Source of the DNA: Acidobacteriota bacterium | GTDB lineage: Bacteria; Acidobacteriota; Vicinamibacteria; Marinacidobacterales; Marinacidobacteraceae | DNA length: 64,000 nucleotides | Assembly: GCA_022820545.1 (NCBI GenBank) | Contig: JAJEFG010000084.1 | Span: 1 to 64,000 of the forward strand | Direction: 5' to 3' | Part shown: in pieces, positions 1-64,000 of the stretch | Layout of the letters: each line of letters opens with the position of its first letter | How positions within the stretch are numbered: position 1 is the first letter of the stretch | The notes under the pieces: generated by a model | Databases searched by the model: none | What the model was told of the DNA's origin: nothing | The model's input: only the letters and a program-made list of their open reading frames with translations | Made by a program: the position numbers and the translations under genes

Positions 1-3000
1 GTCGTCATCTCGCCGCTCGTCGCGCTCATGGCCGACCAGGTCGCGAGCTTGAAGCGGCAGGGCATCTCCTCCTGCGTCGCCGTCAACGGGCTCCTGTCCG
101 TGCCCGAGCGGCACGACGTGCTCGACCGGGTTCGCCTCGGCGATGCCTCGATGCTGCTGATCTCGCCGGAGCAGCTCAGAAACCCCTCGGTGCGGTCGGC
201 CCTGGAGCAGCGGGAAGTGGGCTACTGGGTCGTCGACGAAGCACATTGCGTCTCCAAGTGGGGCCACGATTTCCGGCCCGACTACCGCTACATCGCTCGC
301 TTCATCCGGGAGTATTCGGGCGACGGCGAAGTGGCCCCGCTGATCTGCCTGACTGCGACGGCCAAACCCGGGGTCATCGACGATATCTGCGAGCATTTCG
401 AGGGGGAACTGGGCGTCGGCCTCGAGCGGATCGACGGCGGCGCGCACCGCGACAATCTCTCCTTCGAAGTCATCGAGTCCGACAAGACCGGCAAACTCGG
501 CGACATCGTCTCGGTTCTCGATGACGCGCTTCCCGTGGAAGGCGCCTCGGGCGCGATCGTCTATTGCGCGACGAGACGAGCGACCGAGAGGGTGGCGGAC
601 TTCCTGCAGGAGAAGGGCTACCCGGCCGGCCACTACCATGCCGGACTGAGGCCGGAAGCCAAGCTGCAGACGCAGGAGCGGTTCACGAACGGCGGTCTCC
701 GCGTCATCGCGGCCACGAACGCCTTCGGCATGGGGATCGACAAGTCCGACATCCGTCTTGTCGTCCACGCCGACATCCCCAGCTCGCTGGAGAACTACGT
801 TCAGGAGGCTGGACGCGCCGGGCGTGACGGCCAGCCCGCCCGCTGCATCCTGCTCCACAGCGACGACGACATCGAGAAGCAGTTCAGGCTCGCGGCGCGT
901 TCGCGGCTCGACAAACAGGAGATCGCCGCGATCCTGAAGTCCCTGCGGCGGCTCGGCCGGCGATCCCGGCGGGAAGGTGAGGTGATCGCCACTCCGGGCG
1001 AGATCGTCAAGGCAGATGTTGACGGCGATTTCGGACGGGACCGAAACACCGAGGACACCCGGGTGAAGATCGCTGTCTCGTGGCTCGAAGAGGCGGCGCT
1101 GCTCAAGCGCGACGAGAACTTCGTGCGGATCTTTCCGTCGTCGTTGCGAATCCGGACCATCGACGAAGCGCGTAAGCGGATCGAGGCCGCCAGCACCGCC
1201 CCGGCCTATCGGGCCAAGCTCCTCCGGCTGGTCAGGAGCCTGCTCGACTCTCCGCCCGACCGTGGCATCTCCACGGACGACCTCTGCGGCGAGTCCGGGT
1301 TCACGCCGGCGCGGCTCCGGAAGGCGCTCCACTTCCTCGAAGCGCTCGGGATTGCCTCGAACGACACCGCGATCACGGTCTTCATCCATCTCGGCGGGGA
1401 GGACTCCTCCGAGAGGCGCCTCGCCGAAGTTTCGGCTCTGGAAGGCGACCTGCTCGACCAGCTCCGGGAAGTCGCACCCGATCTCTCGCCGGGCGACATG
1501 TCGACCCTCAACCTCAGGGTCGCCTCGCAGCAGCTTCGGGATGCGGGTCACCCGACGGTCCGGCCCGACATCGTCGAGAAGCTGATTCGCGGGATCGCCC
1601 GGGACGGCCGGGAGGATGCGGAGGGCGTTGCCAGCTTCCAGGTCCGCAAGATCGATCGCCAGCACCTCCGGCTCCGCCTGCAACGGAGCTGGGAAAAGCT
1701 CACGCTCACCTCCCGGCTGCGCCGCCGGGCCGCTGCCGTGCTGCTCGCCACGCTCACCGGGTCCGCACCGGCGAACGCCCGCGGCAAGGACGTGCAGGTC
1801 GCGACCACTCTCGGCGCTTTGATCTCGGCGCTGACGAGCGACCTCGAGCTGTCACAGGAGATCACCGACCCCTCGAGCCTGCTCGACCACGCCCTCCTCT
1901 GGCTGCACGAGCAGGGGGCGGTAACGCTTGGCCGGGGGCTCACCATCTTCCGCCCGGCGATCACGGTCCGTCTCCGGCGGGGCAGCCGGAAGTTCACCGA
2001 GGCCGACTTCCAGCCGCTCCACATCCACTATGACGAGCAGACGCTCCAGACCCACATCATGGCGACCTACGCGAAGTGCGGCCTGGCCTCGATGCGCGAC
2101 GCGATGCGTCTGATGGGCGACTACTTCACGCTCAGACGGGAGGCGTTTGTCGAGAAGTGGCTGCCCCGCAACAGAGCCGCGCTGCGCCGCCAGACGACGC
2201 CCGCATCCTGGCGTGCGATCGTCGAATCCCTGGGCAACCCCGACCAGACCCGGATCGTGGCCGACGACCGGGAGCGGACGAGTGTCCTCGTGCTCGCCGG
2301 TCCCGGCTCCGGCAAGACGCGTGTCCTCGTGCACCGCATCGCCTATCTCATCCGTGTCCGGCGGCAAGACCCGCAGGGCATCCTGGCGCTGGTCTACAAC
2401 CGCCACGCCGCAACGGAGATTCGGCGCCGCCTGTCCGATCTGCTCGGTGAGGATGCGCGCGGCGTGACGGTCGCTACCTGTCACGGGCTGGCCATGCGCC
2501 TGGTCGGGGCGAGCTTTGCCGGGCAGTCCGGGGACATTGCGAAGGAGGAGTTCGACAGGATCCTCAAGCAGGCAGTCGTTCTGCTCCGGGGCGACGGACT
2601 CTCCCCCGACGAGGCCGAGGCGCGGCGCGACTCGGTGATCGAGGGATACCGCTGGATCCTGGTCGACGAGTACCAGGACATCGGACCGGACGAGTACGAG
2701 CTGATCGCCGCGATCGCCGGGCGGTCCACCGAGGACGCGGACAGCCGCCTCAGCCTGTTTGCGGTCGGCGACGACGACCAGAACATATACGCCTTCAAGG
2801 GGGCGTCCGTCGCGTTCATCCGGCGCTTCGAGGCGGACTATGCCGCGCGCGCGGTCCACCTGATCGAGAACTACCGCTCGACCGCCAACATCGTCGATGC
2901 GGCCAACATGGTGATCGCGCCCGCCGCCGAGCGCATGAAGGCCGGCCACGACATCGTGGTGAACCCGAGCCGGCGGAAGGACCCTCCGGGCGGCGAGCTT

Positions 3001-4080
3001 CAGTGGCTCGACCCGCTCGCGCGGGGGCGCGTGCAGGTCCTGTGCGCGCCCGACGACGAGGCCGTCCAGGCGGTTCTGGCCGTGCGCGAGCTGGACCGCC
3101 TCAAGACCCGGACAACTGGATGGACGTGGGCCAAGGCAGCGGTCATCGCCCGGAACTGGCGCCAACTCGAGCCCGTTCGGAGTTACTGCTCGGCGCGGGG
3201 AATTCCGGTCCAGGCGGCGTCCGACCATCCGCCGAACGTTTGGCGGCTGCGCGAAACGCAAAGTCTGGCCGACTGGCTCAGGCGGCGTTCCGATTCCGCT
3301 ATCCGGGTCGTCGACATCGCCGACTGGATGAAGCGGCAACCGCGCGGCCATTGGTGGTCGCTGCTCAGAGAGGGTCTCGAGGATTTGTACCGTGAACTTG
3401 GCGACCGCGAGACGGACCGCGGGGACGTGATCGAGTGGCTCGTCGAGTGGGGCCGCGACGCCCGAAAACGCCAGACCGGCCTGCTGCTCCTGTCGGCGCA
3501 CCGGGCGAAGGGGCTCGAATTCGACGACGTGGTAATTCTCGACGGCGGCTGGGACCGGCCAGCGAACGGCGAGGACAGGGACGCCGAGCGGCGCCTCTAC
3601 TACGTCGCCATGACGCGGGCCCGCCGAAGCCTGGCGCTTCTCTCCATGGGTGACCGTCATCCTTGCATCGATATCCTCGACGGACCGGCGGTGGCGCGTC
3701 GCGTCCCGGACGGAGCGGGCCTCGACGTTGCCGATTGCGCCAGGATCTACCGCACGCTGAAACCTTCGGAGATCGACCTCGACTTCGCGGGGCGACTGGC
3801 CGACGGAAACCGGGCAGCGGGGTCGCTCGACCGGATAGCGGCGGGCGATGCGGTCGGCCTGAAGCAGGACGGCGACCGCTCATTGATCGTCGACCGCGAT
3901 GGCGTGACGATCGGGCGCCTGGCTCGGAAGTTTGAGCCACCCGAAGGCGCCACTTTCGTGGACGGCGCCGTCCACGCGATCACCACGCGCTATCGATCGG
4001 ATTCCGCGGAGAGTTTCCAGCCTTACCTGAAGCAGGAGCGGTGGAGCGTGGTGCTCCCTGAACTCGTGTACCGCTCCTGA
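1..4080 (+). CDS. RecQ-UvrD fusion DNA helicase, 5' end outside window
   Basis: The reading frame is open from base 1, and the first residues (VVISPLVALMADQ) match RecQ just after its first ATPase motif, so the start lies upstream. Numbering from base 1, the RecQ half has DEAH at 79-82 and the motif VI string QEAGRAGRDG at 268, followed by winged-helix-like sequence. The second half is a UvrD/Rep helicase: Walker A GPGSGKT at 767, VDEYQD at 888, GDDDQNIYAFKG at 923 and YYVAMTRARR near 1199. Two 3'-5' helicase motors therefore sit in one chain. I see no four-cysteine zinc site after the RecQ motor and no obvious HRDC domain. Such fusions are known in bacteria and are annotated as RecQ family. 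A DNA repair or recombination role is likely, and a defence role cannot be judged from here. The last residues run to 25 bp from the convergent serpin. Confidence 0.9.
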   Translation, partial: VVISPLVALMADQVASLKRQGISSCVAVNGLLSVPERHDVLDRVRLGDASMLLISPEQLRNPSVRSALEQREVGYWVVDEAHCVSKWGHDFRPDYRYIARFIREYSGDGEVAPLICLTATAKPGVIDDICEHFEGELGVGLERIDGGAHRDNLSFEVIESDKTGKLGDIVSVLDDALPVEGASGAIVYCATRRATERVADFLQEKGYPAGHYHAGLRPEAKLQTQERFTNGGLRVIAATNAFGMGIDKSDIRLVVHADIPSSLENYVQEAGRAGRDGQPARCILLHSDDDIEKQFRLAARSRLDKQEIAAILKSLRRLGRRSRREGEVIATPGEIVKADVDGDFGRDRNTEDTRVKIAVSWLEEAALLKRDENFVRIFPSSLRIRTIDEARKRIEAASTAPAYRAKLLRLVRSLLDSPPDRGISTDDLCGESGFTPARLRKALHFLEALGIASNDTAITVFIHLGGEDSSERRLAEVSALEGDLLDQLREVAPDLSPGDMSTLNLRVASQQLRDAGHPTVRPDIVEKLIRGIARDGREDAEGVASFQVRKIDRQHLRLRLQRSWEKLTLTSRLRRRAAAVLLATLTGSAPANARGKDVQVATTLGALISALTSDLELSQEITDPSSLLDHALLWLHEQGAVTLGRGLTIFRPAITVRLRRGSRKFTEADFQPLHIHYDEQTLQTHIMATYAKCGLASMRDAMRLMGDYFTLRREAFVEKWLPRNRAALRRQTTPASWRAIVESLGNPDQTRIVADDRERTSVLVLAGPGSGKTRVLVHRIAYLIRVRRQDPQGILALVYNRHAATEIRRRLSDLLGEDARGVTVATCHGLAMRLVGASFAGQSGDIAKEEFDRILKQAVVLLRGDGLSPDEAEARRDSVIEGYRWILVDEYQDIGPDEYELIAAIAGRSTEDADSRLSLFAVGDDDQNIYAFKGASVAFIRRFEADYAARAVHLIENYRSTANIVDAANMVIAPAAERMKAGHDIVVNPSRRKDPPGGELQWLDPLARGRVQVLCAPDDEAVQAVLAVRELDRLKTRTTGWTWAKAAVIARNWRQLEPVRSYCSARGIPVQAASDHPPNVWRLRETQSLADWLRRRSDSAIRVVDIADWMKRQPRGHWWSLLREGLEDLYRELGDRETDRGDVIEWLVEWGRDARKRQTGLLLLSAHRAKGLEFDDVVILDGGWDRPANGEDRDAERRLYYVAMTRARRSLALLSMGDRHPCIDILDGPAVARRVPDGAGLDVADCARIYRTLKPSEIDLDFAGRLADGNRAAGSLDRIAAGDAVGLKQDGDRSLIVDRDGVTIGRLARKFEPPEGATFVDGAVHAITTRYRSDSAESFQPYLKQERWSVVLPELVYRS

Positions 4081-4104
4081 GTGGTAGCCCGGTACCGTCG
4101 AGGA

Positions 4105-5439
4105 CTATCCTGGCGGCGGGTGCGCGAGTTTGCCGACGAAGAGGATCGCGCCCGTGAGGCGCTCCCGGATGAAGAAGAGGAAGGGACGGTCGGCCCGTAC
4201 GGTGACGGGGGGAGGGGGCGCCGAGGTCACACCGATGACCACCGTTGCGGCCGCCGCTTCGGTGCCCTCTTCCGTCACCTCGACCAGCGCCTTCTGCAGG
4301 ACGCTGGAGATCGACAAGTCAACGGGTGAGACTCTCGTGAGGTCCGCCTTCCCGGGGCTGAATGCGTCCACCATCCCGAGCGCGGCAAGGTCGTCCTTCA
4401 ACTCGCGCTCGTACTCCATCCGGAAGCGCGGCAGGAAAAGTTCCACCTCGGTCTCCTCGAAGCCCTCGGCGACGTCTCTCCACGCGGCCGCATCGAGCGA
4501 CATGAGCACGTCGTCAGCTCTCATGCCATCTCCCGGAACGAGCACGGTCATCGAAAACGCGCCGCCGCCGTACGGCAGGTCCACGGCCTGGAACCGGCTG
4601 GTCTCCAGATACGGGAAGTCCCTCTGAATCGTCATGAGCGGGACCGTCCCGGGGGATCGGTCTTCGGGGTAGAAGGGCTCCGTTCGGGTGTCGTCCGGAT
4701 CGAACTCGAAGGTCCAGGGGGCGTTGAAGTAGATCGCGTTGATCACAAACATGAGGACCCCAGGGGGAATCGGGTCGGGAACGATCTCCTCGATGTGGCC
4801 GCCCGTCGCGGACCGGACCCACTCGTTGATGCGTCCGGACGCTGACGGGCCGGCGAAATCGAGTTCCGTCGCTTCGGCGCCGAAGAACTCGCGCAGCACG
4901 TCCACGAATTCCGCTCGCAGCGGAAACCCCTGCCGCGTCCACACGGAGTTGCCGATCGCGGTCTCGACGGCGGGATCGAGTTCGGTGAGGACCCGGATCA
5001 GCGACCGATAACCGGCGTTGATCTCCTCCTCGGTGAGTCCGCCGAAGCCCAGTGCTTCGCGCATCTGGTTCCAGGTCTCGCCTCCCGCCCCGTTCATGGT
5101 CATCCCGAGCGCCACGGAAGCGGAGAACGGGGAAAGGAAGAGGTTCTCCCCGGGGCGGCTGGCCTCTCGAAGCAGGTCGAAGGCGAACCGGTTGCCCGCG
5201 CCGATGACCTCGACCTCCGCCGCGTTCAGGGCGCGCGGGAGTTCCGGGGCCGGCGGCGGGTTACCGGGCGGAACGCCGGGAATCGGGGGAAGGCCCGGGA
5301 CCGGAACGGTGGATGGTCCGCCGCACCCGGCAGCGGCGAGCAGGAGAACGGCTCCCGCGCCGGGCAGCCAGCGGCGGCGGGCGACACCGCGGACGCGGTT
5401 GCCCGAATCCGGACGGCGCTCGCTCTGGTGGTTGTCCAT
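4105..5439 (-). CDS. Lipoprotein serpin (serine protease inhibitor)
   Basis: This 444-residue protein starts with a basic stretch, a hydrophobic helix and a lipobox ending AAGC, so Cys39 is probably lipidated. A Pro-rich linker follows, then a complete serpin fold. Hallmarks are NLFLSPFSASVALGM, FVINAIYFNAPW, the inhibitory hinge EEGTEAAAAT (residues 390-399) and RPFLFFIRERLTGAILFVGK at the end. The small-residue hinge is the signature of serpins that insert the reactive loop and trap proteases. Alignment to alpha-1-antitrypsin puts the scissile bond near Ser406-Ala407. The loop is two residues longer than in that protein, so the exact bond is uncertain. Small residues there suggest elastase- or subtilisin-like targets. 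It presumably protects the envelope from external proteases. It appears monocistronic. Confidence 0.93.
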   Translation of the reverse strand: MDNHQSERRPDSGNRVRGVARRRWLPGAGAVLLLAAAGCGGPSTVPVPGLPPIPGVPPGNPPPAPELPRALNAAEVEVIGAGNRFAFDLLREASRPGENLFLSPFSASVALGMTMNGAGGETWNQMREALGFGGLTEEEINAGYRSLIRVLTELDPAVETAIGNSVWTRQGFPLRAEFVDVLREFFGAEATELDFAGPSASGRINEWVRSATGGHIEEIVPDPIPPGVLMFVINAIYFNAPWTFEFDPDDTRTEPFYPEDRSPGTVPLMTIQRDFPYLETSRFQAVDLPYGGGAFSMTVLVPGDGMRADDVLMSLDAAAWRDVAEGFEETEVELFLPRFRMEYERELKDDLAALGMVDAFSPGKADLTRVSPVDLSISSVLQKALVEVTEEGTEAAAATVVIGVTSAPPPPVTVRADRPFLFFIRERLTGAILFVGKLAHPPPG

Positions 5440-5451
5440 CTGGACGGGCCA

Positions 5452-5457
5452 ACTCTA
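5452..5457 (-). promoter_or_regulatory. -10-like hexamer for the serpin gene
   Basis: TAGAGT on the minus strand lies 12 bp before the serpin ATG at 5439. A transcript starting the usual 6-8 bp after it would have almost no leader. No good -35 was found. Confidence 0.35.
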
Positions 5458-5736
5458 GTGTGCCGGCCGGTGCGCGAGGGCGTTTACAATGCGAAGTGAA
5501 CCCGAGCGGTCCACGCTTCCGGCTATGGAACCGAACGGGAGTCACCACTGCCGGGTGGGACGCGCCTCCCGCCATGCGGCGCCATTCGGCGCCGGGCGGG
5601 AAGCCCGAGCCCGGCATGCGACGCCCACCTACGCCCTCGTAGGACGGAACCGGAGGACCGCCGGGTTCACCCGTGTACCGGGCGCGTCATCCGGGGGGAG
5701 CCGTGGTGCGCGGTTCCGCTGCGCTCCGGGTAGCGG

Positions 5737-5760
5737 GTGCCGGCTGAAGCCGGCGTTCCA
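5737..5760 (+). repeat. REP-like hairpin, GTTCCA type
   Basis: A perfect 7-bp stem GCCGGCT/AGCCGGC with a 2-nt loop (5739-5754) is followed by GTTCCA. A related element lies on the opposite strand at 17034-17066, with the same outer sequence GTGCCGG ... CCGGCGTTCCA. Confidence 0.6.
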
Positions 5761-5788
5761 AGCCGTACGCGCCGCCTGGCGTTTGCAG

Positions 5789-5824
5789 CGTCGCGCGTGC
5801 CGGTCGGAAGACCGGCGGTCCCGG
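5789..5824 (+). repeat. REP-like hairpin, GGTCCC type
   Basis: The stem GCCGGTC/GACCGGC with loop GGAA (5799-5816) has flanks GCGTCGCGCGT and GGTCCCGG. The same flanks occur around a sister element at 20399-20432, so the unit is longer than the stem alone. Confidence 0.6.
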
Positions 5825-5832
5825 GTCGGGAG

Positions 5833-6966
5833 CTAACCCAGCGCCTGGTCGAGGTCCGCGATCAGGTCGTCGGGGTGCTCGAGGCCGACCGAGACCCGGA
5901 TGAGGTCCCGGGGGGTTTTGGAGTCCGGACCCTCGACGAGCGCCCGGTGCTCGACCAGGCTTTCCACGCCGCCGAGGCTCGTGGCCCGCAGGAAGAGCCC
6001 GACGCGCGAAACCGTCCTCCGGGCGTGGTCCTCGCCCCCGTCCACCCGGAACGAGAGCATCGCGCCGTAGCCGTCGGCCTGGCGTGTCTGGACCGCGTGT
6101 CCGGGATCGTCGGGGAGTCCCGGATAGAAGGTCTCCGCGATCCGGGGATGACCGTTCAGGAACTCCGCGAGCCTGCCGGCGGTGTCCGACTGGGCCCGGA
6201 TGCGGATGGGCAGGGTCTTCATGCCGCGGCGCAGCAGCCAGGCGTCGAAGGGCGACGGCACCGGCCCGGTCTCGGTCTGCACGAACCGGAGACGCCCGGT
6301 CAGTTCCAGGCCGTCCCGCACGACGACGGCTCCCCCGGTCACGTCGCTGTGCCCGCCGAAGTACTTCGTGGTGGCGTGGATCGCGATGTCCGCGCCGAGC
6401 TCCAGCGGGCGCTGCAGGACCGGGGTCATCCAGGTGTTGTCCACCGCCACGACCGCCCCCGCGGCGTGACACCGGGCGGCCACCGCCGCGATGTCGGTGA
6501 CCCGCAGCGTCGGGTTGGACGGGGTTTCCAGGATGGCGAGCGCGGGCTCTTCCGCCAGCCCCGCCGCAACATCCGCCGCATCCAGGAAGTCCGTGAACCG
6601 GATCCGGAGTCCCCAGCGCGCGAGCGACTCCTTCGCGAGCTTCACGGTGCCGTGATACGCGTCCTTCGGCGCAAGGACGAGATCGCCGGGAGCGAGGGTG
6701 AGGAGCAGCGAGTGGATGGCGGCGAGCCCCGAAGCGAAGCACACGCACTCCGCGCCGCCCTCGAGGTCGGCGATCGCCCGTTCGAGCGCCGTCCGGTCCG
6801 GATTCCCGCTGCGGCTGTAGATGAAATCGGAGGCGAGTGCGCCTTCGGCATCCCGCTCGAACGTCGTCGACAGGTGGATCGGCGGCGCCACCGCCCCCAT
6901 GGGATTGTCCGGGACGCCGGCGTGCACGCTGCGGGTCTCGATCCGGTAGGTCTTTGGTCGGTCCAT
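5833..6966 (-). CDS. Cys/Met metabolism PLP-dependent enzyme (cystathionine gamma-synthase/lyase family)
   Basis: The protein has 377 residues, the usual length for the trans-sulfuration PLP family. Visible marks are the N-terminal SVHAGVPDNP, the substrate and cofactor segment YSRSGNPDRTALE, the VDNTWMTP cofactor Asp region, and ATTKYFGGHSDVTGG carrying the Schiff-base Lys201. The C-terminal SLGGVESLVEHRA is typical of the family. It handles cystathionine, homocysteine, methionine or a related sulfur amino acid in the cytoplasm. Sequence alone does not separate synthase, beta-lyase, gamma-lyase or methionine gamma-lyase. It is divergent from the ECF sigma operon. Confidence 0.92.
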   Translation of the reverse strand: MDRPKTYRIETRSVHAGVPDNPMGAVAPPIHLSTTFERDAEGALASDFIYSRSGNPDRTALERAIADLEGGAECVCFASGLAAIHSLLLTLAPGDLVLAPKDAYHGTVKLAKESLARWGLRIRFTDFLDAADVAAGLAEEPALAILETPSNPTLRVTDIAAVAARCHAAGAVVAVDNTWMTPVLQRPLELGADIAIHATTKYFGGHSDVTGGAVVVRDGLELTGRLRFVQTETGPVPSPFDAWLLRRGMKTLPIRIRAQSDTAGRLAEFLNGHPRIAETFYPGLPDDPGHAVQTRQADGYGAMLSFRVDGGEDHARRTVSRVGLFLRATSLGGVESLVEHRALVEGPDSKTPRDLIRVSVGLEHPDDLIADLDQALG

Positions 6967-6973
6967 GCGGCGG

Positions 6974-6979
6974 ATTATG
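6974..6979 (-). promoter_or_regulatory. -10-like hexamer for the PLP enzyme gene
   Basis: CATAAT on the minus strand ends 7 bp before the ATG at 6966, so the transcript would be leaderless or nearly so. No clear Shine-Dalgarno sequence precedes the start. Confidence 0.4.
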
Positions 6980-7009
6980 GGTGGGCGCAGAACCGGCGAC
7001 CCGCCGCAC

Positions 7010-7015
7010 TACACT
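7010..7015 (+). promoter_or_regulatory. -10-like hexamer for the ECF sigma operon
   Basis: TACACT lies 11 bp before the GTG at 7027. GAACC at 6990-6994 sits 15 bp upstream and resembles the GGAAC-type -35 of many ECF promoters. Autoregulation is possible but not shown. Confidence 0.35.
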
Positions 7016-7026
7016 GCCGGCCACTC

Positions 7027-7671
7027 GTGCCCGACGCGAACAAACCGGCAGGTCCGGCGCGTCTTGCTTCCGAAGAGCAAGACCATGCGCCGGTTCACCC
7101 AGCCCGAGACGAGCGCGCCCGGGAGGATGCGGAAGAGCGCCGGCTGCTTCGGAGGTTCCGTGATCAGGGAGACCTTCGCGCCTTCGATGAACTCGTGCGC
7201 CGCACCGAGATCCGGGTTCGCGCCGTCGCCCTCGCGATCCTCCGGGACCGTTCCGATGCCGAAGACGCTGCCCAGGAGGCCTACCTGCGCGCTTTCCGCC
7301 GGGCATCCGGCTACCGCGGCGAGGGACCCGTGGGGGCATGGCTCTGCCGGATCGCGGTGCGCGCCGCCCATGACGCGCTCCGCCGGGCGGGCCGGCAGCG
7401 GCGGCTCCTCGAAGTGGCGAGCCCGCCCGGAGACCCCGCGGAGGGGGCCGGAAGCGCCGAGCCGGAGGAAGACCTCCGCCGCCGCACCGAAGTGGAATCG
7501 GCGCTCCGGCGGCTGCCCGGCGACGAGCGGGAAGCGCTCGTGCTGAAGGAGGTGGCCGGGATGACCTACCGCGAGATCTCCGAGTCGTGCGGGGTTCCAC
7601 TCGGGACGGTGCAGTCCCGGATCCACCGGGCGCGGCAGCGGCTGGCCGAGGCCCTGCGTCCACAGAAGTGA
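7027..7671 (+). CDS. ECF-type RNA polymerase sigma factor
   Basis: This 214-residue sigma-70 family protein has only regions 2 and 4. Region 2 covers about residues 45-110 (FDELVRRTEIRVRAVALAILRD, EDAAQEAYLRAFRR). Region 4 covers about 155-210 (LRRLPGDEREALVLKEVAGMTYREIS, then GVPLGTVQSRIHRARQRL). GTG 7027 was chosen because it is the in-frame start just after the -10-like TACACT and gives a typical length. The frame stays open far upstream but runs antisense to the PLP gene. An anti-sigma factor follows after 7 bp, and the rest of the operon is a Spy-like protein and an RND pump. It probably controls an envelope-stress or efflux response. Confidence 0.9.
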   Translation: MPDANKPAGPARLASEEQDHAPVHPARDERAREDAEERRLLRRFRDQGDLRAFDELVRRTEIRVRAVALAILRDRSDAEDAAQEAYLRAFRRASGYRGEGPVGAWLCRIAVRAAHDALRRAGRQRRLLEVASPPGDPAEGAGSAEPEEDLRRRTEVESALRRLPGDEREALVLKEVAGMTYREISESCGVPLGTVQSRIHRARQRLAEALRPQK

Positions 7672-7678
7672 GGAAGGC

Positions 7679-8191
7679 ATGAAGGACCAGGAACTTCTTT
7701 CCGCGTATCGGGACGGCGAACTCCCGCCGGAGCGGGTGCGCGAGGTCGAGGAACGCCTCGCTGCCGATCCGCGGTTCCGGGAGGAGCAGTTGCGCCTGCA
7801 GCAGGTGGCGGCGATCGTCCGGGTCGAGTGCGAGCCCGATCCCGGATTCCTGGTCCGCCACCGGGAGCGCCGCGAGGACCTGTCACCCGTGCGGCTCTGG
7901 ACCTGGCGCCAACTGGGATACCGGATGTCGGCGGCAGCCGCCGCGTTGCTGATGGCCGCCGGTCTCAGCGTCTGGCAGGCCGGGCAGCCGGAGGCGGAAC
8001 CGCTGGCAACCGCCGTTCCCGTGGCGGAGGAGCTGGACCTGCTCGCCTTCGAGGGAGAGATCCTGGCCGCTTCGGACCCGGAGACCGGCTTCGAGGCCGA
8101 GTTCCAGACTCTGGCGGCAAGCGATTCGGCGGCTGAGCCGGTACTGGTGATTGCGCTGGGCGGGGGATTCCTGCCCGCGGGGGAACGCTGA
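7679..8191 (+). CDS. Anti-sigma factor, single-pass membrane protein
   Basis: The protein has 170 residues. Its N terminus (MKDQELLSAYRDGELPPERVREVEERLAADP) is the classic anti-sigma helix hairpin that binds ECF sigma factors. One hydrophobic segment at about residues 82-100 (MSAAAAALLMAAGLSVW) would place the C-terminal acidic domain in the periplasm. The HxxxCxxC zinc motif of ZAS-type anti-sigma factors is absent. The gene follows the sigma gene by 7 bp and its stop overlaps the next start by one base (TGATG), so the genes are translated together. It presumably holds the sigma factor until an envelope signal arrives. Confidence 0.85.
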   Translation: MKDQELLSAYRDGELPPERVREVEERLAADPRFREEQLRLQQVAAIVRVECEPDPGFLVRHRERREDLSPVRLWTWRQLGYRMSAAAAALLMAAGLSVWQAGQPEAEPLATAVPVAEELDLLAFEGEILAASDPETGFEAEFQTLAASDSAAEPVLVIALGGGFLPAGER

Positions 8192-8754
8192 TGCCCGAGG
8201 AAAACGTGACTGCGCCGGACGCGGCCAACCGCCGCTGTAAGCGGCTGATGCCGCTCCTGCTGATCCTCGCCGGATTCGGCGCCGGGGTGTTGGCGAGCGC
8301 CGTACCGCGCCTGATGCACCGGGGCGGGGAGCACCGCGTGAGCCGTGGCGACGACGACGGCCGGCGGCCGGTGCGGCGCGGCGGCGAGCGCACGGACCGC
8401 GGCCGTTCCCGTGGACGCGACGCGCGGGACGGCGAGACGCGAGCGCGGAGGTTCCGCGCGCAGCTCGTCGACCGGCTCGAACTCGACGACGCGCAGCAGG
8501 CGCAGATGGACGCGTTCATCGAGGCCAACCGCGCCGAGGCGAGCGCCTTCTGGGACGACACCTACGCGCGTTACCGCGAACTGCGGCTGAAGTTCCGCGA
8601 GCAGATCAGCGAGATCCTCAACGAGTCCCAGCGTGAGACCTTCGACGCCCTGATGCGCGAGCGGGGACGGAACGATCGGGACCGAGATTCCGTAGAGAAC
8701 GACCCCGAGGAGGGTTCCCCCGAAGGAGTGCCCCGGGGAGGGATGCGACGATGA
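8191..8754 (+). CDS. Spy/CpxP-like periplasmic protein with N-terminal membrane anchor
   Basis: The protein has 187 residues. A hydrophobic segment at about 20-40 (MPLLLILAGFGAGVLASAV) acts as signal or anchor. A long Arg/Asp/Gly-rich charged stretch follows. The rest is helical: FRAQLVDRLELDDAQQAQMDAFIEANRAEA and then FREQISEILNESQRETFDALM. This matches the heavy-metal resistance/Spy family (L-x-L-[ST]-x-x-Q-x...), periplasmic chaperone-like sensors. Start and stop overlap the neighbours by 1 and 4 bp. The low-complexity charged stretch is unusual for the family. Confidence 0.7.
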   Translation: MPEENVTAPDAANRRCKRLMPLLLILAGFGAGVLASAVPRLMHRGGEHRVSRGDDDGRRPVRRGGERTDRGRSRGRDARDGETRARRFRAQLVDRLELDDAQQAQMDAFIEANRAEASAFWDDTYARYRELRLKFREQISEILNESQRETFDALMRERGRNDRDRDSVENDPEEGSPEGVPRGGMRR

Positions 8755-11700
8755 GCGGACTGGAAGGACACCGTCACTCACACAGCCAGGAGGCGGTCCC
8801 GGAGCGGGGCAGCTTCCTGGCCCGCTTCGCGGTGGACCGGCGGGTGACGATCAGCATGATCGCGATCGGGCTGGTCGTGCTCGGCTACGTCTCGCTGACC
8901 CGCCTCCCCCTCGAATTCCTCCCCTCCTTCGGCGCCAACAGCCTCTGGGTGAGCGTGTCGTACGAGTCCTCGTCCCCCGAGGAAACCGAACGCCTCATCG
9001 TCCGCCCGCTGGAAGAGAGCCTGGGGACGATCCCCGGGATCACGGTCCTCACCGCCACCGCGAACGCCGACAGCGGCAACGTCAGCGTGGAGTTCGACGA
9101 GGGCGTGGACATGGACCTCATGGTGGTTGAGGCCCGGGACCGGGTGGACCGCATCCGCCACCTCCTTCCGGACGACATCGACCGGATCAACATCCGGCGG
9201 TTCCAGAGCACCGACATCCCCATCCTCCAGTTCCACCTGGGGGCGCCCTGGGAGCGGGAGCGCCTCTTCGACTTCGCCGAGGACATCGTGCAGCCGCGGC
9301 TCGAGCGCCTCGAGGGGGTGGCCAGCGTGGACGTCCGGGGGGTTCGCCGGCGGGAACTGCGGGTCAGCATGGACCAGGCGCGAATGGCGGCGCTGAACGT
9401 GGACGTCCGGGACATCTCCACGGTTCTGTCCCAGAACAACGTCAACGTTTCCGGCGGCACCATCACCGACGGCTCGCGGAAGCTGATCGTCCGCACCGTC
9501 GGCGAGTTCCAGCGGCCGGAGGACATCCGGGAAACACCCATCGGCGACACCGGACTGCGGTTGAGCGACGTCGCCGACGTCACCTACGAGTTCCCCACGC
9601 AGACCTCCTTCGACTACCTGAACGGCGAGGAAGCGGTCACCTTCCGGATCTACAAGGCGTCCAACGCAAACGTGCTCGAGGTCGCCGACGGGGTCAAGGC
9701 GGAGATGCAGGACATCGCCGCCTTTCCCCGTTATGCCGACATCGAGATGCGCTACATCCAGGATTCGTCGCTGGATGTCCGCGGGGGCCTGTCGCAGCTC
9801 GCTCTGGCGGGGCTCTTCGGCGGGGGGCTCGCGATGCTCATCCTGCTGCTCTTCCTGCAGAAGGTGCGGACCACCCTGCTGGTCGCGGTGGCGATCCCGC
9901 TCTCGATCATCACGACGTTCGTGATCATGTACCTGGGCCGGCAAGCCGGCCTGGTGGACACCACCCTCAACGTGATCAGCCTCTTCGGGCTGATGGTGGC
10001 CGTCGGCATGCTCGCCGATCCGGCGATCGTGGTCATCGACTCGATCTCGCGCCACTTCACCGAGTACAAGGAAGACTCCCGCACCGCCGCGATCCACGGC
10101 GCGTCCGCGGTGACCATGCCGATCATCGCCGGCGCGGCGACCACCATGTGCGTGTTCGTGCCGCTCGTCTTCCTCGGCGCGACGATGGGCGGCTTCTTCC
10201 GGATCTTCACCGACTTCGGGTTCACCCTGAGCGTGGTGATCGTCGCCTCCCTGCTCGTCGCGCTGACCGTGGTGCCGATGATGGCCGGGGTCGTGCTTCG
10301 CAACGAGCGGCGTGTCTATTCGCGCACGATGCGCCTTCTCGGCAGGCTCCACGGGAAGGTCATCCGGCGCACCCTCCACCATCGGTTCGTCTCGCTGATG
10401 GTGGCCATCGGCCTGCTGGGCGTGGCCTGGTTCCTCTACCAGAACATCGAGCGCTCCAGCTTCGACAGCACGGTGGAGCGCGAGGTGACCATCAACGTGG
10501 ACGTGCCCCGGGCCTATTCGATCGACGACACCCGGGAGGTGATGGAGTCGGTGGCGGCGCTCATCGAGGAGCGGCGCGAGGAACTCGAAATCGCCGATGT
10601 GATCTACGAGTTCCGCCGGGGCGGGGGCCGTTCCCGCCGCGGCGGCTACGGCGGGGGCGGCCGGCGCTTCGAGCTCTACCTCGTGGACGAGTCGGAGTCC
10701 GAGCGGAGCGTTCAGGAGATCACCGACGAAATCCGGGGGATGCTGCCGACGATCGCCGGAGTGAACTTCCGGATCGCCGAGAGCCGCGGACGCGGACCCG
10801 GACGGGGCGGTGGAATCCGGCTGGATCTGAAGGGCGACGACATGGACGTCCTCGAACTGGTTTCGGGCCGGGTGGTGGAACGACTCGCCGCCCTTCCCTG
10901 GATCCGGGACGTGGACACCTCGCTCGAGAGCGGCACCGAGGAACTCCACGTCACGCCGCAGGCGGAGCGGGCGCTCGCCTCCGGGGCCGGGACCTTCGCG
11001 GTGGCCCAGACCGTCCGCAGCGCGCTGACCACCCGGCCGGTGGGCACGATCGAGAGCGACCAGCGCGAGGTGGACATCGTGGTCCAGTACCCCGAGGAGC
11101 AGCGCGAACGCCTCGACCACGTCCGGCGCATGCCGGTCTTCGTGGGCGATGCCCGGATCCCGGTGGGCGCGATGGCGGACTTCGAGACGGTGAGCGGGCC
11201 CCGCAGCATCGAGCGGGAGGATCGCCGTCCCAAGCTCACCATCAGCGCGAACACCACGGTCCCGGGAGCTTCGTTCCGGCTCATGGGCCAGGTTCAGGAA
11301 CAGCTCGCGGACATCGCCCTGCCGCCCGGCTACGAATGGAGCTTCGACCGCTGGTCCCGCATGGGCCAGACGGACTTCTCCGCGGCGGGGTTCGCCTTCG
11401 CGTTCGCGCTGCTGCTGATCTACCTGATCATGGTGGCGCTCTTCGAGAGCTTCCTCCATCCGGCGGTGATCATGTTCTCGATCCCGTTCTCGTTCATCGG
11501 GGTGGCGGTGACGCTCAAGCTCACCGGGCAGACGCTCGGGAACACCGCCATGCTGGGGCTGGTACTGCTCGCGGGGATCGTGGTGAACAACGCCATCGTC
11601 CTGATCGCGCACGTCAACTCCCTGCGCAAACAGGGGATGTCCCGGGACGAGGCGCTCGTTCTGGGAAGCGAGCACCGGCTTCGCCCGGTCATCATGACGG

Positions 11701-11990
11701 CGCTGACCACCTTCTGCGGACTCATGCCGCTCGCGGCGCCCTACTTCCTGCCGGAACTCTTCGGTTCGGTGGACGGCCGCGCCGGACAGTGGGCGCCCAT
11801 CGGCCTCGTGCTGGCCGGCGGCCTGCCGACCTCGACCCTGCTGACGCTCCTCCTGGTCCCGACGATCTACGCGGTGACCGACGATCTGAAGCGTCTTGTC
11901 TGGCCCTACACCACGGCCCCACAAAAGCCGGCGGTCAGCGAAGCCGCAGCCCCCGCCGGTGCGCCGGCCCTGAATCCAGTAACGCAATGA
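8751..11990 (+). CDS. RND efflux pump permease (AcrB/HAE1-type), first of two
   Basis: The 1079 residues show the full RND plan: first membrane helix at about 25-45, a porter domain (SSPEETERLIVRPLEESLGTIPG), helices 2-6 from about 345 (GLFGGGLAMLILLLFLQKVRTTLLVAVAIPLSI), the charged helix 4 segment GLMVAVGMLADPAIVVIDSI, a second porter domain, and helices 8-12 (ALFESFLHPAVIMFSIPFSFIG). In helix 4 the usual GxxVDDAIV-like pair reads ADPAIV, with one acidic residue instead of two. That may change proton coupling. The start overlaps the previous stop (ATGA), and its own stop overlaps the adaptor start (ATGA). The substrate is unknown. Confidence 0.93.
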   Translation: MSGLEGHRHSHSQEAVPERGSFLARFAVDRRVTISMIAIGLVVLGYVSLTRLPLEFLPSFGANSLWVSVSYESSSPEETERLIVRPLEESLGTIPGITVLTATANADSGNVSVEFDEGVDMDLMVVEARDRVDRIRHLLPDDIDRINIRRFQSTDIPILQFHLGAPWERERLFDFAEDIVQPRLERLEGVASVDVRGVRRRELRVSMDQARMAALNVDVRDISTVLSQNNVNVSGGTITDGSRKLIVRTVGEFQRPEDIRETPIGDTGLRLSDVADVTYEFPTQTSFDYLNGEEAVTFRIYKASNANVLEVADGVKAEMQDIAAFPRYADIEMRYIQDSSLDVRGGLSQLALAGLFGGGLAMLILLLFLQKVRTTLLVAVAIPLSIITTFVIMYLGRQAGLVDTTLNVISLFGLMVAVGMLADPAIVVIDSISRHFTEYKEDSRTAAIHGASAVTMPIIAGAATTMCVFVPLVFLGATMGGFFRIFTDFGFTLSVVIVASLLVALTVVPMMAGVVLRNERRVYSRTMRLLGRLHGKVIRRTLHHRFVSLMVAIGLLGVAWFLYQNIERSSFDSTVEREVTINVDVPRAYSIDDTREVMESVAALIEERREELEIADVIYEFRRGGGRSRRGGYGGGGRRFELYLVDESESERSVQEITDEIRGMLPTIAGVNFRIAESRGRGPGRGGGIRLDLKGDDMDVLELVSGRVVERLAALPWIRDVDTSLESGTEELHVTPQAERALASGAGTFAVAQTVRSALTTRPVGTIESDQREVDIVVQYPEEQRERLDHVRRMPVFVGDARIPVGAMADFETVSGPRSIEREDRRPKLTISANTTVPGASFRLMGQVQEQLADIALPPGYEWSFDRWSRMGQTDFSAAGFAFAFALLLIYLIMVALFESFLHPAVIMFSIPFSFIGVAVTLKLTGQTLGNTAMLGLVLLAGIVVNNAIVLIAHVNSLRKQGMSRDEALVLGSEHRLRPVIMTALTTFCGLMPLAAPYFLPELFGSVDGRAGQWAPIGLVLAGGLPTSTLLTLLLVPTIYAVTDDLKRLVWPYTTAPQKPAVSEAAAPAGAPALNPVTQ

Positions 11991-13825
11991 GGGAATCCGT
12001 GCCCCAGATCAAGACAACTTCTCGCGGGGGCCGGAAGGTCCCTGGGCGACACCTGCTCCAGGCCCTGCTGCTGGCCGGGCTCGCCGCCGCGGTGGCGTGC
12101 GGGTCCGGAGAAGAGGCGGCCGGCCCGGGCGCCGGGGGCGGTCCCGGCGGCCGGCCGGGCGGCGGCCCTCCGGGCGGATTCGGCGGCGGAAGCGCCCCCG
12201 TAACGGCCGTTCCGGTCGAGGTCGTGGAGATCCTCCCGGGTCCCATCTCGGCGTTCATCGAGACCAACGGAACGCTCGAAGCCGAGCGCGAGGTGGACAT
12301 CGTGGCCCGCACCGGTGGACCGCTGGTGGCCCTCAACACCGAGGAGGGAGTCCAGGTGAAGGCCGGCGACCTGCTCGCGCAGATCGACGAGCTGGAGGCC
12401 CGCGCGCAGGTCGAGATCGCCCGGGTGGCGCTCCAGGACGCCGAAACCGTCTACAACCGGGCCAAGGCCTCGTTCGAGAACTCCGTCGTGAGCCAGGAGG
12501 TATACGACACGGCCCTTTCGTCGCTGGAATCGGCGAAGGCGCAGCTCACGGGGAACGAGATCCAGCTCGGCTATACCCGCATCACCGCTCCCTTCGACGG
12601 CCTGATCATCCAGCGCGCGGTGAAGTTCGGGGAAACGGTGACCGCGGGACAGCAGCTCTTCCGGATCTCCGACTTCGATCCGCTGCTCTGCGTGATCGGA
12701 GTGCCGGAACGGGATCTCGCTCGCCTCTCCGTCGGCCAGCCGGCGATCCTGCAGGTGGAGGCGTTTCCCGGGGAACAGTTCCAGGGTCGCGTGCTGCGGA
12801 TCAGCCCCGTGGTGGACGCCGCGACGGGAACGATCCGGGTCACGCTCGAGGTGAACCGGCAGGGACGGCTCAGCCCCGGGATGTTCGCCGGCGTGCGGCT
12901 GGTCACCGATGTGCGCCAGGAAGCGCTCATCATGCCGAAACGGGCGCTCTCGCTGGAGAGCCTCGCCGACTCGGTCTTCGTCGTCGAGGACGGGGTCGCC
13001 TACCGGCGGAACATCACGCTCGGCTACGAGGAGGACGACCGGGTCGAGGTCACGAGCGGCCTCGCTCGCGGTGACCGGGTCATCGTGGTCGGCCAGGACG
13101 GCTTGACCGACGCGACCCCGGTCCAGATCCTCGCCGGACCGGGCGCTGAGGAGAGGCCGGCCCGGACCGCGGGTGGCGCTCCCGGCGGCGGCGTCGAGAT
13201 GACCGAAGAACGCCGGGCCGCGATGCGCGAGCGGATGCGCGCCCGCGGCATGACCGACGAGGCGATCGAGGAACGGCTCGCGGCGATGGCCGCGGGGGGT
13301 CCGCCGGGAGGACGGGGCCGGCCGGGTGCGGAAAGCGGCTCTCCGGGAGGCCGTCCGGCAACCGGGGGACCTCCGGGAGCGGGCGCGCGCCGAGCGGCTC
13401 CCGCAGCGGATTCGGCGGCGCCCGCTCCGCCGGCGCGGGAAGCGCCGGTCGCCGCGACGCCGGCCGTGCTCGAACCGGCGGCGGAGCCCGCCCCGGACGC
13501 GGCCTCCCGGCCTCCGCGCGCCGGATCCGCGCGGACGGCAGAGCCCGCCAACCGGCCGCCGGACGACGAGCCCGGCGCCTTCGAGGACCTTCCGGCCGAG
13601 ACCCGGGAAGCGATCAGGGGCCGCCTCCGCTCGATGGGGTTGACCGACGACCAGATCGAGGAGCGGGTCCGGCGCGGTTGGGGAGCGACTCCGGATGAGG
13701 GGGAGCCGCGCGGCGAAACCCCCACTCCCGAGCAACTCGACGCGCTCCGCGAGCGCCTGCGCGAGCGGGGCATGACGGAAGAGCAGATCGAGGAGATCAT
13801 CGCCCGCCGCCGCCGGCCGGAGTAA
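11987..13825 (+). CDS. RND pump periplasmic adaptor (membrane fusion protein) with repeat-bearing C-terminal extension
   Basis: The protein has 612 residues; ordinary adaptors have about 350-420. It starts with a signal and probable lipobox (LAAAVAC), then a Gly/Pro-rich linker. The adaptor core covers about residues 65-390: lipoyl halves (VDIVARTGGPLVALNTEEGVQVKAGDLLAQID and ITAPFDGLIIQRAVKFGETV) around a helical hairpin, a beta-barrel and a membrane-proximal domain. From about 405 the chain is Pro/Ala/Gly-rich and carries three copies of a helix-turn unit, consensus (L/M)RxR(L/M)RxxG(M/L)T(D/E)(D/E)xIEE, near 405-438, 537-567 and 581-612. I do not recognise this tail in known adaptors. It resembles the SHOCT motif in pattern only. 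The ATG overlaps the permease stop. Confidence 0.9.
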   Translation: MRESVPQIKTTSRGGRKVPGRHLLQALLLAGLAAAVACGSGEEAAGPGAGGGPGGRPGGGPPGGFGGGSAPVTAVPVEVVEILPGPISAFIETNGTLEAEREVDIVARTGGPLVALNTEEGVQVKAGDLLAQIDELEARAQVEIARVALQDAETVYNRAKASFENSVVSQEVYDTALSSLESAKAQLTGNEIQLGYTRITAPFDGLIIQRAVKFGETVTAGQQLFRISDFDPLLCVIGVPERDLARLSVGQPAILQVEAFPGEQFQGRVLRISPVVDAATGTIRVTLEVNRQGRLSPGMFAGVRLVTDVRQEALIMPKRALSLESLADSVFVVEDGVAYRRNITLGYEEDDRVEVTSGLARGDRVIVVGQDGLTDATPVQILAGPGAEERPARTAGGAPGGGVEMTEERRAAMRERMRARGMTDEAIEERLAAMAAGGPPGGRGRPGAESGSPGGRPATGGPPGAGARRAAPAADSAAPAPPAREAPVAATPAVLEPAAEPAPDAASRPPRAGSARTAEPANRPPDDEPGAFEDLPAETREAIRGRLRSMGLTDDQIEERVRRGWGATPDEGEPRGETPTPEQLDALRERLRERGMTEEQIEEIIARRRRPE

Positions 13826-13863
13826 GCCGCCAGGCCACACGCCGTCACGGATAGCCCCGACCG

Positions 13864-16800
13864 ATGCGCATCGTCGACTTCTCCATCCGGCGCCCGGTCA
13901 CCGTCGTGGTGCTGTTCATCGCGATCGTGGTGTTCGGGGTGGTCGGCTTCGACCGCCTGTCCGTGGACCTCCTGCCGGACATCACCTATCCGTCGCTGAA
14001 CGTCCGCACCGACTACGAGGGCGCCGCCCCGAGCGAGATCGAGAACCTGATCACCCGTCCCATCGAGAACGCGGTCGGGGTGGTCAACAACGTGGTACGG
14101 GTCGTCTCCTCCTCCCGTCCCGATCTCAGCGAAGTCACGCTCGAGTTCGGGTGGGGAACCGACATGGATATGGCGGCGCTCGACGTGCGCGAACGTCTCG
14201 ACGTGGTGCGCCTGCCGCTCGACGCGCCGCGTCCCACCCTGCTGCGGTTCGATCCCTCGCTGGACCCGATCCTCCGCTTCGGCCTCACCGGCAACGAGGA
14301 CCTCGTCCGGCTGCGGCTGATCGCGGAACAGGAAATCCAGCGCAACCTCGAGCGCGTCGAGGGCGTGGCGGCGGTGCTCGTGAGCGGCGGCCTGGAGGAG
14401 GAGATCCACGTCGAGATCGACGAGCGGAAGGTGGCCAACCTGGGCCTCTCCGTTCCCGGGGTGGTGAACCGGCTCGGCCAGGAGAACGTGAACCTCACCG
14501 CCGGACGCCTGCTCGACGGCGGCACCGAGTACCTGGTGCGCACCATCAACGAGTTCGAGCGTCCCGAGGACATGCGGAACATCGTGGTGGACGCCGAGCG
14601 CACCGTGATCCGGCTGGAAGACGTGGCCACCATCCGCCGCGGCTCGAAGGAGCGGGAAGTCATCACCCGCATCGACGGACGGGAGTCCATCGAGATCGCC
14701 GTTTACAAGGAAGGCGGCACGAACACGGTCACGGTGGCCGACGAGGTGCTGACGCGGGTCGAGGGACTCGAGGAGCGGCTCGACCAGGTGGGCGAGGACC
14801 TCGCGCTCACCCTGGTGACCGACCAGGCGCGCTACATCCGCCAGTCGGTGTCGGAGGTGCTGCAGACGGCGGTGATGGGGGGCATCCTCGCGATCTTCGT
14901 CCTCGTCCTCTTCCTCGGGGAACTCCGTTCCACGCTGATCATCGGGATCTCCATCCCCATTTCGGTTATCGGGACCTTCTTCCTGATGTACGTGTCGGGC
15001 GTCTCGCTCAACATCATGTCGCTCGGCGGCATCACCCTCGGGATCGGCCTCCTCGTCGACAACTACATCGTGGTGCTCGAGGCGATCAAGCGAAAACGGC
15101 AGGAGGGGATGGGCCTCGTGGAGGCCTCGCAGGCCGGCACCGGCGAGGTCGGCCAGGCGGTGGTCGCGAGCACCATGACGACGGTCTGCGTGTTCGTGCC
15201 GATCGTCTTCGTCGAGGGCATCGCGGGACAGTTGTTCGGCGATCAGGCCCTCACCGTCACCTTCTCGCTCGCGGTTTCGCTGCTGGTCGCGCTCACCCTG
15301 ATCCCGATGCTCGCCTCGCGGGAGTTCCGCCCGGTGGCGGCGTCCGAGCAGGCGTCGTTCCGGACGAAGGCCGGCCAGCTCTTCGGCAAGGTGGTGACCG
15401 CCGTCGGCCGGGGAGTCCTGTGGGCGGTCTTCGGGGTCATCCGGGGCGTCGATCTCGTCATCCAGGGGATCCTCTGGCTGCCGAGCCGGCTCTTCCGCCT
15501 CGTCTACGACGGCATCGTGCGCGCGTATCCGCCGACCCTGAACGCGGCGTTGAAACACCCCTTCCGCGTGGGAACCCTGGCCGCCGGGCTGTTCGCCGGG
15601 GCGCTCTACACCTTCCCCACACTCGGCACGGAACTCGTCCCCGAACTCATCCAGGGCGAGTTCTACGTGGACACCGAGCTGCCGGCAGGCACCCACCTGG
15701 ATCTCAACTCCCGCCGCATCGGGCGTCTCGAGGAAGCGGCCGCTCAGATTCCCGGAGTCCGGACCGTGTACGCGACGGTGGGGACCAGCAGCCAGCAGGG
15801 CGGGGCGGCGGGCGAGCTGCGCGAGAACATCGGCCAGCTCACCGTGGTGCTGGACCCGCCGGTGGACCGCGCCCGCGAAGATGCCGCGATGGCGGAACTG
15901 CGTCCGCAACTCGAGGGAGACGAGGATCTCCTCTACATCTTCGGCCGCCCGTCCTACTTCAGTTTCCGGACTCCGGTGGAACTGGAGATCCGGGGCTTCA
16001 ACCTCACCATGCTCGAGCGGACCGCCGACGAGGCGGTGGCCGGCCTGCGGGAGATTCCCGGGCTCGTGGACGTGAAGTCATCCACCGAGGGCGGGAATCC
16101 GGAGCTCCAGGTCCGGTTCCACCGCGACCGGGTGGCGGCGCTCGGCTACAACGTGAACCAGCTCGGGACGCTCATCCGGTCCAAGGTGCTCGGCGACGTG
16201 GCGACCGACATCCAGCGGGAGGACCGGTCCATCGACATCCGGCTCCGCACCGACGAGTCCTTCCGGGACAGCGTCGCGGACCTGCGCAACCTGAACATCT
16301 CCGACGGCGGCGCCGCCACGATTCCGCTCTCCAGCGTGGCCGACGTCGACGAGGTGACCGGCCCCGCCGAAATCCGCCGCGCCGACGGCGAGCGGGTCGC
16401 CACCATCACCGCGAACATCGTCGGCCGGGACCTCGGGAGCGTGGCCACCGACATCGAGGCGCTGATGGCCGGCATCTCGATGCCCGCCAGTTTCAGTTGG
16501 CGGCTCGGGGGTCAGCAGGAGGAGATGGAGACCTCCTTCGCGAGCATGCAGTTCGCGATCCTGCTCGCGGTGTTCATGGTCTACCTCGTGATGGCCTCGC
16601 AGTTCGAGTCGCTGCTCCATCCCTTCGTGATCCTCTTCTCGGTCCCGTTCTCCCTGGTCGGGGTCATCTTCGCCCTCAAGCTCTTCTCGGTGACGGTGAG
16701 CGTGGTGGTGCTGATCGGGGTGATCATGCTGGCGGGCATCGTGGTGAACAACGCCATCCTGCTGCTCGACACCACGAACCGCCTCCGGCGCGGAGGCATG

Positions 16801-17022
16801 GCAAAGCTGGATGCGCTGCGGCAGGCGGGCAAGGTCCGCCTCCGCCCGATCCTGATGACCACCTCGACCACGGTCCTGGGCCTGCTCCCCATGGCGGTGG
16901 GCCTCGGAGAGGGCAGCGAGCTGCGGACCCCCATGGCGATCGCGGTCATCGGCGGGCTGATCCTCTCCACCGCGCTCACCCTGCTCATCATCCCGACCGT
17001 CTACCGCGTCATCGGCAGGTAA
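13864..17022 (+). CDS. RND efflux pump permease, second of two
   Basis: This is a 1052-residue RND permease: helix 1 (RRPVTVVVLFIAIVVFGVVGF), porter domain with YEGAAPSEIENLITRPIENAVG, helices 2-6 from about 335 with GGITLGIGLLVDNYIVVLEAI in helix 4, a second porter domain, and C-terminal helices including VVNNAILLLDTTNRLRRGGM. Unlike the first permease, helix 4 has the common V-D-N pattern. An inserted hydrophobic segment near 500-545 (VLWAVFGVIRGVDLVIQGILWLPS) precedes the second half. It lies 38 bp after the adaptor gene. Two different permeases with one adaptor suggest a heteromeric pump (compare MdtBC) or two pumps sharing an adaptor. No TolC-like gene is in the window. Confidence 0.93.
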   Translation: MRIVDFSIRRPVTVVVLFIAIVVFGVVGFDRLSVDLLPDITYPSLNVRTDYEGAAPSEIENLITRPIENAVGVVNNVVRVVSSSRPDLSEVTLEFGWGTDMDMAALDVRERLDVVRLPLDAPRPTLLRFDPSLDPILRFGLTGNEDLVRLRLIAEQEIQRNLERVEGVAAVLVSGGLEEEIHVEIDERKVANLGLSVPGVVNRLGQENVNLTAGRLLDGGTEYLVRTINEFERPEDMRNIVVDAERTVIRLEDVATIRRGSKEREVITRIDGRESIEIAVYKEGGTNTVTVADEVLTRVEGLEERLDQVGEDLALTLVTDQARYIRQSVSEVLQTAVMGGILAIFVLVLFLGELRSTLIIGISIPISVIGTFFLMYVSGVSLNIMSLGGITLGIGLLVDNYIVVLEAIKRKRQEGMGLVEASQAGTGEVGQAVVASTMTTVCVFVPIVFVEGIAGQLFGDQALTVTFSLAVSLLVALTLIPMLASREFRPVAASEQASFRTKAGQLFGKVVTAVGRGVLWAVFGVIRGVDLVIQGILWLPSRLFRLVYDGIVRAYPPTLNAALKHPFRVGTLAAGLFAGALYTFPTLGTELVPELIQGEFYVDTELPAGTHLDLNSRRIGRLEEAAAQIPGVRTVYATVGTSSQQGGAAGELRENIGQLTVVLDPPVDRAREDAAMAELRPQLEGDEDLLYIFGRPSYFSFRTPVELEIRGFNLTMLERTADEAVAGLREIPGLVDVKSSTEGGNPELQVRFHRDRVAALGYNVNQLGTLIRSKVLGDVATDIQREDRSIDIRLRTDESFRDSVADLRNLNISDGGAATIPLSSVADVDEVTGPAEIRRADGERVATITANIVGRDLGSVATDIEALMAGISMPASFSWRLGGQQEEMETSFASMQFAILLAVFMVYLVMASQFESLLHPFVILFSVPFSLVGVIFALKLFSVTVSVVVLIGVIMLAGIVVNNAILLLDTTNRLRRGGMAKLDALRQAGKVRLRPILMTTSTTVLGLLPMAVGLGEGSELRTPMAIAVIGGLILSTALTLLIIPTVYRVIGR

Positions 17023-17033
17023 GCCCGGCGGCG

Positions 17034-17066
17034 CCGGCCTGGAACGCCGGTCTCCAGACCGGCACC
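17034..17066 (-). repeat. REP-like hairpin, GTTCCA type
   Basis: A perfect 8-bp stem GCCGGTCT/AGACCGGC with a 2-nt loop lies at 17046-17063. On the minus strand it continues into GTTCCA, as at 5737-5760. It falls between the second RND permease stop and the ferredoxin reductase promoter and might also slow transcription there. Confidence 0.6.
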
Positions 17067-17161
17067 ACGGCGCTCCGCGCCGCGTACGTCGTAGATCCCG
17101 TCCCGCTCGCGGCACCCAAGTTTGTCCGCCGGACCACCACTCCGAACGTCCTTCCCGCACC

Positions 17162-17167
17162 TATACT
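17162..17167 (+). promoter_or_regulatory. -10-like hexamer for the ferredoxin reductase gene
   Basis: TATACT ends 10 bp before the ATG at 17178 and no Shine-Dalgarno sequence is visible, so the transcript is probably leaderless. Confidence 0.45.
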
Positions 17168-17177
17168 CCGCGCCCAA

Positions 17178-18575
17178 ATGACGACTCCCGGCACCCCCGA
17201 CCACCCGCTGCGGGTCGCGGTCTTCGGATCCGGCCCGACCGGCTTCTACGCAACGGATCACCTCTTCAAGGCCCCGGGGCTCACCGTCGAGGTGGACCTC
17301 TACGACCGGCTGCCGACCCCGTACGGCCTGGTGCGCGGCGGCGTGGCGCCGGACCACCAGAAGATCAAGAACGTGACCCGGATCTACGAGCGCACCGCCC
17401 AGAACCCCCGTTTCCGCTTCTACGGCGGCGTGGAGTTCGGCAGCGACATCCGGCTGGCCGACTGCCGGCGCCACTACCACGCGGTCATCTACTGCGTGGG
17501 CGCCCAGGTGGACCGGGCCATGCGGATCCCGGGCGAGTCCCTGCCCAGGAGCCACGCGGCGACCGAGTTCGTGGCCTGGTACAACGGCCACCCGGACTAC
17601 CGCGATCGGGAGTTCGACCTCTCCCAGGAGTCGGTGGCGGTCGTCGGCGTCGGCAACGTGGCGGTGGATGTCTGCCGGGTGCTGACCCGGTCGATCGACG
17701 AGTTGAAGACCACCGACATCGCCGACTACGCCCTCGAGCAGCTCGCCGAGAGCCGGATCCGGGAGGTCCACATGCTCGGCCGGCGGGGCCCGGCGCAGGC
17801 TGCCTTCACCAATCCCGAGATCAGGGAACTCGGGGAGCTGGAGGGTGGCGACATTCGGGTCTTCGAGGAGGAAGCCGCGCTCGACCCGGTGAGCCAGGAA
17901 TGGGTGGACTCGGGCGCGGACAAGTCCGCCGCCCGGAAGGTCGAGATCCTCCAGCAGTACGCGGCGGAGCAGCGGTCGGGCAAGCCGCGGACCCTCGTCG
18001 TGCGCTTCCTCGTTTCCCCGGTGGAGTTGATCGCCGGGGAAGACGGCGGGGTGACCCGCGTGAAACTCGTCCACAACGAGCTCTACAAGAACGAACGGGG
18101 CACGATCCGCCCGCGGGCCACGGACAGGTTCGAAGACCTCGATGCCGGCCTCGTGTTCCGGTCCGTCGGCTATCGCGGCGTAGCGCTCCCCGACGTTCCG
18201 TTCCGCGATGACTGGGGCGTGATCCCGCACGAAGCCGGACGGGTCCTCGACTCCCCGGACGGCGAGCACCAGGAGGGCCAGTACTGCGCCGGCTGGATCA
18301 AGCGCGGCCCCACCGGCGTGATCGGCACCAACAAGCCCGACGCGCTCGAGACCGTTCAGGTGCTCCTCGAAGACGTGGCCGCCGGCAAACACTGGGAGCC
18401 CGAGTCCCCGGCCGCCGAAGCCGCGGAGCGCTTCGTGGCCGAACGCGTTCCCACCTACTTCTCCTTCGCCGACTGGAAGGCCCTCGACGCCCTCGAGGTC
18501 GCGCGCGGCAAGGCCGAGGGCCGGCCCCGGGTGAAGTTCGTCAGCGTCGAGGAGATGCAGGCCGCGATCCGGTAA
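17178..18575 (+). CDS. Ferredoxin-NADP+ reductase, FprA/adrenodoxin reductase type
   Basis: The protein has 465 residues, normal for the family. The FAD-binding start VAVFGSGPTGFYATDHL is followed by YDRLPTPYGLVRGGVAPDHQKIKN, a diagnostic FprA string. The NADP site is VAVVGVGNVAVDVCRVL, and the C-terminal YCAGWIKRGPTGVIGTNKPDA closes the FAD pocket. It moves electrons between NADPH and ferredoxin in the cytoplasm. It may serve the KorAB 2-oxoacid oxidoreductase or iron-sulfur enzymes such as QueG. The start follows a TATACT box by 10 bp. The last 35 bp overlap the 3' end of the convergent queG gene. Confidence 0.93.
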   Translation: MTTPGTPDHPLRVAVFGSGPTGFYATDHLFKAPGLTVEVDLYDRLPTPYGLVRGGVAPDHQKIKNVTRIYERTAQNPRFRFYGGVEFGSDIRLADCRRHYHAVIYCVGAQVDRAMRIPGESLPRSHAATEFVAWYNGHPDYRDREFDLSQESVAVVGVGNVAVDVCRVLTRSIDELKTTDIADYALEQLAESRIREVHMLGRRGPAQAAFTNPEIRELGELEGGDIRVFEEEAALDPVSQEWVDSGADKSAARKVEILQQYAAEQRSGKPRTLVVRFLVSPVELIAGEDGGVTRVKLVHNELYKNERGTIRPRATDRFEDLDAGLVFRSVGYRGVALPDVPFRDDWGVIPHEAGRVLDSPDGEHQEGQYCAGWIKRGPTGVIGTNKPDALETVQVLLEDVAAGKHWEPESPAAEAAERFVAERVPTYFSFADWKALDALEVARGKAEGRPRVKFVSVEEMQAAIR

Positions 18576-19815
18576 CGACCGCTCGCCGGGCGGATCGATC
18601 GTCCGGACCTGTTCCCCTGGGTATTTCCGCGAGGGCGCCGTTCAGTTCGGACCTCACCCCCGGATTCGTTTCCCGGGTGAGGCGGGCCGCCAGCACCGGT
18701 CCGGCGTCCCCGGGATCCACCTGGGCCAGTCCCCACGCCGCGTGGCCGCGCACGAGGGGTTCGGGATGGCCGAGCGCCGCTTCGAGCGCCTCGAAGGCCC
18801 CGGGGCCGCCGACATTGCCCAAAGCGACGGCCACGTTCCGGAGGAAACCCGCGTAGCCCGCGCGGCGGATCGCGCTCCGCCCGGTCCGCTCGCGGAACTC
18901 TTGGGGCGTCAGCCGCAACAGGTTCACGAGCGTCTCGGTGTGGAGCCCGTCAGGCCGGGCCGCGAGCCGGGGTTCTTCCGCCTTCCCGGCGAAGCGGTTC
19001 CAGGGGCAGACGTCCTGGCAGTCGTCGCAGCCGAAGATGCGGTTGCCGATGGCCTTCCGGAACTCGACCGGGATGGGTCCCCGGAGTTCGATGGTGAGGT
19101 AGGAGATGCACCGCCGGCTGTCCACCACGTAGGGCTCGACGATGGCGTCGGTGGGGCAGGCGGTCATGCAGCGGGTGCAGGTCCCGCAACGGTTCGGATG
19201 GGGGTCGTCGGGCGGCAGGTCCACCGGGAACAGGATCTCGCCGAGAAAGAACCACGAGCTGCCCCGGGTCGCGATCACGTTCGAGTGCTTGCCGACCCAG
19301 CCGAGGCCGGCCCGTTCGGCGAACGCCTTTTCGAGCAGGGGACCGTGGTCCACCAGGGTCGGGATCCGTCGGCGGGCGCCAGGAGGGCGTGCGGGAAGCA
19401 GTCCGGCTTCGACGGCGCCGGCCTCGGCGAACGCCGCGAGGGTGCGGAGTCTGGAGTCCAGCACCCGGTGGTAGTCCTCGCCCCGCGCGTACTGCGAGAT
19501 CACCCCGCCACCCGGCGCGGCGGCGGCCGGACTGCCCGCGTAGTAGTTGAGGCCGCAGGCGATCACGGTCCGCTCGGTGTTTCGTGCCGAACCTCCGTTG
19601 CCCGTTCGGATGTTGGCCGCGTCGCTCCGCCGGCCGGGATCGCGGGCCATCCAGTGCATGGTTCCGTGGTTGCCGCCGGCGAGCCATTCCTCGAACCGCT
19701 CGCCCGCGTCCGGGAGCCGGGGCGGGGCGAAACCCACCGCGGAGAAGCCGAGGCGGAAACCCTCCTCCCGGATCGCGTTCCGGAGGTCCGTCCGCCGGCT
19801 CCCGGTTTTGGCCAT
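18541..19815 (-). CDS. queG: Epoxyqueuosine reductase QueG
   Basis: The protein has 424 residues; typical QueG has 350-390. QueG reduces epoxyqueuosine to queuosine in tRNA, using cobalamin and two 4Fe-4S clusters. Visible marks are AGLGWVGKHSNVI, the ferredoxin-like clusters CGTCTRCMTACPTDAI and CDDCQDVCPWNR with RRCISYLTIE between them, and a C-terminal HEAT-like part (GHPEPLVRGHAAWGLAQV). The final 30 residues are an untypical basic tail that lies over the end of the ferredoxin reductase gene. A B12 salvage-like group lies at 27588-30070, which fits its cobalamin need. The start at 19815 directly borders the phased repeat array, so its promoter lies within or beyond that array. Confidence 0.93.
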   Translation of the reverse strand: MAKTGSRRTDLRNAIREEGFRLGFSAVGFAPPRLPDAGERFEEWLAGGNHGTMHWMARDPGRRSDAANIRTGNGGSARNTERTVIACGLNYYAGSPAAAAPGGGVISQYARGEDYHRVLDSRLRTLAAFAEAGAVEAGLLPARPPGARRRIPTLVDHGPLLEKAFAERAGLGWVGKHSNVIATRGSSWFFLGEILFPVDLPPDDPHPNRCGTCTRCMTACPTDAIVEPYVVDSRRCISYLTIELRGPIPVEFRKAIGNRIFGCDDCQDVCPWNRFAGKAEEPRLAARPDGLHTETLVNLLRLTPQEFRERTGRSAIRRAGYAGFLRNVAVALGNVGGPGAFEALEAALGHPEPLVRGHAAWGLAQVDPGDAGPVLAARLTRETNPGVRSELNGALAEIPRGTGPDDRSARRAVVTGSRPASPRR

Positions 19816-19821
19816 GGCGAC

Positions 19822-19827
19822 AGCGTA
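19822..19827 (-). promoter_or_regulatory. -10-like hexamer for queG, inside the array edge
   Basis: TACGCT on the minus strand ends 6 bp before the queG ATG at 19815. It overlaps the first half-unit of the array. This is weak evidence on its own. Confidence 0.25.
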
Positions 19828-20133
19828 CTGCTACATGTCGCTGTCCGGCCGATCCCGCTACTGCTACATGTGCTCGACCAGCCGGCTCCGCTACCGCTGC
19901 ATGTTTCTCCCGCAGGATCGGCTACTGCGACATGTACCCGCCCGGCCGACTCCAACAGTGCACCATGTTCCGCCCCGAGGACCGGCTACTGCGACATGTA
20001 CCGGGCCAGCCGGCTCCGCCAGTGCTACATGTTCCACCCCGAGGACCGGCTACGGCGACATGTACCGGGCCAGCCGGCTCCGCCAGTGCTACATGATCCT
20101 CCCGGAGAACCGGCTAGTGCTACATGTAGCCGT
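19822..20133 (+). repeat. Phased tandem array of ten ACATG-centred half-units
   Basis: Ten copies of a core near TACTGCTACATGT occur in the same orientation. The first base of each ACATG (or its variant) falls at 19833, 19866, 19899, 19930, 19963, 19994, 20027, 20058, 20091 and 20122. The spacings are 33, 33, 31, 33, 31, 33, 31, 33, 31, so after the first unit there is a strict 64-bp dimer. Half-unit type A continues into CCAGCCGGCTCCG (itself containing AGCCGGCT). Type B continues into CCCCGAGGACCGG. The order is A A B A B A B A B A. The mean of 32 bp is about three helical turns. The last core is a perfect palindrome, GCTACATGTAGC (20119-20130). A 64-bp period changes reading frame at every dimer, so it is not coding. 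Confidence 0.85.
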
Positions 20134-20161
20134 CCAGCCGACCGCAGTGACGGCGTCGCGT

Positions 20162-20362
20162 CGGAGCGCCGGCCTCCGGCCGGCATCGCGCGGGAGCGCG
20201 AAACCCGCGCTGATGGCGCTCCTCCCCCTGAAGGTGGGGCGCACGTTCGGCTCGCTTCGGGCGGCGCGCAGCGGTCCCTGGTTGGGGTTTCGCCATGGGA
20301 ATCGGCTCCGGCGTGCGTTTCGCGGCCTGCGGCCGCGATGCCGGCCGGAGGCCGGCGCTCCG
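20162..20362. repeat. BIME/REPIN-like element: two REP hairpins in inverted orientation
   Basis: The 29-bp segment 20162-20190 is the exact reverse complement of 20334-20362. Each arm contains the stem GCCGGCC-TCC-GGCCGGC (or its complement). The 143-bp middle includes another GC-rich hairpin near 20216-20245. I see no target-site duplication at the edges. This is the layout of REP doublets mobilised in other bacteria by RAYT transposases, though no such gene is present here. Confidence 0.7.
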
Positions 20363-20398
20363 AGCTCGAGCCGTTCCCCCTTTTTCATGCCCGGTGGG

Positions 20399-20432
20399 GG
20401 CGTCGCGCGTGCCGGCTGAAGCCGGCGGTCCC
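20399..20432 (+). repeat. REP-like hairpin, GGTCCC type
   Basis: The stem GCCGGCT/AGCCGGC (20411-20426) has the same flanks as the copy at 5789-5824 (GCGTCGCGCGT before, GGTCCCGG after), in the same orientation. Confidence 0.6.
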
Positions 20433-20469
20433 GGCCGGCGCGCCACCCAGCCGGCTACACGAACCGACT

Positions 20470-22416
20470 CTAGCGGGGTCCGGACTTTCCGGAATCGGAG
20501 GGCTTTTCCTCGGTGTCCGTCGCGGTGGGCGCCCAGGGGTCGTCCAAGCCCGCGCCGGGGCAGAAGTCGCCGGTGTCCAGGAAGTGCGTGTGGAGGCACT
20601 CGAGCGTCGAGCCGAGGCTCTGCAGCAACTCCACCGTCTCCGGGTACGGGACGCGGGTGAAGAACCCGGCCCGGCCTCCCCGGGCCATGTCGGCGGTGGA
20701 CTGTCCGAGGCGGGTGATCGCGGTGACGTCCCCGCCCCGCGACACGAGGTACTCGATCATCTCGTTGTCGCCCCGTGACGCCGCGTAGTGCATCGGGGTG
20801 TAGAGCCAGGAGTCCCGCTGGTTTACGTCCGCGCCCAGCTCCTCGATCAGGTACTTCACGGCGGGAATGAACTGGTCAGGCTCGTTCCGAACGCTGAACG
20901 CGCCCAGTCCCAGGTATCCGCCCCCCGCCGCGGCATGGATCGGCCAGGCGTTCGGCGCCCCCTCGGGGATCCAGGGCAGCGCGGAGTCCTCCTGCTGGCG
21001 GCCGTCCTGCTGCCGGCGCTCCCGCATCCCGACCTCGGGCCAGCGGGTGGGGATGTGGGGGTCCGCTCCGTGCGCGACGAGCAGCCGCATCGCCTCGAGA
21101 TCCTGGGCGAAGGCGGCCCGCCAGAACGGGGTCGCTCCGGTGAGGTCGATCCCCATCTTGGTGAGACCGTATTCCCAGTACCAGAGGTGCGTGTTGAGGC
21201 GGGGGTTGGGGGCGGCCCCGGCTTCGAGCAGCGCGCGGAGCACGTCCAGGTATTCGGCTTCCTGCAGGTCCTGCGCACGCGGCTGCGGATAGTTGGACTT
21301 CGGCGCCCACTGGGTCTGGAGGACGGCGAAGAGCGGCGTGACGCCGTCCGTCGAGGTGCCGAGGTCCGGATTCGCCCCGCGCTCGATGAGGACGAGCGCG
21401 AGGTCGAACTGGCCGTTGAGCGTCGCCATCAGGAGTGGGCTCGTGCCGTCCGCGCTCACCTGATCCAGGTCCGCACCGCCGTCGAGGAGGGCCGTCGCCG
21501 CCTCGATATGGCCCTCGCGGGCGGCGTGCAGCAGCGCGGTCAGCGCGCCCGTCCGTCCGACGAGCACTTCGCGGTAGGGCGGCCGCACGAGGTCGGGACC
21601 GCCCGGGTAGTCGGGCCCCACGCGGCCGAGCGAGTGCGGGCTTACCTCGCCGACGTCGTAGCCGGAGCGGAGGAAGTCGCGCTGCGCACGGATGGCCGCC
21701 TGGACCTGGGCCGGGCTGGGCTCGCCCTTCGATTCGGCGTCGGGGTCCACCTCCGGCCCGTACATTCCCATCCTTTGCGGCGGCGCGCCGATCAGGTCGC
21801 GGAAGCGGCGGTTGGCCTCCCGGTCCAGGGCCAGCGTGGGCAGGACGTCAACCGCCGCGGTCGCAATCCCGGGGTCGGCGCCGGCGGCAAGCAAGGCGGT
21901 TATGGCGTCGGCGCGATTCGCGGCCGCCGCGAAGAACAGGGGCGTCTGCCCCGCCGACCCCTCCCGGGCGTCCGGGTCCGCGCCGTGGTCGAGCAGCGCG
22001 GCCACGGCCGGCCCGCCACCGGTGGCGCCGGCGGCGAGGTGCAGCGCGGTCACGCCGCTGTTCGTCGTCCGGGCGTTCGGGTCCGCCCCGGCCTTGAGCA
22101 GGCTGAGCACGACCGCGCCATGGCCGGCCCGTGCGGCGACGTGGAGCGGGGTATAGCCGCCGATGCGCGTGCCGGCGTCGACCGCGGCGCCCGCCGCGAC
22201 GAGCGCCTCGGCCACCGCCTGGTGCCCGCCCTCGGCGGCGAGGTGCAGCGCGGTCAACCCGTCGCCGCGCGCGGCGTTCACGTCCGCCCCGTCCTCGAGG
22301 AGGGTCCGTACCACCTCGAGCTGCCCGTCGCGGGCGGCCGCGAGCAGCCGCTCGTCCGCGCTCGCCGCCACGGGGAGGATTGCCGCTACCAGCAGCGACA
22401 CCACGGCGCCCCTCAT
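20470..22416 (-). CDS. Exported ankyrin-repeat protein
   Basis: The protein has 648 residues. A signal peptide (MRGAVVSLLVAAILPVAASA) is followed by ankyrin repeats in two blocks, about 22-185 (GLTALHLAAEGGHQAVAEALVAAGA, YTPLHVAARAGHGAVVLSLLKAGADPNA) and 285-600 (GALTALLHAAREGHIEAATALLDGGADL, LYTPMHYAASRGDNEMIEYLVSRGGDV). A non-repeat segment separates them. The C terminus has a short Cys-containing stretch (ECLHTHFLDTGDFCPGAG). The ATG at 22416 overlaps the stop of the DUF1552 gene (ATGA), which fixes the start. The frame stays open upstream but runs within that gene. Ankyrin proteins bind other proteins, so this may be a periplasmic partner of the two genes before it. Confidence 0.88.
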   Translation of the reverse strand: MRGAVVSLLVAAILPVAASADERLLAAARDGQLEVVRTLLEDGADVNAARGDGLTALHLAAEGGHQAVAEALVAAGAAVDAGTRIGGYTPLHVAARAGHGAVVLSLLKAGADPNARTTNSGVTALHLAAGATGGGPAVAALLDHGADPDAREGSAGQTPLFFAAAANRADAITALLAAGADPGIATAAVDVLPTLALDREANRRFRDLIGAPPQRMGMYGPEVDPDAESKGEPSPAQVQAAIRAQRDFLRSGYDVGEVSPHSLGRVGPDYPGGPDLVRPPYREVLVGRTGALTALLHAAREGHIEAATALLDGGADLDQVSADGTSPLLMATLNGQFDLALVLIERGANPDLGTSTDGVTPLFAVLQTQWAPKSNYPQPRAQDLQEAEYLDVLRALLEAGAAPNPRLNTHLWYWEYGLTKMGIDLTGATPFWRAAFAQDLEAMRLLVAHGADPHIPTRWPEVGMRERRQQDGRQQEDSALPWIPEGAPNAWPIHAAAGGGYLGLGAFSVRNEPDQFIPAVKYLIEELGADVNQRDSWLYTPMHYAASRGDNEMIEYLVSRGGDVTAITRLGQSTADMARGGRAGFFTRVPYPETVELLQSLGSTLECLHTHFLDTGDFCPGAGLDDPWAPTATDTEEKPSDSGKSGPR

Positions 22417-23837
22417 GCGGAGACGCTCCCGGCGGTGGCCGCCTCGTCCGGAAGGTCGAGCGGGAACACGCCGTCGCTGTCGCCGAAGGTGTCCATCTCC
22501 GGGTGGCCGATCTTCCGCATCAGGCTCACGAACGCGTTCGCCATCGGCGTCCCCTCCGGCGCCCGCAGATGGAGACCGCCCTCCAGGGTTCCGTTCGCCC
22601 GGCCCAGCAGGAGCAGCGGCGCGCGCCGGTGGTTGTGAAGGTTCCCGTCCGCCATCGCCGAGCCCCAGACGATCGCCGTCTTGTCGAGGAGGGAGGCGTC
22701 CCCGTCCATCGTGTCGCGCATCTTCTCGAGGAAGTAGGCGAGCTGGCCCAGCCGGTAGGTGTTGATCCGGTTGAAGTCCATGATGTCCTCGGGGACGTTG
22801 CCGTGGTGCGAGGCTCCGTGGACGGACTTCGTCGTCCCGCTCTCGGGGAAGGTCCGGTTCGACTGGTCGAAGCCCGTCTTGAAGGTGATGACGCGCGTCA
22901 GATCCGTCTGCAGCGCGAGCAGTTGCAGGTCGAACATCAACTGCATGTGTTCCACGAAGGAATCCGGGACTCCGGAGGGGGCCTCCGGCATCTCGCGTTC
23001 CTCCCCGCTCGTATTGCGCGCCTCGACGAGCTCGATCCTCCGTTCGATCTCGCGGATGTGCTCGACGTATTCGTCCAGCGCGACCCGGTCCGCGGCGCCC
23101 AGGGTTCCCTTGAGACGGGCGACCTCGGTCGTGATCCAGTCGATCATGCTGCGGTCCGTGCGGCGCCGCGCCGCCCGGTCCGCGGCCGTGTCCCCGGCGC
23201 CGAACAGCCGCTCGAACACGACGCGCGGCTCGCGGATCGCCGGAAGCGGCTGGCTGGGCGTGGCCCACGCGAGCGAGGTCGTGTAGGCGCAGTGGTAGTT
23301 GTAGGCGCAGCCGCCGCCGCGATCGATGCCCTCGATGCAGAGTTCGAGCGAGGGGAGCACCGTCTCGCGCCCGAAGCGCTGCGCGTGCAACTGGTCGAGC
23401 GAAGTGCCGATGAAGATGTCGGACCCCTGGGTCTGCTTCGGGTGGGCCTGGGTCAGGAACACCGCCGTCGTCCGGTCGTGGTCGCCGCCGATCTCCTCCG
23501 CCCGGTGCGCTTCCGCCGACCGGCAGTCGGTGTTGCTGACGATCGTCAGGTACTCGCGGAACGACTCCAGCGGTTTGAGCTGGCTGTCCGCGACCAGTTC
23601 GAAGCCGCGTCCGGTCGCCGCCGGCGCGAACAGGCGGCGGCCGTCGCCCCAGTCGCTCGAGCCGGCGACCCCCATGGACTCCTCGATGGCGACCAGCCGC
23701 GTGAATTCCGCGGCCTTGTTCGGGGCGGCCCACAGCCCGGCGGGAGTCATCGCGTCGAGCAGGGGCAGCGCCACGCTGGCGCCCGCACCCCGCAGGAAGG
23801 TGCGGCGCGGGAGGTGTTTCCGGGTGATGAAGTTCAT
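22413..23837 (-). CDS. DUF1552 domain protein with Tat signal
   Basis: The protein has 474 residues. Its N terminus (RKHLPRRTFLRGAGASVALPLLDAM) is a twin-arginine signal. The body matches DUF1552, a family related in fold to sulfatase/alkaline phosphatase-like DUF1501 proteins. Typical pieces are LESFREYLTIVSNTDCR, GDHDRTTAVFLTQAHPKQTQGSDI, LPSLELCIEG and VWGSAMADGNLHNHRRAPLLLLG. Biochemical function is not established. The gene is coupled at both ends by ATGA overlaps, with the DUF1592 cytochrome upstream and the ankyrin gene downstream. DUF1552 and DUF1592 genes are paired across Planctomycetes, Verrucomicrobia and Acidobacteria. Confidence 0.92.
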   Translation of the reverse strand: MNFITRKHLPRRTFLRGAGASVALPLLDAMTPAGLWAAPNKAAEFTRLVAIEESMGVAGSSDWGDGRRLFAPAATGRGFELVADSQLKPLESFREYLTIVSNTDCRSAEAHRAEEIGGDHDRTTAVFLTQAHPKQTQGSDIFIGTSLDQLHAQRFGRETVLPSLELCIEGIDRGGGCAYNYHCAYTTSLAWATPSQPLPAIREPRVVFERLFGAGDTAADRAARRRTDRSMIDWITTEVARLKGTLGAADRVALDEYVEHIREIERRIELVEARNTSGEEREMPEAPSGVPDSFVEHMQLMFDLQLLALQTDLTRVITFKTGFDQSNRTFPESGTTKSVHGASHHGNVPEDIMDFNRINTYRLGQLAYFLEKMRDTMDGDASLLDKTAIVWGSAMADGNLHNHRRAPLLLLGRANGTLEGGLHLRAPEGTPMANAFVSLMRKIGHPEMDTFGDSDGVFPLDLPDEAATAGSVSA

Positions 23838-26329
23838 GAGCCCTCTCCGCTTCCCATCGGAGCTGCTGATTCTGCCAGATCGTCCGCCGCGGGCGCGGGA
23901 CGCGCCATGCGGAACGCGTCGCTGTTCACGACGCCGAGGACGAACGAGGACATGCGGTAGCCGCCCGCCTCCGCTCCGCGCGCGATGGCGCGGATCGCGG
24001 GCCCGTCGAAGTACTCGGCCCGGCGCCCGGTCGCGTAAGCGAGCAGGTGTTCCGTGAAATTCCGGACCAGGGGGATCGGCCGCTTCATGAGAACGCGGAC
24101 GAGTTCGGCAGGCGTGCTTACTTCGGTGCCGTCGTAGAACGTTCCCCGGGTGTCGAGCGCGACGCCGTTCTCACGCATCCGCACCCGCCCGGTCACGTCG
24201 TAGTTGTCGAGCGCGAGTCCGATCGGGTCCATGAACCGGTGGCACGCGCGGCAGGTGGGATTCGCCACGTGCATCTCGAGCCGCTCGCGCGTGGTGAGCC
24301 GCCGCCCGCGGCGGGCCGCCGCGGTGTCCTCGAAGGCGGGGATGTCGGGCGGCGGGGGCGGAGGCGGCGTGCCCATCAGCACCTCCATGACCCACTTCCC
24401 GCGCAGGACCGGCGACGTGCGCGCGGACATCGAGGTGAGGAGCAGCACGCTTCCGTGCCCCAGCACGCCGCGCCGGCTGTCGTCCGGATAGCTCACCCGC
24501 CGGAACTCGGGCCCCGAGACTCCCGGAATCCCGTAGTGCGCCGCGAGGCGCTCGTTCAGGAAGGTGTAGTCCGCCGTGAAGAGATCGAGCAGGCTGCCGT
24601 CCCCGCGCACGAGGTCGTCGAAGAAGAGCTGCGTCTCACGGACCAGGTCCTCGCGGAGCTGGCCGGTGAAGTCCGGGTAGAGATACGGCTCGGGCTGGTT
24701 GTCCTCCGCGTCCTGGAGCCGCAGCCACTGCGAGGCGAAGCGCGTCGAGAGCGCCTCGGCCCGCGGGTCCGCCAGCATCCGGCGCACCTGCGACTCCAGG
24801 ACCGCCGGGTCCGAGAGCCGTCCCTCCGCGGCGAGCGCCACCAGTTCGTCGTCCGGGCTGGCCGCCCAGAGGAAGAACGACAGCCGCGACGCGAGGTCCA
24901 CGTCCGCGATCCGGTAGCTCTCCCCGGGCGGAACCTCCGGCGGCGCCCGCTCGAGTCGGAAGATGAAGGACGGGCTGGCGAGGATCGACTGGAGCGCGGT
25001 CCGAATGCCGATCTCGAACCCGTCCTCCGCGGCGGCGCGTTCATAGAAGGCCATCGGTCCGGCGAGATCCTCATCCGTGACGGGACGCCGGTACGCCTCG
25101 CGCGCGAGCCGGGTCACGATCGACTTCGCACACGCCCGGGACTCCTCGGAAACGTCCGCTGCCGTCGCTCCGTCCTCCGGATAGCAGTCGAAGATCTTGC
25201 GGCGGCTCGCCGTCTCCGAGAGCCCGGCACTGCGGCCCGGGCCGGTGATCATCAGCTCGCTCAGGTGGGGCAGCGCGGTGATCCCGTAGTTCGCCCACGC
25301 CTGGGAGTCCTCGCCTCCGACGAAGGACCAGCCCGGCGTCTTCAGGGGATCCTCGTACGGCCCCTCGATCGTACGGACGAAGGCCGCCGCGACCTGGCGC
25401 TGCCCGGCCCTCACGAAGATCGGTTCGGTGCGGATCGGCACCGTCGAGCGGCCGCCGTGCTCGAGGCCGAGGAGGGCGACGCCCTCCCCGTCGATGGAGA
25501 TGTCCACGTCCTGGAAGCCGGTCCCCCGGCCGAAGAGCGTCTCGATCGAGATCACGTACTCCCCGTCCACCGGGAAGTCGTGGGTGATGACCATCCCGCC
25601 GCGCGTCCCGTACGGCGTGCCCTCGAGGTGATCCCAGGCGTGCTGCGAGACGTCGATGGGATTCGTGTACTTCGCGGTCCGGGAGAGCGCGTCCGGGTTG
25701 CCGACGGCGATCCGGCTGACTTCCGTGGCGGCCCGCAGGTAGGCCTCGAGAAGGGTCGTCGACAGACCCTGCGCGTCCGACATGTTGTCGAAGGCGCCGA
25801 GGTAGGTGTCCGCCGGCAGCCAGCGGCCGGCCTCGATTTCGAGATCGAGGAGATCGCGGATGACGCGCTCGTACTCGGCCCGGTTCAGCCGCTGGAAGCG
25901 CCGTGCGCCGGGGTTCCGGGAGCGGGCGGCCTCGCCGTCGACCACGGTCTCGAGCGTCTCGGCCAGGGCGAGCAGCGTTTCGGGCGGCGGGCGGCGCTGG
26001 CCCGGCGGCGGCATCATTCCGGCCCGCAGCTTCCGGATCATCTTTTCGGCGGTCTCCGCCTGTTCGTGCGCCGTGTCCACGGCGAACTCCCGCAGCGTGA
26101 GGTTTCCGGTCCGGAGACGCTCGTTGTGGCAGACGACGCAGTAGCGCTGCACCACGCCGGTGAGTTCCGCAGAGTTTGCAAGAGCGGCCTCAGGCTCGGG
26201 GGAGGGCGCGGTAGGGGACGCACCGTCCTCCGGGGGTTGCCCGGTCAGGGCGAACCACAAGAAGAGAACCGCGCCCGCGCTCATCGCCTTAACCCACGGA
26301 AGATACCTGAATCGACCGCCGCTTCCCAT
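23834..26329 (-). CDS. Planctomycete-type cytochrome c-like protein, DUF1587/DUF1592/DUF1588/DUF1585
   Basis: The protein has 831 residues. ATG 26329 was chosen because it gives a signal peptide with a basic start (MGSGGRFRYLPWVKA) and one hydrophobic helix. TTG 26350 and ATG 26284 are alternatives. A first heme-type motif CVVCH stands near residue 60 and a second, CRACH, near 695. Between them run DUF1587 (FQRLNRAEYERVIRDLLDL), a beta-rich segment, DUF1595/DUF1592 (RPVTDEDL, IADVDLASRLSFFLWAA, ASQWLRLQ) and DUF1588 (YTFLNERLAAHYGIPG, TSMSARTSPVLRGKWV). DUF1585 ends the chain (FTEHLLAYATGRRAEYFD). It is likely a periplasmic redox protein and its substrate is unknown. It heads the three-gene operon and is divergent from kbl. 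Confidence 0.9.
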   Translation of the reverse strand: MGSGGRFRYLPWVKAMSAGAVLFLWFALTGQPPEDGASPTAPSPEPEAALANSAELTGVVQRYCVVCHNERLRTGNLTLREFAVDTAHEQAETAEKMIRKLRAGMMPPPGQRRPPPETLLALAETLETVVDGEAARSRNPGARRFQRLNRAEYERVIRDLLDLEIEAGRWLPADTYLGAFDNMSDAQGLSTTLLEAYLRAATEVSRIAVGNPDALSRTAKYTNPIDVSQHAWDHLEGTPYGTRGGMVITHDFPVDGEYVISIETLFGRGTGFQDVDISIDGEGVALLGLEHGGRSTVPIRTEPIFVRAGQRQVAAAFVRTIEGPYEDPLKTPGWSFVGGEDSQAWANYGITALPHLSELMITGPGRSAGLSETASRRKIFDCYPEDGATAADVSEESRACAKSIVTRLAREAYRRPVTDEDLAGPMAFYERAAAEDGFEIGIRTALQSILASPSFIFRLERAPPEVPPGESYRIADVDLASRLSFFLWAASPDDELVALAAEGRLSDPAVLESQVRRMLADPRAEALSTRFASQWLRLQDAEDNQPEPYLYPDFTGQLREDLVRETQLFFDDLVRGDGSLLDLFTADYTFLNERLAAHYGIPGVSGPEFRRVSYPDDSRRGVLGHGSVLLLTSMSARTSPVLRGKWVMEVLMGTPPPPPPPDIPAFEDTAAARRGRRLTTRERLEMHVANPTCRACHRFMDPIGLALDNYDVTGRVRMRENGVALDTRGTFYDGTEVSTPAELVRVLMKRPIPLVRNFTEHLLAYATGRRAEYFDGPAIRAIARGAEAGGYRMSSFVLGVVNSDAFRMARPAPAADDLAESAAPMGSGEGS

Positions 26330-26383
26330 CCGCAGCCGTAGCCTCGCCAACCGATACAGTCTCGCTCCCCAGGAGAACCCCCA

Positions 26384-27568
26384 ATGAACGCCGAGACGCT
26401 GTCATCCATCCGCGGTGAACTGGCTGCCATCCAGGAGGCCGGGCTCGAGAAGCGGGAGCGGCTGATCCTCTCGCCGCAGGGCGCCCTGATCCGGGTCGGG
26501 GGAGAGGAAGTCCTGAACTTCTGCGCCAACAACTACCTCGGTCTGGGAAACGACCCCCGGGTGCTCGCGGCCGCCGCGCGGGGTCTGGAAAGGCGCGGTT
26601 TCGGGCTCAGTTCGGTCCGCTTCATCTGCGGCACCCAGGACATCCACCGCGAGCTGGAGCGGCGGATCGCCGAGTTCCTGGGCACCGAGGACACCATCCT
26701 CTACAGCTCGTGTTTCGACGCGAACGGCGGCCTCTTCGAGACCATCCTCGGGGCCGAGGACGCGATCGTCAGCGACGAGCTGAACCACGCCAGCATCATC
26801 GACGGCGTCCGCCTCTGCCGCGCCCAGCGGTTCCGCTACCGGAACCGGGACATGGACGACCTGGCGGCGAAGCTCGAGGAATGCGCCGGGGCGCGCCGCA
26901 AGCTGATCGCGACCGACGGCGTCTTCAGCATGGACGGGACGCTGGCGCCGCTCGAGGACATCTGCGAGCTGGCCGACCGCCACCGGGCGCTGGTCATGGT
27001 GGACGACTCGCACGCCACCGGCTTCATCGGAGACACCGGCCGCGGGACTCCCGAGCGCTTCGGAGTCTCGGAGCGGGTGGACATCATCACCTCGACGCTC
27101 GGCAAGGCGCTCGGCGGCGCCGCCGGCGGGTTCACGTCGGGGCGCGGCGAGATCGTGGCGCTGCTGCGCCAGCGCAGCCGTCCCTATCTGTTCTCGAACA
27201 CCCTGGCGCCGGCGATCGTCTCGGCGGCCCTCGAGGTCGTGTCGCTGCTCTCGACGACCGAGGAACCGCGGGAGCGGCTGCGGCGGAACACCCGGCGGTT
27301 CCGCGAGGCGATGACGGGGGCGGGATTCGAGATCCCGGACGGCGAGCACCCCATCGTTCCCGTGATGCTCGGCGACGCCCGTCTCGCCTCCGGGATGGCC
27401 GACGACCTCCTCGAACGCGGCATCTACGTGATCGGCTTCAGCTTTCCGGTCGTCCCGCGGGGCCTGGCCCGCATCCGGGTGCAGCTCTCGGCGGCTCACG
27501 ACGACGAGCAGGTGGATCGCGCGGTGGCGGCGTTCATCGAATGCGGCCGGGCTCGGGGCGTGATCTGA
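26384..27568 (+). CDS. kbl: Glycine C-acetyltransferase (2-amino-3-ketobutyrate CoA ligase)
   Basis: The protein has 394 residues and belongs to the alpha-oxoamine synthase family. Marks are the substrate motif [35 protein letters not shown] (typical of KBL), [19 protein letters not shown] and the PLP lysine segment [14 protein letters not shown]. It splits 2-amino-3-oxobutyrate with CoA into glycine and acetyl-CoA in threonine breakdown. Threonine dehydrogenase is usually adjacent but is absent here. A Shine-Dalgarno sequence (AGGAGA) lies 9 bp before the ATG. The PP-loop gene follows after 19 bp. Confidence 0.93.
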
Positions 27569-27587
27569 CCGCCGCGCCCGGCAGGGG

Positions 27588-28301
27588 ATGAGCCGGCCGC
27601 GCGAACCGGTCGCCCTCGCCTTCAGCGGCGGCAAGGACAGTTCGCTCTCGCTCCACGCGCTTCGCGCCGAGGACCGGTTCGAGGTTGCCGCGCTGGTCAC
27701 CACGGTGACCGAGGGGTACGACCGGATCAGCATGCACGGGGTCCGCCGCTCGCTGCTGCGCGAGCAGGCGGCCTCGATCGGCCTTCCCCTCACCGACGTC
27801 ACCATCCCGCCGCGAGCCTCGAACGAGATCTACGAGCGCGCCATGGGCAAGGCGTTCAGCCGGCTCGGCGAGCGCGGCATCCGGCGAGTCGCTTTCGGAG
27901 ACCTCTTTCTCGAGGACGTGCGCGACTATCGCCTGCGGCAACTGGGGGCCCTCGGCCTCGAGTGCGTGTTTCCGCTCTGGGGGCGGCCGACCGGGGCGCT
28001 TGCCCGGACGTTCGTCGACGAGGGATTCCGCGCCCGGATCGTCTGCCTGGACCCCGCCGCCCTCGACGCCTCGTTCGCCGGGCGGACGTTCGACGACGCC
28101 TTCCTGGCCGACCTGCCGGAGGGCGTGGACCCCTGCGGAGAGAACGGCGAGTTCCACACTTTCGTCTTCGACGGACCCATCTTTTGCCGTCCGCTCGCCG
28201 TTTCGGTCGGCGAGGTGGTCGAGCGCGACGGCTTCTGGTTCTGCGACCTCTTGCCGTCGACCCGGGAGGCGGGCGCCGCTGGTAATCTCTCGGGCGAGTG
28301 A
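27588..28301 (+). CDS. PP-loop ATPase, DUF71/COG2102 (diphthine-ammonia ligase-like)
   Basis: The protein has 237 residues. The N-terminal SGGKDSSLSLHAL is the PP-loop that activates substrates by adenylation. DVTIPPRASNEIYERAM and the C-terminal EGVDPCGENGEFHTFVFDGPIF are DUF71 signatures. Archaeal and eukaryotic members make diphthamide. Bacteria lack diphthamide, and published comparative genomics predicted a role in vitamin B12 salvage for bacterial members clustered with B12 uptake genes. The next genes here, a membrane protein and a cobalamin-binding-like protein, fit that idea. Confidence 0.85.
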   Translation: MSRPREPVALAFSGGKDSSLSLHALRAEDRFEVAALVTTVTEGYDRISMHGVRRSLLREQAASIGLPLTDVTIPPRASNEIYERAMGKAFSRLGERGIRRVAFGDLFLEDVRDYRLRQLGALGLECVFPLWGRPTGALARTFVDEGFRARIVCLDPAALDASFAGRTFDDAFLADLPEGVDPCGENGEFHTFVFDGPIFCRPLAVSVGEVVERDGFWFCDLLPSTREAGAAGNLSGE

Positions 28302-28317
28302 TTCCGCTAGGAGACCC

Positions 28318-28914
28318 ATGACGTCCATCCGCCTCCCCGTCCTGCTCGCGATCGTCGCGCTCAGCGTCGGCGTCCGGCTCGCCCCGTACGTGTTCGGCGC
28401 CCATCACGTCGATCCCGGATCCATGGCCTATCCGTGGAACTTCTCGCCGATCCTGGCGCTCTCGCTCTTCGGCGGGGCCCTCTACGCCTCGCGCCGGCTC
28501 GTGTACCTCGTTCCGCTGGCCACCTATCTGCTGGGAGACATCGGCATCTGGGCCGTGACCGGCCGCGCCGACTGGGCCCTCTACGCGGGCCAGCCGGTGG
28601 TGTATCTGGCGGTGGCCCTGGTCGCCACCTGCGGTTTCCTGATGCGCGGGAAGCGGTCCTGGGGACGGCTGGCGGGCTCCGGCCTCCTCGCGGCGGTGGG
28701 CTTCTTCATCGTCACCAACTTCGCTGTCTGGGCGTCCGGCGGCGGCGTCCGCTATCCGCTGAACCTCGCCGGACTCGTCGACTGTTACGTGCAGGCCATC
28801 CCCTTCTTCCGTAACAGCCTCGTCAGCATGGCGGTGTTCCTGCCGCTGCTGTTCAGCCCGGTGGCGCTCCGGGACCGGTCGCTGGTTCCGAGCTGGCAAC
28901 CTTCGACCAACTGA
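28318..28914 (+). CDS. DUF6580-like integral membrane protein
   Basis: The protein has 198 residues and about six hydrophobic segments (VLLAIVALSVGVRLAPYVF, FSPILALSLFGGALYA, LVYLVPLATYLLGDIGIW, VYLAVALVATCGFLM, LLAAVGFFIVTNFAVWA, SLVSMAVFLPLLFSP). The start ATG follows AGGAGA at a good distance. The size and the pattern HHVDPGSMAYPWNFSPILALSLFGG fit DUF6580, a putative transport family reminiscent of ECF S components. It lies 16 bp after the DUF71 gene and 9 bp before the cobalamin-binding-like gene. A role in B12 or precursor uptake is therefore plausible but unproven. Confidence 0.75.
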   Translation: MTSIRLPVLLAIVALSVGVRLAPYVFGAHHVDPGSMAYPWNFSPILALSLFGGALYASRRLVYLVPLATYLLGDIGIWAVTGRADWALYAGQPVVYLAVALVATCGFLMRGKRSWGRLAGSGLLAAVGFFIVTNFAVWASGGGVRYPLNLAGLVDCYVQAIPFFRNSLVSMAVFLPLLFSPVALRDRSLVPSWQPSTN

Positions 28915-28923
28915 CGGCCGCGG

Positions 28924-29859
28924 GTGGCCGAGCCGCGCGTCGTCTCGCTGATCGCGAGCGCCACCGAGATCGTCAGTGCGCTCGGCATGGAGCACCGCCT
29001 CGTCGGACGCTCGCACGAATGTGACTTTCCGCCGTCCATCCTGAGTCTTCCGGTCTGTTCCTCGTCCAAGGTGGACGCGGCGGCGTCGAGCCGGGACATC
29101 GACCTTCAGGTCCGCGAGATCGTGGGAGAGGCCCTGTCCGTGTACCGGGTGGATGGACGGCTCCTCGACGAACTGGCGCCCACCGTGATCGTCACCCAGA
29201 CCCAGTGCGAGGTCTGCGCGGTGAGCCTCCGCGATGTGGAGGAAGCGGTCTCGGAGGTGGTGCGATCCCAGCCCCGGATCGTTCCCCTGGCGCCGATGGC
29301 GCTTGGCGACGTGTTGGACGACATCGAGGCGGTGGCGGCAGCGCTCGGAATTCCCGACCGGGGCCGGGAGCTGACGGCGGAATTGAGGGCGCGGCTGGAC
29401 GCGCTCCGGGCAAGAGCCGCCGGAATCCGGAGCCGCCCCCGGATCGCCTGCGTCGAGTGGATCGACCCGCCCATGCACGCGGGCAACTGGGTTCCCGAGC
29501 TGGTGGAGATCGCGGGCGGCAAGGTGCTGGCGGGGGAGCCGGGCCGCCACTCCGGGTACTTCGAGTTCGAGGAGCTGCTCTCCATGGACCCGGATGTCAT
29601 CGCGGTCATGCCCTGCGGATTCGACATCCCCCGCACCCGGGCCGAGATGCCCGCTCTCGCCGCCCAGCCGGGATGGAACGATCTCACGGCGGTCCGCCGG
29701 GGGCGCGTCTTCCTCACCGACGGCAACCAGTACTTCAACCGCCCCGGTCCGCGCGTCGTAGAGTCCGCGGAAATCCTCGCCGAGCTTCTCCATCCGGACG
29801 AGTTCGATTTCGGACATCGGGATTCGGGCTGGACGCCGTGGGTGGGTGACACCGACTGA
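28924..29859 (+). CDS. Cobalamin-binding-like protein (BtuF family fold), no signal peptide
   Basis: The protein has 311 residues and starts at GTG. It is a type III solute-binding protein: RVVSLIASATEIVSALGMEHRLVGRSHECDFP, TVIVTQTQCEVCAVS, RIACVEWIDPPMHAGNWVPELVEIAGG and GRVFLTDGNQYFNRPGPRVVESAEILAELLHP. These phrases are shared with proteins annotated as cobalamin-binding. There is no signal peptide or lipobox, so it probably works in the cytoplasm and not as an ABC receptor. No BtuC or BtuD gene is in the window. It may instead bind a corrinoid for salvage. The end overlaps the small Cys protein by 14 bp. Confidence 0.85.
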   Translation: MAEPRVVSLIASATEIVSALGMEHRLVGRSHECDFPPSILSLPVCSSSKVDAAASSRDIDLQVREIVGEALSVYRVDGRLLDELAPTVIVTQTQCEVCAVSLRDVEEAVSEVVRSQPRIVPLAPMALGDVLDDIEAVAAALGIPDRGRELTAELRARLDALRARAAGIRSRPRIACVEWIDPPMHAGNWVPELVEIAGGKVLAGEPGRHSGYFEFEELLSMDPDVIAVMPCGFDIPRTRAEMPALAAQPGWNDLTAVRRGRVFLTDGNQYFNRPGPRVVESAEILAELLHPDEFDFGHRDSGWTPWVGDTD

Positions 29860-30070
29860 AGCGCCGCCCGACGCGCGGGTCGGGAGCGGTCTCTGCAACG
29901 CCTGCCGCTACGCCGGGCTCGTCGCCTCCCGCCGTAGCCGCTTCGTTCTCTGCGAGCGTTCGTTCGAGGATGCGCGGTTTGCCCGCTATCCGCGGCTGCC
30001 AGTACTGACCTGCGACGGCTTCGTCCCGCGCCCGTCCCGGGACGCGCGGTCTGCCGATTCCGGTCGCTGA
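29846..30070 (+). CDS. Small conserved cysteine protein
   Basis: The protein has 74 residues, starts at GTG and overlaps the preceding gene by 14 bp. It has CNAC at 17-20 (GLCNACRYAGLVASRRSRFVLCERSFED) and Cys36 and Cys56 (FARYPRLPVLTCDGFVP), so four cysteines could form a small metal site. Similar short proteins are annotated as hypothetical in other high-GC bacteria, to my knowledge. Its function is unknown. The position suggests a link to the cobalamin-binding-like protein. It is short but its composition and spacing look genuinely coding. Confidence 0.6.
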   Translation: MTPTEAPPDARVGSGLCNACRYAGLVASRRSRFVLCERSFEDARFARYPRLPVLTCDGFVPRPSRDARSADSGR

Positions 30071-30136
30071 AGGCCAGCGGCGGGTCCGGCGGCCCCAGCA
30101 GCGCCGGTGGGAGGTGTGTTCGGAGACGATATCTGC

Positions 30137-30142
30137 TATACT
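30137..30142 (+). promoter_or_regulatory. -10-like hexamer upstream of clpB
   Basis: TATACT lies in the most AT-rich stretch of the neighbourhood (30130-30180), 36 bp before the clpB ATG. I see no CIRCE or HAIR operator and no sigma-32-type CCCCAT box. Confidence 0.4.
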
Positions 30143-30178
30143 TCATATCAGACTTAATGAGCATGGAGTAGATAGATC

Positions 30179-32800
30179 ATGTCTTTGCCTCTCACCGAAC
30201 GCGCCGGCGCCGCCCTGTCGCGGGCTGCGAGCCTTGCGGAGGAACGCAAGAACCCCGAAACCACCCCCGAGCACCTGCTCGCCGCGTTGCTCGACGACGC
30301 TCCGGACGGGCTCGCGCTGCGGCTGCTGCGCCGGCTGGATGTCGAGCCCTCGGTTCTGGGCCGGAAGCTCGATGCGGCTCTCGGCGCCTTGCCGGTCCAG
30401 CGGTACCCGGAGACGGACGCCCCTCCGGCGTCCAGGGATCTCGCCAAGCTGATCCACGCCGCATCGGGCGAAGCGAAGAAGCTCGGGGACGAGTTCCTGA
30501 GCGTGGAACACCTGCTCCTGGCTCTCGTCTCGCAGAAGTCGGCCGCCGGGGCCGCGCTCGGCGCGGCCGGCGTGGACCGCAAGAAGCTGGAGGCCGCGGT
30601 CCGGGCGGTGCGCGGTCCCGCGCGCGCCACGGGTCCCAACCCTGAGAGCGCCTACGAACCGCTCCAGAAATACGGACGGGACCTCACCGCGCTCGCCCGC
30701 GCCGACAAGCTCGACCCGGTGATCGGCCGCGACGACGAGATCCGGCGGGTGATGCAGATCCTCTCCCGCCGCACCAAGAACAATCCGGTGCTGCTCGGGG
30801 AACCCGGGGTCGGCAAGACCGCCATCGCCGAAGGGTTGGCGCTCCGGATCGTCAAGGGCGACGTGCCCGAGGGTCTTCGCGAACGGCAGGTGGTCGCGCT
30901 CGACATGGGGGCCCTCGTCGCCGGCGCGAAGTTCCGGGGCGAGTTCGAGGAGCGCCTCAAGGCGGTCCTCGGTGCGGTCCAGGAGGCGGACGGCCGGGTC
31001 ATCCTGTTCATCGACGAACTGCACACGGTCGTCGGGGCCGGCAGGACGGACGGGGCGATGGACGCTTCCAACCTCCTGAAGCCGGCGCTCGCCCGGGGAG
31101 ACCTGCATTGCATCGGGGCGACCACCCTCGACGAGTACCGGCAGCACGTCGAGAAGGACGCGGCGCTCGAGCGCCGATTCCAGACGGTGGTCGTCGACGA
31201 ACCGTCCGTCCCGGACACCGTGACCATCCTCCGCGGCCTCAAGGAGCGCTACGAGGTCCACCACGGGGTGCGCATCCAGGACGCCGCGCTGCTGGCCGCC
31301 GCTTCGATGTCCAGCCGCTACATCTCCGGCCGCTTCCTGCCGGACAAGGCCATCGATCTGGTGGACGAATCGGCCGCCCGCCTGCGCACCGAGATGGACA
31401 GCCTGCCCACCGGTCTGGACGAGGTGGAGCGGAAGCTGCTGTCGCTCCAGATCGAGCGGGAGGCGCTCAGGAAGGAAAAGGACGACGCCTCCTCGAAGTG
31501 GCGCGCGGACCTCGAACGGCGGATCGCCGACCTCGAGGAGGAAGCCCGGGCGCTCCGCACCCAGTGGCAGGGCGAGAAAGCGCAGCTCCTTGAAGTGAGG
31601 AGACTCCGCGAGCGTCTCGAGGAAGCGAACCTGGCGATGGAGCGCGCCGAGCGCGAGCAGGATCTGGGCAGGGCCGCCGAACTCCGCTTCGGCACCACCC
31701 TCGAACTGAAGCGCGAGCTCGCCGCCGCCGAGGCGCGGCTCGGGGGACAGGAAGGACGGTTGCTGCGGGAGGAAGTGGACGCCTCGGACGTGGCGTCGGT
31801 GGTCTCCCGCTGGACCGGGATTCCGGTGGACCGGCTTCTCGAGGGCGAGCGTGAGAAGCTGCTCCGGCTCGGAGACCTGCTCCACCGCCGGGTCGTCGGC
31901 CAGGACGAAGGCGTGCGGGCGGTCGCCGATGCGGTGGTCCGCGCCCGCGCCGGCGTCCAGGATCCGGACCGCCCGCTCGGCGCTTTCCTCTTCGCCGGCC
32001 CCACGGGGGTCGGCAAGACCGAACTCGCGCGCGCGCTCGCCGCCGAACTCTTCGACGACGAGCACGCGATGGTGCGCCTCGACATGACGGAGTACACCGA
32101 GAAGCACTCGGTGTCCCGGCTCACGGGCGCGCCTCCCGGCTACGTCGGCTTCGAGGAAGGGGGACAGTTGACGGAGGCGGTGCGGCGCCGTCCGTTCGCG
32201 GTCATCCTGCTGGACGAGATCGAGAAGGCGCATCCCGAGGTCCGCACCGTGCTGCTCCAGGTGCTCGACGACGGCCGGCTCACGGATTCCCACGGCCGGC
32301 TGGTGAACTTCCGCAACACGGTCCTGATCATGACCTCGAACGTCGGCAGCGACCGCGTTCTCGCGCTGACCGAGGCGGGCCGCGGCTACGAGGCGATGAA
32401 GCGGGAGGTCGTTTCCGAACTCCGCCGCGAGTTCCCGCCCGAGTTCCTGAACCGGGTGGACGAGACCGTGGTGTTCCGGAGCCTGACGCGCGACCAGGTG
32501 GCGGAGATCGTCAACCTGCAGCTCGAGCGGCTGCGCGAGCGGCTCCGCGATCAGGACCTGTCGCTCGAGGTGACCGACGAGGCCCTCAAGGTATTGGCCG
32601 CCGAGGGCTACGACCCGCTCTACGGCGCCCGTCCGGTCCGCCGCGTGATCCAGCACCGGGTCGAGACGCCGGTCGCGCGGATGATCGTGGGGGGCGCGCT
32701 CCCGTCCGGAGCCTCGGTCAGGGTGGCGGCCGAACCCGGCGGGACGATCGAAGTGGCGGTGGGAGAACGGGCAGCCGCTGGCGAGCCGGTTCCGGTGTAG
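30179..32800 (+). CDS. clpB: ATP-dependent disaggregase ClpB
   Basis: The protein has 873 residues. It has an N-terminal double Clp repeat (about 5-145), first AAA+ domain with Walker A GEPGVGKT at 207, a coiled-coil middle domain of about 120 residues (410-535), and second AAA+ domain with GPTGVGKT at 607. [21 protein letters not shown] and [21 protein letters not shown] are family phrases. The long middle domain separates ClpB from ClpA and ClpC, and there is no ClpP-docking IGF-type loop that I can see. It rescues aggregated proteins together with DnaK in the cytoplasm. It is apparently monocistronic and converges on the MATE gene with a 12-bp gap. Confidence 0.95.
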
Positions 32801-32812
32801 TCCCGTCCGGGA

Positions 32813-34192
32813 TCAGGAATCCGGCTCCGCGGGGCTCCGCGTCAGTTCCTTGACGAAGCGCCACCCAAGGAACCCGCCGATCACCCCGGCGAGGCTGCTT
32901 CCGGCGGCGTAGGCGTAGACGACGCCCGGCCCCTCCAGCGAGTACAGGATCGCCCGCCCGCCCAGGGTCCCCACGAGCAGAAACAGCATCGCGGGGACGG
33001 CCAGGCCCGCCCGCGACCAGTTGAGCACCGTGGCCCAGATGGGGCGGCCCAGGTTGTTGAACGCCGCGGTCGCCACGTAGGCGGCGCCCGCGAGGACGAA
33101 TCCCCCCGCCCCCAGCCGGCAGAAGGCCCGGACGATGCTGGCGCCGTCGCCGGCCATCCCGAACGCCCAGACGATGAGGTCGGCCGCGAGCCAGAGGACT
33201 CCCCACGCCGCCAGCGCGTAGAGGACGGCGAACACGAGGCTGTCGCGATAGGTCGCCTCCAGCCGGTGCAGCTTCCGGGCGCCGTAGTTCTGGCCGAAGA
33301 TGCCGCCCACCGCCACGGCGAGCGCGATGATGCCCGAGAAACCGAGGACCACCATTCGGGTCACCACCGACCACCCGGCGACGGCGCTGTCGCCGAAACG
33401 CCCGACCCAGGCGGCCAGGAGCAGGAAACCGGACGGCGTGGACAGTTGGGCCAGCACTGCCGGTCCGGCCACCGCGAAGATGGCGCGGAAGTCGTGGAAC
33501 GTCTCCGCCAGCCGGAGCGGGGCGGCCAGTTCGTGGGTCCGCACCACGAAGTGAAGTCCCACGAGCGCGGTCACGATCCGCGAGAAGACGAGCACGCCGG
33601 CCGCGCCGTCCACGCCGAGCCCCAGACCCAGGATCACCAGCGGATCGAGCACGAACGCGACGCCGCCGGCGACCATGGTCACGATGAGGGCCCGCCGGGC
33701 GTCGCCTTCGGCGCGGAGGATGGCGGCCGTGCTGATGCCGAGTCCCAGGACCGGAAGCGACGGCAGGATCCAGGCCAGGTAGCGGCTCGCGACCTCGGTC
33801 GCCGGCCCGGGCTCCATCAGCAGTTCGACCGCCTCCTCGCGGAAGAGGAAGACCAGCGCGGCGAGCGCCGTGAGGGTCAGGAACGAGACCGTCAGGCAGG
33901 AGGTGGTTCGGCTGCGCGCCAGCGCGCGGTCGCGCGCCCCGAGCGCCCGGCTGACGAGGGCGGTGGCGGCCACGGCCAGACCGATGGCCACCGCGCTCAC
34001 GATGTGCTGGACGAACGAGGCGAGTCCGACCCCGGCAACCAGCCGCACGTCGCGGAGCAGCGAGATGTAGAAGAGCGTGAGGAAGTCCACCAGGAACAGG
34101 AAGAGGAACCCGACGGAGGCGGTCGTGGTCATGACGACCACGTGGCGCATCGTCGAGCCGGTGGTGAACCGGCCCTCCCTGTCCGGGGGCAT
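32813..34192 (-). CDS. MATE-family multidrug/small-molecule exporter
   Basis: The protein has 459 residues and about 12 membrane helices in two homologous halves. Marks are SRALGARDRALARS in the first half and GGIFGQNYGARKLHRLEATYRDSL in the second, at the same relative place, as in NorM/DinF-type proteins. It exports cationic or other small molecules by Na+ or H+ antiport. It is the last gene of a tight five-gene operon, 9 bp after the phosphotransferase gene. It could export a product or toxic intermediate of the enzymes upstream. Confidence 0.9.
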   Translation of the reverse strand: MPPDREGRFTTGSTMRHVVVMTTTASVGFLFLFLVDFLTLFYISLLRDVRLVAGVGLASFVQHIVSAVAIGLAVAATALVSRALGARDRALARSRTTSCLTVSFLTLTALAALVFLFREEAVELLMEPGPATEVASRYLAWILPSLPVLGLGISTAAILRAEGDARRALIVTMVAGGVAFVLDPLVILGLGLGVDGAAGVLVFSRIVTALVGLHFVVRTHELAAPLRLAETFHDFRAIFAVAGPAVLAQLSTPSGFLLLAAWVGRFGDSAVAGWSVVTRMVVLGFSGIIALAVAVGGIFGQNYGARKLHRLEATYRDSLVFAVLYALAAWGVLWLAADLIVWAFGMAGDGASIVRAFCRLGAGGFVLAGAAYVATAAFNNLGRPIWATVLNWSRAGLAVPAMLFLLVGTLGGRAILYSLEGPGVVYAYAAGSSLAGVIGGFLGWRFVKELTRSPAEPDS

Positions 34193-34201
34193 CGGATCCG
34201 C

Positions 34202-35365
34202 TCAGGCGAAGGCCCGGTAGGCGCGGTACCCGGCCCGGCAGAGGGCGTGCCGGAGGCCGGCCCGGCTCGCGAACGGCGGGACCTCGGGCAGAACGGCCCC
34301 GGCGTCCAGGTCCCGGAGCGCCGCCGCCGTCCGGGTTGCGATGACGTCCCGCAGTTCCAACTGCCGTCCCCGGTTCTCTCCCAGCCAACCGGCGACCACG
34401 ACGGGCAGCACCAGGCAACCGAGGAGGGTTTCCCGGTAGAGCCGCCAGCAGCGCTCGAACGGGAACTCCCGGGCGCCGAGGCTGCAAACGATGTCGTGGT
34501 ACTCGAGGAGCGCGTCCTTCTCGACGGCGCGGCGGACTTCCGGCGCGACGCTTCCCGCGAGGAAGTAGGCCACGTCGTAGAGGCCGTTCGCGACCGCGCT
34601 GTTCTGCCAGTCCACCACCGTGAGGCCGTCCCCATCGAAGAACATGTTGTCGAGACGGTAGTCGCCGTGCACGAAGGTCAGCGGTTCCTCCACGAGTTGG
34701 CCGAGATGGTCCACCAGCCGCAGGCCGTACTCCTCCGCCAGGTCCCGGACCTCCTCGGGCCACGAGCCGCAAAGGAGGGACAGGCTGCGCGGCAGGCCCA
34801 GCAGGTAGGAGACCTGCAGAGCCGACCAGACCCAGGGCGCCAGCATCTCACGGAAAACTGCGGGTAGCTGCTCGACGCGGTCCCAGTATCTCCCGTGGAG
34901 TCCGGCTACCTCCCGCACCGCCCGCCGCGCCTGCTCGGGAGTGGCGCCCCGCACCTGGTCCCCCGCCGTCAGGTTGCCGAGATCCTCGAGAACGAGCACG
35001 AAACCGTGCGTGCGGGCGTCGAAGTCGCCGTAGAGGAGCGCCGGAGCCCGGAGCGGGGATGCGGGCGCCAGGTGGCGATAGAAGCTGGATTCGCGGCGGT
35101 AGAGACGCCACCGCCGGCCGAGTTTTCGATTCCTCGGCTTGTCGCTCGCGAGCTTCACGACCACGCTCTCGGAGGGTCCGTCAGCGGCGGCGAAGGTCAG
35201 TTCGCAGCGGAGGATCTCCGCCATCAGCCCGACCCCCTCTCCGATGGCCTCGCACTTCAGCTCACGGACCGGTGGACAGCCGGCCCGGCCGCCGGCCACC
35301 AGGGCCTCGTGCAGCCACTCGGCCGTCAGGCCCTCGCCCGTGTCGGGAATCCCGGGACCCGCCAT
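34202..35365 (-). CDS. Choline/aminoglycoside kinase-like phosphotransferase
   Basis: The protein has 387 residues and a protein-kinase-like small-molecule kinase fold. An N-lobe ends in ESVVVKLASDK (ATP lysine) and GFVLVLEDLGN (hinge). The catalytic loop is FVHGDYRLDNMFF, with the Asp and Asn of Brenner's motif, and VVDWQNS is the metal-binding Asp. It resembles the ecdysteroid-kinase-like/EcKL group of the phosphotransferase family. The substrate is probably a hydroxylated small molecule, not a protein. ATG 35365 is chosen from homology of MAGPGIPDTGEGLTAEWL; the frame stays open upstream but only inside the next gene. Confidence 0.85.
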   Translation of the reverse strand: MAGPGIPDTGEGLTAEWLHEALVAGGRAGCPPVRELKCEAIGEGVGLMAEILRCELTFAAADGPSESVVVKLASDKPRNRKLGRRWRLYRRESSFYRHLAPASPLRAPALLYGDFDARTHGFVLVLEDLGNLTAGDQVRGATPEQARRAVREVAGLHGRYWDRVEQLPAVFREMLAPWVWSALQVSYLLGLPRSLSLLCGSWPEEVRDLAEEYGLRLVDHLGQLVEEPLTFVHGDYRLDNMFFDGDGLTVVDWQNSAVANGLYDVAYFLAGSVAPEVRRAVEKDALLEYHDIVCSLGAREFPFERCWRLYRETLLGCLVLPVVVAGWLGENRGRQLELRDVIATRTAAALRDLDAGAVLPEVPPFASRAGLRHALCRAGYRAYRAFA

Positions 35366-35379
35366 CGCGCCGTGAGGCC

Positions 35380-35838
35380 TTACTCCGCCTCGTACTCTTC
35401 GGCGCGGTGCATGTCGAAGTCCCCGTGAACCGGGTTTGGCGGAAAACGGCGGAACTCGGCGTGGCAGCGGTAGCAGACCGTGACGCTTCCCAGGCGGCGG
35501 TAGATCAGGAAGTCGAGGAGCGCCACCGACGCGAAGACGATGAACGCGCCGGGGAAGTCCCAGAGCGCGTAGGCGATGGTGGACAGGGCGATCGCGCTCA
35601 GCACCACCGCGCACCCGATCTGTTGCGGGACGTCCTTCTTCCGGTAGAACTCGGGGTTTCCGCACTGCGGACAGGAGGCGAAGGCGGCGCCGGCCGAGAG
35701 ACCCTCGGCGGCGGCGGGCGGATTCCGGTGGCCGCAGTGCCGGCACCGGTCGTCATCCGGCTGGAAGGGAGGGTTCCAGGTCGAATAGCGGTCGCAGGCG
35801 TCGCAGTAGAACCCGACCTCGGGCGCCCGTTTGGCCAA
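35380..35838 (-). CDS. Zinc-ribbon membrane protein
   Basis: The protein has 152 residues. The N-terminal part has Cys12-x2-Cys15 and Cys32-x2-Cys35, a rubredoxin-like zinc ribbon, and a further Cys56-x2-Cys59. Two adjacent hydrophobic segments follow (about 74-110, IGCAVVLSAIALSTIAYAL and AFIVFASVALLDFLIY). A last pair (VCYRCHAEFRRF) then faces the same side as the N terminus and could complete a second ribbon. I do not recognise a named family. It sits third in the five-gene operon, 14 bp from each neighbour. It could be a scaffold or regulator of the enzymes beside it. Confidence 0.8.
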   Translation of the reverse strand: MAKRAPEVGFYCDACDRYSTWNPPFQPDDDRCRHCGHRNPPAAAEGLSAGAAFASCPQCGNPEFYRKKDVPQQIGCAVVLSAIALSTIAYALWDFPGAFIVFASVALLDFLIYRRLGSVTVCYRCHAEFRRFPPNPVHGDFDMHRAEEYEAE

Positions 35839-35852
35839 ACCCGGCTGCCGTA

Positions 35853-37178
35853 TCAGGCGCAGCGAGAGACGATGGCCTCGAGCGCGGAGGAGATTTCTTC
35901 CCGGGTGTTGAAGAAGTGGATCGAGAGGCGGAAGTCGCGCTCGCCGCGGACCGGTGACGCCAGGATGCCGTCCTCCCCGGCGAGGTCCCGGTAGAGCGTT
36001 CCCGGGTCACACCCCTCCGGCAGCCGGACCACCAGGATGCCCGAGCGGTCCGCCGGGTCCTCCGGCGAAGCGACCTGAAGTCCCGGGGTCTCCCGGACCG
36101 CCTCGATTCCATGGTCCACCAGCGCACGGGTCCGGTTGAGGATCCGCCCGAAGCCGATGTCCTCCATCCACTGCACGGCCTGCCCGAAGCCGAAGAAGTC
36201 GGCGAGCGCCCGGGTGCCGAACTCGTAGCGCGCCGCGCTCGGGAGGAGCGTGTAGTTGCCCTCGTAGTCCATGGTCTCGTGGCTGTGCGCTCCCGCCCAG
36301 CTCAACTGCACGTCGTCGAGCAGCGCGCGGCGGACGAAGAGCGCTCCCGTGCCCTTGGGCCCGAGCAGCCACTTGTGCCCGCAGGTCGAATAGCAGTCGC
36401 ATCCCAGGGCGGCGAAATCGGTCGGCACGCAGCCCGGACCCTGGGCGCCGTCGAGGTGGTAGCGGACGCCCCGGGCCCGGAGAAGCTCGGCGAGCCGCGC
36501 GGAGTCCTCGGTGCGGAGCGTCCGGCCGTTGTTCCTGGAAACGTGGCTCAGGCTGACCATCCGCGTCCTCGCCGAGAGTTGGCGCTCCACCTCCGCGACG
36601 AGGTCGGTGCCCGGACTCAGGTCGATCTCCCGGATCGCGATTCCGAACCGGTCCCGCAGCACGTACCAGGGGATGACGTTCGCCGGATGTTCGGTGTTCG
36701 AGATGATGACCTCGTCGCCGGAACGCCAGTCAAGACTCCAGGCGACGATGGAGATCCCCTCCGAGGTGGAATGCGTGAGCGCCACCTCGTCTTCGCCGGC
36801 GCCGAACACCCGGGCGAGCTGGGCGCGGAGGTCCGGCTCGATCCGGCCCATCACCCCGGCGACCTGGGTGGCGGCCGGGCTGCGGTTCTGAAAGGTCAAC
36901 CGGTCCGCCAGCTGCTCGATCACCGGCGTCGGCGAGGGCCCGATCCCGCCGGTCTGGAAGTAGGGGCTCGCCGTGGCCGCCGGCACCGCTTCGCGGGCCT
37001 TCCGGACCCAGTCGGGAAGGTCTTCGGCGCCCGCGGGGGTCCCCGGCTCCCCCGCGGCGAGACGGCCCACGGGTACCAGGGGTAGGAGGGCCAGACCGGG
37101 AATGCCGGCCAGGAGCTGCCGGCGGCCGAAACCAGGAGCGCGGACGGTGGCCGGAGGAGCGTTCTCGGGTTTCATCAC
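35853..37178 (-). CDS. Tat-exported class V aminotransferase-fold PLP enzyme
   Basis: The protein has 441 residues. The N terminus has a twin-arginine signal (FGRRQLLAGIPGLALLPLVPVGRLAAG). The rest is a class V aminotransferase/cysteine desulfurase fold: HSTSEGISIVAWSL, ISNTEHPANVIPWYVLRDR, YHLDGAQGPGCVPTDFAALGCDCYSTCGHKWLLGPKGTG with the PLP Lys in GHKW, and FGTRALADFFGFGQAVQWM. Closest by eye are isopenicillin-N-epimerase-like and EgtE-like C-S lyase proteins. Export by Tat fits a protein that folds around its cofactor in the cytoplasm. The substrate is unknown. It lies 10 bp after a multi-pass membrane protein gene. Confidence 0.88.
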   Translation of the reverse strand: MMKPENAPPATVRAPGFGRRQLLAGIPGLALLPLVPVGRLAAGEPGTPAGAEDLPDWVRKAREAVPAATASPYFQTGGIGPSPTPVIEQLADRLTFQNRSPAATQVAGVMGRIEPDLRAQLARVFGAGEDEVALTHSTSEGISIVAWSLDWRSGDEVIISNTEHPANVIPWYVLRDRFGIAIREIDLSPGTDLVAEVERQLSARTRMVSLSHVSRNNGRTLRTEDSARLAELLRARGVRYHLDGAQGPGCVPTDFAALGCDCYSTCGHKWLLGPKGTGALFVRRALLDDVQLSWAGAHSHETMDYEGNYTLLPSAARYEFGTRALADFFGFGQAVQWMEDIGFGRILNRTRALVDHGIEAVRETPGLQVASPEDPADRSGILVVRLPEGCDPGTLYRDLAGEDGILASPVRGERDFRLSIHFFNTREEISSALEAIVSRCA

Positions 37179-37188
37179 ATTCTCCGCG

Positions 37189-37953
37189 TCAGACCAATCG
37201 CCCGCCGGTCACCACCTCGAGGAAGGCCGCGGTGAGTTCGCCGAACAGAACCAGGATGAGCGCTACGTAGAGTAATCCCGTTGCCGACTGCGTCGAGCGG
37301 ATGCGCACGGTATTCCGGATCATGAGGGCCAGGAAGGCCGGGAAGAGCAGGCCGGTCAGGACCCGGAATCCGAAGAAGAGGGCCGGAGTCGAGTAGATGA
37401 CGTCGGAGAGGCCCCCGAGGCGAAGCTCGGCGATTCCCCCGTAGAGGAGCGCAAACACGGCGACCCCGATGCGAAGCGCGGTGGCGCCGGTGACGAGGCT
37501 CGATCCCACCGAGAGCGGCCGGATGGAGAGCGCGGTGTCCACGAGGTACCAGTGGCCCAGCAGCATCGTGGCCGCGACGCCGCCCAGGAGGGCGGCGCCC
37601 GAGAGGCTCGAGGCGAGGGCCAATCCCGGCAGCTCCGGGGCCGTGAGAGGCGGCAGCAGGGCGCCGAGGAGGCCGATCCCCGCCATGCCGGCGGCGAGCG
37701 CCCCGCGCCGGCCGCCGAAGCGCGGGACGGCGAAGGCGAGGACGATGGCTCCGGCCAGCAGCAGCGCCCAGAAAGGGGCTTCGGGACGGCTCCGTCCCGC
37801 GAGCAGTCCGAGCGCCATCGCCGCTGCCGCGCCCCGTGCCACGAGGCGGAGATACCCCTCCGGCACCCGATGGACACCGTGGATGATTCCGGCGGCCAGC
37901 AGGCTTCCCGCCGCCAGGCGGGCGGTCAGAACGGCGACGGTGGCGCCGATCAC
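37189..37953 (-). CDS. Multi-pass membrane protein of unknown function
   Basis: The protein has 254 residues, starts at GTG and has about eight hydrophobic helices. The phrase LLGHWYLVDTALSIRPL in the middle has a His-Trp-Tyr and an Asp within the membrane, which hints at a functional site rather than a pure anchor. FFGFRVLTGLLFPAFLALM and SATGLLYVALILVLFGELTAAFLEVV follow. I do not recognise a named family. It is the first gene of the five-gene operon. It might be a membrane partner of the exported PLP enzyme. Confidence 0.75.
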   Translation of the reverse strand: MIGATVAVLTARLAAGSLLAAGIIHGVHRVPEGYLRLVARGAAAAMALGLLAGRSRPEAPFWALLLAGAIVLAFAVPRFGGRRGALAAGMAGIGLLGALLPPLTAPELPGLALASSLSGAALLGGVAATMLLGHWYLVDTALSIRPLSVGSSLVTGATALRIGVAVFALLYGGIAELRLGGLSDVIYSTPALFFGFRVLTGLLFPAFLALMIRNTVRIRSTQSATGLLYVALILVLFGELTAAFLEVVTGGRLV

Positions 37954-38081
37954 GATCGTACGCTCGGGAAACGAGGCGGCAGGGTCTCGCCCCGAACGTC
38001 CAGGGGTCCCGAGCCGTGTTGGTTGCGGGCCTTCAGCTTGTCTGCCGGACCGTCGTCAGACCTTTCTCGTCAAGCCCCTTG

Positions 38082-38405
38082 CTAGACCTGGAAGGACTCC
38101 CCGCAGCCGCAACTCGAGACGGCGTTCGGGTTGTTGAAGCGGAACCCCGCTCCCATGAGGTCCTCGACGTAGTCGATCTCGGTCCCCTCCAGGTAGGGCA
38201 GACTGCGCTCGTCGATGAGCATTCGGACACCGTTCTTTTCGATGACCTGGTCTCCGGCGCGGGACTCATCGTCAAGCGCCAGTTGATACTGGAAGCCGGA
38301 GCACCCGCCGCCCACCACGCGAACCCGGAGCAGGGCGTTCGGACGTTTGTGCTGCACGAGGAACTCGGCGACCTTGGTGGCGGCGACATCGGTCAAGCTG
38401 AGCAT
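38082..38405 (-). CDS. erpA: Iron-sulfur cluster insertion protein (ErpA/IscA family)
   Basis: The protein has 107 residues, the full length of A-type carriers. The three cluster cysteines are present in GGGCSGFQYQL and SSCGCGESF near the end. LSLTDVAATKVAEFL and NPNAVSSCGCG match ErpA/HesB/IscA. It passes 4Fe-4S clusters to apo-proteins. A good Shine-Dalgarno AAGGAG precedes the ATG. A TAGAAT -10-like box lies about 55 bp upstream on the same strand (38459-38464). Client candidates in this window include QueG and KorAB. Confidence 0.92.
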   Translation of the reverse strand: MLSLTDVAATKVAEFLVQHKRPNALLRVRVVGGGCSGFQYQLALDDESRAGDQVIEKNGVRMLIDERSLPYLEGTEIDYVEDLMGAGFRFNNPNAVSSCGCGESFQV

Positions 38406-38491
38406 GGGGTTCGCTCCTTTGCTGATTCCCGCCCCGGACGGGGCGGACGAAGCATGAAGATTCTAGCGGCCCGCGGGTTCTTGCCGCCGAT

Positions 38492-38497
38492 TAGACT
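38492..38497 (+). promoter_or_regulatory. -10-like hexamer for the PHP gene
   Basis: TAGACT ends 11 bp before the ATG at 38509, with no Shine-Dalgarno sequence between. A leaderless transcript is likely. Confidence 0.4.
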
Positions 38498-38508
38498 CCC
38501 GCACTTCA

Positions 38509-39351
38509 ATGACCGGTGCACCCAGCCGTCCGCCGAACATCGATCTCCACTCCCACTCCACCGAATCGGATGGTGTGCTGTCACCGCGGGCGGCCGTCGA
38601 GGCCGCGGCGCGGGACGGCGTGACCGTACTGGCGTTGACGGACCACGACACCCTGACCGGCATTCCGGAAGCCCGCCGCGCCGCTGCCGAATGCGGGATC
38701 GAGCTGGTTGCCGGAGTCGAGGTGAGTTGCGGCTGGGGACGTGAATCGGTCCATCTGCTGGGCCTGTTCGTGGATCCCGAGGACCGGGCGCTCACCGCGC
38801 TCTTCGACGAGGTTTCCGAGCGCCGCCGGCAACGGATCGCGGAGACGTGCAGGAAGCTCTCGGAAGCCGGGGTGGCGCTCCGCTTCGAGGAGGTCGCGGC
38901 GATGTCCACCGGACGCTCCCTCGGGCGGCCGCACGTGGCGGATGCGCTGGTCCACAAGGGGGCCGTCCGGGACCGGGCGGAGGCCTTCGACAGGTATCTC
39001 GGCGACGGGAAAGCCGGACATGTCCGGTACGGCTGGAAGATCGGCGTCGACGAAGCCGCGAAGATGTTGCACGCCGCGGGAGGAATCAGTTCCGTCGCCC
39101 ATCCCAAGTACCTCCGGGATCAGTCCGCGCTTCCTTCCATGCTCCGGGAGACCGGGGTCCACGCGCTCGAGGCGTACCACGTCGAGCAGGATGAAGACGA
39201 GCGGGAGCACTACCTGCGGGTGGCGGACTCGCTGGGCCTCATGGTGAGCGGCGGATCGGACTTCCACGAGCCGAAGCACGGACGGCGCTTCGGCTCGGAG
39301 CTGCCGCCGGAGCGCTACGAGGAACTGCGCTCGGCTGCCGGCCGCAGCTAA
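38509..39351 (+). CDS. PHP-domain phosphoesterase (3',5'-nucleoside bisphosphate phosphatase/RNase AM-like)
   Basis: The protein has 280 residues. Metal-binding marks of the PHP superfamily are DLHSHSTESDG at 12-22, ALTDHDTLTG, EVSCGWGRESVHLLGLFVD, SVAHPKYLRD and SGGSDFHEPKHG. The order and length match YciV/TrpH-type enzymes, which act on 3'-phosphoadenosine phosphate-like bisphosphates or RNA 5' ends. It overlaps the stop of the convergent Rieske gene by 4 bp. Confidence 0.9.
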   Translation: MTGAPSRPPNIDLHSHSTESDGVLSPRAAVEAAARDGVTVLALTDHDTLTGIPEARRAAAECGIELVAGVEVSCGWGRESVHLLGLFVDPEDRALTALFDEVSERRRQRIAETCRKLSEAGVALRFEEVAAMSTGRSLGRPHVADALVHKGAVRDRAEAFDRYLGDGKAGHVRYGWKIGVDEAAKMLHAAGGISSVAHPKYLRDQSALPSMLRETGVHALEAYHVEQDEDEREHYLRVADSLGLMVSGGSDFHEPKHGRRFGSELPPERYEELRSAAGRS

Positions 39352-39662
39352 CCCACGCTGACGAGCACCATGCCGTTCTCGACCCGCGCCGGATAGACGG
39401 GGACCCGGGAGTTCGGGTTCACCGGCGAGCAGCCGGTAACGAGATCGAACTGCCACAGGTGCCACGGGCAGATCACGATGCCGTGCCGGACGCGGCCCTG
39501 GTGCAGCGGGCCGCCGCGGTGGGGACAGGTCTCGTTCAGGGCGTAGACCCGGTTCTCGTACCAGAAGACGGCGATCCGCTGGTCACCGACATCCACGGCG
39601 ATCGCGGACTCCGCCTTCAGCCTGGCCAGGCTGCACACGGCGTGTTCCGTCGTCTCCGTCAC
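39348..39662 (-). CDS. Rieske [2Fe-2S] ferredoxin-like protein
   Basis: The protein has 104 residues and is a stand-alone Rieske domain. Cluster ligands are CPHRGG (Cys-x-His) and CPWHLWQFD (Cys-x2-His). It is soluble and has no export signal. GTG 39662 was chosen because it forms a GTGA overlap with the stop of the upstream GHMP kinase gene; the open frame further up is antisense noise. It resembles the small NirD-like or dioxygenase-type Rieske ferredoxins. Its electron partner is not evident. Confidence 0.88.
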   Translation of the reverse strand: MTETTEHAVCSLARLKAESAIAVDVGDQRIAVFWYENRVYALNETCPHRGGPLHQGRVRHGIVICPWHLWQFDLVTGCSPVNPNSRVPVYPARVENGMVLVSVG

Positions 39663-40693
39663 GCCGGCTCCCGCCGGAGCCCCACGGGATCGCTGGCCGC
39701 CTCCAGCACCTGGCCGCCGGCGCCGCGTGCGGCCGCCACCACCGCGCGCCGTTTGTCGGGAGGAGCGATGGCGATGACGGTTCCCCCGCCTCCGGCGCCG
39801 CACGCCTTGACCGCCCGGGCCCCGGCCTGCCGCATCGCGCCGCTCAGGCGCTCGACGGTCGCGGTGGTGACCATTTCGGAGAGCGCCCGCCGGGCTCCCC
39901 ACTCGACGTCAAGCATTTCGGAGACCCGGTCCCAGTCCCGTTCGAGCAGCGCCTCCCGCATCCCGTAGGCCGCCTCCGCGATCACCTCGATGCCCCGGAC
40001 GGCGGACGGCTCCCCGGCGAAGATGCGCTCGAGCACGCTTCCGTTGGGGTCCGCGGACGAATGGGCCTCCCCCGTGTACACGAGGACGAGGCGGTCATCG
40101 AGCGGATCGGCGCCGTCCTCCAGCCAGGGCAGGGGCTCCGACCTCGGTTCCGGGCTCACCCAGTGGTGCACCCGCGTGCCGCCGAGGGCCGCCGCGAACT
40201 GGTCCTGGGATCCCGTCGCGGTCCTCAGGATCCGCACTTCGGTGTCCATCACGATCCGCACGAGTTGCCGGATCGTCCAGCCGGCGCCCGTCACCTCGTT
40301 CAGGGCCCCGGCGATCGCCATGCCGAGCGAGGACGAACCCCCGAGCCCCGAGCCCGGCGGGGCCGTCGTCTCGAAATGGACCTCCACCGGGTCCGGAGGC
40401 TGGAAGAAATCGAGGAGCCGGCCGGCGAGGGCCGCGAACGGATCGCGAAAGAACGCTTCGGGAGAGGTGGCCGAGAGGTCGAGGCCGCGCTGGCGATTCA
40501 CCACCCGGAACCGGGGTCCGGAAGCGACGGTCGCCTTCGCCCGGAGGCTGATGGCGGCGTTCACCGTCGCGGCGCGGGGAACGAGCAGCCCGACCGGCCA
40601 GATGTCGAGAGTGCCGCCCGCCAGATCGATCCGCGTCGGCGCGGAGAACGTGACGGATTCGCTCAGAACGAAACCCCGACGGCCGTGACCCAC
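39659..40693 (-). CDS. GHMP-family small-molecule kinase
   Basis: The protein has 344 residues. Family motifs are SAPTRIDLAGGTLDIW near the N terminus, the ATP loop PPGSGLGGSSSLGMA in the middle, and ACGAGGGGTVIAI (motif 3) near the end. It phosphorylates a sugar or isoprenoid-type alcohol. The N-terminal pattern is close to heptose or fucose kinase-like members, and the exact substrate is not decidable by eye. The ATG overlaps the end of the small beta-barrel gene by 31 bp. Confidence 0.88.
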   Translation of the reverse strand: MGHGRRGFVLSESVTFSAPTRIDLAGGTLDIWPVGLLVPRAATVNAAISLRAKATVASGPRFRVVNRQRGLDLSATSPEAFFRDPFAALAGRLLDFFQPPDPVEVHFETTAPPGSGLGGSSSLGMAIAGALNEVTGAGWTIRQLVRIVMDTEVRILRTATGSQDQFAAALGGTRVHHWVSPEPRSEPLPWLEDGADPLDDRLVLVYTGEAHSSADPNGSVLERIFAGEPSAVRGIEVIAEAAYGMREALLERDWDRVSEMLDVEWGARRALSEMVTTATVERLSGAMRQAGARAVKACGAGGGGTVIAIAPPDKRRAVVAAARGAGGQVLEAASDPVGLRREPA

Positions 40694-41145
40694 CGGTTCA
40701 CCGGCTCTTCGTGGAACTCCCTCTGCAACTGGACCTCCAGGTGCAGCCTGCCGACCTCGAAACCGCCGAAGGCGATCCCCGCGGGTACGGTCTCCGACTC
40801 GGCCTCACCGCCCAGACGGGTCGCCATTCCCGCCCCTCCGCCGACGTACACGCTGAAACCGGGCATGGGGAGCATCCCCATTCTGCCGGTGAGAAACGCC
40901 CGGAGGGGGTACTCCGTATCCCCGCCCTCGGTCTCGATGCCGGTGCCGCCCTGCACCAGGGCTCCGATTTCGAAGGGAAGCACCGGGAAGTCGAGGTTGT
41001 AGCCGGCGCCGAGAACCCATCCTTCCCGCGCGCCCCCCGACTCTCCCCCCGACCCGACCTGGATCACCGGCTGGGCGAGCGCCGTCTTTCCGGCGAGCAG
41101 GACCCCGGCGACGACCACTGTTCTCAGCAAGTGCCGCCCGGGCAT
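40663..41145 (-). CDS. Small outer-membrane beta-barrel-like protein
   Basis: The protein has 160 residues. A clear signal peptide (MPGRHLLRTVVVAGVLLAGKTALA) is followed by alternating hydrophobic strands with Gly-rich turns (GWVLGAGYNLDFP, FSVYVGGGAGMATRLGG) and ends in GVSF, a terminal Phe as preferred by BamA. No named family is recognised. ATG 41145 is preferred because it lies 6 bp after a TATACT box and starts the signal peptide. Confidence 0.75.
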   Translation of the reverse strand: MPGRHLLRTVVVAGVLLAGKTALAQPVIQVGSGGESGGAREGWVLGAGYNLDFPVLPFEIGALVQGGTGIETEGGDTEYPLRAFLTGRMGMLPMPGFSVYVGGGAGMATRLGGEAESETVPAGIAFGGFEVGRLHLEVQLQREFHEEPVNRWVTAVGVSF

Positions 41146-41151
41146 GCCGCG

Positions 41152-41157
41152 AGTATA
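41152..41157 (-). promoter_or_regulatory. -10-like hexamer for the beta-barrel/GHMP/Rieske operon
   Basis: TATACT on the minus strand ends 6 bp before the ATG at 41145, which predicts a leaderless message. TATATT on the plus strand (41154-41159) overlaps it and may serve the divergent Nudix gene. Confidence 0.45.
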
Positions 41158-41175
41158 TTGGGCGCGATACCGAGC

Positions 41176-41766
41176 TTGTCCTGCCAACCCGAAGCCGAAA
41201 CCCTCCCCGATCGGATCGCTTCCCGTCTCGCCCAGCGTGCTCCGAGACGCCTCGACGGGACGCTGCGCGGGGCCGCGGTGCTCGTCCCGCTGGTCCGGCG
41301 GAACGGCGGTTACCGGATCGTCCTGACCCGCCGCGCTTCGGATCTCCGCCGCCAACCGGGAGACATCGCGTTTCCGGGCGGCATGATCGATCCCGAAGAT
41401 CCATCCGAACTCGCCGCCGCCCTGCGGGAGGGTCGCGAGGAGATCGGGCTCGACCCGGCCGGGGTGCGCGTTCTGGGCCAGCTCGACGACCGCCTCACGG
41501 TGCAGGGGTTCCGGCTGGTCCCCTTCGTGGGGCTCATCCCGCCGGCGGCGGCCCTGCGAGCCGGTCCCGAGGTGGACGAGATCTTCGAGGTGCCGCTGAG
41601 GACCTTGCTGCTCCCCGACCGCGAGACCACCGAGGTTCAGCGGGGCCGGCGGCTCCGGGGCAGTTCGGCGGTCATCTCCCGGGTCGTCTTCCGCTACCGG
41701 TACCGGGACTACGACATCTGGGGGCTTACGGCCCGCCTCATCCGCGATCTGCTGGACGTCCTCTGA
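41176..41766 (+). CDS. Nudix hydrolase, CoA pyrophosphatase (NudL)-like
   Basis: The protein has 196 residues from TTG 41176; TTG 41158 is an alternative six codons earlier. The Nudix box is GGMIDPEDPSELAAALREGREEIGLD, preceded by RRQPGDIAFPGG, the phrase typical of the CoA-pyrophosphatase subgroup. It would hydrolyse CoA or related dinucleotides to phosphopantetheine products. No ATG start fits, and the gene begins inside the short divergent promoter region. Its end overlaps the convergent DNA ligase gene by 29 bp. Confidence 0.82.
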   Translation: MSCQPEAETLPDRIASRLAQRAPRRLDGTLRGAAVLVPLVRRNGGYRIVLTRRASDLRRQPGDIAFPGGMIDPEDPSELAAALREGREEIGLDPAGVRVLGQLDDRLTVQGFRLVPFVGLIPPAAALRAGPEVDEIFEVPLRTLLLPDRETTEVQRGRRLRGSSAVISRVVFRYRYRDYDIWGLTARLIRDLLDVL

Positions 41767-42676
41767 CCGCTGGAATCCCGCACCGTCGTGGGTCCCGGTC
41801 TTCGAATCCCACGAACGCGGGATGGCGCAGGTGTCCGGACGGCGTCAGTTCCAGGTACTCGACGGTGGCTACCAGGAGCGGCTTCACGTACCGGATGTGT
41901 CCGTCGCCGGTCGCCCCGAAGCCGGGCGGGGCGGGGCACTCGAGCCTCCGGAGCTGCTCGGTCAGTTGAGCCCGGGTCTCGCCCGCGAGCCCGCTCCCCA
42001 CGTTCCCCAGCCAGACCGGTCCATCCGGCCCGTAGGCCCCCACGACCAGGGAACGCACCGGTCCGTCCGGGTGCCGGTGCAGGGTTCCGAAGACCACGCA
42101 GCTCAGCCGGGGACGCACCTTGATCTTCAGCCAGTCGTCGCTGCGCTCGCCGATCCGATAGGGGCCCTGGAGCCGCTTCGCGACCATCCCCTCCATGTTT
42201 CGCTCGCGCATCGCGGCAAAAAAGCGCATGCCCTCGCCGACGACCAGGGGGTTGGCGAAGACCCGTCCCCCCGCGTCGGGCAGGAGCGCGCTCAGCGCGC
42301 GCCGCCGTTCGGCCAGCGGCGCCGCGGTCAGCCGGATCCCGTCCCGATGGAGCAGATCGAAGGCGACGAACCACGCGGGGATTTCCGCCGCGCCGCGCCG
42401 GATTGCGGTTTCCGAGCGCATCCGGTTGCGCTCCATGACCAGCGGAAAGCTCGAGCGGTCGCCGTCCATGACGACGATCTCTCCGTCGAGGACCCCGGCC
42501 CCCGGGAGTGCGGACAGCGCCGCGGCGAGTTCCGGGAAGTGCCGGGTCTGGTCGCGGAGACTGCGCGCCTGGAGCCGGACCGTCGGCCCGAAGAACGCGA
42601 TCGAGCGAAGGCCGTCCCACTTGGCGTCGAAGAGATGATCCGGCGAGTCGAACGGACGGCCCGTGCCGGCGAGCAT
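41738..42676 (-). CDS. ATP-dependent DNA ligase (LigD ligase-domain type)
   Basis: The protein has 312 residues: nucleotidyltransferase and OB domains only. The adenylated lysine is Lys19 in KWDG, and further motifs are VLDGEIVVMD (motif III), EGMVAKRLQGPY (motif IV) and DDWLKIKVRPR (motif V). The polymerase and phosphoesterase modules of full LigD are absent. ATG 42676 opens at the family's PMLA phrase. The frame continues upstream to the ku stop without ATG, GTG or TTG, so a few N-terminal residues may be missed. Ku is encoded 84 bp upstream, so the pair can perform simple NHEJ. Confidence 0.88.
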   Translation of the reverse strand: MLAGTGRPFDSPDHLFDAKWDGLRSIAFFGPTVRLQARSLRDQTRHFPELAAALSALPGAGVLDGEIVVMDGDRSSFPLVMERNRMRSETAIRRGAAEIPAWFVAFDLLHRDGIRLTAAPLAERRRALSALLPDAGGRVFANPLVVGEGMRFFAAMRERNMEGMVAKRLQGPYRIGERSDDWLKIKVRPRLSCVVFGTLHRHPDGPVRSLVVGAYGPDGPVWLGNVGSGLAGETRAQLTEQLRRLECPAPPGFGATGDGHIRYVKPLLVATVEYLELTPSGHLRHPAFVGFEDRDPRRCGIPAVRGRPADRG

Positions 42677-42759
42677 GGGCCTTACCCCGTGCGCCAGCCA
42701 GTCCGGAGGAAGGAGCGATCCTCCTCCCGGGGCCGCTGCCGAATCCGGAGGCGAGTCGG

Positions 42760-43584
42760 TCAGCTTGCCCGCCGCTCCTCACCGGATGCCGGGTCCGGAT
42801 CGCCGAGTTCCTCGGCCTCGATCCGGGCGAGGCTCGATTTGAGGGCATCCATGAGGTTGATGACCCGGCGCGGTTCGACGCTCGGGGCGGTGACCAGTTC
42901 CTCTCCGCGGCTCTTGGCCTCCACGATCTCCAGGAAGCGTTTCCGATAGCTGTCTTCGAAATCGCTCAGGTCGAAGGGGCGGGCATAGGAGTCGAGCAGT
43001 TGCCGCGCCATTGCGGTCTCGGCGGCGTTCGGTTCGCGCGCCGCCGGCAGGTCGTCGATGTCGGACACCTTCCGCACCTCGTCCGGATAGTGGAGAAACG
43101 ACATCAGGAACACATCGTCGGAAGGACGGATCGCCACCACCTTTTCCTTGCCGGCGAGGACAACCTGGGCGACGGCCACCCGTTTCGACGCCTGCATCGC
43201 CCTGAGGATGGTGTGGAACGGCCCGGCGGCGACCTCGCCGGCCGGGGCGAGGTAGTAGGAGCCGTGGTAGTAGAGGGGGTTGATCTCCGACTCCTCGACG
43301 AACTGGACGATGTCCAGCGTGCGGAGCGAGGGGAGCTGAAGGGTGGCGAGATCCTCTTCCTGGATCAGGACGTACTGTTCCTTCGCGAGTTCGTAACCGC
43401 GGACGATCTCGTCCCGTTCGAGATCCTGTTCACACGCCGTGCAGCGCCGCTGCAGCCGGACCCGGGCCTTGCACTCCTTGTGCAGCTGGTTCATCGCCAC
43501 CTTCTTCTCGCGGGCCGCCGGATAGGCCCGTACCGGAACGAGTACGAGGGCCAGCTTCAGGTTGCCCTGCCAGGTGGGTCGCAT
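42760..43584 (-). CDS. ku: Non-homologous end-joining protein Ku
   Basis: The protein has 274 residues, as usual for bacterial Ku. It starts MRPTWQGNLKLALVLVPVRAY and has the beta-barrel bridge core (MNQLHKECKARVRLQRRCTAC, EQYVLIQEEDLATLQLPSLRTLDIVQFV, YYLAP) and a short C-terminal region that recruits ligase. It forms a homodimer ring on DNA ends. Internal ATG 43584 fits homology; the longer frame runs antisense into korA. A -10-like TAGACT lies at 43659-43664 on the same strand. Confidence 0.92.
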   Translation of the reverse strand: MRPTWQGNLKLALVLVPVRAYPAAREKKVAMNQLHKECKARVRLQRRCTACEQDLERDEIVRGYELAKEQYVLIQEEDLATLQLPSLRTLDIVQFVEESEINPLYYHGSYYLAPAGEVAAGPFHTILRAMQASKRVAVAQVVLAGKEKVVAIRPSDDVFLMSFLHYPDEVRKVSDIDDLPAAREPNAAETAMARQLLDSYARPFDLSDFEDSYRKRFLEIVEAKSRGEELVTAPSVEPRRVINLMDALKSSLARIEAEELGDPDPASGEERRAS

Positions 43585-43897
43585 TGGCTCTGGTCCGCAC
43601 GGCGGAGCGGCCGGCGCCGGGGCCGGAGCCCGCTGTCTTGACTGCCGTGGGACAGGGAAGTCTAGTGCTCCGCCGCATTCGCGGTCGCCGCGGACACCGG
43701 TAATTCGGAAGATTGAAGTACACTGGCAACTGTCGGGAGTACGTCCGCACGCGGCACCGCGTCGGCGCGCAACTCCCTTTGGCTGCCCGGATTCCGGGCG
43801 CCGTCCCGGGATTTCCCGAAACCAAGTCTGGCCGTCCCTCTGCCCGAACCATGAGGCGGCTCTCGCCCCACAGAATCGCCCGCTGAAGAATGGCCTG
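43585..43897. promoter_or_regulatory. Divergent ku / korA intergenic region
   Basis: No CDS is credible here. The minus strand has TAGACT (43659-43664) for ku. The plus strand has TACACT (43718-43723), which would give korA a leader of about 170 nt. I see inverted GC-rich segments in that leader but no riboswitch that I can name. Confidence 0.35.
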
Positions 43898-45754
43898 ATG
43901 TCCGACAAAACGGCGCTCGCTGAGGAGGTCGCTCCCAGCGAGATCGAGTCCGAGCGCATCGTCAACGACCTGGCGATCCAGGTCGCCACCGTCAACGGCT
44001 CCGGAAGCCAGTCCTCGAACCTGGTCCTCCTCAGGGCGCTCTTCCGCATGGGGATCCCGGTCGGCGGCAAGAACCTCTTTCCTTCGAACATCGCGGGACT
44101 GCCGACCTGGTTCACCATTCGCGCGAACCGGGATGGCTGGGTGGCGCGAAAGCGGAACGTGGACTACCTGGTGGCGCTCAACCCGCAGACCGCCATCCGG
44201 GACGTCGAATCCCTGAGCCCCGGCAGCGCTGTGGTCTATGAGGAAGGCCTGCGGCTGGAACGCCGCCGGGACGACCTGGTGTTCTATCCGGCTCCGTTCC
44301 AGGAGCTGGCTGCCGAGGTGACCCGGGAGGTGCGGCTCCGCAAGTTGCTCGCCAACATGATCTATGTCGGGCTCCTGGGAGAACTCCTCTCGATCGAGGT
44401 CGAGGAGATCTTCGGGGCCATCGAGAGCCAGTTCCGGAGCAAGAAGGCCGCCGTCGAGCTGAACCGCCGGGCGGTGGAGATCGGGATTCGCCACGCGCGC
44501 GAGAACCTGGTCAAGCGGGACCCCTTCACCCTCGAACGCATGGACAAGAACCGCGGCAAGGTCCTCATCGACGGGAACGCCGCCGCGGCGCTCGGCGCCA
44601 TGTTCGGGGGAGCGAGCGTCGCGACGTGGTACCCCATCACCCCGTCCTCGAGCGTCGTCGAGCAGCTCACCGGCTTCCTCAAGCGGTACCGGAAGGGCCC
44701 CGACGGCAAGGCGACCTATGCGGTCGTCCAGGCCGAGGACGAACTCGCCGCGGTCGGTATGGCGCTGGCCGCCGGGTGGGCCGGCGCCCGGGCGATGACC
44801 GCCACTTCCGGACCGGGCATCTCGCTCATGTCCGAGTTCGTGGGGCTCGGCTACTACGCCGAGATCCCGCTGGTGATCTGGAACATCCAGCGGGTCGGTC
44901 CCTCGACCGGCCTGCCGACGCGCACCGCGCAGGGGGACATCCTCTCCACCTACACGCTGTCCCACGGAGACACCAAGCACGTGTGCCTGCTTCCGGCCTC
45001 GACGTGCGAGTGTTTCGAGTTCGGCTGGAAGGCTTTCGATCTGGCGGAGCGTCTCCAGACGCCGGTGTTCGTGTTGTCCGATCTCGACCTCGGCATGAAC
45101 ATCTGGGCTACCGAACCCTTCGAGTACCCCGATCGGCCCATGGACCGGGGCAAGGTGCTCACCCGCGAAGACCTGGAGCGGCTGGGGGGAACCTTCCAGC
45201 GCTACGCCGACGTCGACGGCGATGCGATCCCGTATCGGACGCTCCCGGGGACGGAGCATCCCGGGGCGGCGTACTTCACGCGGGGCAGCGGCCATGACGA
45301 GAGCGCCGAGTACACCGAGAGCGAAGAGGCGTACGTCCGGATCATGACCCGGCTCGACCGCAAGTTCGAGACGGCGCGGGAGATGGTTCCGCCGCCCGTC
45401 GTGGATCAGGCGGAACCGGTGAGCCCGCTGGGGATCATCGGTTTCGGCTCCTCCGACCCCGCGATCGAGGAAGCCCGGACCCGGCTCCGTGAGGAAGCGG
45501 CGATCGAAATGGACTATCTGCGCCCGCGGGCGCTGCCCCTCTGCCCCTCCGTCCTCGACTTCATCACCGCGCGGCAGCGGGTGGTGGTCCTCGACCAGAA
45601 CCGGGACGGACAACTGCTCCAGCTGCTGCGGGCCGAGTACGGGGACCGGATTCCCCCGGGGGTGCTCCGGAGTCTGAGGCACTACAGCGGGCACCCGATG
45701 GACGCCCAGACCATCGTGGACTACGTTACCGAGATGGAGATCGGCGCCGCCTGA
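43898..45754 (+). CDS. korA: 2-oxoacid:ferredoxin oxidoreductase, fused gamma-alpha subunit
   Basis: The protein has 618 residues. The gamma domain (about 18-200) has VNGSGSQSSNLVLLRALFRMGIPVGGKNLFPSNI. The alpha (pyrimidine-binding) domain starts near 228 with GNAAAALGAMFGGASVATWYPITPSSSVVEQL and has ATSGPGISLMSEFVGLGYYAEIPLVI. This fusion is typical of 2-oxoglutarate oxidoreductase KorA in aerobes and facultative bacteria. It works with KorB to convert 2-oxoglutarate plus CoA to succinyl-CoA and reduced ferredoxin. ATG 43898 agrees with homology; the longer frame is unsupported. KorB follows after 14 bp. Confidence 0.92.
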   Translation: MSDKTALAEEVAPSEIESERIVNDLAIQVATVNGSGSQSSNLVLLRALFRMGIPVGGKNLFPSNIAGLPTWFTIRANRDGWVARKRNVDYLVALNPQTAIRDVESLSPGSAVVYEEGLRLERRRDDLVFYPAPFQELAAEVTREVRLRKLLANMIYVGLLGELLSIEVEEIFGAIESQFRSKKAAVELNRRAVEIGIRHARENLVKRDPFTLERMDKNRGKVLIDGNAAAALGAMFGGASVATWYPITPSSSVVEQLTGFLKRYRKGPDGKATYAVVQAEDELAAVGMALAAGWAGARAMTATSGPGISLMSEFVGLGYYAEIPLVIWNIQRVGPSTGLPTRTAQGDILSTYTLSHGDTKHVCLLPASTCECFEFGWKAFDLAERLQTPVFVLSDLDLGMNIWATEPFEYPDRPMDRGKVLTREDLERLGGTFQRYADVDGDAIPYRTLPGTEHPGAAYFTRGSGHDESAEYTESEEAYVRIMTRLDRKFETAREMVPPPVVDQAEPVSPLGIIGFGSSDPAIEEARTRLREEAAIEMDYLRPRALPLCPSVLDFITARQRVVVLDQNRDGQLLQLLRAEYGDRIPPGVLRSLRHYSGHPMDAQTIVDYVTEMEIGAA

Positions 45755-45768
45755 CGGAGACTCACCAA

Positions 45769-46815
45769 ATGCCTGCTCCCGACGCTTCCTCACGACCTCG
45801 CAAGGTCAACCGGTTGGGCCTGACCCCCTCCGACTACAAGGGCAAGCCCTCGACTCTCTGCAAGGGCTGCGGCCACGACGCGATCTCCAGCCAATTGATC
45901 CGCGCGTTCTTCGAGTCCGACGTGCGTCCCCACCAGGTGGCCAAGCTCTCCGGTATCGGCTGCTCCTCCAAGACGCCGGCGTACTTCCTGAACCACAGCC
46001 ACGGCTTCAACGCGGTCCACGGCCGCATGCCGTCGGTCGCCACCGGGGCGGTGCTCGCCAATCGCCGGCTGGTGGCGGTCGGCGTCTCCGGCGACGGCGA
46101 CACCGCCTCCATCGGGATCGGCCAGTTCGTGCATCTCGTGCGGCGCAACCTGCCGCTCATCTACATCGTGGAGAACAACGGCGTCTACGGCCTGACCAAG
46201 GGCCAGTTCTCCGCCACCGCCGACGAGAACGCCGCGCTCCGGTCCGGCGAGGTGAACCGGCTGCCGAACATCGACCTCTGCGGGATGGCGATCGAACTTG
46301 GAGCCACCTACGTGGCGCGGTCCTTCGCCGGAGACCCGAAGCAACTGGTCGCCCTGCTGCGCGGAGCGCTTTCCCACAACGGCACGGCGGTCATCGACAT
46401 CCTCAGCCCCTGCGTCACCTTCAACAACCATGCGGGTTCGACGAAGAGCTATACCTGGGGCAAGGACAACGAGGAGCCGATCCACATCCTCGATTTCGTG
46501 CCCGCGATGGACCAGATCGAGGTCGAGTACGAGGAAGGGACCGATCAGGAGGTCCAGCTCCACGACGGATCGTGGGTTCGTCTCCGGAAGCTGGAACGGG
46601 GCTACGACCCGACCGATCGGCGCGCGGCCCAGGAACTCGTACTCGAAGCCAACGAGAAGAACCTGTTCCTGACCGGTCTCCTCTATCTCGACACCAGCAA
46701 GCGCACCTTCCTCGACAGCCTCGAACTCTGCGACGAACCGCTCGCGCTGCTCTCGGAAGACCAGCTTCGTCCGCCGCCGGCGGTTCTCGACGAGGTCGTC
46801 GCTTCGTATCGGTAG
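45769..46815 (+). CDS. korB: 2-oxoacid:ferredoxin oxidoreductase, beta subunit
   Basis: The protein has 348 residues. STLCKGCGHDAISSQLI and GIGCSSKTPAYF supply cysteines for the single 4Fe-4S cluster seen in small KORs. GVSGDGDTASIGIGQFVHLVRRNLPLIYIVENNGVYGLTKGQ is the TPP-binding motif (GDG...N). The electron acceptor is ferredoxin, which the FprA-type reductase at 17178 could re-oxidise. Full length compared with typical KorB. Confidence 0.93.
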   Translation: MPAPDASSRPRKVNRLGLTPSDYKGKPSTLCKGCGHDAISSQLIRAFFESDVRPHQVAKLSGIGCSSKTPAYFLNHSHGFNAVHGRMPSVATGAVLANRRLVAVGVSGDGDTASIGIGQFVHLVRRNLPLIYIVENNGVYGLTKGQFSATADENAALRSGEVNRLPNIDLCGMAIELGATYVARSFAGDPKQLVALLRGALSHNGTAVIDILSPCVTFNNHAGSTKSYTWGKDNEEPIHILDFVPAMDQIEVEYEEGTDQEVQLHDGSWVRLRKLERGYDPTDRRAAQELVLEANEKNLFLTGLLYLDTSKRTFLDSLELCDEPLALLSEDQLRPPPAVLDEVVASYR

Positions 46816-46851
46816 TCAGGCGGGCTCAGCCAAACCCGCAGGAGGTCCCGC

Positions 46852-48912
46852 ATGACCCCATCCCTCCGGTTCGTTTCCCTTCGCGGTCCCGTGCGCTATT
46901 GGACCGTGGGCGCCGCTCTGGGTCTCGCCGCGATCCTTGCGACGCCGGCTCTTGCCCAGCGCAGCTTCACCATTCAGGACGCGCTCGGGATCGCGTCCGT
47001 CTACGACCCGCAGCTTTCTCCGGACGGCGAGTTCGTCGTCTACGTGGTGTCCCGGATCGATCTCGAGGAGAACAAGTCTGCGAGCCGGATCCATGGGGTT
47101 CCGTTCGCGGGCGGCGACCCGGCCCCGTTGACGAGGGCAGGACGCTCGGCGTCCCATCCGCGCTTCAGTCCGGACGGTTCGCAGCTCGCGTTCCTCGCTT
47201 CCGGGGAAGGGGACAAGACCCAGATCTGGTTGCTTCCCCTGGCGGGCGGCGAGGCGAAGGTCCTGTCGCGTCTGCCGGCGGGGGTGTCTTCCTTCGCGTG
47301 GGCGCCGGACGGGAGCGCGCTCGCGGTGGTCTCGATGGATCCGGATCCCAACGAAGGCGAGGCAGGAGAGGATCCCGAGCCCGTCCCCCTCGTGATCGAC
47401 CGGCGTCAGTTCAAGCGGGACGGCCAGGGATATCTCGACAACCGCCGCCGGCACATCTATCTCGTGGATGCGTCCGACGGCTCGCACGAGCAGAAGACCT
47501 TCGGCCCCTACGACGACGGTTCCCCGGTGTTCTCGCCCGACGGTTCGGAGATCGTCTTCGTGAGCGTTCGGCCGCCGGATGGCGGGGATTCCGACGCCAC
47601 CGACAACTCGGACCTCTTCCTCATTCCGCGCACTGCCGGCGAGACCACCGAGCCGGTGCGGCTCACGAGCAACCTGGGGCCGGATCGCTCACCGGTCTTC
47701 AGCCCGGACGGCGACTGGCTGCTCCACACCGGAAACCGCAAACCGGAGCTGATCTGGTACGCCACCGAGCACCTTTACGCGCTCAACCGGACGACCGATG
47801 AGATCGTCCACGTCGCGTCCGGGCTCGACCGGAACCTCGGGAACCCCCGCTTCGGCGCCGGCGGCGCCGTGTTCGCCCTGCTCGAGGACTCGGGAAACCA
47901 GCATCTCGCCTCCTTTGCGCTTTCCGCGGACGCGGCTCCCGACCGGGTGATCGCTGGCGAGCGGGTCGTGCGGGACATCGAGGTGGTGGGAGACCGGGTC
48001 GTGGGGGTGGCGGCCACCGTGGACCGGCCGCCCGAGGTGATCGCCTGGAGCCGCGGCGGCGAGCCGCGGAGACTGACCAGCGAGAACGACGCGCTGCTCG
48101 CCGCGGTGGGCCTCGGTGCGGTGGAGCGGATCACCTTCCCGAGTTCCGACGGAACCGAGATCCAGGGTTTCGTCACCAAGCCGCCCGGTTTCGAGGAGGG
48201 ACGGCGCTATCCGACCATCCTGTGGATCCACGGCGGGCCGGTGTCCCAGTTCTCCACGTCCTTCCAGTCCACCTGGCAGCTCTACGCGGCGAACGGCTAC
48301 CTGGTCGTCGCGGCGAACCCCCGCGGCTCGTCAGGCCGGGGAGAGGCGTTTTCCCACGCCATCTGGGCCGACTGGGGGAACCTGGACTACGAGGACGTGA
48401 ACGCCGCGGTGGACCACGTCATCGACCGCGGCTGGGCCGATCCCGAGCGCCTCGGGGTTGGCGGATGGAGCTACGGCGGGATCCTCACGAACTACGTGAT
48501 CACGAAGACGACCCGGTTCCACGCCGCGGTGAGCGGCTCCAGCGAAACCGAGTACCGCGCGGCGTACGGGAACGACCACTACCAGCTCGAATGGGAATTG
48601 GAGTTGGGCCTTCCCTGGGAGAACCCCGAGCTCTACAACCGGCTCTCTCCCATCTCGCGGGTGCACCACGTGACGACCCCGACCCTGGTGCTCTGCGGCG
48701 AGAAGGACTGGAACGTCCCCCTGAGCCAGTCCGAGAACCTCTACCAGAGCCTCCGGCGGCTCGGGGTGCCCACCCAGTTGATCATCTATCCGGGCCAGAG
48801 CCACGGGATCCGGCTTCCTTCCTTCCAGAAGGACCGCTACGAGCGGTACGTGGCCTGGTTCGACCGGTTCCTGAAGTCCGACCGCTCGTCCACCGACCAG
48901 AACTCGCGGTAA
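46852..48912 (+). CDS. Exported S9-family peptidase (acylaminoacyl/dipeptidyl peptidase-like)
   Basis: The protein has 686 residues. A signal peptide (VGAALGLAAILATPALAQ) is followed by a beta-propeller with repeated SPDG blades (about 45-400) and a C-terminal alpha/beta hydrolase domain. The catalytic triad is Ser540 in GWSYGG, Asp619 in CGEKDWNVP and His651 in GQSHGIR. HGGPVSQFS carries the oxyanion region. It cleaves short peptides in the periplasm. AGGAGG lies 8 bp before the ATG. Its 3' end faces two TonB-dependent receptors, which hints at peptide uptake and use. Confidence 0.93.
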   Translation: MTPSLRFVSLRGPVRYWTVGAALGLAAILATPALAQRSFTIQDALGIASVYDPQLSPDGEFVVYVVSRIDLEENKSASRIHGVPFAGGDPAPLTRAGRSASHPRFSPDGSQLAFLASGEGDKTQIWLLPLAGGEAKVLSRLPAGVSSFAWAPDGSALAVVSMDPDPNEGEAGEDPEPVPLVIDRRQFKRDGQGYLDNRRRHIYLVDASDGSHEQKTFGPYDDGSPVFSPDGSEIVFVSVRPPDGGDSDATDNSDLFLIPRTAGETTEPVRLTSNLGPDRSPVFSPDGDWLLHTGNRKPELIWYATEHLYALNRTTDEIVHVASGLDRNLGNPRFGAGGAVFALLEDSGNQHLASFALSADAAPDRVIAGERVVRDIEVVGDRVVGVAATVDRPPEVIAWSRGGEPRRLTSENDALLAAVGLGAVERITFPSSDGTEIQGFVTKPPGFEEGRRYPTILWIHGGPVSQFSTSFQSTWQLYAANGYLVVAANPRGSSGRGEAFSHAIWADWGNLDYEDVNAAVDHVIDRGWADPERLGVGGWSYGGILTNYVITKTTRFHAAVSGSSETEYRAAYGNDHYQLEWELELGLPWENPELYNRLSPISRVHHVTTPTLVLCGEKDWNVPLSQSENLYQSLRRLGVPTQLIIYPGQSHGIRLPSFQKDRYERYVAWFDRFLKSDRSSTDQNSR

Positions 48913-48925
48913 CGACCGGACGGCG

Positions 48926-48951
48926 GACACCGGCGCCCGCTCCCGGGTGTC
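48926..48951. terminator. Possible bidirectional hairpin between S9 peptidase and receptor
   Basis: GACACC/GGTGTC arms enclose a GC-rich loop in the short gap between two converging genes. There is no T-run on either strand, so intrinsic termination is uncertain. Confidence 0.3.
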
Positions 48952-48963
48952 GCTACGCGCGGA

Positions 48964-51303
48964 TCAGAACCGGTAGCGCAAACCTCCGATGATCTGCCGC
49001 CGCAGCACGTCGCCGAAGACGTGGTTCTGGATTTCCTGGTTCAGGAGGTTGATCACGCGGACCGAGGGCTGGACCCGGCCCTCCAGCAGGTTCATCGCGA
49101 GGGTCGCGTTCACCAGGGTGAAGGCCTCGGTCCAGCCGTGGTACTCGGCCGTCAGCACGTCGGTCCAGTAGGCGCGATCGGTGTAGTTCAGCGAAAGACC
49201 GAGGTCGAAGGCGCCAATGTCCGCGTCGATGCCGGCGTTGATGCGGTGCGCCGCCGGGATGCTGATCTCGTCGGCGTCCTCCTCGCCGAACCCTTCCACG
49301 ACGGGTTCGGCCTGCCACGAATAGTTGAGGAACCCGCCAACGTTGCCGCGGCGTCCGGTGAGCCCGAGTTCGATCCCCGAGTTCCGCGCCGACGTCCGGT
49401 TGATGTAGGTGAGCGAGGAAGGAAGCTGGGCGCCCGCGAGTGTGCCGAGGGCGTCGATCAGGTATCCGGGGTTGGCGGCGATGGCGGCGATTGACGGGGG
49501 AAGCGTGCCGGGAGGGAGGACGGCACCCAGCCGTCCGATGAAATCCGCCACCTCGGCGAACGCTTCGTTCCATCCGGCAGGCGGGTCCGCGCCGGACCAG
49601 AAGGTGTCGTCGGTGAAGTCGATGCTGTCCCGCATGTCGTTGACGTAGAAGGCCGCGCTCGCCCCCAGCCAGTCGTTGAGCGCTCCCGACCAGCCCACTT
49701 CGTACGCGGTCAGGGATTCGTGCACCAGCGATTGATTGCCCACCACGGCGATGGGGATCGTGTAGGTCACCGGGGCCGGCAGCGCGGAATCAGGAACGCT
49801 CAGCGCGCCGAAGAAGCCCCGGAAGACGGGACGGAGATCGAAGACCGCGGGCTGGCCGATCAGCGTGTCCAGGAAGGAGTTGGTGAGCGAGGGGGCGCGG
49901 AAGGCCCGGTTGTAGGACACCCGGAAGGCCTGAGTGGGAGTGGGCTTGAAAATGAGGGTCGTGCGGGGAGACAGCACGATCTTTTCCAGCACGCTCATCC
50001 GATCCGCGCGCGTTCCGACGATCCAGCGCCAGCGGTCGCTCAGGAAGATCTCGTCGTTGACGTAGGCCCCGATCTCGCTGCGGCCGTCACCCTCGGGGGC
50101 GAGGGTGAAGTCCAGGGTGAGGTAGCGGGCGCTGGCGCCGTAGCTGAACAGATGCCGTCCACCCAGGAACCGCGTGTCCTTCAGGCTGATGTCGTAGACC
50201 GTCGAGTTCATGTTGCCCTCGAGGAACTGCCCGGTGGGGGTCTGGGACAGGATCGAGCTGAACGGGACCGCGGTGCGGTTCGCGAAGGCGCCGATTTCCA
50301 TCGAGCCGCGGAGGTACTGGATGCGGCCGTACGACATGGCGCTTCCCGGCTTGACGTGGAACGGACCGATCCCGGAGTGGAGGATTCCCTGGCTCCCCCC
50401 GTAGCCGCCGGAGAACCGGAAGCCGCTGTCGCCGTCCGGGGCGTCCCAGTCGGCGCGGAAGTCCACCTTGGGCATCCGGGCGTCCACTCCCAGGACGGGG
50501 GGATACAGCGTGCCGGTGCCGTTCGGGATTTCCCCGAACGGGCGGGGAAGGGCGTCCTGGCGGGTGAAGCTGACGGTCGCGCGGTAGGCGAAGCGGTCGT
50601 TCACGGCCTGCGCGTGGGTCAGCGAGCCCATGAACTGGCTTCCCGTGTCCATCGGGTTGCCGGTGACGTTGCGGTCGAAGGCGCCGAACCGGAGGTCCAG
50701 CGTGGTTCCCTGGTTGTCGCGCGGCGCCTTGGTGATCAGGTTCACCACGCCGCTCATGGCGTTCGCGCCCCAGACGGCCGAAGCCGGCCCGTTGACCACC
50801 TCGACCCGTTCCAGGTCGTCGAGTCCCACCGAGATGAAGTCCCAGCTGGTGAAGCCGAAGAAGTCCTGATAGACGGAACGGCCATCCACCAGGACGAGTT
50901 GCGCGGTGGCGAGCGCCCCCGAGGAACCGCGGCTCGTGACGCTGTAGTTCGTGTTCGAGAGCTGGGTGACGTTGACGCCCGGCGCCTGGCGCAGCAGGTC
51001 GCCGAAGTTGCTGGCCGGCGTGGTCTCGATCACCTCGGTGGGAATCACCGCGATCGCGGCCGGGGCGTTGACGATCTCCTGCTCCACCCGGGAGGCCGAC
51101 ACCACGACCTGGTCGGTGAAGCGCGGAATGATGTCGGCCGGATCGGCCGTCTCGTCCTCGCGCTCTTCCTGCTCTTCCGTTTCCTGGGCCGGATCCTGTT
51201 CCTGCTGAACAGTCGCGCCCGCAGTGCCGGACTGGGATACCAGGAAGACGAGGGAAGCCGCCAGGGACAGCAGGTGGTTGCAGGGGATGCCGCTGACGTT
51301 CAT
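48964..51303 (-). CDS. TonB-dependent receptor, copy 1
   Basis: The protein has 779 residues. Start ATG 51303 is fixed by AAGGAGG 8 bp upstream; the frame is open 21 bp further. A signal peptide and an acidic linker (EETEEQEEREDE) precede the TonB-box-like DQVVVSAS. The plug domain follows (PAAIAVIPTEVIE, VLVDGRSVYQDFFGFTSWDFISVGLDDLERVEVVNGPASAVWGANAMSGVVNLITK), then a barrel ending GGLRYRF. It is closely similar to copy 2 over its whole length, with the last 80 residues almost identical. The substrate is unknown; the adjacent S9 peptidase suggests peptides. No SusD-like partner is present. The ExbBD/TonB cluster at 58876-62508 could energise it. Confidence 0.93.
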   Translation of the reverse strand: MNVSGIPCNHLLSLAASLVFLVSQSGTAGATVQQEQDPAQETEEQEEREDETADPADIIPRFTDQVVVSASRVEQEIVNAPAAIAVIPTEVIETTPASNFGDLLRQAPGVNVTQLSNTNYSVTSRGSSGALATAQLVLVDGRSVYQDFFGFTSWDFISVGLDDLERVEVVNGPASAVWGANAMSGVVNLITKAPRDNQGTTLDLRFGAFDRNVTGNPMDTGSQFMGSLTHAQAVNDRFAYRATVSFTRQDALPRPFGEIPNGTGTLYPPVLGVDARMPKVDFRADWDAPDGDSGFRFSGGYGGSQGILHSGIGPFHVKPGSAMSYGRIQYLRGSMEIGAFANRTAVPFSSILSQTPTGQFLEGNMNSTVYDISLKDTRFLGGRHLFSYGASARYLTLDFTLAPEGDGRSEIGAYVNDEIFLSDRWRWIVGTRADRMSVLEKIVLSPRTTLIFKPTPTQAFRVSYNRAFRAPSLTNSFLDTLIGQPAVFDLRPVFRGFFGALSVPDSALPAPVTYTIPIAVVGNQSLVHESLTAYEVGWSGALNDWLGASAAFYVNDMRDSIDFTDDTFWSGADPPAGWNEAFAEVADFIGRLGAVLPPGTLPPSIAAIAANPGYLIDALGTLAGAQLPSSLTYINRTSARNSGIELGLTGRRGNVGGFLNYSWQAEPVVEGFGEEDADEISIPAAHRINAGIDADIGAFDLGLSLNYTDRAYWTDVLTAEYHGWTEAFTLVNATLAMNLLEGRVQPSVRVINLLNQEIQNHVFGDVLRRQIIGGLRYRF

Positions 51304-51325
51304 CGAGTAGGCCTCCTTGCCCAAG

Positions 51326-53668
51326 TCAGAAACGGTAACGCAAACCCCCGATGATCTGTCTCCGCAGCACGTCCCCGAAGACGTGATTCTGGATTTCCTG
51401 GTTGAGGAGGTTGATCACCCGGACCGACGGCTGGATCTGGCCGTCCATCAGGTTCACCGCCAGGGTGGCGTTCACCATGGTGAAGGCTTCGGTCCAGCCG
51501 TAGTACTCCGCCGTCAGGACGTCGGTCCAGTAGGCCCGATCGGTGTAGTTCAGCGACAGTCCGAGATCCACCGCGCCGAACCCGGCGTCGAGGCCGGCAT
51601 TGACCCGGTGCGCCGCCGGGATGCTGATCTCGTCGGCGTCCTCCTCGCCGAAACCCTCCACGACGGGTTCGGCCTGCCACGAGTAGTTGAGGAAGCCTCC
51701 GAAGTCGCCACGGCGTCCGGTGAGTCCGAGTTCAAACCCCGTGTTGCGGACCGACACCCGGTTGACGTAGCTGAACGCGGCCGGGAACTGGACGCCGGCG
51801 AGCCCGCCCAGGGCGTCGATCAGATACCCGGGATTCACGGCGATGGCCCCGATCTCCGGCGGCAGCGTGCCGGGCGGAAGCACCGCTCCCAGCCGTCCGA
51901 TGAAGTCTCCGACCTCGGCGAACGCCTCGTTCCATCCGGGGGGAGGGTTGTCTCCGGACCAGAACGCGGTGTCGGTGAAGTCGATGCTGTCCCGCATGTC
52001 GTTGAGATAGACGGCGGCGCTCGCTCCCATCCAGTCGTTGAGCGCCCCGGACCAGCCGACTTCGTAGGCGGTCAGCGTTTCCTGGACCAGGTCGGGGTTC
52101 CCGACGACCCCGATGGGGATGGCGTAGTGGACCGGGGCCGGCAACGCCGAATCCGGGATGCTCAGCGCGCCGAAGAAGCCCCGGAACACGGGACGCAGAT
52201 CGAAGACGGCCGGCTCGGCGATCGTCGTGTCCAGGAACGTGTTGCTGAGGGACGGCGCGCGGAACGCGCGGTTGTAGGACACCCGGAAGGACTGGGTGGG
52301 AGTCGGCTTGAAGATGAGGGTCGACCGGGGAGACAGCACGATCTTGTCGAAGATGCTGATCCGGTCCGCGCGGGTTCCCACAATCCAGCGCCAGCGGTCG
52401 CTGAGGAAGATCTCGTCGTTCACGTAGAACCCCTGTTCGCTGCGGCCGTCGCCGAGCGGAGCGAGGGTGAAGTCGAGCGTGACGAAGCGGGCGCTCGCGC
52501 CATAGCTGAAGAGGTGACGCTCGCCCAGGAACCGGGTGTCCTTCAGGCTGATGTCGTAGGTGTGGGTGTTGATCGTCCCGTCGAGCAACTCGCCGGTGGG
52601 GACGCGTGACAGAAGCGAGTTGAAGTCGGCGGAGGTCCGGTTGAAGAAGGCGCCGATTTCCATCGAGCCCCGCATGTACTGGACCCGGCCGTACGACATG
52701 TTCGCCCCCGGCTGCACGGTGAATGGGCCGATCCCGGAGTGGAGGATCCCCTGGCTCGCCCCGTAGCCGCCCGAGAACCGGAACCCGCTCTGGCCGTCGG
52801 GCGAGTCCCAGTCGGCCCGGAAGTCCAGCTTGGGCATGCGGGATGTCACGCCTTCCAGCGGGGGATAGAGGGTGCCGGTGCCGTTCGGGATCTCGCCGAA
52901 GGGCCGCGGGAGCGGGTCCAGGTGGGTGAAGCTCACGGTGGCGCGGTAGGCGAAGCGGTCGTTCAGCGCCTGCGCGTGGGTCAGGGATCCCATGAGCTGG
53001 TTTCCCGCGTCCATCGGGTTGCCGGTGACGTTCCGATCGAAGGAACCGAACCGGAGGTTCAGCGTCGTGCCCAAGGCTTCCCGTGGCGCCTTGGTGATCA
53101 GGTTCACGACGCCGCTCATGGCGTTTGCCCCCCAGACGGCCGAAGCGGGCCCGTTGACGACTTCGATCCGCTGCAGGTCATCGAGTCCCACCGAGAGAAA
53201 GTCCCAACTGGTGAAGCCGAAGAAGTCCTGATAGACCGATCGTCCATCCACGAGGACGAGCTGCGACGTGGCCAACGCGCTGGACGAGCCGCGGCTGGTG
53301 ACGCTGTAGTGCGTGCTGGAGAGTTGCGTGACGTTGACCCCCGGGGCTTGACGCAGGAGGTCGCCGAAGTTGCTGGCCGCCTGGGTCTCGATGACTTCGG
53401 TGGGGATCACCGCGATCGCCGCCGGCGCGTTGACGATTTCCTGCTCGACCCGTGAGGCTGATACCACGACCTGGTCGGTGAAGCGCGGGATGATGTCCGC
53501 CGGCGCTGGTGTCTCTTCCGATTCTTCCTGCTGCGCTTCGGCTTCCTCCCGTGGCTCCTGCTCCTGAGGCGCGCCGTGCACCGGCGGCGAAACCGCCGTG
53601 GAGAACAGCAGAGCGAGGGCGGCCACCGGCGCCAGCCCGTAGCGCGTGGCGGCGCGGTTCTGGTTCAC
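51326..53668 (-). CDS. TonB-dependent receptor, copy 2
   Basis: The protein has 780 residues. GTG 53668 was chosen because GGAAGGAGG stands 7 bp before it and it opens a signal peptide (NQNRAATRYGLAPVAALALLFSTAVSPPVHGA); the frame continues 90 bp upstream with untypical residues. The acidic linker, TonB-box-like DQVVVSAS, plug and barrel are as in copy 1. Differences cluster in the signal peptide, linker and a few barrel loops, for example the segment after GELLDGT. It precedes copy 1 in the same transcript direction with a 22-bp gap, so the two form a tandem duplicate operon. Confidence 0.93.
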   Translation of the reverse strand: MNQNRAATRYGLAPVAALALLFSTAVSPPVHGAPQEQEPREEAEAQQEESEETPAPADIIPRFTDQVVVSASRVEQEIVNAPAAIAVIPTEVIETQAASNFGDLLRQAPGVNVTQLSSTHYSVTSRGSSSALATSQLVLVDGRSVYQDFFGFTSWDFLSVGLDDLQRIEVVNGPASAVWGANAMSGVVNLITKAPREALGTTLNLRFGSFDRNVTGNPMDAGNQLMGSLTHAQALNDRFAYRATVSFTHLDPLPRPFGEIPNGTGTLYPPLEGVTSRMPKLDFRADWDSPDGQSGFRFSGGYGASQGILHSGIGPFTVQPGANMSYGRVQYMRGSMEIGAFFNRTSADFNSLLSRVPTGELLDGTINTHTYDISLKDTRFLGERHLFSYGASARFVTLDFTLAPLGDGRSEQGFYVNDEIFLSDRWRWIVGTRADRISIFDKIVLSPRSTLIFKPTPTQSFRVSYNRAFRAPSLSNTFLDTTIAEPAVFDLRPVFRGFFGALSIPDSALPAPVHYAIPIGVVGNPDLVQETLTAYEVGWSGALNDWMGASAAVYLNDMRDSIDFTDTAFWSGDNPPPGWNEAFAEVGDFIGRLGAVLPPGTLPPEIGAIAVNPGYLIDALGGLAGVQFPAAFSYVNRVSVRNTGFELGLTGRRGDFGGFLNYSWQAEPVVEGFGEEDADEISIPAAHRVNAGLDAGFGAVDLGLSLNYTDRAYWTDVLTAEYYGWTEAFTMVNATLAVNLMDGQIQPSVRVINLLNQEIQNHVFGDVLRRQIIGGLRYRF

Positions 53669-53884
53669 GGATGGCCTCCTTCCGCTGCCGGCCGGTTCGA
53701 CCCCCCAGGCGGGACACGGGTGACTGCAGCCGGGCCAACCCATTGTAAGAGGGAGCACGCCCCAGGACCACCGGACGAATCTCCATGAGGAAACACCGGT
53801 TTGCCCATCCCGACGGCTATCCTAAACCCTTCGGACCGCCCCGAGAAGGCACAGGCCCTCCACGGACGTTCCCCACACCCCCCA
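53669..53884. promoter_or_regulatory. Divergent region between receptor operon and mrp
   Basis: This 216-bp spacer has no CDS. On the plus strand TATCCT at 53818-53823 is a possible -10 for mrp, giving a leader near 55 nt without Shine-Dalgarno. No clear Fur-like or other operator was recognised. Confidence 0.25.
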
Positions 53885-55318
53885 ATGTCTCAACTCGATC
53901 AGAAACAGGTTCTGGAATTCCTCGCCCCGATCCGGAATCGCGAGTTCGGCGGCGAGAGCATCGTGGCGCTTGGCCAGGTGGCGGACATCCGTATCTGCCG
54001 GCCGATCGTCAGCGTCACGGTGACGCTCCCGAACGTCGGGAGTGAAGTTGCGCACGAGATCCGGGAGCAGGTGCGGGACGCGCTGCTCCGGCTCCCGGGA
54101 ATCGAACGGGCCGAGGTCGCGGTGCGCACCGAAGTGAGCGCTTCTCCGACTTCCCGGGTCGGGCAGGACGCAGCCCCCCCGTCCGGCGCTCCGGGTCCGC
54201 GCGCTCCCGTGCCGGATCCCACGAAACCCGAGGGGGTTCAGAACGTGGTCGCCGTTGCGTCCGGCAAGGGCGGGGTGGGAAAGAGCACGGTTTCGGCGAA
54301 CCTCGCCGTTGCCCTGGCCGCGGACGGCGCTCGCGTCGGCCTTCTGGATGCCGATGTCTACGGGCCGTCACAGACCACCATGTTCGGGATGGACGACCGC
54401 CCGGCGACCGACGAGCGCCGCCGGCTGCTCCCGCTCGAGGCTCACGGAGTGCGGTTCATCTCCATGGGGATGCTCTCTTCCAAGGAGACTCCGGTCATCT
54501 GGCGCGGACCGATGGCCTCCCGGCTCGTCCAGCAGTTCTTTTCGGGAGTCGTCTGGGGTGAACTGGACTACCTGCTGGTGGATCTCCCACCGGGGACCGG
54601 GGACGTCCAGCTCACGATTGCCCAGACCGCCGCGCTTGCGGGCGCCGTCATCGTTACGACGCCCCAGGCGGTGGCCCGGACGATCGCCGAAAAGGGACTC
54701 CGGATGTTCCAGCCGGTGCGGGTTCCCGTGCTCGGCGTGATCGAGAACATGAGTTCGTTCGCCTGTCCGCACTGCGGGGAGCGCACCAACATCTTCTCGA
54801 CCGGCGGCGGCGAGGAAGTCGCGGGAGATCTGGGCCTGCCCTTCCTGGGTGGCGTGCCGCTTGATCCGCGGGTGGTCGTCGCTGGAGACGAGGGAACGCC
54901 TACCGTCGTGCGCGATCCCGAGAGTCCCGCCGCCGTCGCCTACCGGGAGATCGCCCGGCGGGTCGCGCTCGAGGTGGCGCGATCCAACCAGGCCGCGCAG
55001 GGTGGAGTGGCCGAATCGGTACACGCGGAAAGCGACGCGGTGGTCGTGCGCTGGCACGATGGCTCGGAAGACCGTTTCGGGTTCGAGTACCTGCGGAACC
55101 ATTGCCCGTGCGCCACCTGCGTGGACGAATGGAGTGGCAAGCGCCGGTCGTTGACCCTGCTGCTGCCGACCAATTTCGCGCCCCGGAAGCTCATCCCCGT
55201 CGGCAACTACGGCGTGCAGATCCACTGGAACGACGGCCACGAAACCGGGATCTACAGCCATCACCTGCTGCGCCGGCTCGCCAGGCAGCGGGAAGACGCC
55301 CCGACCCCGGTCGGCTGA
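53885..55318 (+). CDS. Mrp/NBP35-type P-loop ATPase with N-terminal MIP18 and C-terminal DUF971 domains
   Basis: The protein has 477 residues in three parts. Residues 5-95 are a MIP18/DUF59 domain (QVLEFLAPIRNREFGGESIVALGQV). Residues 118-370 are the Mrp ATPase with deviant Walker A SGKGGVGKS at 126-134, DADVYGPSQTTMFG, LLVDLPPGTGDVQLT and a conserved CPHC pair for a bridging iron-sulfur cluster. Residues 395-470 are DUF971 (HDGSEDRFGFEYLRNHCPCATCVDEWSG). Mrp proteins carry and transfer 4Fe-4S clusters. DUF971 fused at the C terminus occurs in some bacterial Mrp proteins, and its role is unclear. It would act with ErpA in the same cell. Confidence 0.9.
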   Translation: MSQLDQKQVLEFLAPIRNREFGGESIVALGQVADIRICRPIVSVTVTLPNVGSEVAHEIREQVRDALLRLPGIERAEVAVRTEVSASPTSRVGQDAAPPSGAPGPRAPVPDPTKPEGVQNVVAVASGKGGVGKSTVSANLAVALAADGARVGLLDADVYGPSQTTMFGMDDRPATDERRRLLPLEAHGVRFISMGMLSSKETPVIWRGPMASRLVQQFFSGVVWGELDYLLVDLPPGTGDVQLTIAQTAALAGAVIVTTPQAVARTIAEKGLRMFQPVRVPVLGVIENMSSFACPHCGERTNIFSTGGGEEVAGDLGLPFLGGVPLDPRVVVAGDEGTPTVVRDPESPAAVAYREIARRVALEVARSNQAAQGGVAESVHAESDAVVVRWHDGSEDRFGFEYLRNHCPCATCVDEWSGKRRSLTLLLPTNFAPRKLIPVGNYGVQIHWNDGHETGIYSHHLLRRLARQREDAPTPVG

Positions 55319-55330
55319 GGTACGTCGTCT

Positions 55331-55395
55331 CCGGTGCGCAGCACCGGGCTTGCGGAAAGGGTCTTCTGCTGGGTCGGGGCCCGGCGCTCCGGGCC
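55331..55395. terminator. Two perfect hairpins between converging mrp and rel
   Basis: CCGGTGC-GCA-GCACCGG (55331-55347) and GGCCCGG-CGCT-CCGGGCC (55378-55395) lie in the 86-bp gap between the stops. Neither is followed by a T-run. They may end transcription from both sides or be REP-like. Confidence 0.35.
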
Positions 55396-55404
55396 GGTGT
55401 TCCC

Positions 55405-57576
55405 CTACCGGCTCGGCGATCCGCGCTGGACCTCGATCACACCGGGGACCGTTTGCAGCAGGCGGGAGATGGCGCCGACCTCCTTGGCGTTTTCCACGGC
55501 GACGGTCACGTAGATGTCGCCGCGTTCCGCATCGTCGGCGGCGCCCTCGAAGGCCCGGATGTCGGTGTCCGCCTCTGCAATGATCTTGGTGATGTCCGCG
55601 AGCATGCCCTTGCGGTTTTCCACGCGCACCAGGAAGCCGGCGTCGTACCGGGTTCCGCTGGTGGACTTCCAGGACACGTCCACCTGACGTTCCGGGTCCC
55701 GCGCGAGGTCCGCGAGGTGCGGGCACTTGGCCGCGTGAACCGCGACGCCCTTTCCCTTGGTGATGTACCCGGCGATCGCTTCGCCCGGTAGCGGAGAGCA
55801 GCACCGGGCCCGGTGCACGAGGATGTCGTTCTGGCCGCTCACGAGGATCTGCCCCGGATCACGCCCGATGATGCGGCGGACGGCGCCCGCGAACCCTGAC
55901 TCCGAGGGAGTTTCCTTCTCGGGTGCGCGCTTGAGCTGGTCCGCGGGGACGGCGTCGGCCAGGGCACGGGCAGCGGGAACCTTGCCGTAGCCGATCGCCG
56001 CAAACAGGTCGTCCAGACTCGGAGCCCCGTGACGTTTCATGGCATCGGCGAGTCCCGGAGCGGAGCGGACCCGCCGCAGGCTCAAGCCGTGAGACCGCGC
56101 TTCCTTCTCCAGCAGTTTCCGGCCGATTTCGATGCTCTCGCGCTTGGCCTCGGCGTTCAGCCTCGCCCGGATCTTGCTCTTCGCCCGGTTCGTGCGGGCA
56201 ATCTTGAGCCAGTCCTCGCTCGGCAAATGGTTCTTGCGAGTCAGGATTTCGCAGATGTCCCCGTTCCGCAGCTCGTAGCGAAGGGGGGCCATGGCCCCGT
56301 TGACGCGTGCGCCGATGCAGCCGTGCCCGACCTCCGTGTGGATGGCGTAGGCGAAATCGATGGGCGTCGCTCCGCGGGGAAGCGACTTGACCTCCCCGCG
56401 CGGAGTGAAGCAGTGGACTTCGTCGGGATAGAGGTCGATCTTCAGGCTGCTCAGGAACTCGTGGGGGTCCTTGACTTCCTTCTGCCATTCGAGAACCTGC
56501 CGTAGCCAGGCGAAGCGCTTGATGTCCTGTTCGCCGTAGCTCCCGGAAGACTTGTAGCTCCAGTGGGCGGCGATGCCCTCTTCCGCCACCCGGTGCATGT
56601 CGGTCGTACGAATCTGGACTTCGAAATGCGTCCCGGAGTCCGTCATCAGGCTCGTATGCAGCGACTGATAGCCGTTGGCGCGCGGCATGGCGATGAAGTC
56701 CTTGATGCGTCCCGGGATGGGCTTCCACACGTTGTGAATCACTCCCAGCGCCGTATAGCAGTGGGGCACCGTATCGGTCACCAGCCGCAGGGCGATGAAG
56801 TCGTACATCTGATCCAGCTCGATCTGCTGCCGATGCATCTTGCGATAGATGGAGTAGATGCTCTTGGTGCGGCCGGACAACTCACCGGGGATCTCTTCGG
56901 CCTGCAACTCGCGCTTCAGCGTCCGGCTGAGATCGCGAATGAAGTCTTCAGCCCATCGTTTCTTGGCCTTGACCCGGGCCTCGAGGACCTTGTACGTCTG
57001 CGGTTCGAGGTGACGCAGCGCCAGATCCTGAAGCTCGGCCTCGATCCGGCCGATTCCAAGCCGCCCCGCGATCGGTGCATAGACGTCCAGCGTCTCGGTA
57101 GCGATTCGCTGCCGCTTCTCCTCCCGGAGAAAGTCGAGGGTCCGCATGTTGTGGAGGCGATCGGCGAGCTTGATCAGGATGACCCTGGTGTCGTCGGTCA
57201 TCGCGATGATCATCTTGCGGACGTTTTCCGCCTGGTTGGCCTCCGCGGAACTGAACTCCACGCGGCTCAGCTTGGTGAGGCCGTCGATCACCCGGCTCAC
57301 ATCCCGGCCGAACCGGCGCTCCAGGTCCGCGTTCGTGACCTCGGTGTCCTCGACCACGTCGTGGAGAAGGCCGCAGGCGACGGAGACGATGTCGAGCTTG
57401 AGGTCCGCGAGGATCCCGGCCACCTCGAGCGGGTGGTTCAGATAGGGCTCGCCCGAGAGGCGGACCTGGCCCTGATGCGCCTTGGCGGCCACCACGTAGG
57501 CCGCGCGGAGCAGGTCGAAATCGGCGTCGGGCTGGTACGCCCGGACCCGGTCCCGAATCGTCTCGAACCGAATCAT
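55405..57576 (-). CDS. rel: Bifunctional (p)ppGpp synthetase/hydrolase Rel/SpoT
   Basis: The protein has 723 residues. The HD hydrolase domain is intact (His34, GEPYLNHP, His72-Asp73 and EDT). The synthetase domain has YDFIALRLVTD, GRIKDFIAMPRANGYQSLHTSL and FEVQIRTTDMHRVAEEGIAAHW. TGS (CFTPRGEVKSLPRGATPIDFAYAIHTEVG), a helical/zinc-finger-like part with RCCSPLPGE, and an ACT domain (NRKGMLADITKIIAEADTDI) complete the regulatory half. It makes and degrades the stringent-response alarmone at the ribosome. As the only such gene here it is probably the main Rel. Confidence 0.95.
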   Translation of the reverse strand: MIRFETIRDRVRAYQPDADFDLLRAAYVVAAKAHQGQVRLSGEPYLNHPLEVAGILADLKLDIVSVACGLLHDVVEDTEVTNADLERRFGRDVSRVIDGLTKLSRVEFSSAEANQAENVRKMIIAMTDDTRVILIKLADRLHNMRTLDFLREEKRQRIATETLDVYAPIAGRLGIGRIEAELQDLALRHLEPQTYKVLEARVKAKKRWAEDFIRDLSRTLKRELQAEEIPGELSGRTKSIYSIYRKMHRQQIELDQMYDFIALRLVTDTVPHCYTALGVIHNVWKPIPGRIKDFIAMPRANGYQSLHTSLMTDSGTHFEVQIRTTDMHRVAEEGIAAHWSYKSSGSYGEQDIKRFAWLRQVLEWQKEVKDPHEFLSSLKIDLYPDEVHCFTPRGEVKSLPRGATPIDFAYAIHTEVGHGCIGARVNGAMAPLRYELRNGDICEILTRKNHLPSEDWLKIARTNRAKSKIRARLNAEAKRESIEIGRKLLEKEARSHGLSLRRVRSAPGLADAMKRHGAPSLDDLFAAIGYGKVPAARALADAVPADQLKRAPEKETPSESGFAGAVRRIIGRDPGQILVSGQNDILVHRARCCSPLPGEAIAGYITKGKGVAVHAAKCPHLADLARDPERQVDVSWKSTSGTRYDAGFLVRVENRKGMLADITKIIAEADTDIRAFEGAADDAERGDIYVTVAVENAKEVGAISRLLQTVPGVIEVQRGSPSR

Positions 57577-57667
57577 CGCTCGCCCCTCTCCCGCTCTATC
57601 CCGGTTCCCGCTTTACCCTAGCAGTCCGTGGCGCAATCCGGGCGGCGCTCGAGTGGCGGTCGGCAGC

Positions 57668-57710
57668 AAAAAACCCCGCCGGCCGCGGCCGAAGCGCGCG
57701 GCCGACGGGG
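57668..57710 (-). terminator. Rho-independent terminator of the TonB/ExbBD/TPR cluster
   Basis: On the minus strand the stem CCCCGTCGGCCGCG / CGCGGCCGGCGGGG (one mismatch) is followed by a run of six T. It lies 41 bp after the TPR gene stop and before the rel promoter, so it separates the two transcripts. Confidence 0.8.
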
Positions 57711-57750
57711 CCTGAGATCTTTTCCTGGTCTCCTAGGGGAATGCGCTTGT

Positions 57751-58842
57751 CTAGCGTTCCTGGGTAGCCTCCGCGGCGGCAGCAGCAGCGGCGGCCGCTT
57801 CCTGCTCCATCCGGTCCCGAATGGCGATCGCCCGATTTCGGTACTCGTCGGCTTCGGCGGTCAAGGCGTCCGCGTTGCGCGGATCCACCTTCGCCAGTTC
57901 CCGCAGGAGAAGGTTCTTGTAGACGAGGGCGTCCACGTATTCGTCGTTCCGGACCAGAGCCTCGTCGAGCTCCGCCAGTCCGAGGTCGATGAACTCGCGG
58001 CGCTGCCGCTCGGTCAGGTCAGGATCCCGATAGACCTTGTCCCAGTAATAGGTCGCGATGAGGTAGTACCCCTCCGGGTTGTCCGGGTTCACGTCGCGAG
58101 CCTGTTCGAGCCATTCCATCGTCTCGTCGAAACGGCCGTACTTGTTGAACAGGTTGGCCACCTGACGGTAGGCGATCGGATCGTCGGGATTCATTTCCAC
58201 GGGAACCTTGTACGCCTCGATGGCCTTCTCGAAAAGCGGGTTGATCTCGGGATCGTGGAACCGCTCGTACACGTCGGCCAGGCCGTAGTACAGCTCCGGA
58301 GTGTCCGGATTCATTTCGATCAGACGGTTGAAGTAGTACTCCGCTCCTTCGAGATCGTCGAGGTGATCGCGGTGGATGCCCGCAAGCTGTTCAGAGGCGT
58401 AGCGTTCATAGAGCTGAATGCTGTCCCTTGACGCCTGGTCGAGGCCCGGGTCCGCGAGCGCCTCCTCGACGGCGGCGATGGTGTCCTCGTAACCGTCGAG
58501 CGCGTTGTCGAGGTATTCCTCGTTCTGCGGATCGTCGAAGGTCGTCGGACTGTAGAGCAGGTGGTTGCTGCTGGCGCTGAAGAAGTGCAGCGTCGTCTGG
58601 ATGAGGGGGTTGTCCGCGGGCGCGTTCTCGGTGGCTTCCTGGTAGTAGCGGATCGCATCCTCGTATTCCCGTCTCCCGTAGGCTTCGTTCGCCTTGCCGA
58701 AGGCCCGCATGGCCTGCAGCATGTCGATGTAGTTGGGGAGTCCCCCGCGAAGAGGGGGAGCGGGCGAGATGACCAATCCGATCAAGAGCACCACAGCGAC
58801 GCCCACCGCAATGAGGACAGTCGATTTTGTGTTTAGGGCCAC
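57751..58842 (-). CDS. Membrane-anchored TPR protein of the TonB cluster
   Basis: The protein has 363 residues. GTG 58842 follows GAGGAG at 9 bp. One N-terminal helix (STVLIAVGVAVVLLIGLVISP) anchors it. TPR units cover about 45-340 (EYEDAIRYYQEATENAPADNP, EGAEYYFNRLIEMNPDTPELYYGLADVYERF, ETMEWLEQARDVNPDNPEGYYLIATYYW). The tail is poly-alanine. It ends the cluster and is followed by a strong terminator. It may scaffold or load the energising complex, and similar TPR genes follow exbD in Acidobacteria-like genomes. Confidence 0.85.
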   Translation of the reverse strand: MALNTKSTVLIAVGVAVVLLIGLVISPAPPLRGGLPNYIDMLQAMRAFGKANEAYGRREYEDAIRYYQEATENAPADNPLIQTTLHFFSASSNHLLYSPTTFDDPQNEEYLDNALDGYEDTIAAVEEALADPGLDQASRDSIQLYERYASEQLAGIHRDHLDDLEGAEYYFNRLIEMNPDTPELYYGLADVYERFHDPEINPLFEKAIEAYKVPVEMNPDDPIAYRQVANLFNKYGRFDETMEWLEQARDVNPDNPEGYYLIATYYWDKVYRDPDLTERQRREFIDLGLAELDEALVRNDEYVDALVYKNLLLRELAKVDPRNADALTAEADEYRNRAIAIRDRMEQEAAAAAAAAAEATQER

Positions 58843-58875
58843 TGCTTGTGATCTCCTCTGGGGCTGCGGGAGCAG

Positions 58876-59280
58876 CTACTGGGCGACGATCCCGACGCGC
58901 TCGACACCGTTCCCCTTGACGATGTCCAGCACGGAGACCACCTGTCCGTACGACAGGAAGGGGTCGGCCTTGAGAAAGATCGTCTTGTCGGCGCGGGTCT
59001 CGAAGATGTCGCGGACACGCAGAGGGAGCTCCTCCGGCTCGACGACCTGCTTGTTGATGGTCACCTGTCCGGCCGAGTCGATGCTCAGCACCAACTGGTT
59101 CGGATCCGGTTCCGCGTCAATGACCTGGTCCTGGTTGTCCGGCATTTCCACGTCGTGCCCCTGCTGGGTGAGCGGGGTGACGACCATGAAGATGATCAGG
59201 AGCACCAGAAGCACATCGATGAGCGGTGTGATGTTGATGTCGGAAGTGACTCCGCCGGAGGCGAATCCTGCCATTCCCAT
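58876..59280 (-). CDS. exbD: ExbD/TolR-type biopolymer transport protein, second copy
   Basis: The protein has 134 residues. One membrane helix carries the essential aspartate: INITPLIDVLLVLLIIFMVVTPL. The periplasmic part (DNQDQVIDAEPDPNQLVLSID) is shorter than in TolR. It lies 36 bp after the first exbD copy and 33 bp before the TPR gene. Two ExbD paralogs with one ExbB suggest heteromeric stators or alternative partners. Confidence 0.9.
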   Translation of the reverse strand: MGMAGFASGGVTSDINITPLIDVLLVLLIIFMVVTPLTQQGHDVEMPDNQDQVIDAEPDPNQLVLSIDSAGQVTINKQVVEPEELPLRVRDIFETRADKTIFLKADPFLSYGQVVSVLDIVKGNGVERVGIVAQ

Positions 59281-59316
59281 GATGGTTTCTCCTGGGCGCG
59301 GGCCCTCTAGAGGTTG

Positions 59317-59730
59317 CTACTCGCCTGCCCGTTCGGTGATGAGGCCGATCTCGTCGGCTCCGCCATCGCGGCAGAGCGACATGAGGCCGAGCACCTCGTG
59401 GTACGGAAGCCGCTCGTCGGCCTTCAGGTAGAGGATCTTGTCCGTCTTGCCCGCGAACTTCTCCACGAGGAGGTTCGGCAGTTCCTGCCTGGGCACGGAG
59501 ATGAGGTCGAGATAGATCGCCCCATCCTCCCGGATCGCCACGTTGACGACATCGTCGCTGTCTGCGTGATCGATGCCGTAGTCGGCTACCGGAAGCTTGA
59601 CGTCCACTCCCTTCTGCAGAAGCGGCGTCACAACCATGAAGATGATGAGCAACACCAGCATGACGTCCGCGAGGGGGGTCACGTTGATGTTCGCGTTGAC
59701 GTCCTTGCTACCAAGTCCTGCCATTCCCAT
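59317..59730 (-). CDS. exbD: ExbD/TolR-type biopolymer transport protein, first copy
   Basis: The protein has 137 residues. It opens MGMAGLGSKDVNANINVTPLADVMLVLLIIFMVVTPLLQ, with the proton-path aspartate in the helix, and ends in a periplasmic domain (LPNLLVEKFAGKTDKILYLKADERLPYHEVLGLM). It differs clearly from the second copy in the periplasmic part while the helix is alike, so the two arose by an older duplication. Confidence 0.9.
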   Translation of the reverse strand: MGMAGLGSKDVNANINVTPLADVMLVLLIIFMVVTPLLQKGVDVKLPVADYGIDHADSDDVVNVAIREDGAIYLDLISVPRQELPNLLVEKFAGKTDKILYLKADERLPYHEVLGLMSLCRDGGADEIGLITERAGE

Positions 59731-59870
59731 GACGCTTTACTCCTTGGTTTCCCTGTCCGCCGCCCTGGGCGGGGCCGGAATGGGGCCCGCCGGCGCAATT
59801 CCCCCGAAGCCGGAAACGGCCTGGAGGTGGCGCCAGCGGGGCATTGAAGGGTGACTCCGATGAAGCCGCG

Positions 59871-60539
59871 TTAGCGGCGGGCCATGAAGTCGATGAGCTC
59901 GGAGGCGCCGTTGTCCATCTCGACGCCGAACCCATCGGCCCGGTTCGTGAGGTAGTTGAACGCCCACACGGCCGGGATGGCGACGAAGAGTCCGAAGGCG
60001 GTCGCAATGAGCGCCTCCGCGATTCCGGCCGACACCGCGCCGATTCCGCCGGAACCCGTCAGCGCCATGCCGCGGAACGCGGTGATGATGCCGAGCACGG
60101 TTCCCAGAAGGCCCACGAAGGGAGCGGTGGCGCCTACAGTGGCAAGGCCTGAAAGGTTGCGGCGCAGGTCCATCATGCTGATGGCGGTGGCCCGCTGGAT
60201 GGCCCGGTGGGCCGCCTCCATCGTGATGTCCTTGTCCCCGCTACCTTCCTCGGTCTGGAACTGGATTTCCTGAAGTCCGGCCAGCAGCACTTTGGCGAGG
60301 TGGCTGTTCTTGACATCCTTGTCCTTGCTCACCTTGATGGCACTGTCGATGTTGCCCGCCTTGAGCTCCTTGGCGATGCGCACGGAGTAGCCGCGCGACT
60401 GGCCCTTCGCCTTCTGGTAGGTCAGCCAGCGCTCGATCATGACCGAGAGCGAATAAACCGACATGATGGCCATCACGCCGTTGATGAGCTTTGCAGCCGG
60501 CCCCATGTGGGACCAGATCTCAAGCAAGTCAAAAGACAT
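59871..60539 (-). CDS. exbB: ExbB/TolQ/MotA-type proton channel protein
   Basis: The protein has 222 residues and three membrane helices: about 15-35 (LINGVMAIMSVYSLSVMIERW), 130-155 and 170-195. MDLRRNLSGLATVGATAPFVGLLGTVLGIITAFRGM and EALIATAFGLFVAIPAVWAFNYLTNR are conserved ExbB/TolQ phrases. AGGAGG lies 9 bp before the ATG. With ExbD it harvests proton-motive force for TonB. Confidence 0.93.
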   Translation of the reverse strand: MSFDLLEIWSHMGPAAKLINGVMAIMSVYSLSVMIERWLTYQKAKGQSRGYSVRIAKELKAGNIDSAIKVSKDKDVKNSHLAKVLLAGLQEIQFQTEEGSGDKDITMEAAHRAIQRATAISMMDLRRNLSGLATVGATAPFVGLLGTVLGIITAFRGMALTGSGGIGAVSAGIAEALIATAFGLFVAIPAVWAFNYLTNRADGFGVEMDNGASELIDFMARR

Positions 60540-60733
60540 TCCGTTCGTCCTCCTGGGATCTTAGGAAAAAAGCGTTCGGCTTCTCCTGCCCGGGACCGGA
60601 CTGAGGATCGGTACGAGTCGGATCGCTGGGATCCGGTCAATCCGCATCGTGGGCAGGGCGAAATCAGCCTTGATGAAACTGGGTGGTCTGGACTGGAAAA
60701 CCGGGGTTCCGGAGTAGTCGTTCCGGATCGGCG

Positions 60734-61444
60734 TCAGCCAAGGTTGAAGGTTACCGTCACGGTCATGACGATGGGAACCGGCACGCCGTTGAGCAGAGTG
60801 GGCTGGTACCTCCACTGCCGCACGGCGTCCATCGCCGCCTGGTCGAGCAGGGGAATCGAGCGAAGCACCGAGATGTTCGTCACGTTGCCGGACGGGTCGA
60901 TGATGGCCTCGAGGATCACCACTCCCGAAACCCGGGCCTGCTTGGCGATTTCCGGATAGATGGGCTGCACGTAGACCGTGCGGGTCGGTTCCCGGATCTC
61001 TCCGCCTACGCGGACCGGAGCGGCCTTGGGCGGCGGGGGCGGGGGGCCCGAGGGCAGGCCGCCGACGATACCGCCGATGATCCCGCCGGGGACTCCACCC
61101 TCGACACCGCCGGGAACTCCGAAGTCCACCCCGGCGTCACCGAGGTCGTCCGGAATGTCCACCGGCGCCACGAACTGCGGAGTCGTGTTGAGAACCGGCT
61201 TCGGAGCCGCCCGGCGCCTGGCCTTCGGTGGCGGCGGCGGCGGCGGCGGCGGTGGCGGCGGCGGGGCCGCGGCCATGAAGGTCATGATGCCTTCGGGAGT
61301 GGGGAGGTTGACGGCGAGAATGGGAATGACGATGAACGCCACCACGGCGCCGCCCTGGAGCAGAAACGAGAAGGCGAAACTGCCGAGGGAACGGCCGAGA
61401 TTCTGGTCGCGGCCCGCCAGTTCAAAGGTTGGCTCTCTGGTCAC
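60734..61444 (-). CDS. tonB: TonB-family energy transducer, main copy
   Basis: The protein has 236 residues. An N-terminal helix (SFAFSFLLQGGAVVAFIVIPILA) is followed by a run of 13 prolines, then a Gly/Val/Pro linker (DFGVPGGVEGGVPGGIIG, then GLPSGPPPPPP). The TonB C-terminal domain closes it (PIYPEIAKQARVSGVVILEAIIDPSGNVTNISVLRSIPLLDQAAMDAVRQWRYQP). It contacts the TonB box of receptors such as those at 48964-53668. The glycine-rich linker style is common in Acidobacteriota TonB proteins, in my experience. Confidence 0.92.
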   Translation of the reverse strand: MTREPTFELAGRDQNLGRSLGSFAFSFLLQGGAVVAFIVIPILAVNLPTPEGIMTFMAAAPPPPPPPPPPPPPKARRRAAPKPVLNTTPQFVAPVDIPDDLGDAGVDFGVPGGVEGGVPGGIIGGIVGGLPSGPPPPPPKAAPVRVGGEIREPTRTVYVQPIYPEIAKQARVSGVVILEAIIDPSGNVTNISVLRSIPLLDQAAMDAVRQWRYQPTLLNGVPVPIVMTVTVTFNLG

Positions 61445-61782
61445 GTTGGGCTCCTTTCCCGATCCGCTCCTCCCTCAACAGCGGGGAGAAGGCGAAACGG
61501 GAAGCTGACAACAGCCCGGACAGCCGCCGGGTCCGAAGCCCTTGCGGGACGGCAGACGACTTGCCAGGCTGCCTGATGAAGTTGGGGAAACTAGCACTCG
61601 GGCCCCCGCCATGTCAACAGAGAATCAGTGCCCGAGCGGACCGCCGCGAGGGGCTGGCGCCGCGATCCCGCGACGGCCGGCGGCGGCCCGGTTTCTTCCA
61701 GTTGGTATTCCCCAGGAGCGGGGCCGGTGGGACCAGCCGCGCGACGGGAAGGATCGCGGGTTTTCCCCGCCCGCGGCGGTGG
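61445..61782. other. Gene-free interval upstream of tonB
   Basis: The interval lies between the two TonB genes. It contains the promoter listed separately and, between 61620 and 61782, only GC-rich sequence without a credible CDS. Confidence 0.5.
61588..61617 (-). promoter_or_regulatory. Sigma-70-type promoter for tonB-exbB-exbD-exbD-TPR
   Basis: TTGACA (61617-61612) and TAGTTT (61593-61588) are separated by 18 bp on the minus strand. The transcript would start about 140 bp before the tonB ATG. This is the best -35/-10 pair in the window. Confidence 0.6.
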
Positions 61783-62508
61783 TTAGCGGAGCGAGAAGCG
61801 AACGACCAGGTTGCTGAGCGAGGCCACCGGCCGGCCGTTCCGCTGGGCCGGGCGGAACCGCCACTCCGACTCCACGACCCGAACGGCTTCCGCATCCAGC
61901 CCCGGGACGGAGCGGAGAATCCGGAGGACCTCCACCGTCCCGCGCTCCGTGATGAGGGCCCGCAGGATGACCCGGCCGCGGACACCGTCCCGGAGCGCCT
62001 GCTTCGGGAAGCGGGGACGCGGCATGGAAAGCGCCGCTGGCGGTTCGTCCGGCGGCGGGAGCACCGGATCGGCCGCTTCCCGAAGGCCGCCGATCTGCCC
62101 GCCCTGAACTCCTCCGGGAACACCCCCGACCACGCCGGCCGGTTCCCCGAACTCCAGTCCCTCCCAGAATCCGTCCGGAATCCCGTGCTCGGACCCGAAC
62201 GACGACGGGATCTCGATCGCTTCGAGCACCTCGACGAGATCCGTGCGCTGAAAGAGGGGGGCGAGCCTGGCGGCCGTATCGCGGACCGCTCCGGTGGAAT
62301 GCTCGGGTTCGGGCTCCGCGGTGGGATCCCCCAGGCGGAGCGCCGCGGCGGGCGGCGCGAAGAGATGGACCCGGTATGCCTCGAAGGCCGGAAGCTGGTC
62401 GGTGCCCACCTCGAAGGAGGGGTACAGCAGCGCCATCAGCAGAGCGCCGTGCAGCGTTATTCCGAGCGGCAGGGAAATGCTGAAGCCCGGCGAGGGCGTG
62501 TGCGGCAT
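61783..62508 (-). CDS. TonB-family energy transducer, second copy
   Basis: The protein has 241 residues. An N-terminal hydrophobic stretch (LPLGITLHGALLMALLYPSF) is followed by a Pro/Glu-rich region, a glycine linker (PAGVVGGVPGGVQGGQIGGL) and a TonB C-terminal domain (PRFPKQALRDGVRGRVILRALITERGTVEVLRILRSVPGLDAEAVRVVESEWRFRPAQRNGRPV). The poly-proline run of the main copy is missing. ATG 62508 is the first in frame after the SecF stop. It may serve a different receptor set. It is transcribed separately, since the promoter of the main copy lies downstream. Confidence 0.85.
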   Translation of the reverse strand: MPHTPSPGFSISLPLGITLHGALLMALLYPSFEVGTDQLPAFEAYRVHLFAPPAAALRLGDPTAEPEPEHSTGAVRDTAARLAPLFQRTDLVEVLEAIEIPSSFGSEHGIPDGFWEGLEFGEPAGVVGGVPGGVQGGQIGGLREAADPVLPPPDEPPAALSMPRPRFPKQALRDGVRGRVILRALITERGTVEVLRILRSVPGLDAEAVRVVESEWRFRPAQRNGRPVASLSNLVVRFSLR

Positions 62509-62632
62509 CCCGAGGCCGACCCGCGTCCTTTCTCCAGGGCGTCCAGACGGCACTTGGTACGAACCTCGCTCGCCGAGTCTAGCGGCCCGCCGGTGCGGAG
62601 CCCGCGATTCCCGGTGCCGGGGCCGGAAGGGG

Positions 62633-63622
62633 TCAGACCCTGACCGGGGGCGCCTGCGGCCGCTGCTGCTCCGCGGTGGCGGCCGTCCCACCGCGTACCG
62701 AACGCCACCACAGCACGATCGGCGAAGCGATCGCGATCGAGGAGTAGGTGCCCACGAAGACCCCGGCCACCAGCACGAAGGAGAAGGCCCGGAGCACCTC
62801 GCCGCCCCAGGTCAGCAGCGCCCCGACCGCGAGGAGGGTGAGCCCCGAGGTGAGGACCGTGCGCCGGAGGGTCTGGTTGATCGACAGGTTGACGATCGCC
62901 CCGAGATCCAGACGCCGATGGATGTGGCGGTTTTCCCGCACGCGGTCGAAGATGACGATCGTGTCGTTCACCGAGTAGCCCACGAGGGTCATGAACGCGG
63001 CGATCACGTTCAGGCTGATCTCGTAGTTGAAGAGGGACACGAGGGCGAGCGTCACCAGCACGTCGTGGATGACCGCTACGGTGGCGCCGACCCCGTACAC
63101 CGGCTCGAATCGAAAACCGATGTAGATGAGCATCGCGAAGAGAGCCATCAGGGTCGCGTTCCGCGCGCGCCGCCGGAGTTCCTCGCCCACCACCGGCCCC
63201 ACGATTTCCGTGCTTGAGGAAACCAGCTCGCCGGCGGCCCCGTCCCTCAGGGCGGCGAGGATCCGGTTGGCCGTCTCGTCGATTCCGGCTTCCGGCGGCT
63301 GCTGGCCCGCGGTCCCCGCCGTTTCGTCTTCCGCCGCCTTCTCGACCCGGATCATGACCTGGTTCATTTCGGGCCGGTCGTAACTCTGGATGACCGCGCT
63401 CCCGTACCCCAGATCGGTGACGATCGCACGCACGTCGTCGATCTCCGGCGTCTCGGCGAACTTGGCCACCACCATGGTGCCCTCCGAGAAATCGATCCCG
63501 TAGCGCAGACCGTCCTTCGAGATCACGTCGAATACGCCGGCGACGAGGAGGGCGAGGGAGATGCCCGCGAACCACCAGCGGTACTTGATCCAGTCGATCC
63601 GGGTGTCGCGGAGGATGTCCAT
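62633..63622 (-). CDS. secF: Protein translocase subunit SecF
   Basis: The protein has 329 residues. Six membrane helices and the periplasmic P1 head are visible. Marks are GLRYGIDFSEGTMVVAKF after the first helix (the family's GIDFxGG), STEIVGPVVGEELRRRARNATL, and FMTLVGYSVNDTIVIFDRVRENRHIHR in helix 4. It uses the proton-motive force with SecD to pull exported proteins from SecYEG. It lies 13 bp after secD in the same direction. Confidence 0.95.
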   Translation of the reverse strand: MDILRDTRIDWIKYRWWFAGISLALLVAGVFDVISKDGLRYGIDFSEGTMVVAKFAETPEIDDVRAIVTDLGYGSAVIQSYDRPEMNQVMIRVEKAAEDETAGTAGQQPPEAGIDETANRILAALRDGAAGELVSSSTEIVGPVVGEELRRRARNATLMALFAMLIYIGFRFEPVYGVGATVAVIHDVLVTLALVSLFNYEISLNVIAAFMTLVGYSVNDTIVIFDRVRENRHIHRRLDLGAIVNLSINQTLRRTVLTSGLTLLAVGALLTWGGEVLRAFSFVLVAGVFVGTYSSIAIASPIVLWWRSVRGGTAATAEQQRPQAPPVRV

Positions 63623-63635
63623 CGGGTTCCTTCGG

Positions 63636-64000
63636 TCAAATGCTCAGGGCGGCCACCTGGCGCCTTCCCGAGAGCACCAGATCGAAGATGTAACGCGACA
63701 CGAACATGGCCGTGAAGACATTGCTGACCAGTCCGATGCTCAGGGTCACGGCGAATCCCTGGACCGGGCCGGTGCCGAACTGGAACAGGATCGCCGCGGC
63801 GACCAGGCTGGTCATGTTGGCGTCCACGATTGTCCAGAAGACCCGCGAGAATCCGACCGAGATGGCCGTCCGGGGGGGCTTTCCGGTCCGCATTTCTTCC
63901 TTGATGCGCTCGAAGATGAGCACGTTTGCGTCCACTCCCATGCCGATGGTCAGGATGACACCGGCAATGCCGGGGAGGGTCAGCGTGGCCGCGAAATAGG
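63636..64000 (-). CDS. secD: Protein translocase subunit SecD, C-terminal part
   Basis: The gene runs off the window, so only the last 121 codons are visible. FAATLTLPGIAGVILTIGMGVDANVLIFERIKEEMRTGK is the SecD helix 4 motif (GMAVDANVLIFERIKEE in most bacteria), and FGTGPVQGFAVTLSIGLVSNVFTAMFVSRYIFDLVL is the end. The stop is followed after 13 bp by secF. Confidence 0.95.
   Translation of the reverse strand, partial: YFAATLTLPGIAGVILTIGMGVDANVLIFERIKEEMRTGKPPRTAISVGFSRVFWTIVDANMTSLVAAAILFQFGTGPVQGFAVTLSIGLVSNVFTAMFVSRYIFDLVLSGRRQVAALSI

Follow-up and report, generated by a model that had tools for sequence, protein, structure and literature searches.

The stretch of DNA analysed here (the window) comprises 64,000 nucleotides from an Acidobacteriota bacterium and contains an RND pump operon whose periplasmic adaptor ends in a long, repeat-bearing tail (Table 1). 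The genes follow one another in the order sigma factor, zf-HC2-like protein, LTXXQ protein, RND permease 1, adaptor, RND permease 2. The adaptor reading frame opens with an ATG at 11987 and closes with a stop codon at 13823-13825. The TIGR01730 profile scores 262.5 bits on its product (curated cut-off 94.9), and since the match stops at residue 381, the proposal of the sequence-only reading that an RND adaptor core ends before residue 400 holds. The core has an alpha-hairpin of its own at about residues 126-200 (AlphaFold2 helices 126-164 and 170-200). The N-terminus is lipoprotein-like, with a Cys behind a hydrophobic stretch that recurs in the orthologs inspected by eye. This secreted-looking, lipoprotein-like start, together with the adaptor fold that precedes the tail, suggests that the tail is probably located in the periplasm, as had been proposed.

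The adaptor gene is flanked on both sides by ACR_tran genes, and the order RND1-adaptor-RND2 is retained in every fetched distant acidobacteriotal locus that spans the region. A single adaptor gene between two different RND permease genes (8751-17022) is a conserved arrangement across Acidobacteriota. Compared with RND periplasmic adaptors of the MdtA/MexA type (TIGR01730), the window's protein is alike in its core domains, its lipoprotein-like N-terminus and its operon with RND permeases. It differs in carrying ~210 additional residues, which hold as many as three hairpin units, and in being the one adaptor encoded between two permease genes. Among the few neighbouring genes that were scanned, none was recognised as an outer-membrane factor. 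RND permease 1 contains, at residues ~619-640, a Gly/Arg/Ser-rich periplasmic loop (RRGGGRSRRGGYGGGGRR), which by eye seems to occupy the position of the switch loop in AcrB; a G/R/S-rich loop is conserved in 10 of 10 orthologs across the phylum.

Table 1. Coordinates of the pump genes and of the parts of the adaptor within the window.
Feature	Position	Strand	Adaptor residues	Basis or remark
ECF-type sigma factor, start not fixed	7099..7671	+		Sigma70_r2, Sigma70_r4_2
zf-HC2-like putative anti-sigma factor	7679..8191	+		21.8 bits against a cut-off of 22.2; retained in orthologs
Spy/CpxP-like LTXXQ protein	8191..8754	+		encoded with the pump in the window's family and order; not seen next to some tail-bearing pumps
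RND permease 1 (ACR_tran)	8751..11990	+		directly upstream of adaptor; order conserved across phylum
RND periplasmic adaptor with C-terminal repeat tail	11987..13825	+		612 aa translation; TIGR01730, HlyD_D23
Adaptor core	12215..13129	+	77-381	TIGR01730
Tail unit 1, predicted helical hairpin	13199..13300	+	405-438	motif, AlphaFold2, unit HMM
Linker 1, Pro/Ala/Gly-rich, length-variable, predicted disordered	13301..13588	+	439-534	
Tail unit 2, predicted helical hairpin, conserved RGW at end	13589..13690	+	535-568	
Linker 2	13691..13720	+	569-578	
Tail unit 3, predicted helical hairpin	13721..13819	+	579-611	
RND permease 2 (ACR_tran)	13864..17022	+		directly downstream of adaptor; conserved

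Repeat units of the adaptor tail

The three repeat units first noticed by eye in the adaptor tail are real. An HMM built solely from units of other bacterial families recovers exactly three sites in the window, with domain i-Evalues of 9e-10, 3e-5 and 2e-12 (19-42 bits). A search of all six frames yielded no further site in the window, the rest lying at i-Evalue >=0.4 and <=5.9 bits; the top score against 2000 shuffled tails was 6.2 bits, and the core motif of the unit was found in 0 of 20000 tail shuffles. Good matches in the bacterium's own genome are confined to the same three sites. The consensus given in the sequence-only reading, which begins with Leu or Met, is exact in units 1 and 3 but not in unit 2, which starts with Ile (IRGRLRSMGLTDDQIEE). 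Over 54 nt of DNA, copy 1 shares 65% identity with copy 2 and 80% with copy 3. The linkers are Pro/Ala/Gly-rich, as described (A, P and G together make up 90 of the 208 tail residues), and the tail contains neither Cys nor His.

Among 24 units from seven families, Gly18 and Ile24 never vary, Arg or Lys occupies positions 11 and 15 throughout, position 14 is always Leu or Met and position 21 always Asp or Glu; position 20 is Ser or Thr in 23 of the 24. Each of these units has about seven basic and about seven acidic residues, giving a net charge of -2 to +2. In a helical-moment test, helix 1 showed no amphipathicity in excess of column-permuted versions, and a clear docking face is therefore not visible.

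In the AlphaFold2 models, each unit forms a pair of helices, 12-13 residues long, on either side of a G-[ML]-[ST] turn (residues 407-419 and 424-435, 537-549 and 554-565, 581-593 and 598-609), with pLDDT mostly 75-85 and with linkers near 30. As no more than ten close sequences were usable, the full-length model is poor, core included (mean pLDDT 44.5). Modelling units 2 and 3 alone gives the same two hairpins, without a fixed mutual orientation (mean pLDDT 74, pTM 0.36). The helix-turn-helix character attributed to the units is consistent with both models, in which each unit is a predicted helical hairpin within a disordered chain. Foldseek searches with the model of units 2 and 3 returned nothing at E<=0.001, only generic helices, and the unit profile found no informative relative in the PDB, the top match being a designed helical repeat (E 0.004) and the rest weaker.

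Conservation and copy number in Acidobacteriota

The units are not peculiar to one genome. All three are kept in the five MAGs of related Acidobacteriota whose adaptor tail is complete (L010, L011, L013, L014, L016), and three are also present in two other genera of the window's family (G008 and G009). Two genomes of the same genus (G004 and G007) have the adaptor split at contig ends inside linker 1 (L028/L034 and L029/L035), the pieces jointly holding three units; GC-rich, low-complexity linkers may break assemblies and so hide tails. One further genome of that genus, 66% complete, gave no match. It had been suggested that the tail would be absent from close orthologs if it were a local low-complexity expansion. 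Every close ortholog with a complete adaptor has three units, and the tail is therefore not such an expansion.

Between pairs of close orthologs, the pooled units are 59-98% identical, free of indels and evolve with omega of about 0.07-0.40, whereas the linkers show 2-35 gapped columns per pair, 40-79% identity and omega of 0.25-0.48. Since omega of single short units is noisy and the linkers are somewhat constrained too, the contrast between units and linkers comes mainly from indels and identity. On these comparisons, the units are under purifying selection and the linkers less constrained. Hairpins that are selected while their spacers drift mark the tail as a real and apparently undescribed working part.

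The HMM search with the unit, which the sequence-only reading had called for, was run with a profile of 14 units against 297 Acidobacteriota genomes and recovered the adaptor tails. Two other matches were inspected, on RecX- and CoaE-like proteins, and reflect a common local motif only; weak matches also occur in G062 and G175. A profile of seven adaptor cores, run against 294 Acidobacteriota genomes with presence set at E<=1e-90, detected the adaptor in 18, and 17 of the 18 have at least one unit. One of these links is inferred across contigs (G261), as the core sits at the end of one contig and the two units at the end of another. The exception is a distant relative of 387 residues (G032) that is tail-less, and such a core can therefore exist without the tail. 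Judged by these profile matches, the unit is a conserved feature of one adaptor subfamily across Acidobacteriota and, within the genomes searched, is restricted to it. A scan of 84,980 species with patterns from the window's adaptor protein found close relatives solely in Acidobacteriota, and a tblastn search of plasmids with units 2 and 3 gave no match.

Copy number varies between one (families f2, f27, f52 and f75), two (G076 and G261) and three (the window's family). G010, from the window's order, has one unit, which was missed in a BLAST-type search; unit 3 of the window is the counterpart of the single terminal unit in the other family of the order. In a midpoint-rooted tree of the cores, whose root falls beside the tail-less relative and several of whose forks are only moderately supported, the one-copy lineages are deepest, the three-copy family forms one clade (100/99) and the two two-copy genomes are placed elsewhere, among one-copy relatives. 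From this placement, a single C-terminal unit was probably ancestral, with separate gains to two and to three and at least three increases in copy number. In G261 (loci L052 and L059), the two units are nearly identical to each other (DPAQVERVKEFMRQRGLSD) and lie together at one contig end, which suggests a recent internal duplication.

Relation to known domains

The unit had been likened to SHOCT (PF09851), a domain of two helices that is short, usually sits at the C-terminus and strongly conserves one Gly and one Glu (PMC3581485). The two share a length of ~30 residues, two helices (predicted here), one conserved Gly and Glu and, for unit 3, a position near the C-terminus. Unit 3 would fit a short two-helix domain placed within 50 residues of the C-terminus; unit 1 is ~175 residues away from it. 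Kinship is not borne out by profile searches: SHOCT is absent from the Pfam matches of the adaptor at E<=1, from those of unit 3 at E<=10, and from 17 whole genomes (the bacterium's own and 16 relatives, tail bearers included). Moreover, the tail unit is repeated and found on one protein subfamily, whereas SHOCT occurs in many architectures (PMC3581485). Oligomerisation by SHOCT was itself tested and found unsupported (PMC3581485).

Extensions of adaptors are already known: a C-terminal CusF-like domain on SilB of Cupriavidus metallidurans and other terminal extensions have been reviewed (PMC4446572). SilB resembles the window's adaptor in having a module appended behind the core, but the SilB module is a CusF-like metal-binding beta-barrel (PMC4446572), whereas the units here are small, lack Cys and His and are predicted to form helical hairpins. 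An extension of the CusF metallochaperone type was considered for the tail and rejected: it has no Pfam match, the residues Cys and His are missing and the ordered parts are predicted to be helical. No comparable tail was found in the literature searched, a partial selection that included the reviews PMC4446572 and PMC13328181, so that this is weak evidence of novelty.

Possible roles of the tail

Descriptions of RND adaptors usually centre on the structured domains of the core. The tail found here, conserved, predicted to be disordered and furnished with repeats, suggests that an adaptor may have another means of recruiting or retaining its partners. The reading we favour, with somewhat less than even confidence, is that the tail is a set of tethered hairpins that dock on a component of their own pump; both this function and the partner are inferred. 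The tail would extend into the periplasm as a flexible arm attached where the adaptor core ends, and each 30-residue unit would fold, alone or upon binding, into a two-helix hairpin built around the conserved G-[ML]-[ST]-[DE]-x-x-I turn. Such hairpins might dock on neighbouring adaptor protomers, on the porter domains of both RND permeases or on the outer-membrane channel, and so help to assemble or hold the pump, while repetition of the module would raise avidity and reach. A bolder formulation, which we regard as doubtful, is that the unit is an undescribed hairpin docking module defining an RND adaptor subfamily, and that the tails form a multivalent, disordered brush regulating assembly of a one-adaptor, two-permease pump. 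If six adaptors surround the trimeric pump, this brush would comprise up to 18 hairpins. The natural series of one to three copies is ready material for asking whether copy number matters.

It is unlikely that the hairpins instead bind the co-encoded Spy/CpxP-like LTXXQ protein and thereby couple the pump, via the adjacent sigma/anti-sigma genes, to the sensing of envelope stress. The sigma factor, anti-sigma factor, LTXXQ, RND1, adaptor and RND2 genes do cluster in the window and in orthologs of the same family, anti-sigma-like and LTXXQ genes are also present in the order, and two loci of family f52 (L063 and L067) encode small secreted-looking proteins at the place of the LTXXQ gene, which Pfam searches do not identify as LTXXQ. 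However, no LTXXQ candidate was seen within 5 kb upstream of RND1 (linked genes only) in L061, L062 and L064, whose adaptors have two, one and one units. The Spy-like protein, put forward in the sequence-only reading as a binding partner besides the outer-membrane factor and peptidoglycan, is therefore not an obligate one in the operon. Its gene adjoins the pump genes in the window's family and in its order, yet its candidacy as the specific partner is weakened by these three tail-bearing families. In the loci compared, the order RND1-adaptor-RND2 is constant and the LTXXQ gene is not, so what consistently accompanies the tail is the pump rather than the Spy-like protein. Nor did profile comparisons relate the tail to that protein: the LTXXQ/Spy profile (PF07813) is absent from the adaptor's Pfam matches at E<=1, and hhalign of the units against the window's LTXXQ protein gave a probability of 5%.

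Improbable, and more so than Spy binding, is that the tail fixes the pump to peptidoglycan or some other polymer of the envelope, or assists in positioning it in the periplasm. Its long disordered reach, its highly charged helices and the expectation that the protein faces the periplasm would suit such a role, but no known peptidoglycan-binding family matches, and the near-zero net charge of the units argues mildly against a purely electrostatic polymer ligand.

We give even less credence to the unit being a transplanted or duplicated piece of HlyD_D4 (PF16572), the long alpha-hairpin domain of CusB, acting as an extra hairpin that contacts neighbouring hairpins or the channel. HlyD_D4 is the top Pfam match and is hit by 19 of 21 units, both are found on RND adaptors and they share a local helix-turn-helix sequence pattern; a common origin is possible. 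Yet the best scores (26.4-26.5 bits) are at the cut-off of 26.4, and the match covers positions 25-53 of 55 only, a half-domain. Nothing exceeded the cut-off in whole-genome searches of ten genomes, no solved CusB chain appeared up to E=10 when the unit profile was searched against the PDB, and RecX, cwf21 and other unrelated hairpins match the units too. In addition, HlyD_D4 lies inside the core of CusB, whereas the units are repeated, C-terminal to the core and separate from its hairpin.

That the tail is a neutral low-complexity expansion without function is very improbable: low-complexity, variable linkers and a copy number that differs among families might suggest it, but it is already contradicted because the units are conserved in families whose cores share no more than about 50-60% identity with that of the window, and among close orthologs are under purifying selection without indels. 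Even if its function proved trivial, the tail would remain a clear case of a short repeat kept by selection within low-complexity sequence.

Elsewhere in the window, the minus strand encodes a serpin (PF00079, 350 bits; 4108-5439) with a lipoprotein-like N-terminus, here in a bacterium, and a pair of genes of the DUF1552 (HXXSHH) and DUF1592 types (22416-26350).

Follow-up and report, generated by a model that had tools for sequence, protein, structure and literature searches.

Five tightly packed genes around a Tat-exported class V PLP enzyme in an acidobacterium: one pathway or a mosaic of modules?

Do five bacterial genes that lie head to tail, almost without spacing, belong to one pathway? 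The question is raised by a 64,000-nucleotide stretch of DNA from an Acidobacteriota bacterium (the window; contig 76 of a 3.46-Mb draft genome that is 92% complete), whose nearest public relatives are titled Acidobacteria MAGs, several presumably sponge-derived (partly judged from isolate names). The original prediction, made from the letters alone, described here a membrane protein, a Tat-exported class V aminotransferase, a zinc-ribbon membrane protein, a kinase-like enzyme and a MATE exporter, and proposed that together they make, modify or detoxify a small molecule. The layout was found as described: on the minus strand, genes A to E pack into 32813-37953 with all five reading frames open and gaps of 9-14 bp (A-B, 10; B-C, 14; C-D, 14; D-E, 9 bp). 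Profiles, predicted helices and the Tat signal also bear out the list of parts and their compartments. A starts with GTG, B with GTG or ATG, and C with TTG, so the starts of these three genes may be off by a few codons. A scan of the five-gene region revealed neither a sigma-70-like promoter nor an intrinsic terminator, which is weakly informative in this GC-rich phylum.

The order A-B-C-D-E recurs in five genomes of the same genus (G003 to G007), and in another (G001) it is present but split by a contig end; with this recurrence, the order exceeds chance. The contig of one further genome of the genus (G002) stops just after A, and the set is kept in every same-genus genome whose contig permits the check. 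It is therefore genus-wide and not a peculiarity of one genome. The flanks are equally collinear in the same genomes, with a GHMP-type gene, a PHP gene and an IscA/ErpA-type Fe-S protein gene (38082-38405, minus strand) upstream of A and a Clp ATPase gene downstream of E, so that a conserved order in the genus does not single out A-E. Gene calls in the compared loci come from a simple ORF method, and the compared genomes are drafts. In G007 the MATE ortholog (C43, 33607-34974) has an in-frame TGA, possibly a sequencing error or a truncation, and the match covers residues 1-456.

Outside the genus the set breaks up. The genomes G025 and G026, from the two sister genera, both carry B and C without D and E; G026 has A-B-C, and G025 has B and C together with A in opposite orientation. 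In a sister family (f2), A adjoins C, the IscA and PHP genes lie upstream in the order IscA-A-C, and B is absent. Among the 193 genomes of the class, A occurs in 78 and C in 73. C is accompanied by A in all cases (73 of 73; C without A, 0 genomes), and the Fisher p for this co-occurrence is 9e-48 with relatedness ignored. About 46 genomes from seven other families have A and C as neighbours and no B (counted from the A and C tables), and in one family (f6) A and C are both present, mostly on separate contigs. B is found in 9 of the 193 class genomes, all of them Marinacidobacteraceae, and A is missing in 22 of 24 B-bearing genomes searched outside this family. D at high identity is confined to the genus, with homologs at 40-48% in another family. 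E has orthologs only in the genus (93-97%); within the order none was found outside it, the next best match being 28%.

This distribution bears directly on the proposal that all five genes serve a single pathway for making, modifying and exporting a small molecule. Close packing and conservation across the genus would fit such a pathway, but the flanks are just as collinear in the genus, and the finding of A-C without B, of B outside the family mostly without A, and of sister genera without D and E leaves this part of the original prediction unsupported. One conserved five-gene pathway is rejected because its modules occur separately in other genomes, and we consider a common pathway of the five improbable. 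Our own reading, to which we give about an even chance, is that the five genes make up one mosaic transcription unit, put together from three modules, namely A+C, a C-DES-like exported B, and D+E. The first would be an ancestral pair that travels through Acidobacteriota beside genes for Fe-S assembly and respiratory cofactors. The second, B, is shared with Gemmatimonadota and would probably have arrived by horizontal transfer and settled between A and C in an ancestor of the Marinacidobacteraceae, and the third would be a later, genus-specific pair of kinase and exporter. The case illustrates that tight spacing and genus-level conservation alone do not make a pathway.

Gene B (35853-37178, minus strand), the best-defined part of the set, encodes a 441-aa class V (fold type I) PLP enzyme, which matches PF00266 Aminotran_5 at 170 bits (cut-off 21.5). 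Orthologs at 49-93% identity were collected from 57 loci in Acidobacteriota, Gemmatimonadota, Rhodothermales, Opitutales, Bacteroidetes and Marinimicrobia; about 50 of them, at 50-72% identity in Gemmatimonadota, Rhodothermales, Opitutales and Marinimicrobia, are nearly always without A. The N terminus contains GRRQLLAG followed by a hydrophobic segment (22-40), and the twin-arginine motif RRx(F/L/I/M/V) is present in 55 of the 57 loci, the remaining two genes being truncated. By these sequences, the predicted twin-arginine signal is real and conserved.

What reaction could such an exported enzyme carry out? In 37 aligned orthologs, the PLP lysine K269, D243, R417 (the arginine for the substrate carboxylate) and H421 are invariant, and the RxGHHCA loop, which holds the catalytic cysteine of desulfurases (PMC8300815), is absent from all 37, with (A/T/G/S)SPV and no cysteine in its place. 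Against PDB, the best profile match of B is C-DES (1elq), the L-cysteine/L-cystine C-S lyase of Synechocystis, at 173.6 bits, higher than every SufS entry. The B model also superposes best on C-DES, with TM-scores of 0.77-0.78 / 0.88-0.89 at 2.6-2.7 Å, and gives about 0.74 / 0.80 with SufS. C-DES (1elq, 1n2t, 1n31) has the same class V type I fold and PLP lysine and is likewise without the GHHCA loop and a conserved catalytic cysteine (PMC8300815); it prefers cystine as substrate (PMC6424863). The closest solved relative and the missing cysteine together suggest a C-DES-like C-S beta-elimination for B. Of the two arginines that we take to be in the C-DES active site, R369 has its equivalent in the invariant R417, and R360 is replaced by an invariant serine, S408, so the specificity of B probably differs from that of C-DES. 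B also differs in its Tat signal, and the identity between the two is 24-25%.

From sequence and model, B is a putative exported amino-acid enzyme and most likely a C-S beta-lyase, the latter assignment being a tentative one to which we give a little less than an even chance. The enzyme would load PLP in the cytoplasm, leave it in folded form and act on an alpha-amino acid outside, where it would cleave cystine or another S-substituted cysteine into pyruvate, ammonia and (per)sulfide. Extracytoplasmic cysteine is likely to occur as cystine, which makes an exported C-S lyase chemically plausible.

Two other exported roles can be judged by the same comparisons. B shares superfamily and fold with SufS/CsdA and has an IscA gene upstream of its operon, so it might be an exported cysteine desulfurase that supplies sulfur to the adjacent Fe-S genes. 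The missing RxGHHCA cysteine and scores far under the curated cut-offs (152.9 against 475.1 for TIGR01979) reject SufS identity; moreover, B is exported whereas IscA is cytoplasmic, and most B loci have no adjacent Fe-S gene, which makes this role scarcely credible. PvdN (5i90), which acts in pyoverdine maturation, is described in NCBIfam as a periplasmic class V enzyme, and B resembles it as an exported PLP enzyme of similar fold with a profile match of 108 bits. A PvdN-like tailoring of an exported peptide or siderophore is nevertheless very unlikely for B, since its 77.7 bits are far under the NF051467 equivalog cut-off of 650, which rules out membership, and its genomic setting is a different one; next to B, a non-systematic reading of the loci showed neither NRPS nor siderophore genes. 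In a literature search for Tat-exported class V enzymes, no description of the B family was found.

The neighbours of B outside the Marinacidobacteraceae offer a further line of evidence. There B adjoins genes for an APC permease, an NCS2-type permease and an SDF-family symporter, and nearby lie an exported alanine racemase (passing the TIGR00492 cut-off), an exported asparaginase-type enzyme, a BKACE enzyme and S15, S9 and M29 peptidases. The permeases, racemase and peptidases are as compatible with general amino-acid use as with sulfur chemistry. Class V also includes epimerases such as CefD, and B might be an exported racemase/epimerase or aminotransferase that prepares amino acids (e.g. 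D-amino acids, of peptidoglycan or diet) for uptake. In Gemmatimonadota, the APC permease, SDF symporter, alanine racemase, asparaginase-type enzyme, X-Pro dipeptidyl peptidase and M29 peptidase beside B argue for such a role, but profile and fold both place B nearest to the C-S lyase/desulfurase branch in a comparison made without CefD, and we regard it as possible, though rather unlikely.

Several details of these loci were recorded. In Palauibacter-type Gemmatimonadota (eight loci), an APC permease gene is followed by B, with a BKACE enzyme, a 3-hydroxyacyl-CoA dehydrogenase-like protein and a Tat-exported alanine racemase near, which suggests an unnamed amino-acid degradation locus. Recurrent insertions just downstream of B in Gemmatimonadota (14 loci) consist of short VapC/antitoxin-like gene pairs, recognised by eye, and of genes for DUF4143 AAA proteins. 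Four B loci come from contigs titled Gammaproteobacteria; their neighbours are the same as in BD2-11/Gemmatimonadota loci, so these titles or bins may be wrong.

As for the origin of B, its patchy distribution in the class and its place in the tree suggest horizontal transfer: the Marinacidobacteraceae sequences stand beside those of Gemmatimonadota, and another acidobacterial B (L084) is on a distant branch, in a quick tree with some forks open. A bolder version of the C-S lyase reading, which we consider a long shot, is that B founds an extracytoplasmic cyst(e)ine C-S lyase family making (per)sulfide, which the present sponge- and marine-associated acidobacterial family would have recruited into the operon of a new redox module (IscA, A and C) on account of shared sulfur/redox chemistry. 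Extracytoplasmic PLP enzymes are few, and the B family is Tat-exported, conserved from Acidobacteriota to Marinimicrobia and close to the cystine lyase C-DES. It makes exported amino-acid or sulfur chemistry of uncultured marine and sponge bacteria directly testable by way of a single purified protein.

A and C offer another lead, independent of B: both are unnamed membrane proteins, and they are inherited jointly in nearly all cases. A (37189-37953, minus strand; 254 aa), with the invariant motifs GHWYL and STQSATGxLYV, lies outside every Pfam and NCBIfam family, and sequence searches of Pfam, NCBIfam and PDB gave no match. Its structure model consists of eight long helices (pTM 0.85), and each of the top eleven fold matches in PDB is a subunit of cytochrome bd or of alternative complex III (prob 0.95-1.00, best E only 1.9e-3). 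NrfD-like subunits are quinone-binding proteins with 8-10 helices in two four-helix bundles (PMC8076601). By its eight predicted helices and best fold matches, A may resemble these subunits, ActC/ActF of alternative complex III and the cytochrome bd subunits, but it is shorter, has no detectable sequence similarity to them and has no catalytic-subunit neighbour. A would most likely act as a small membrane subunit that interacts with quinone or is redox-coupled.

C (35380-35838, minus strand; 152 aa) reaches no family in profile searches of Pfam and NCBIfam. It has two hydrophobic segments and four CxxC pairs, whose eight cysteines are all invariant and can be arranged as a zinc ribbon at the N terminus (C12/C15/C32/C35) and another (C56/C59...C122/C125) that is split by a hydrophobic hairpin. 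We also considered C as a c-type cytochrome because of its CYRCH motif; this was rejected, since its histidine varies (L120 has CYRCF) and the C56/C59 pair goes better with C122/C125. C would serve A as a cytoplasmic zinc-ribbon (or rubredoxin-like) partner.

In other classes of Acidobacteriota, A was found in 42 of 247 sampled genomes, and it adjoins C again in one Marinimicrobia genome. The neighbours of A include, on the Fe-S side, IscA, a 2Fe-2S ferredoxin domain, a NifU-like scaffold and an Mrp-type Fe-S ATPase, and on the respiratory and cofactor side NuoB, a Rieske protein, NadA, a CofH/MqnC-like radical SAM protein and MoaA- and MoeA-type proteins, as well as an Fe/Mn superoxide dismutase. 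Besides the window, twelve loci show A-C as an unnamed co-inherited pair by Fe-S, molybdenum-cofactor, menaquinone-type and respiratory genes.

The last two genes are specific to the genus at this place. D (34202-35365, minus strand; 387 aa) is an EcKL/APH-type phosphotransferase that passes the cut-offs of both EcKL (60.5 bits; cut-off 22) and APH (58.9; 23.2), while it reaches only 12.8 bits with the choline kinase model, under the cut-off; HGDYRLDN and VVDWQ were read from the sequence as its kinase motifs. E (32813-34192, minus strand; 459 aa) is a MATE-family exporter, which matches MatE at 132.8 bits (cut-off 24.9) and stays under the stricter TIGR00797 (122.4; cut-off 147.4). D is like those EcKL/APH kinases that are paired with drug-type exporters, as homologs of it have MFS exporters beside them or close by; D-E differs from these pairs in that the exporter here is a MATE. 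For example, in G160 and G161 an MFS exporter gene comes after the D homolog. With D homologs by MFS exporters in three other genomes, the kinase-plus-exporter idea of the original prediction gains some support, which does not extend to the whole five-gene pathway. In four other genomes the D homologs lack an adjacent exporter, which weighs against a link to efflux. On these profiles, D-E is likely a kinase-efflux pair that modifies and expels a xenobiotic or secondary metabolite. The D homologs of G160 and G161 lie about 4 kb from A-C, and this link was deemed coincidental because other D homologs lie elsewhere.

A further D homolog (44% identity) was seen in the same-genus genome G002 (L222, 795-7804), together with a P450, an MFS exporter and two flavin amine-oxidase-like proteins, a locus that resembles a small secondary-metabolite or detoxification cluster.
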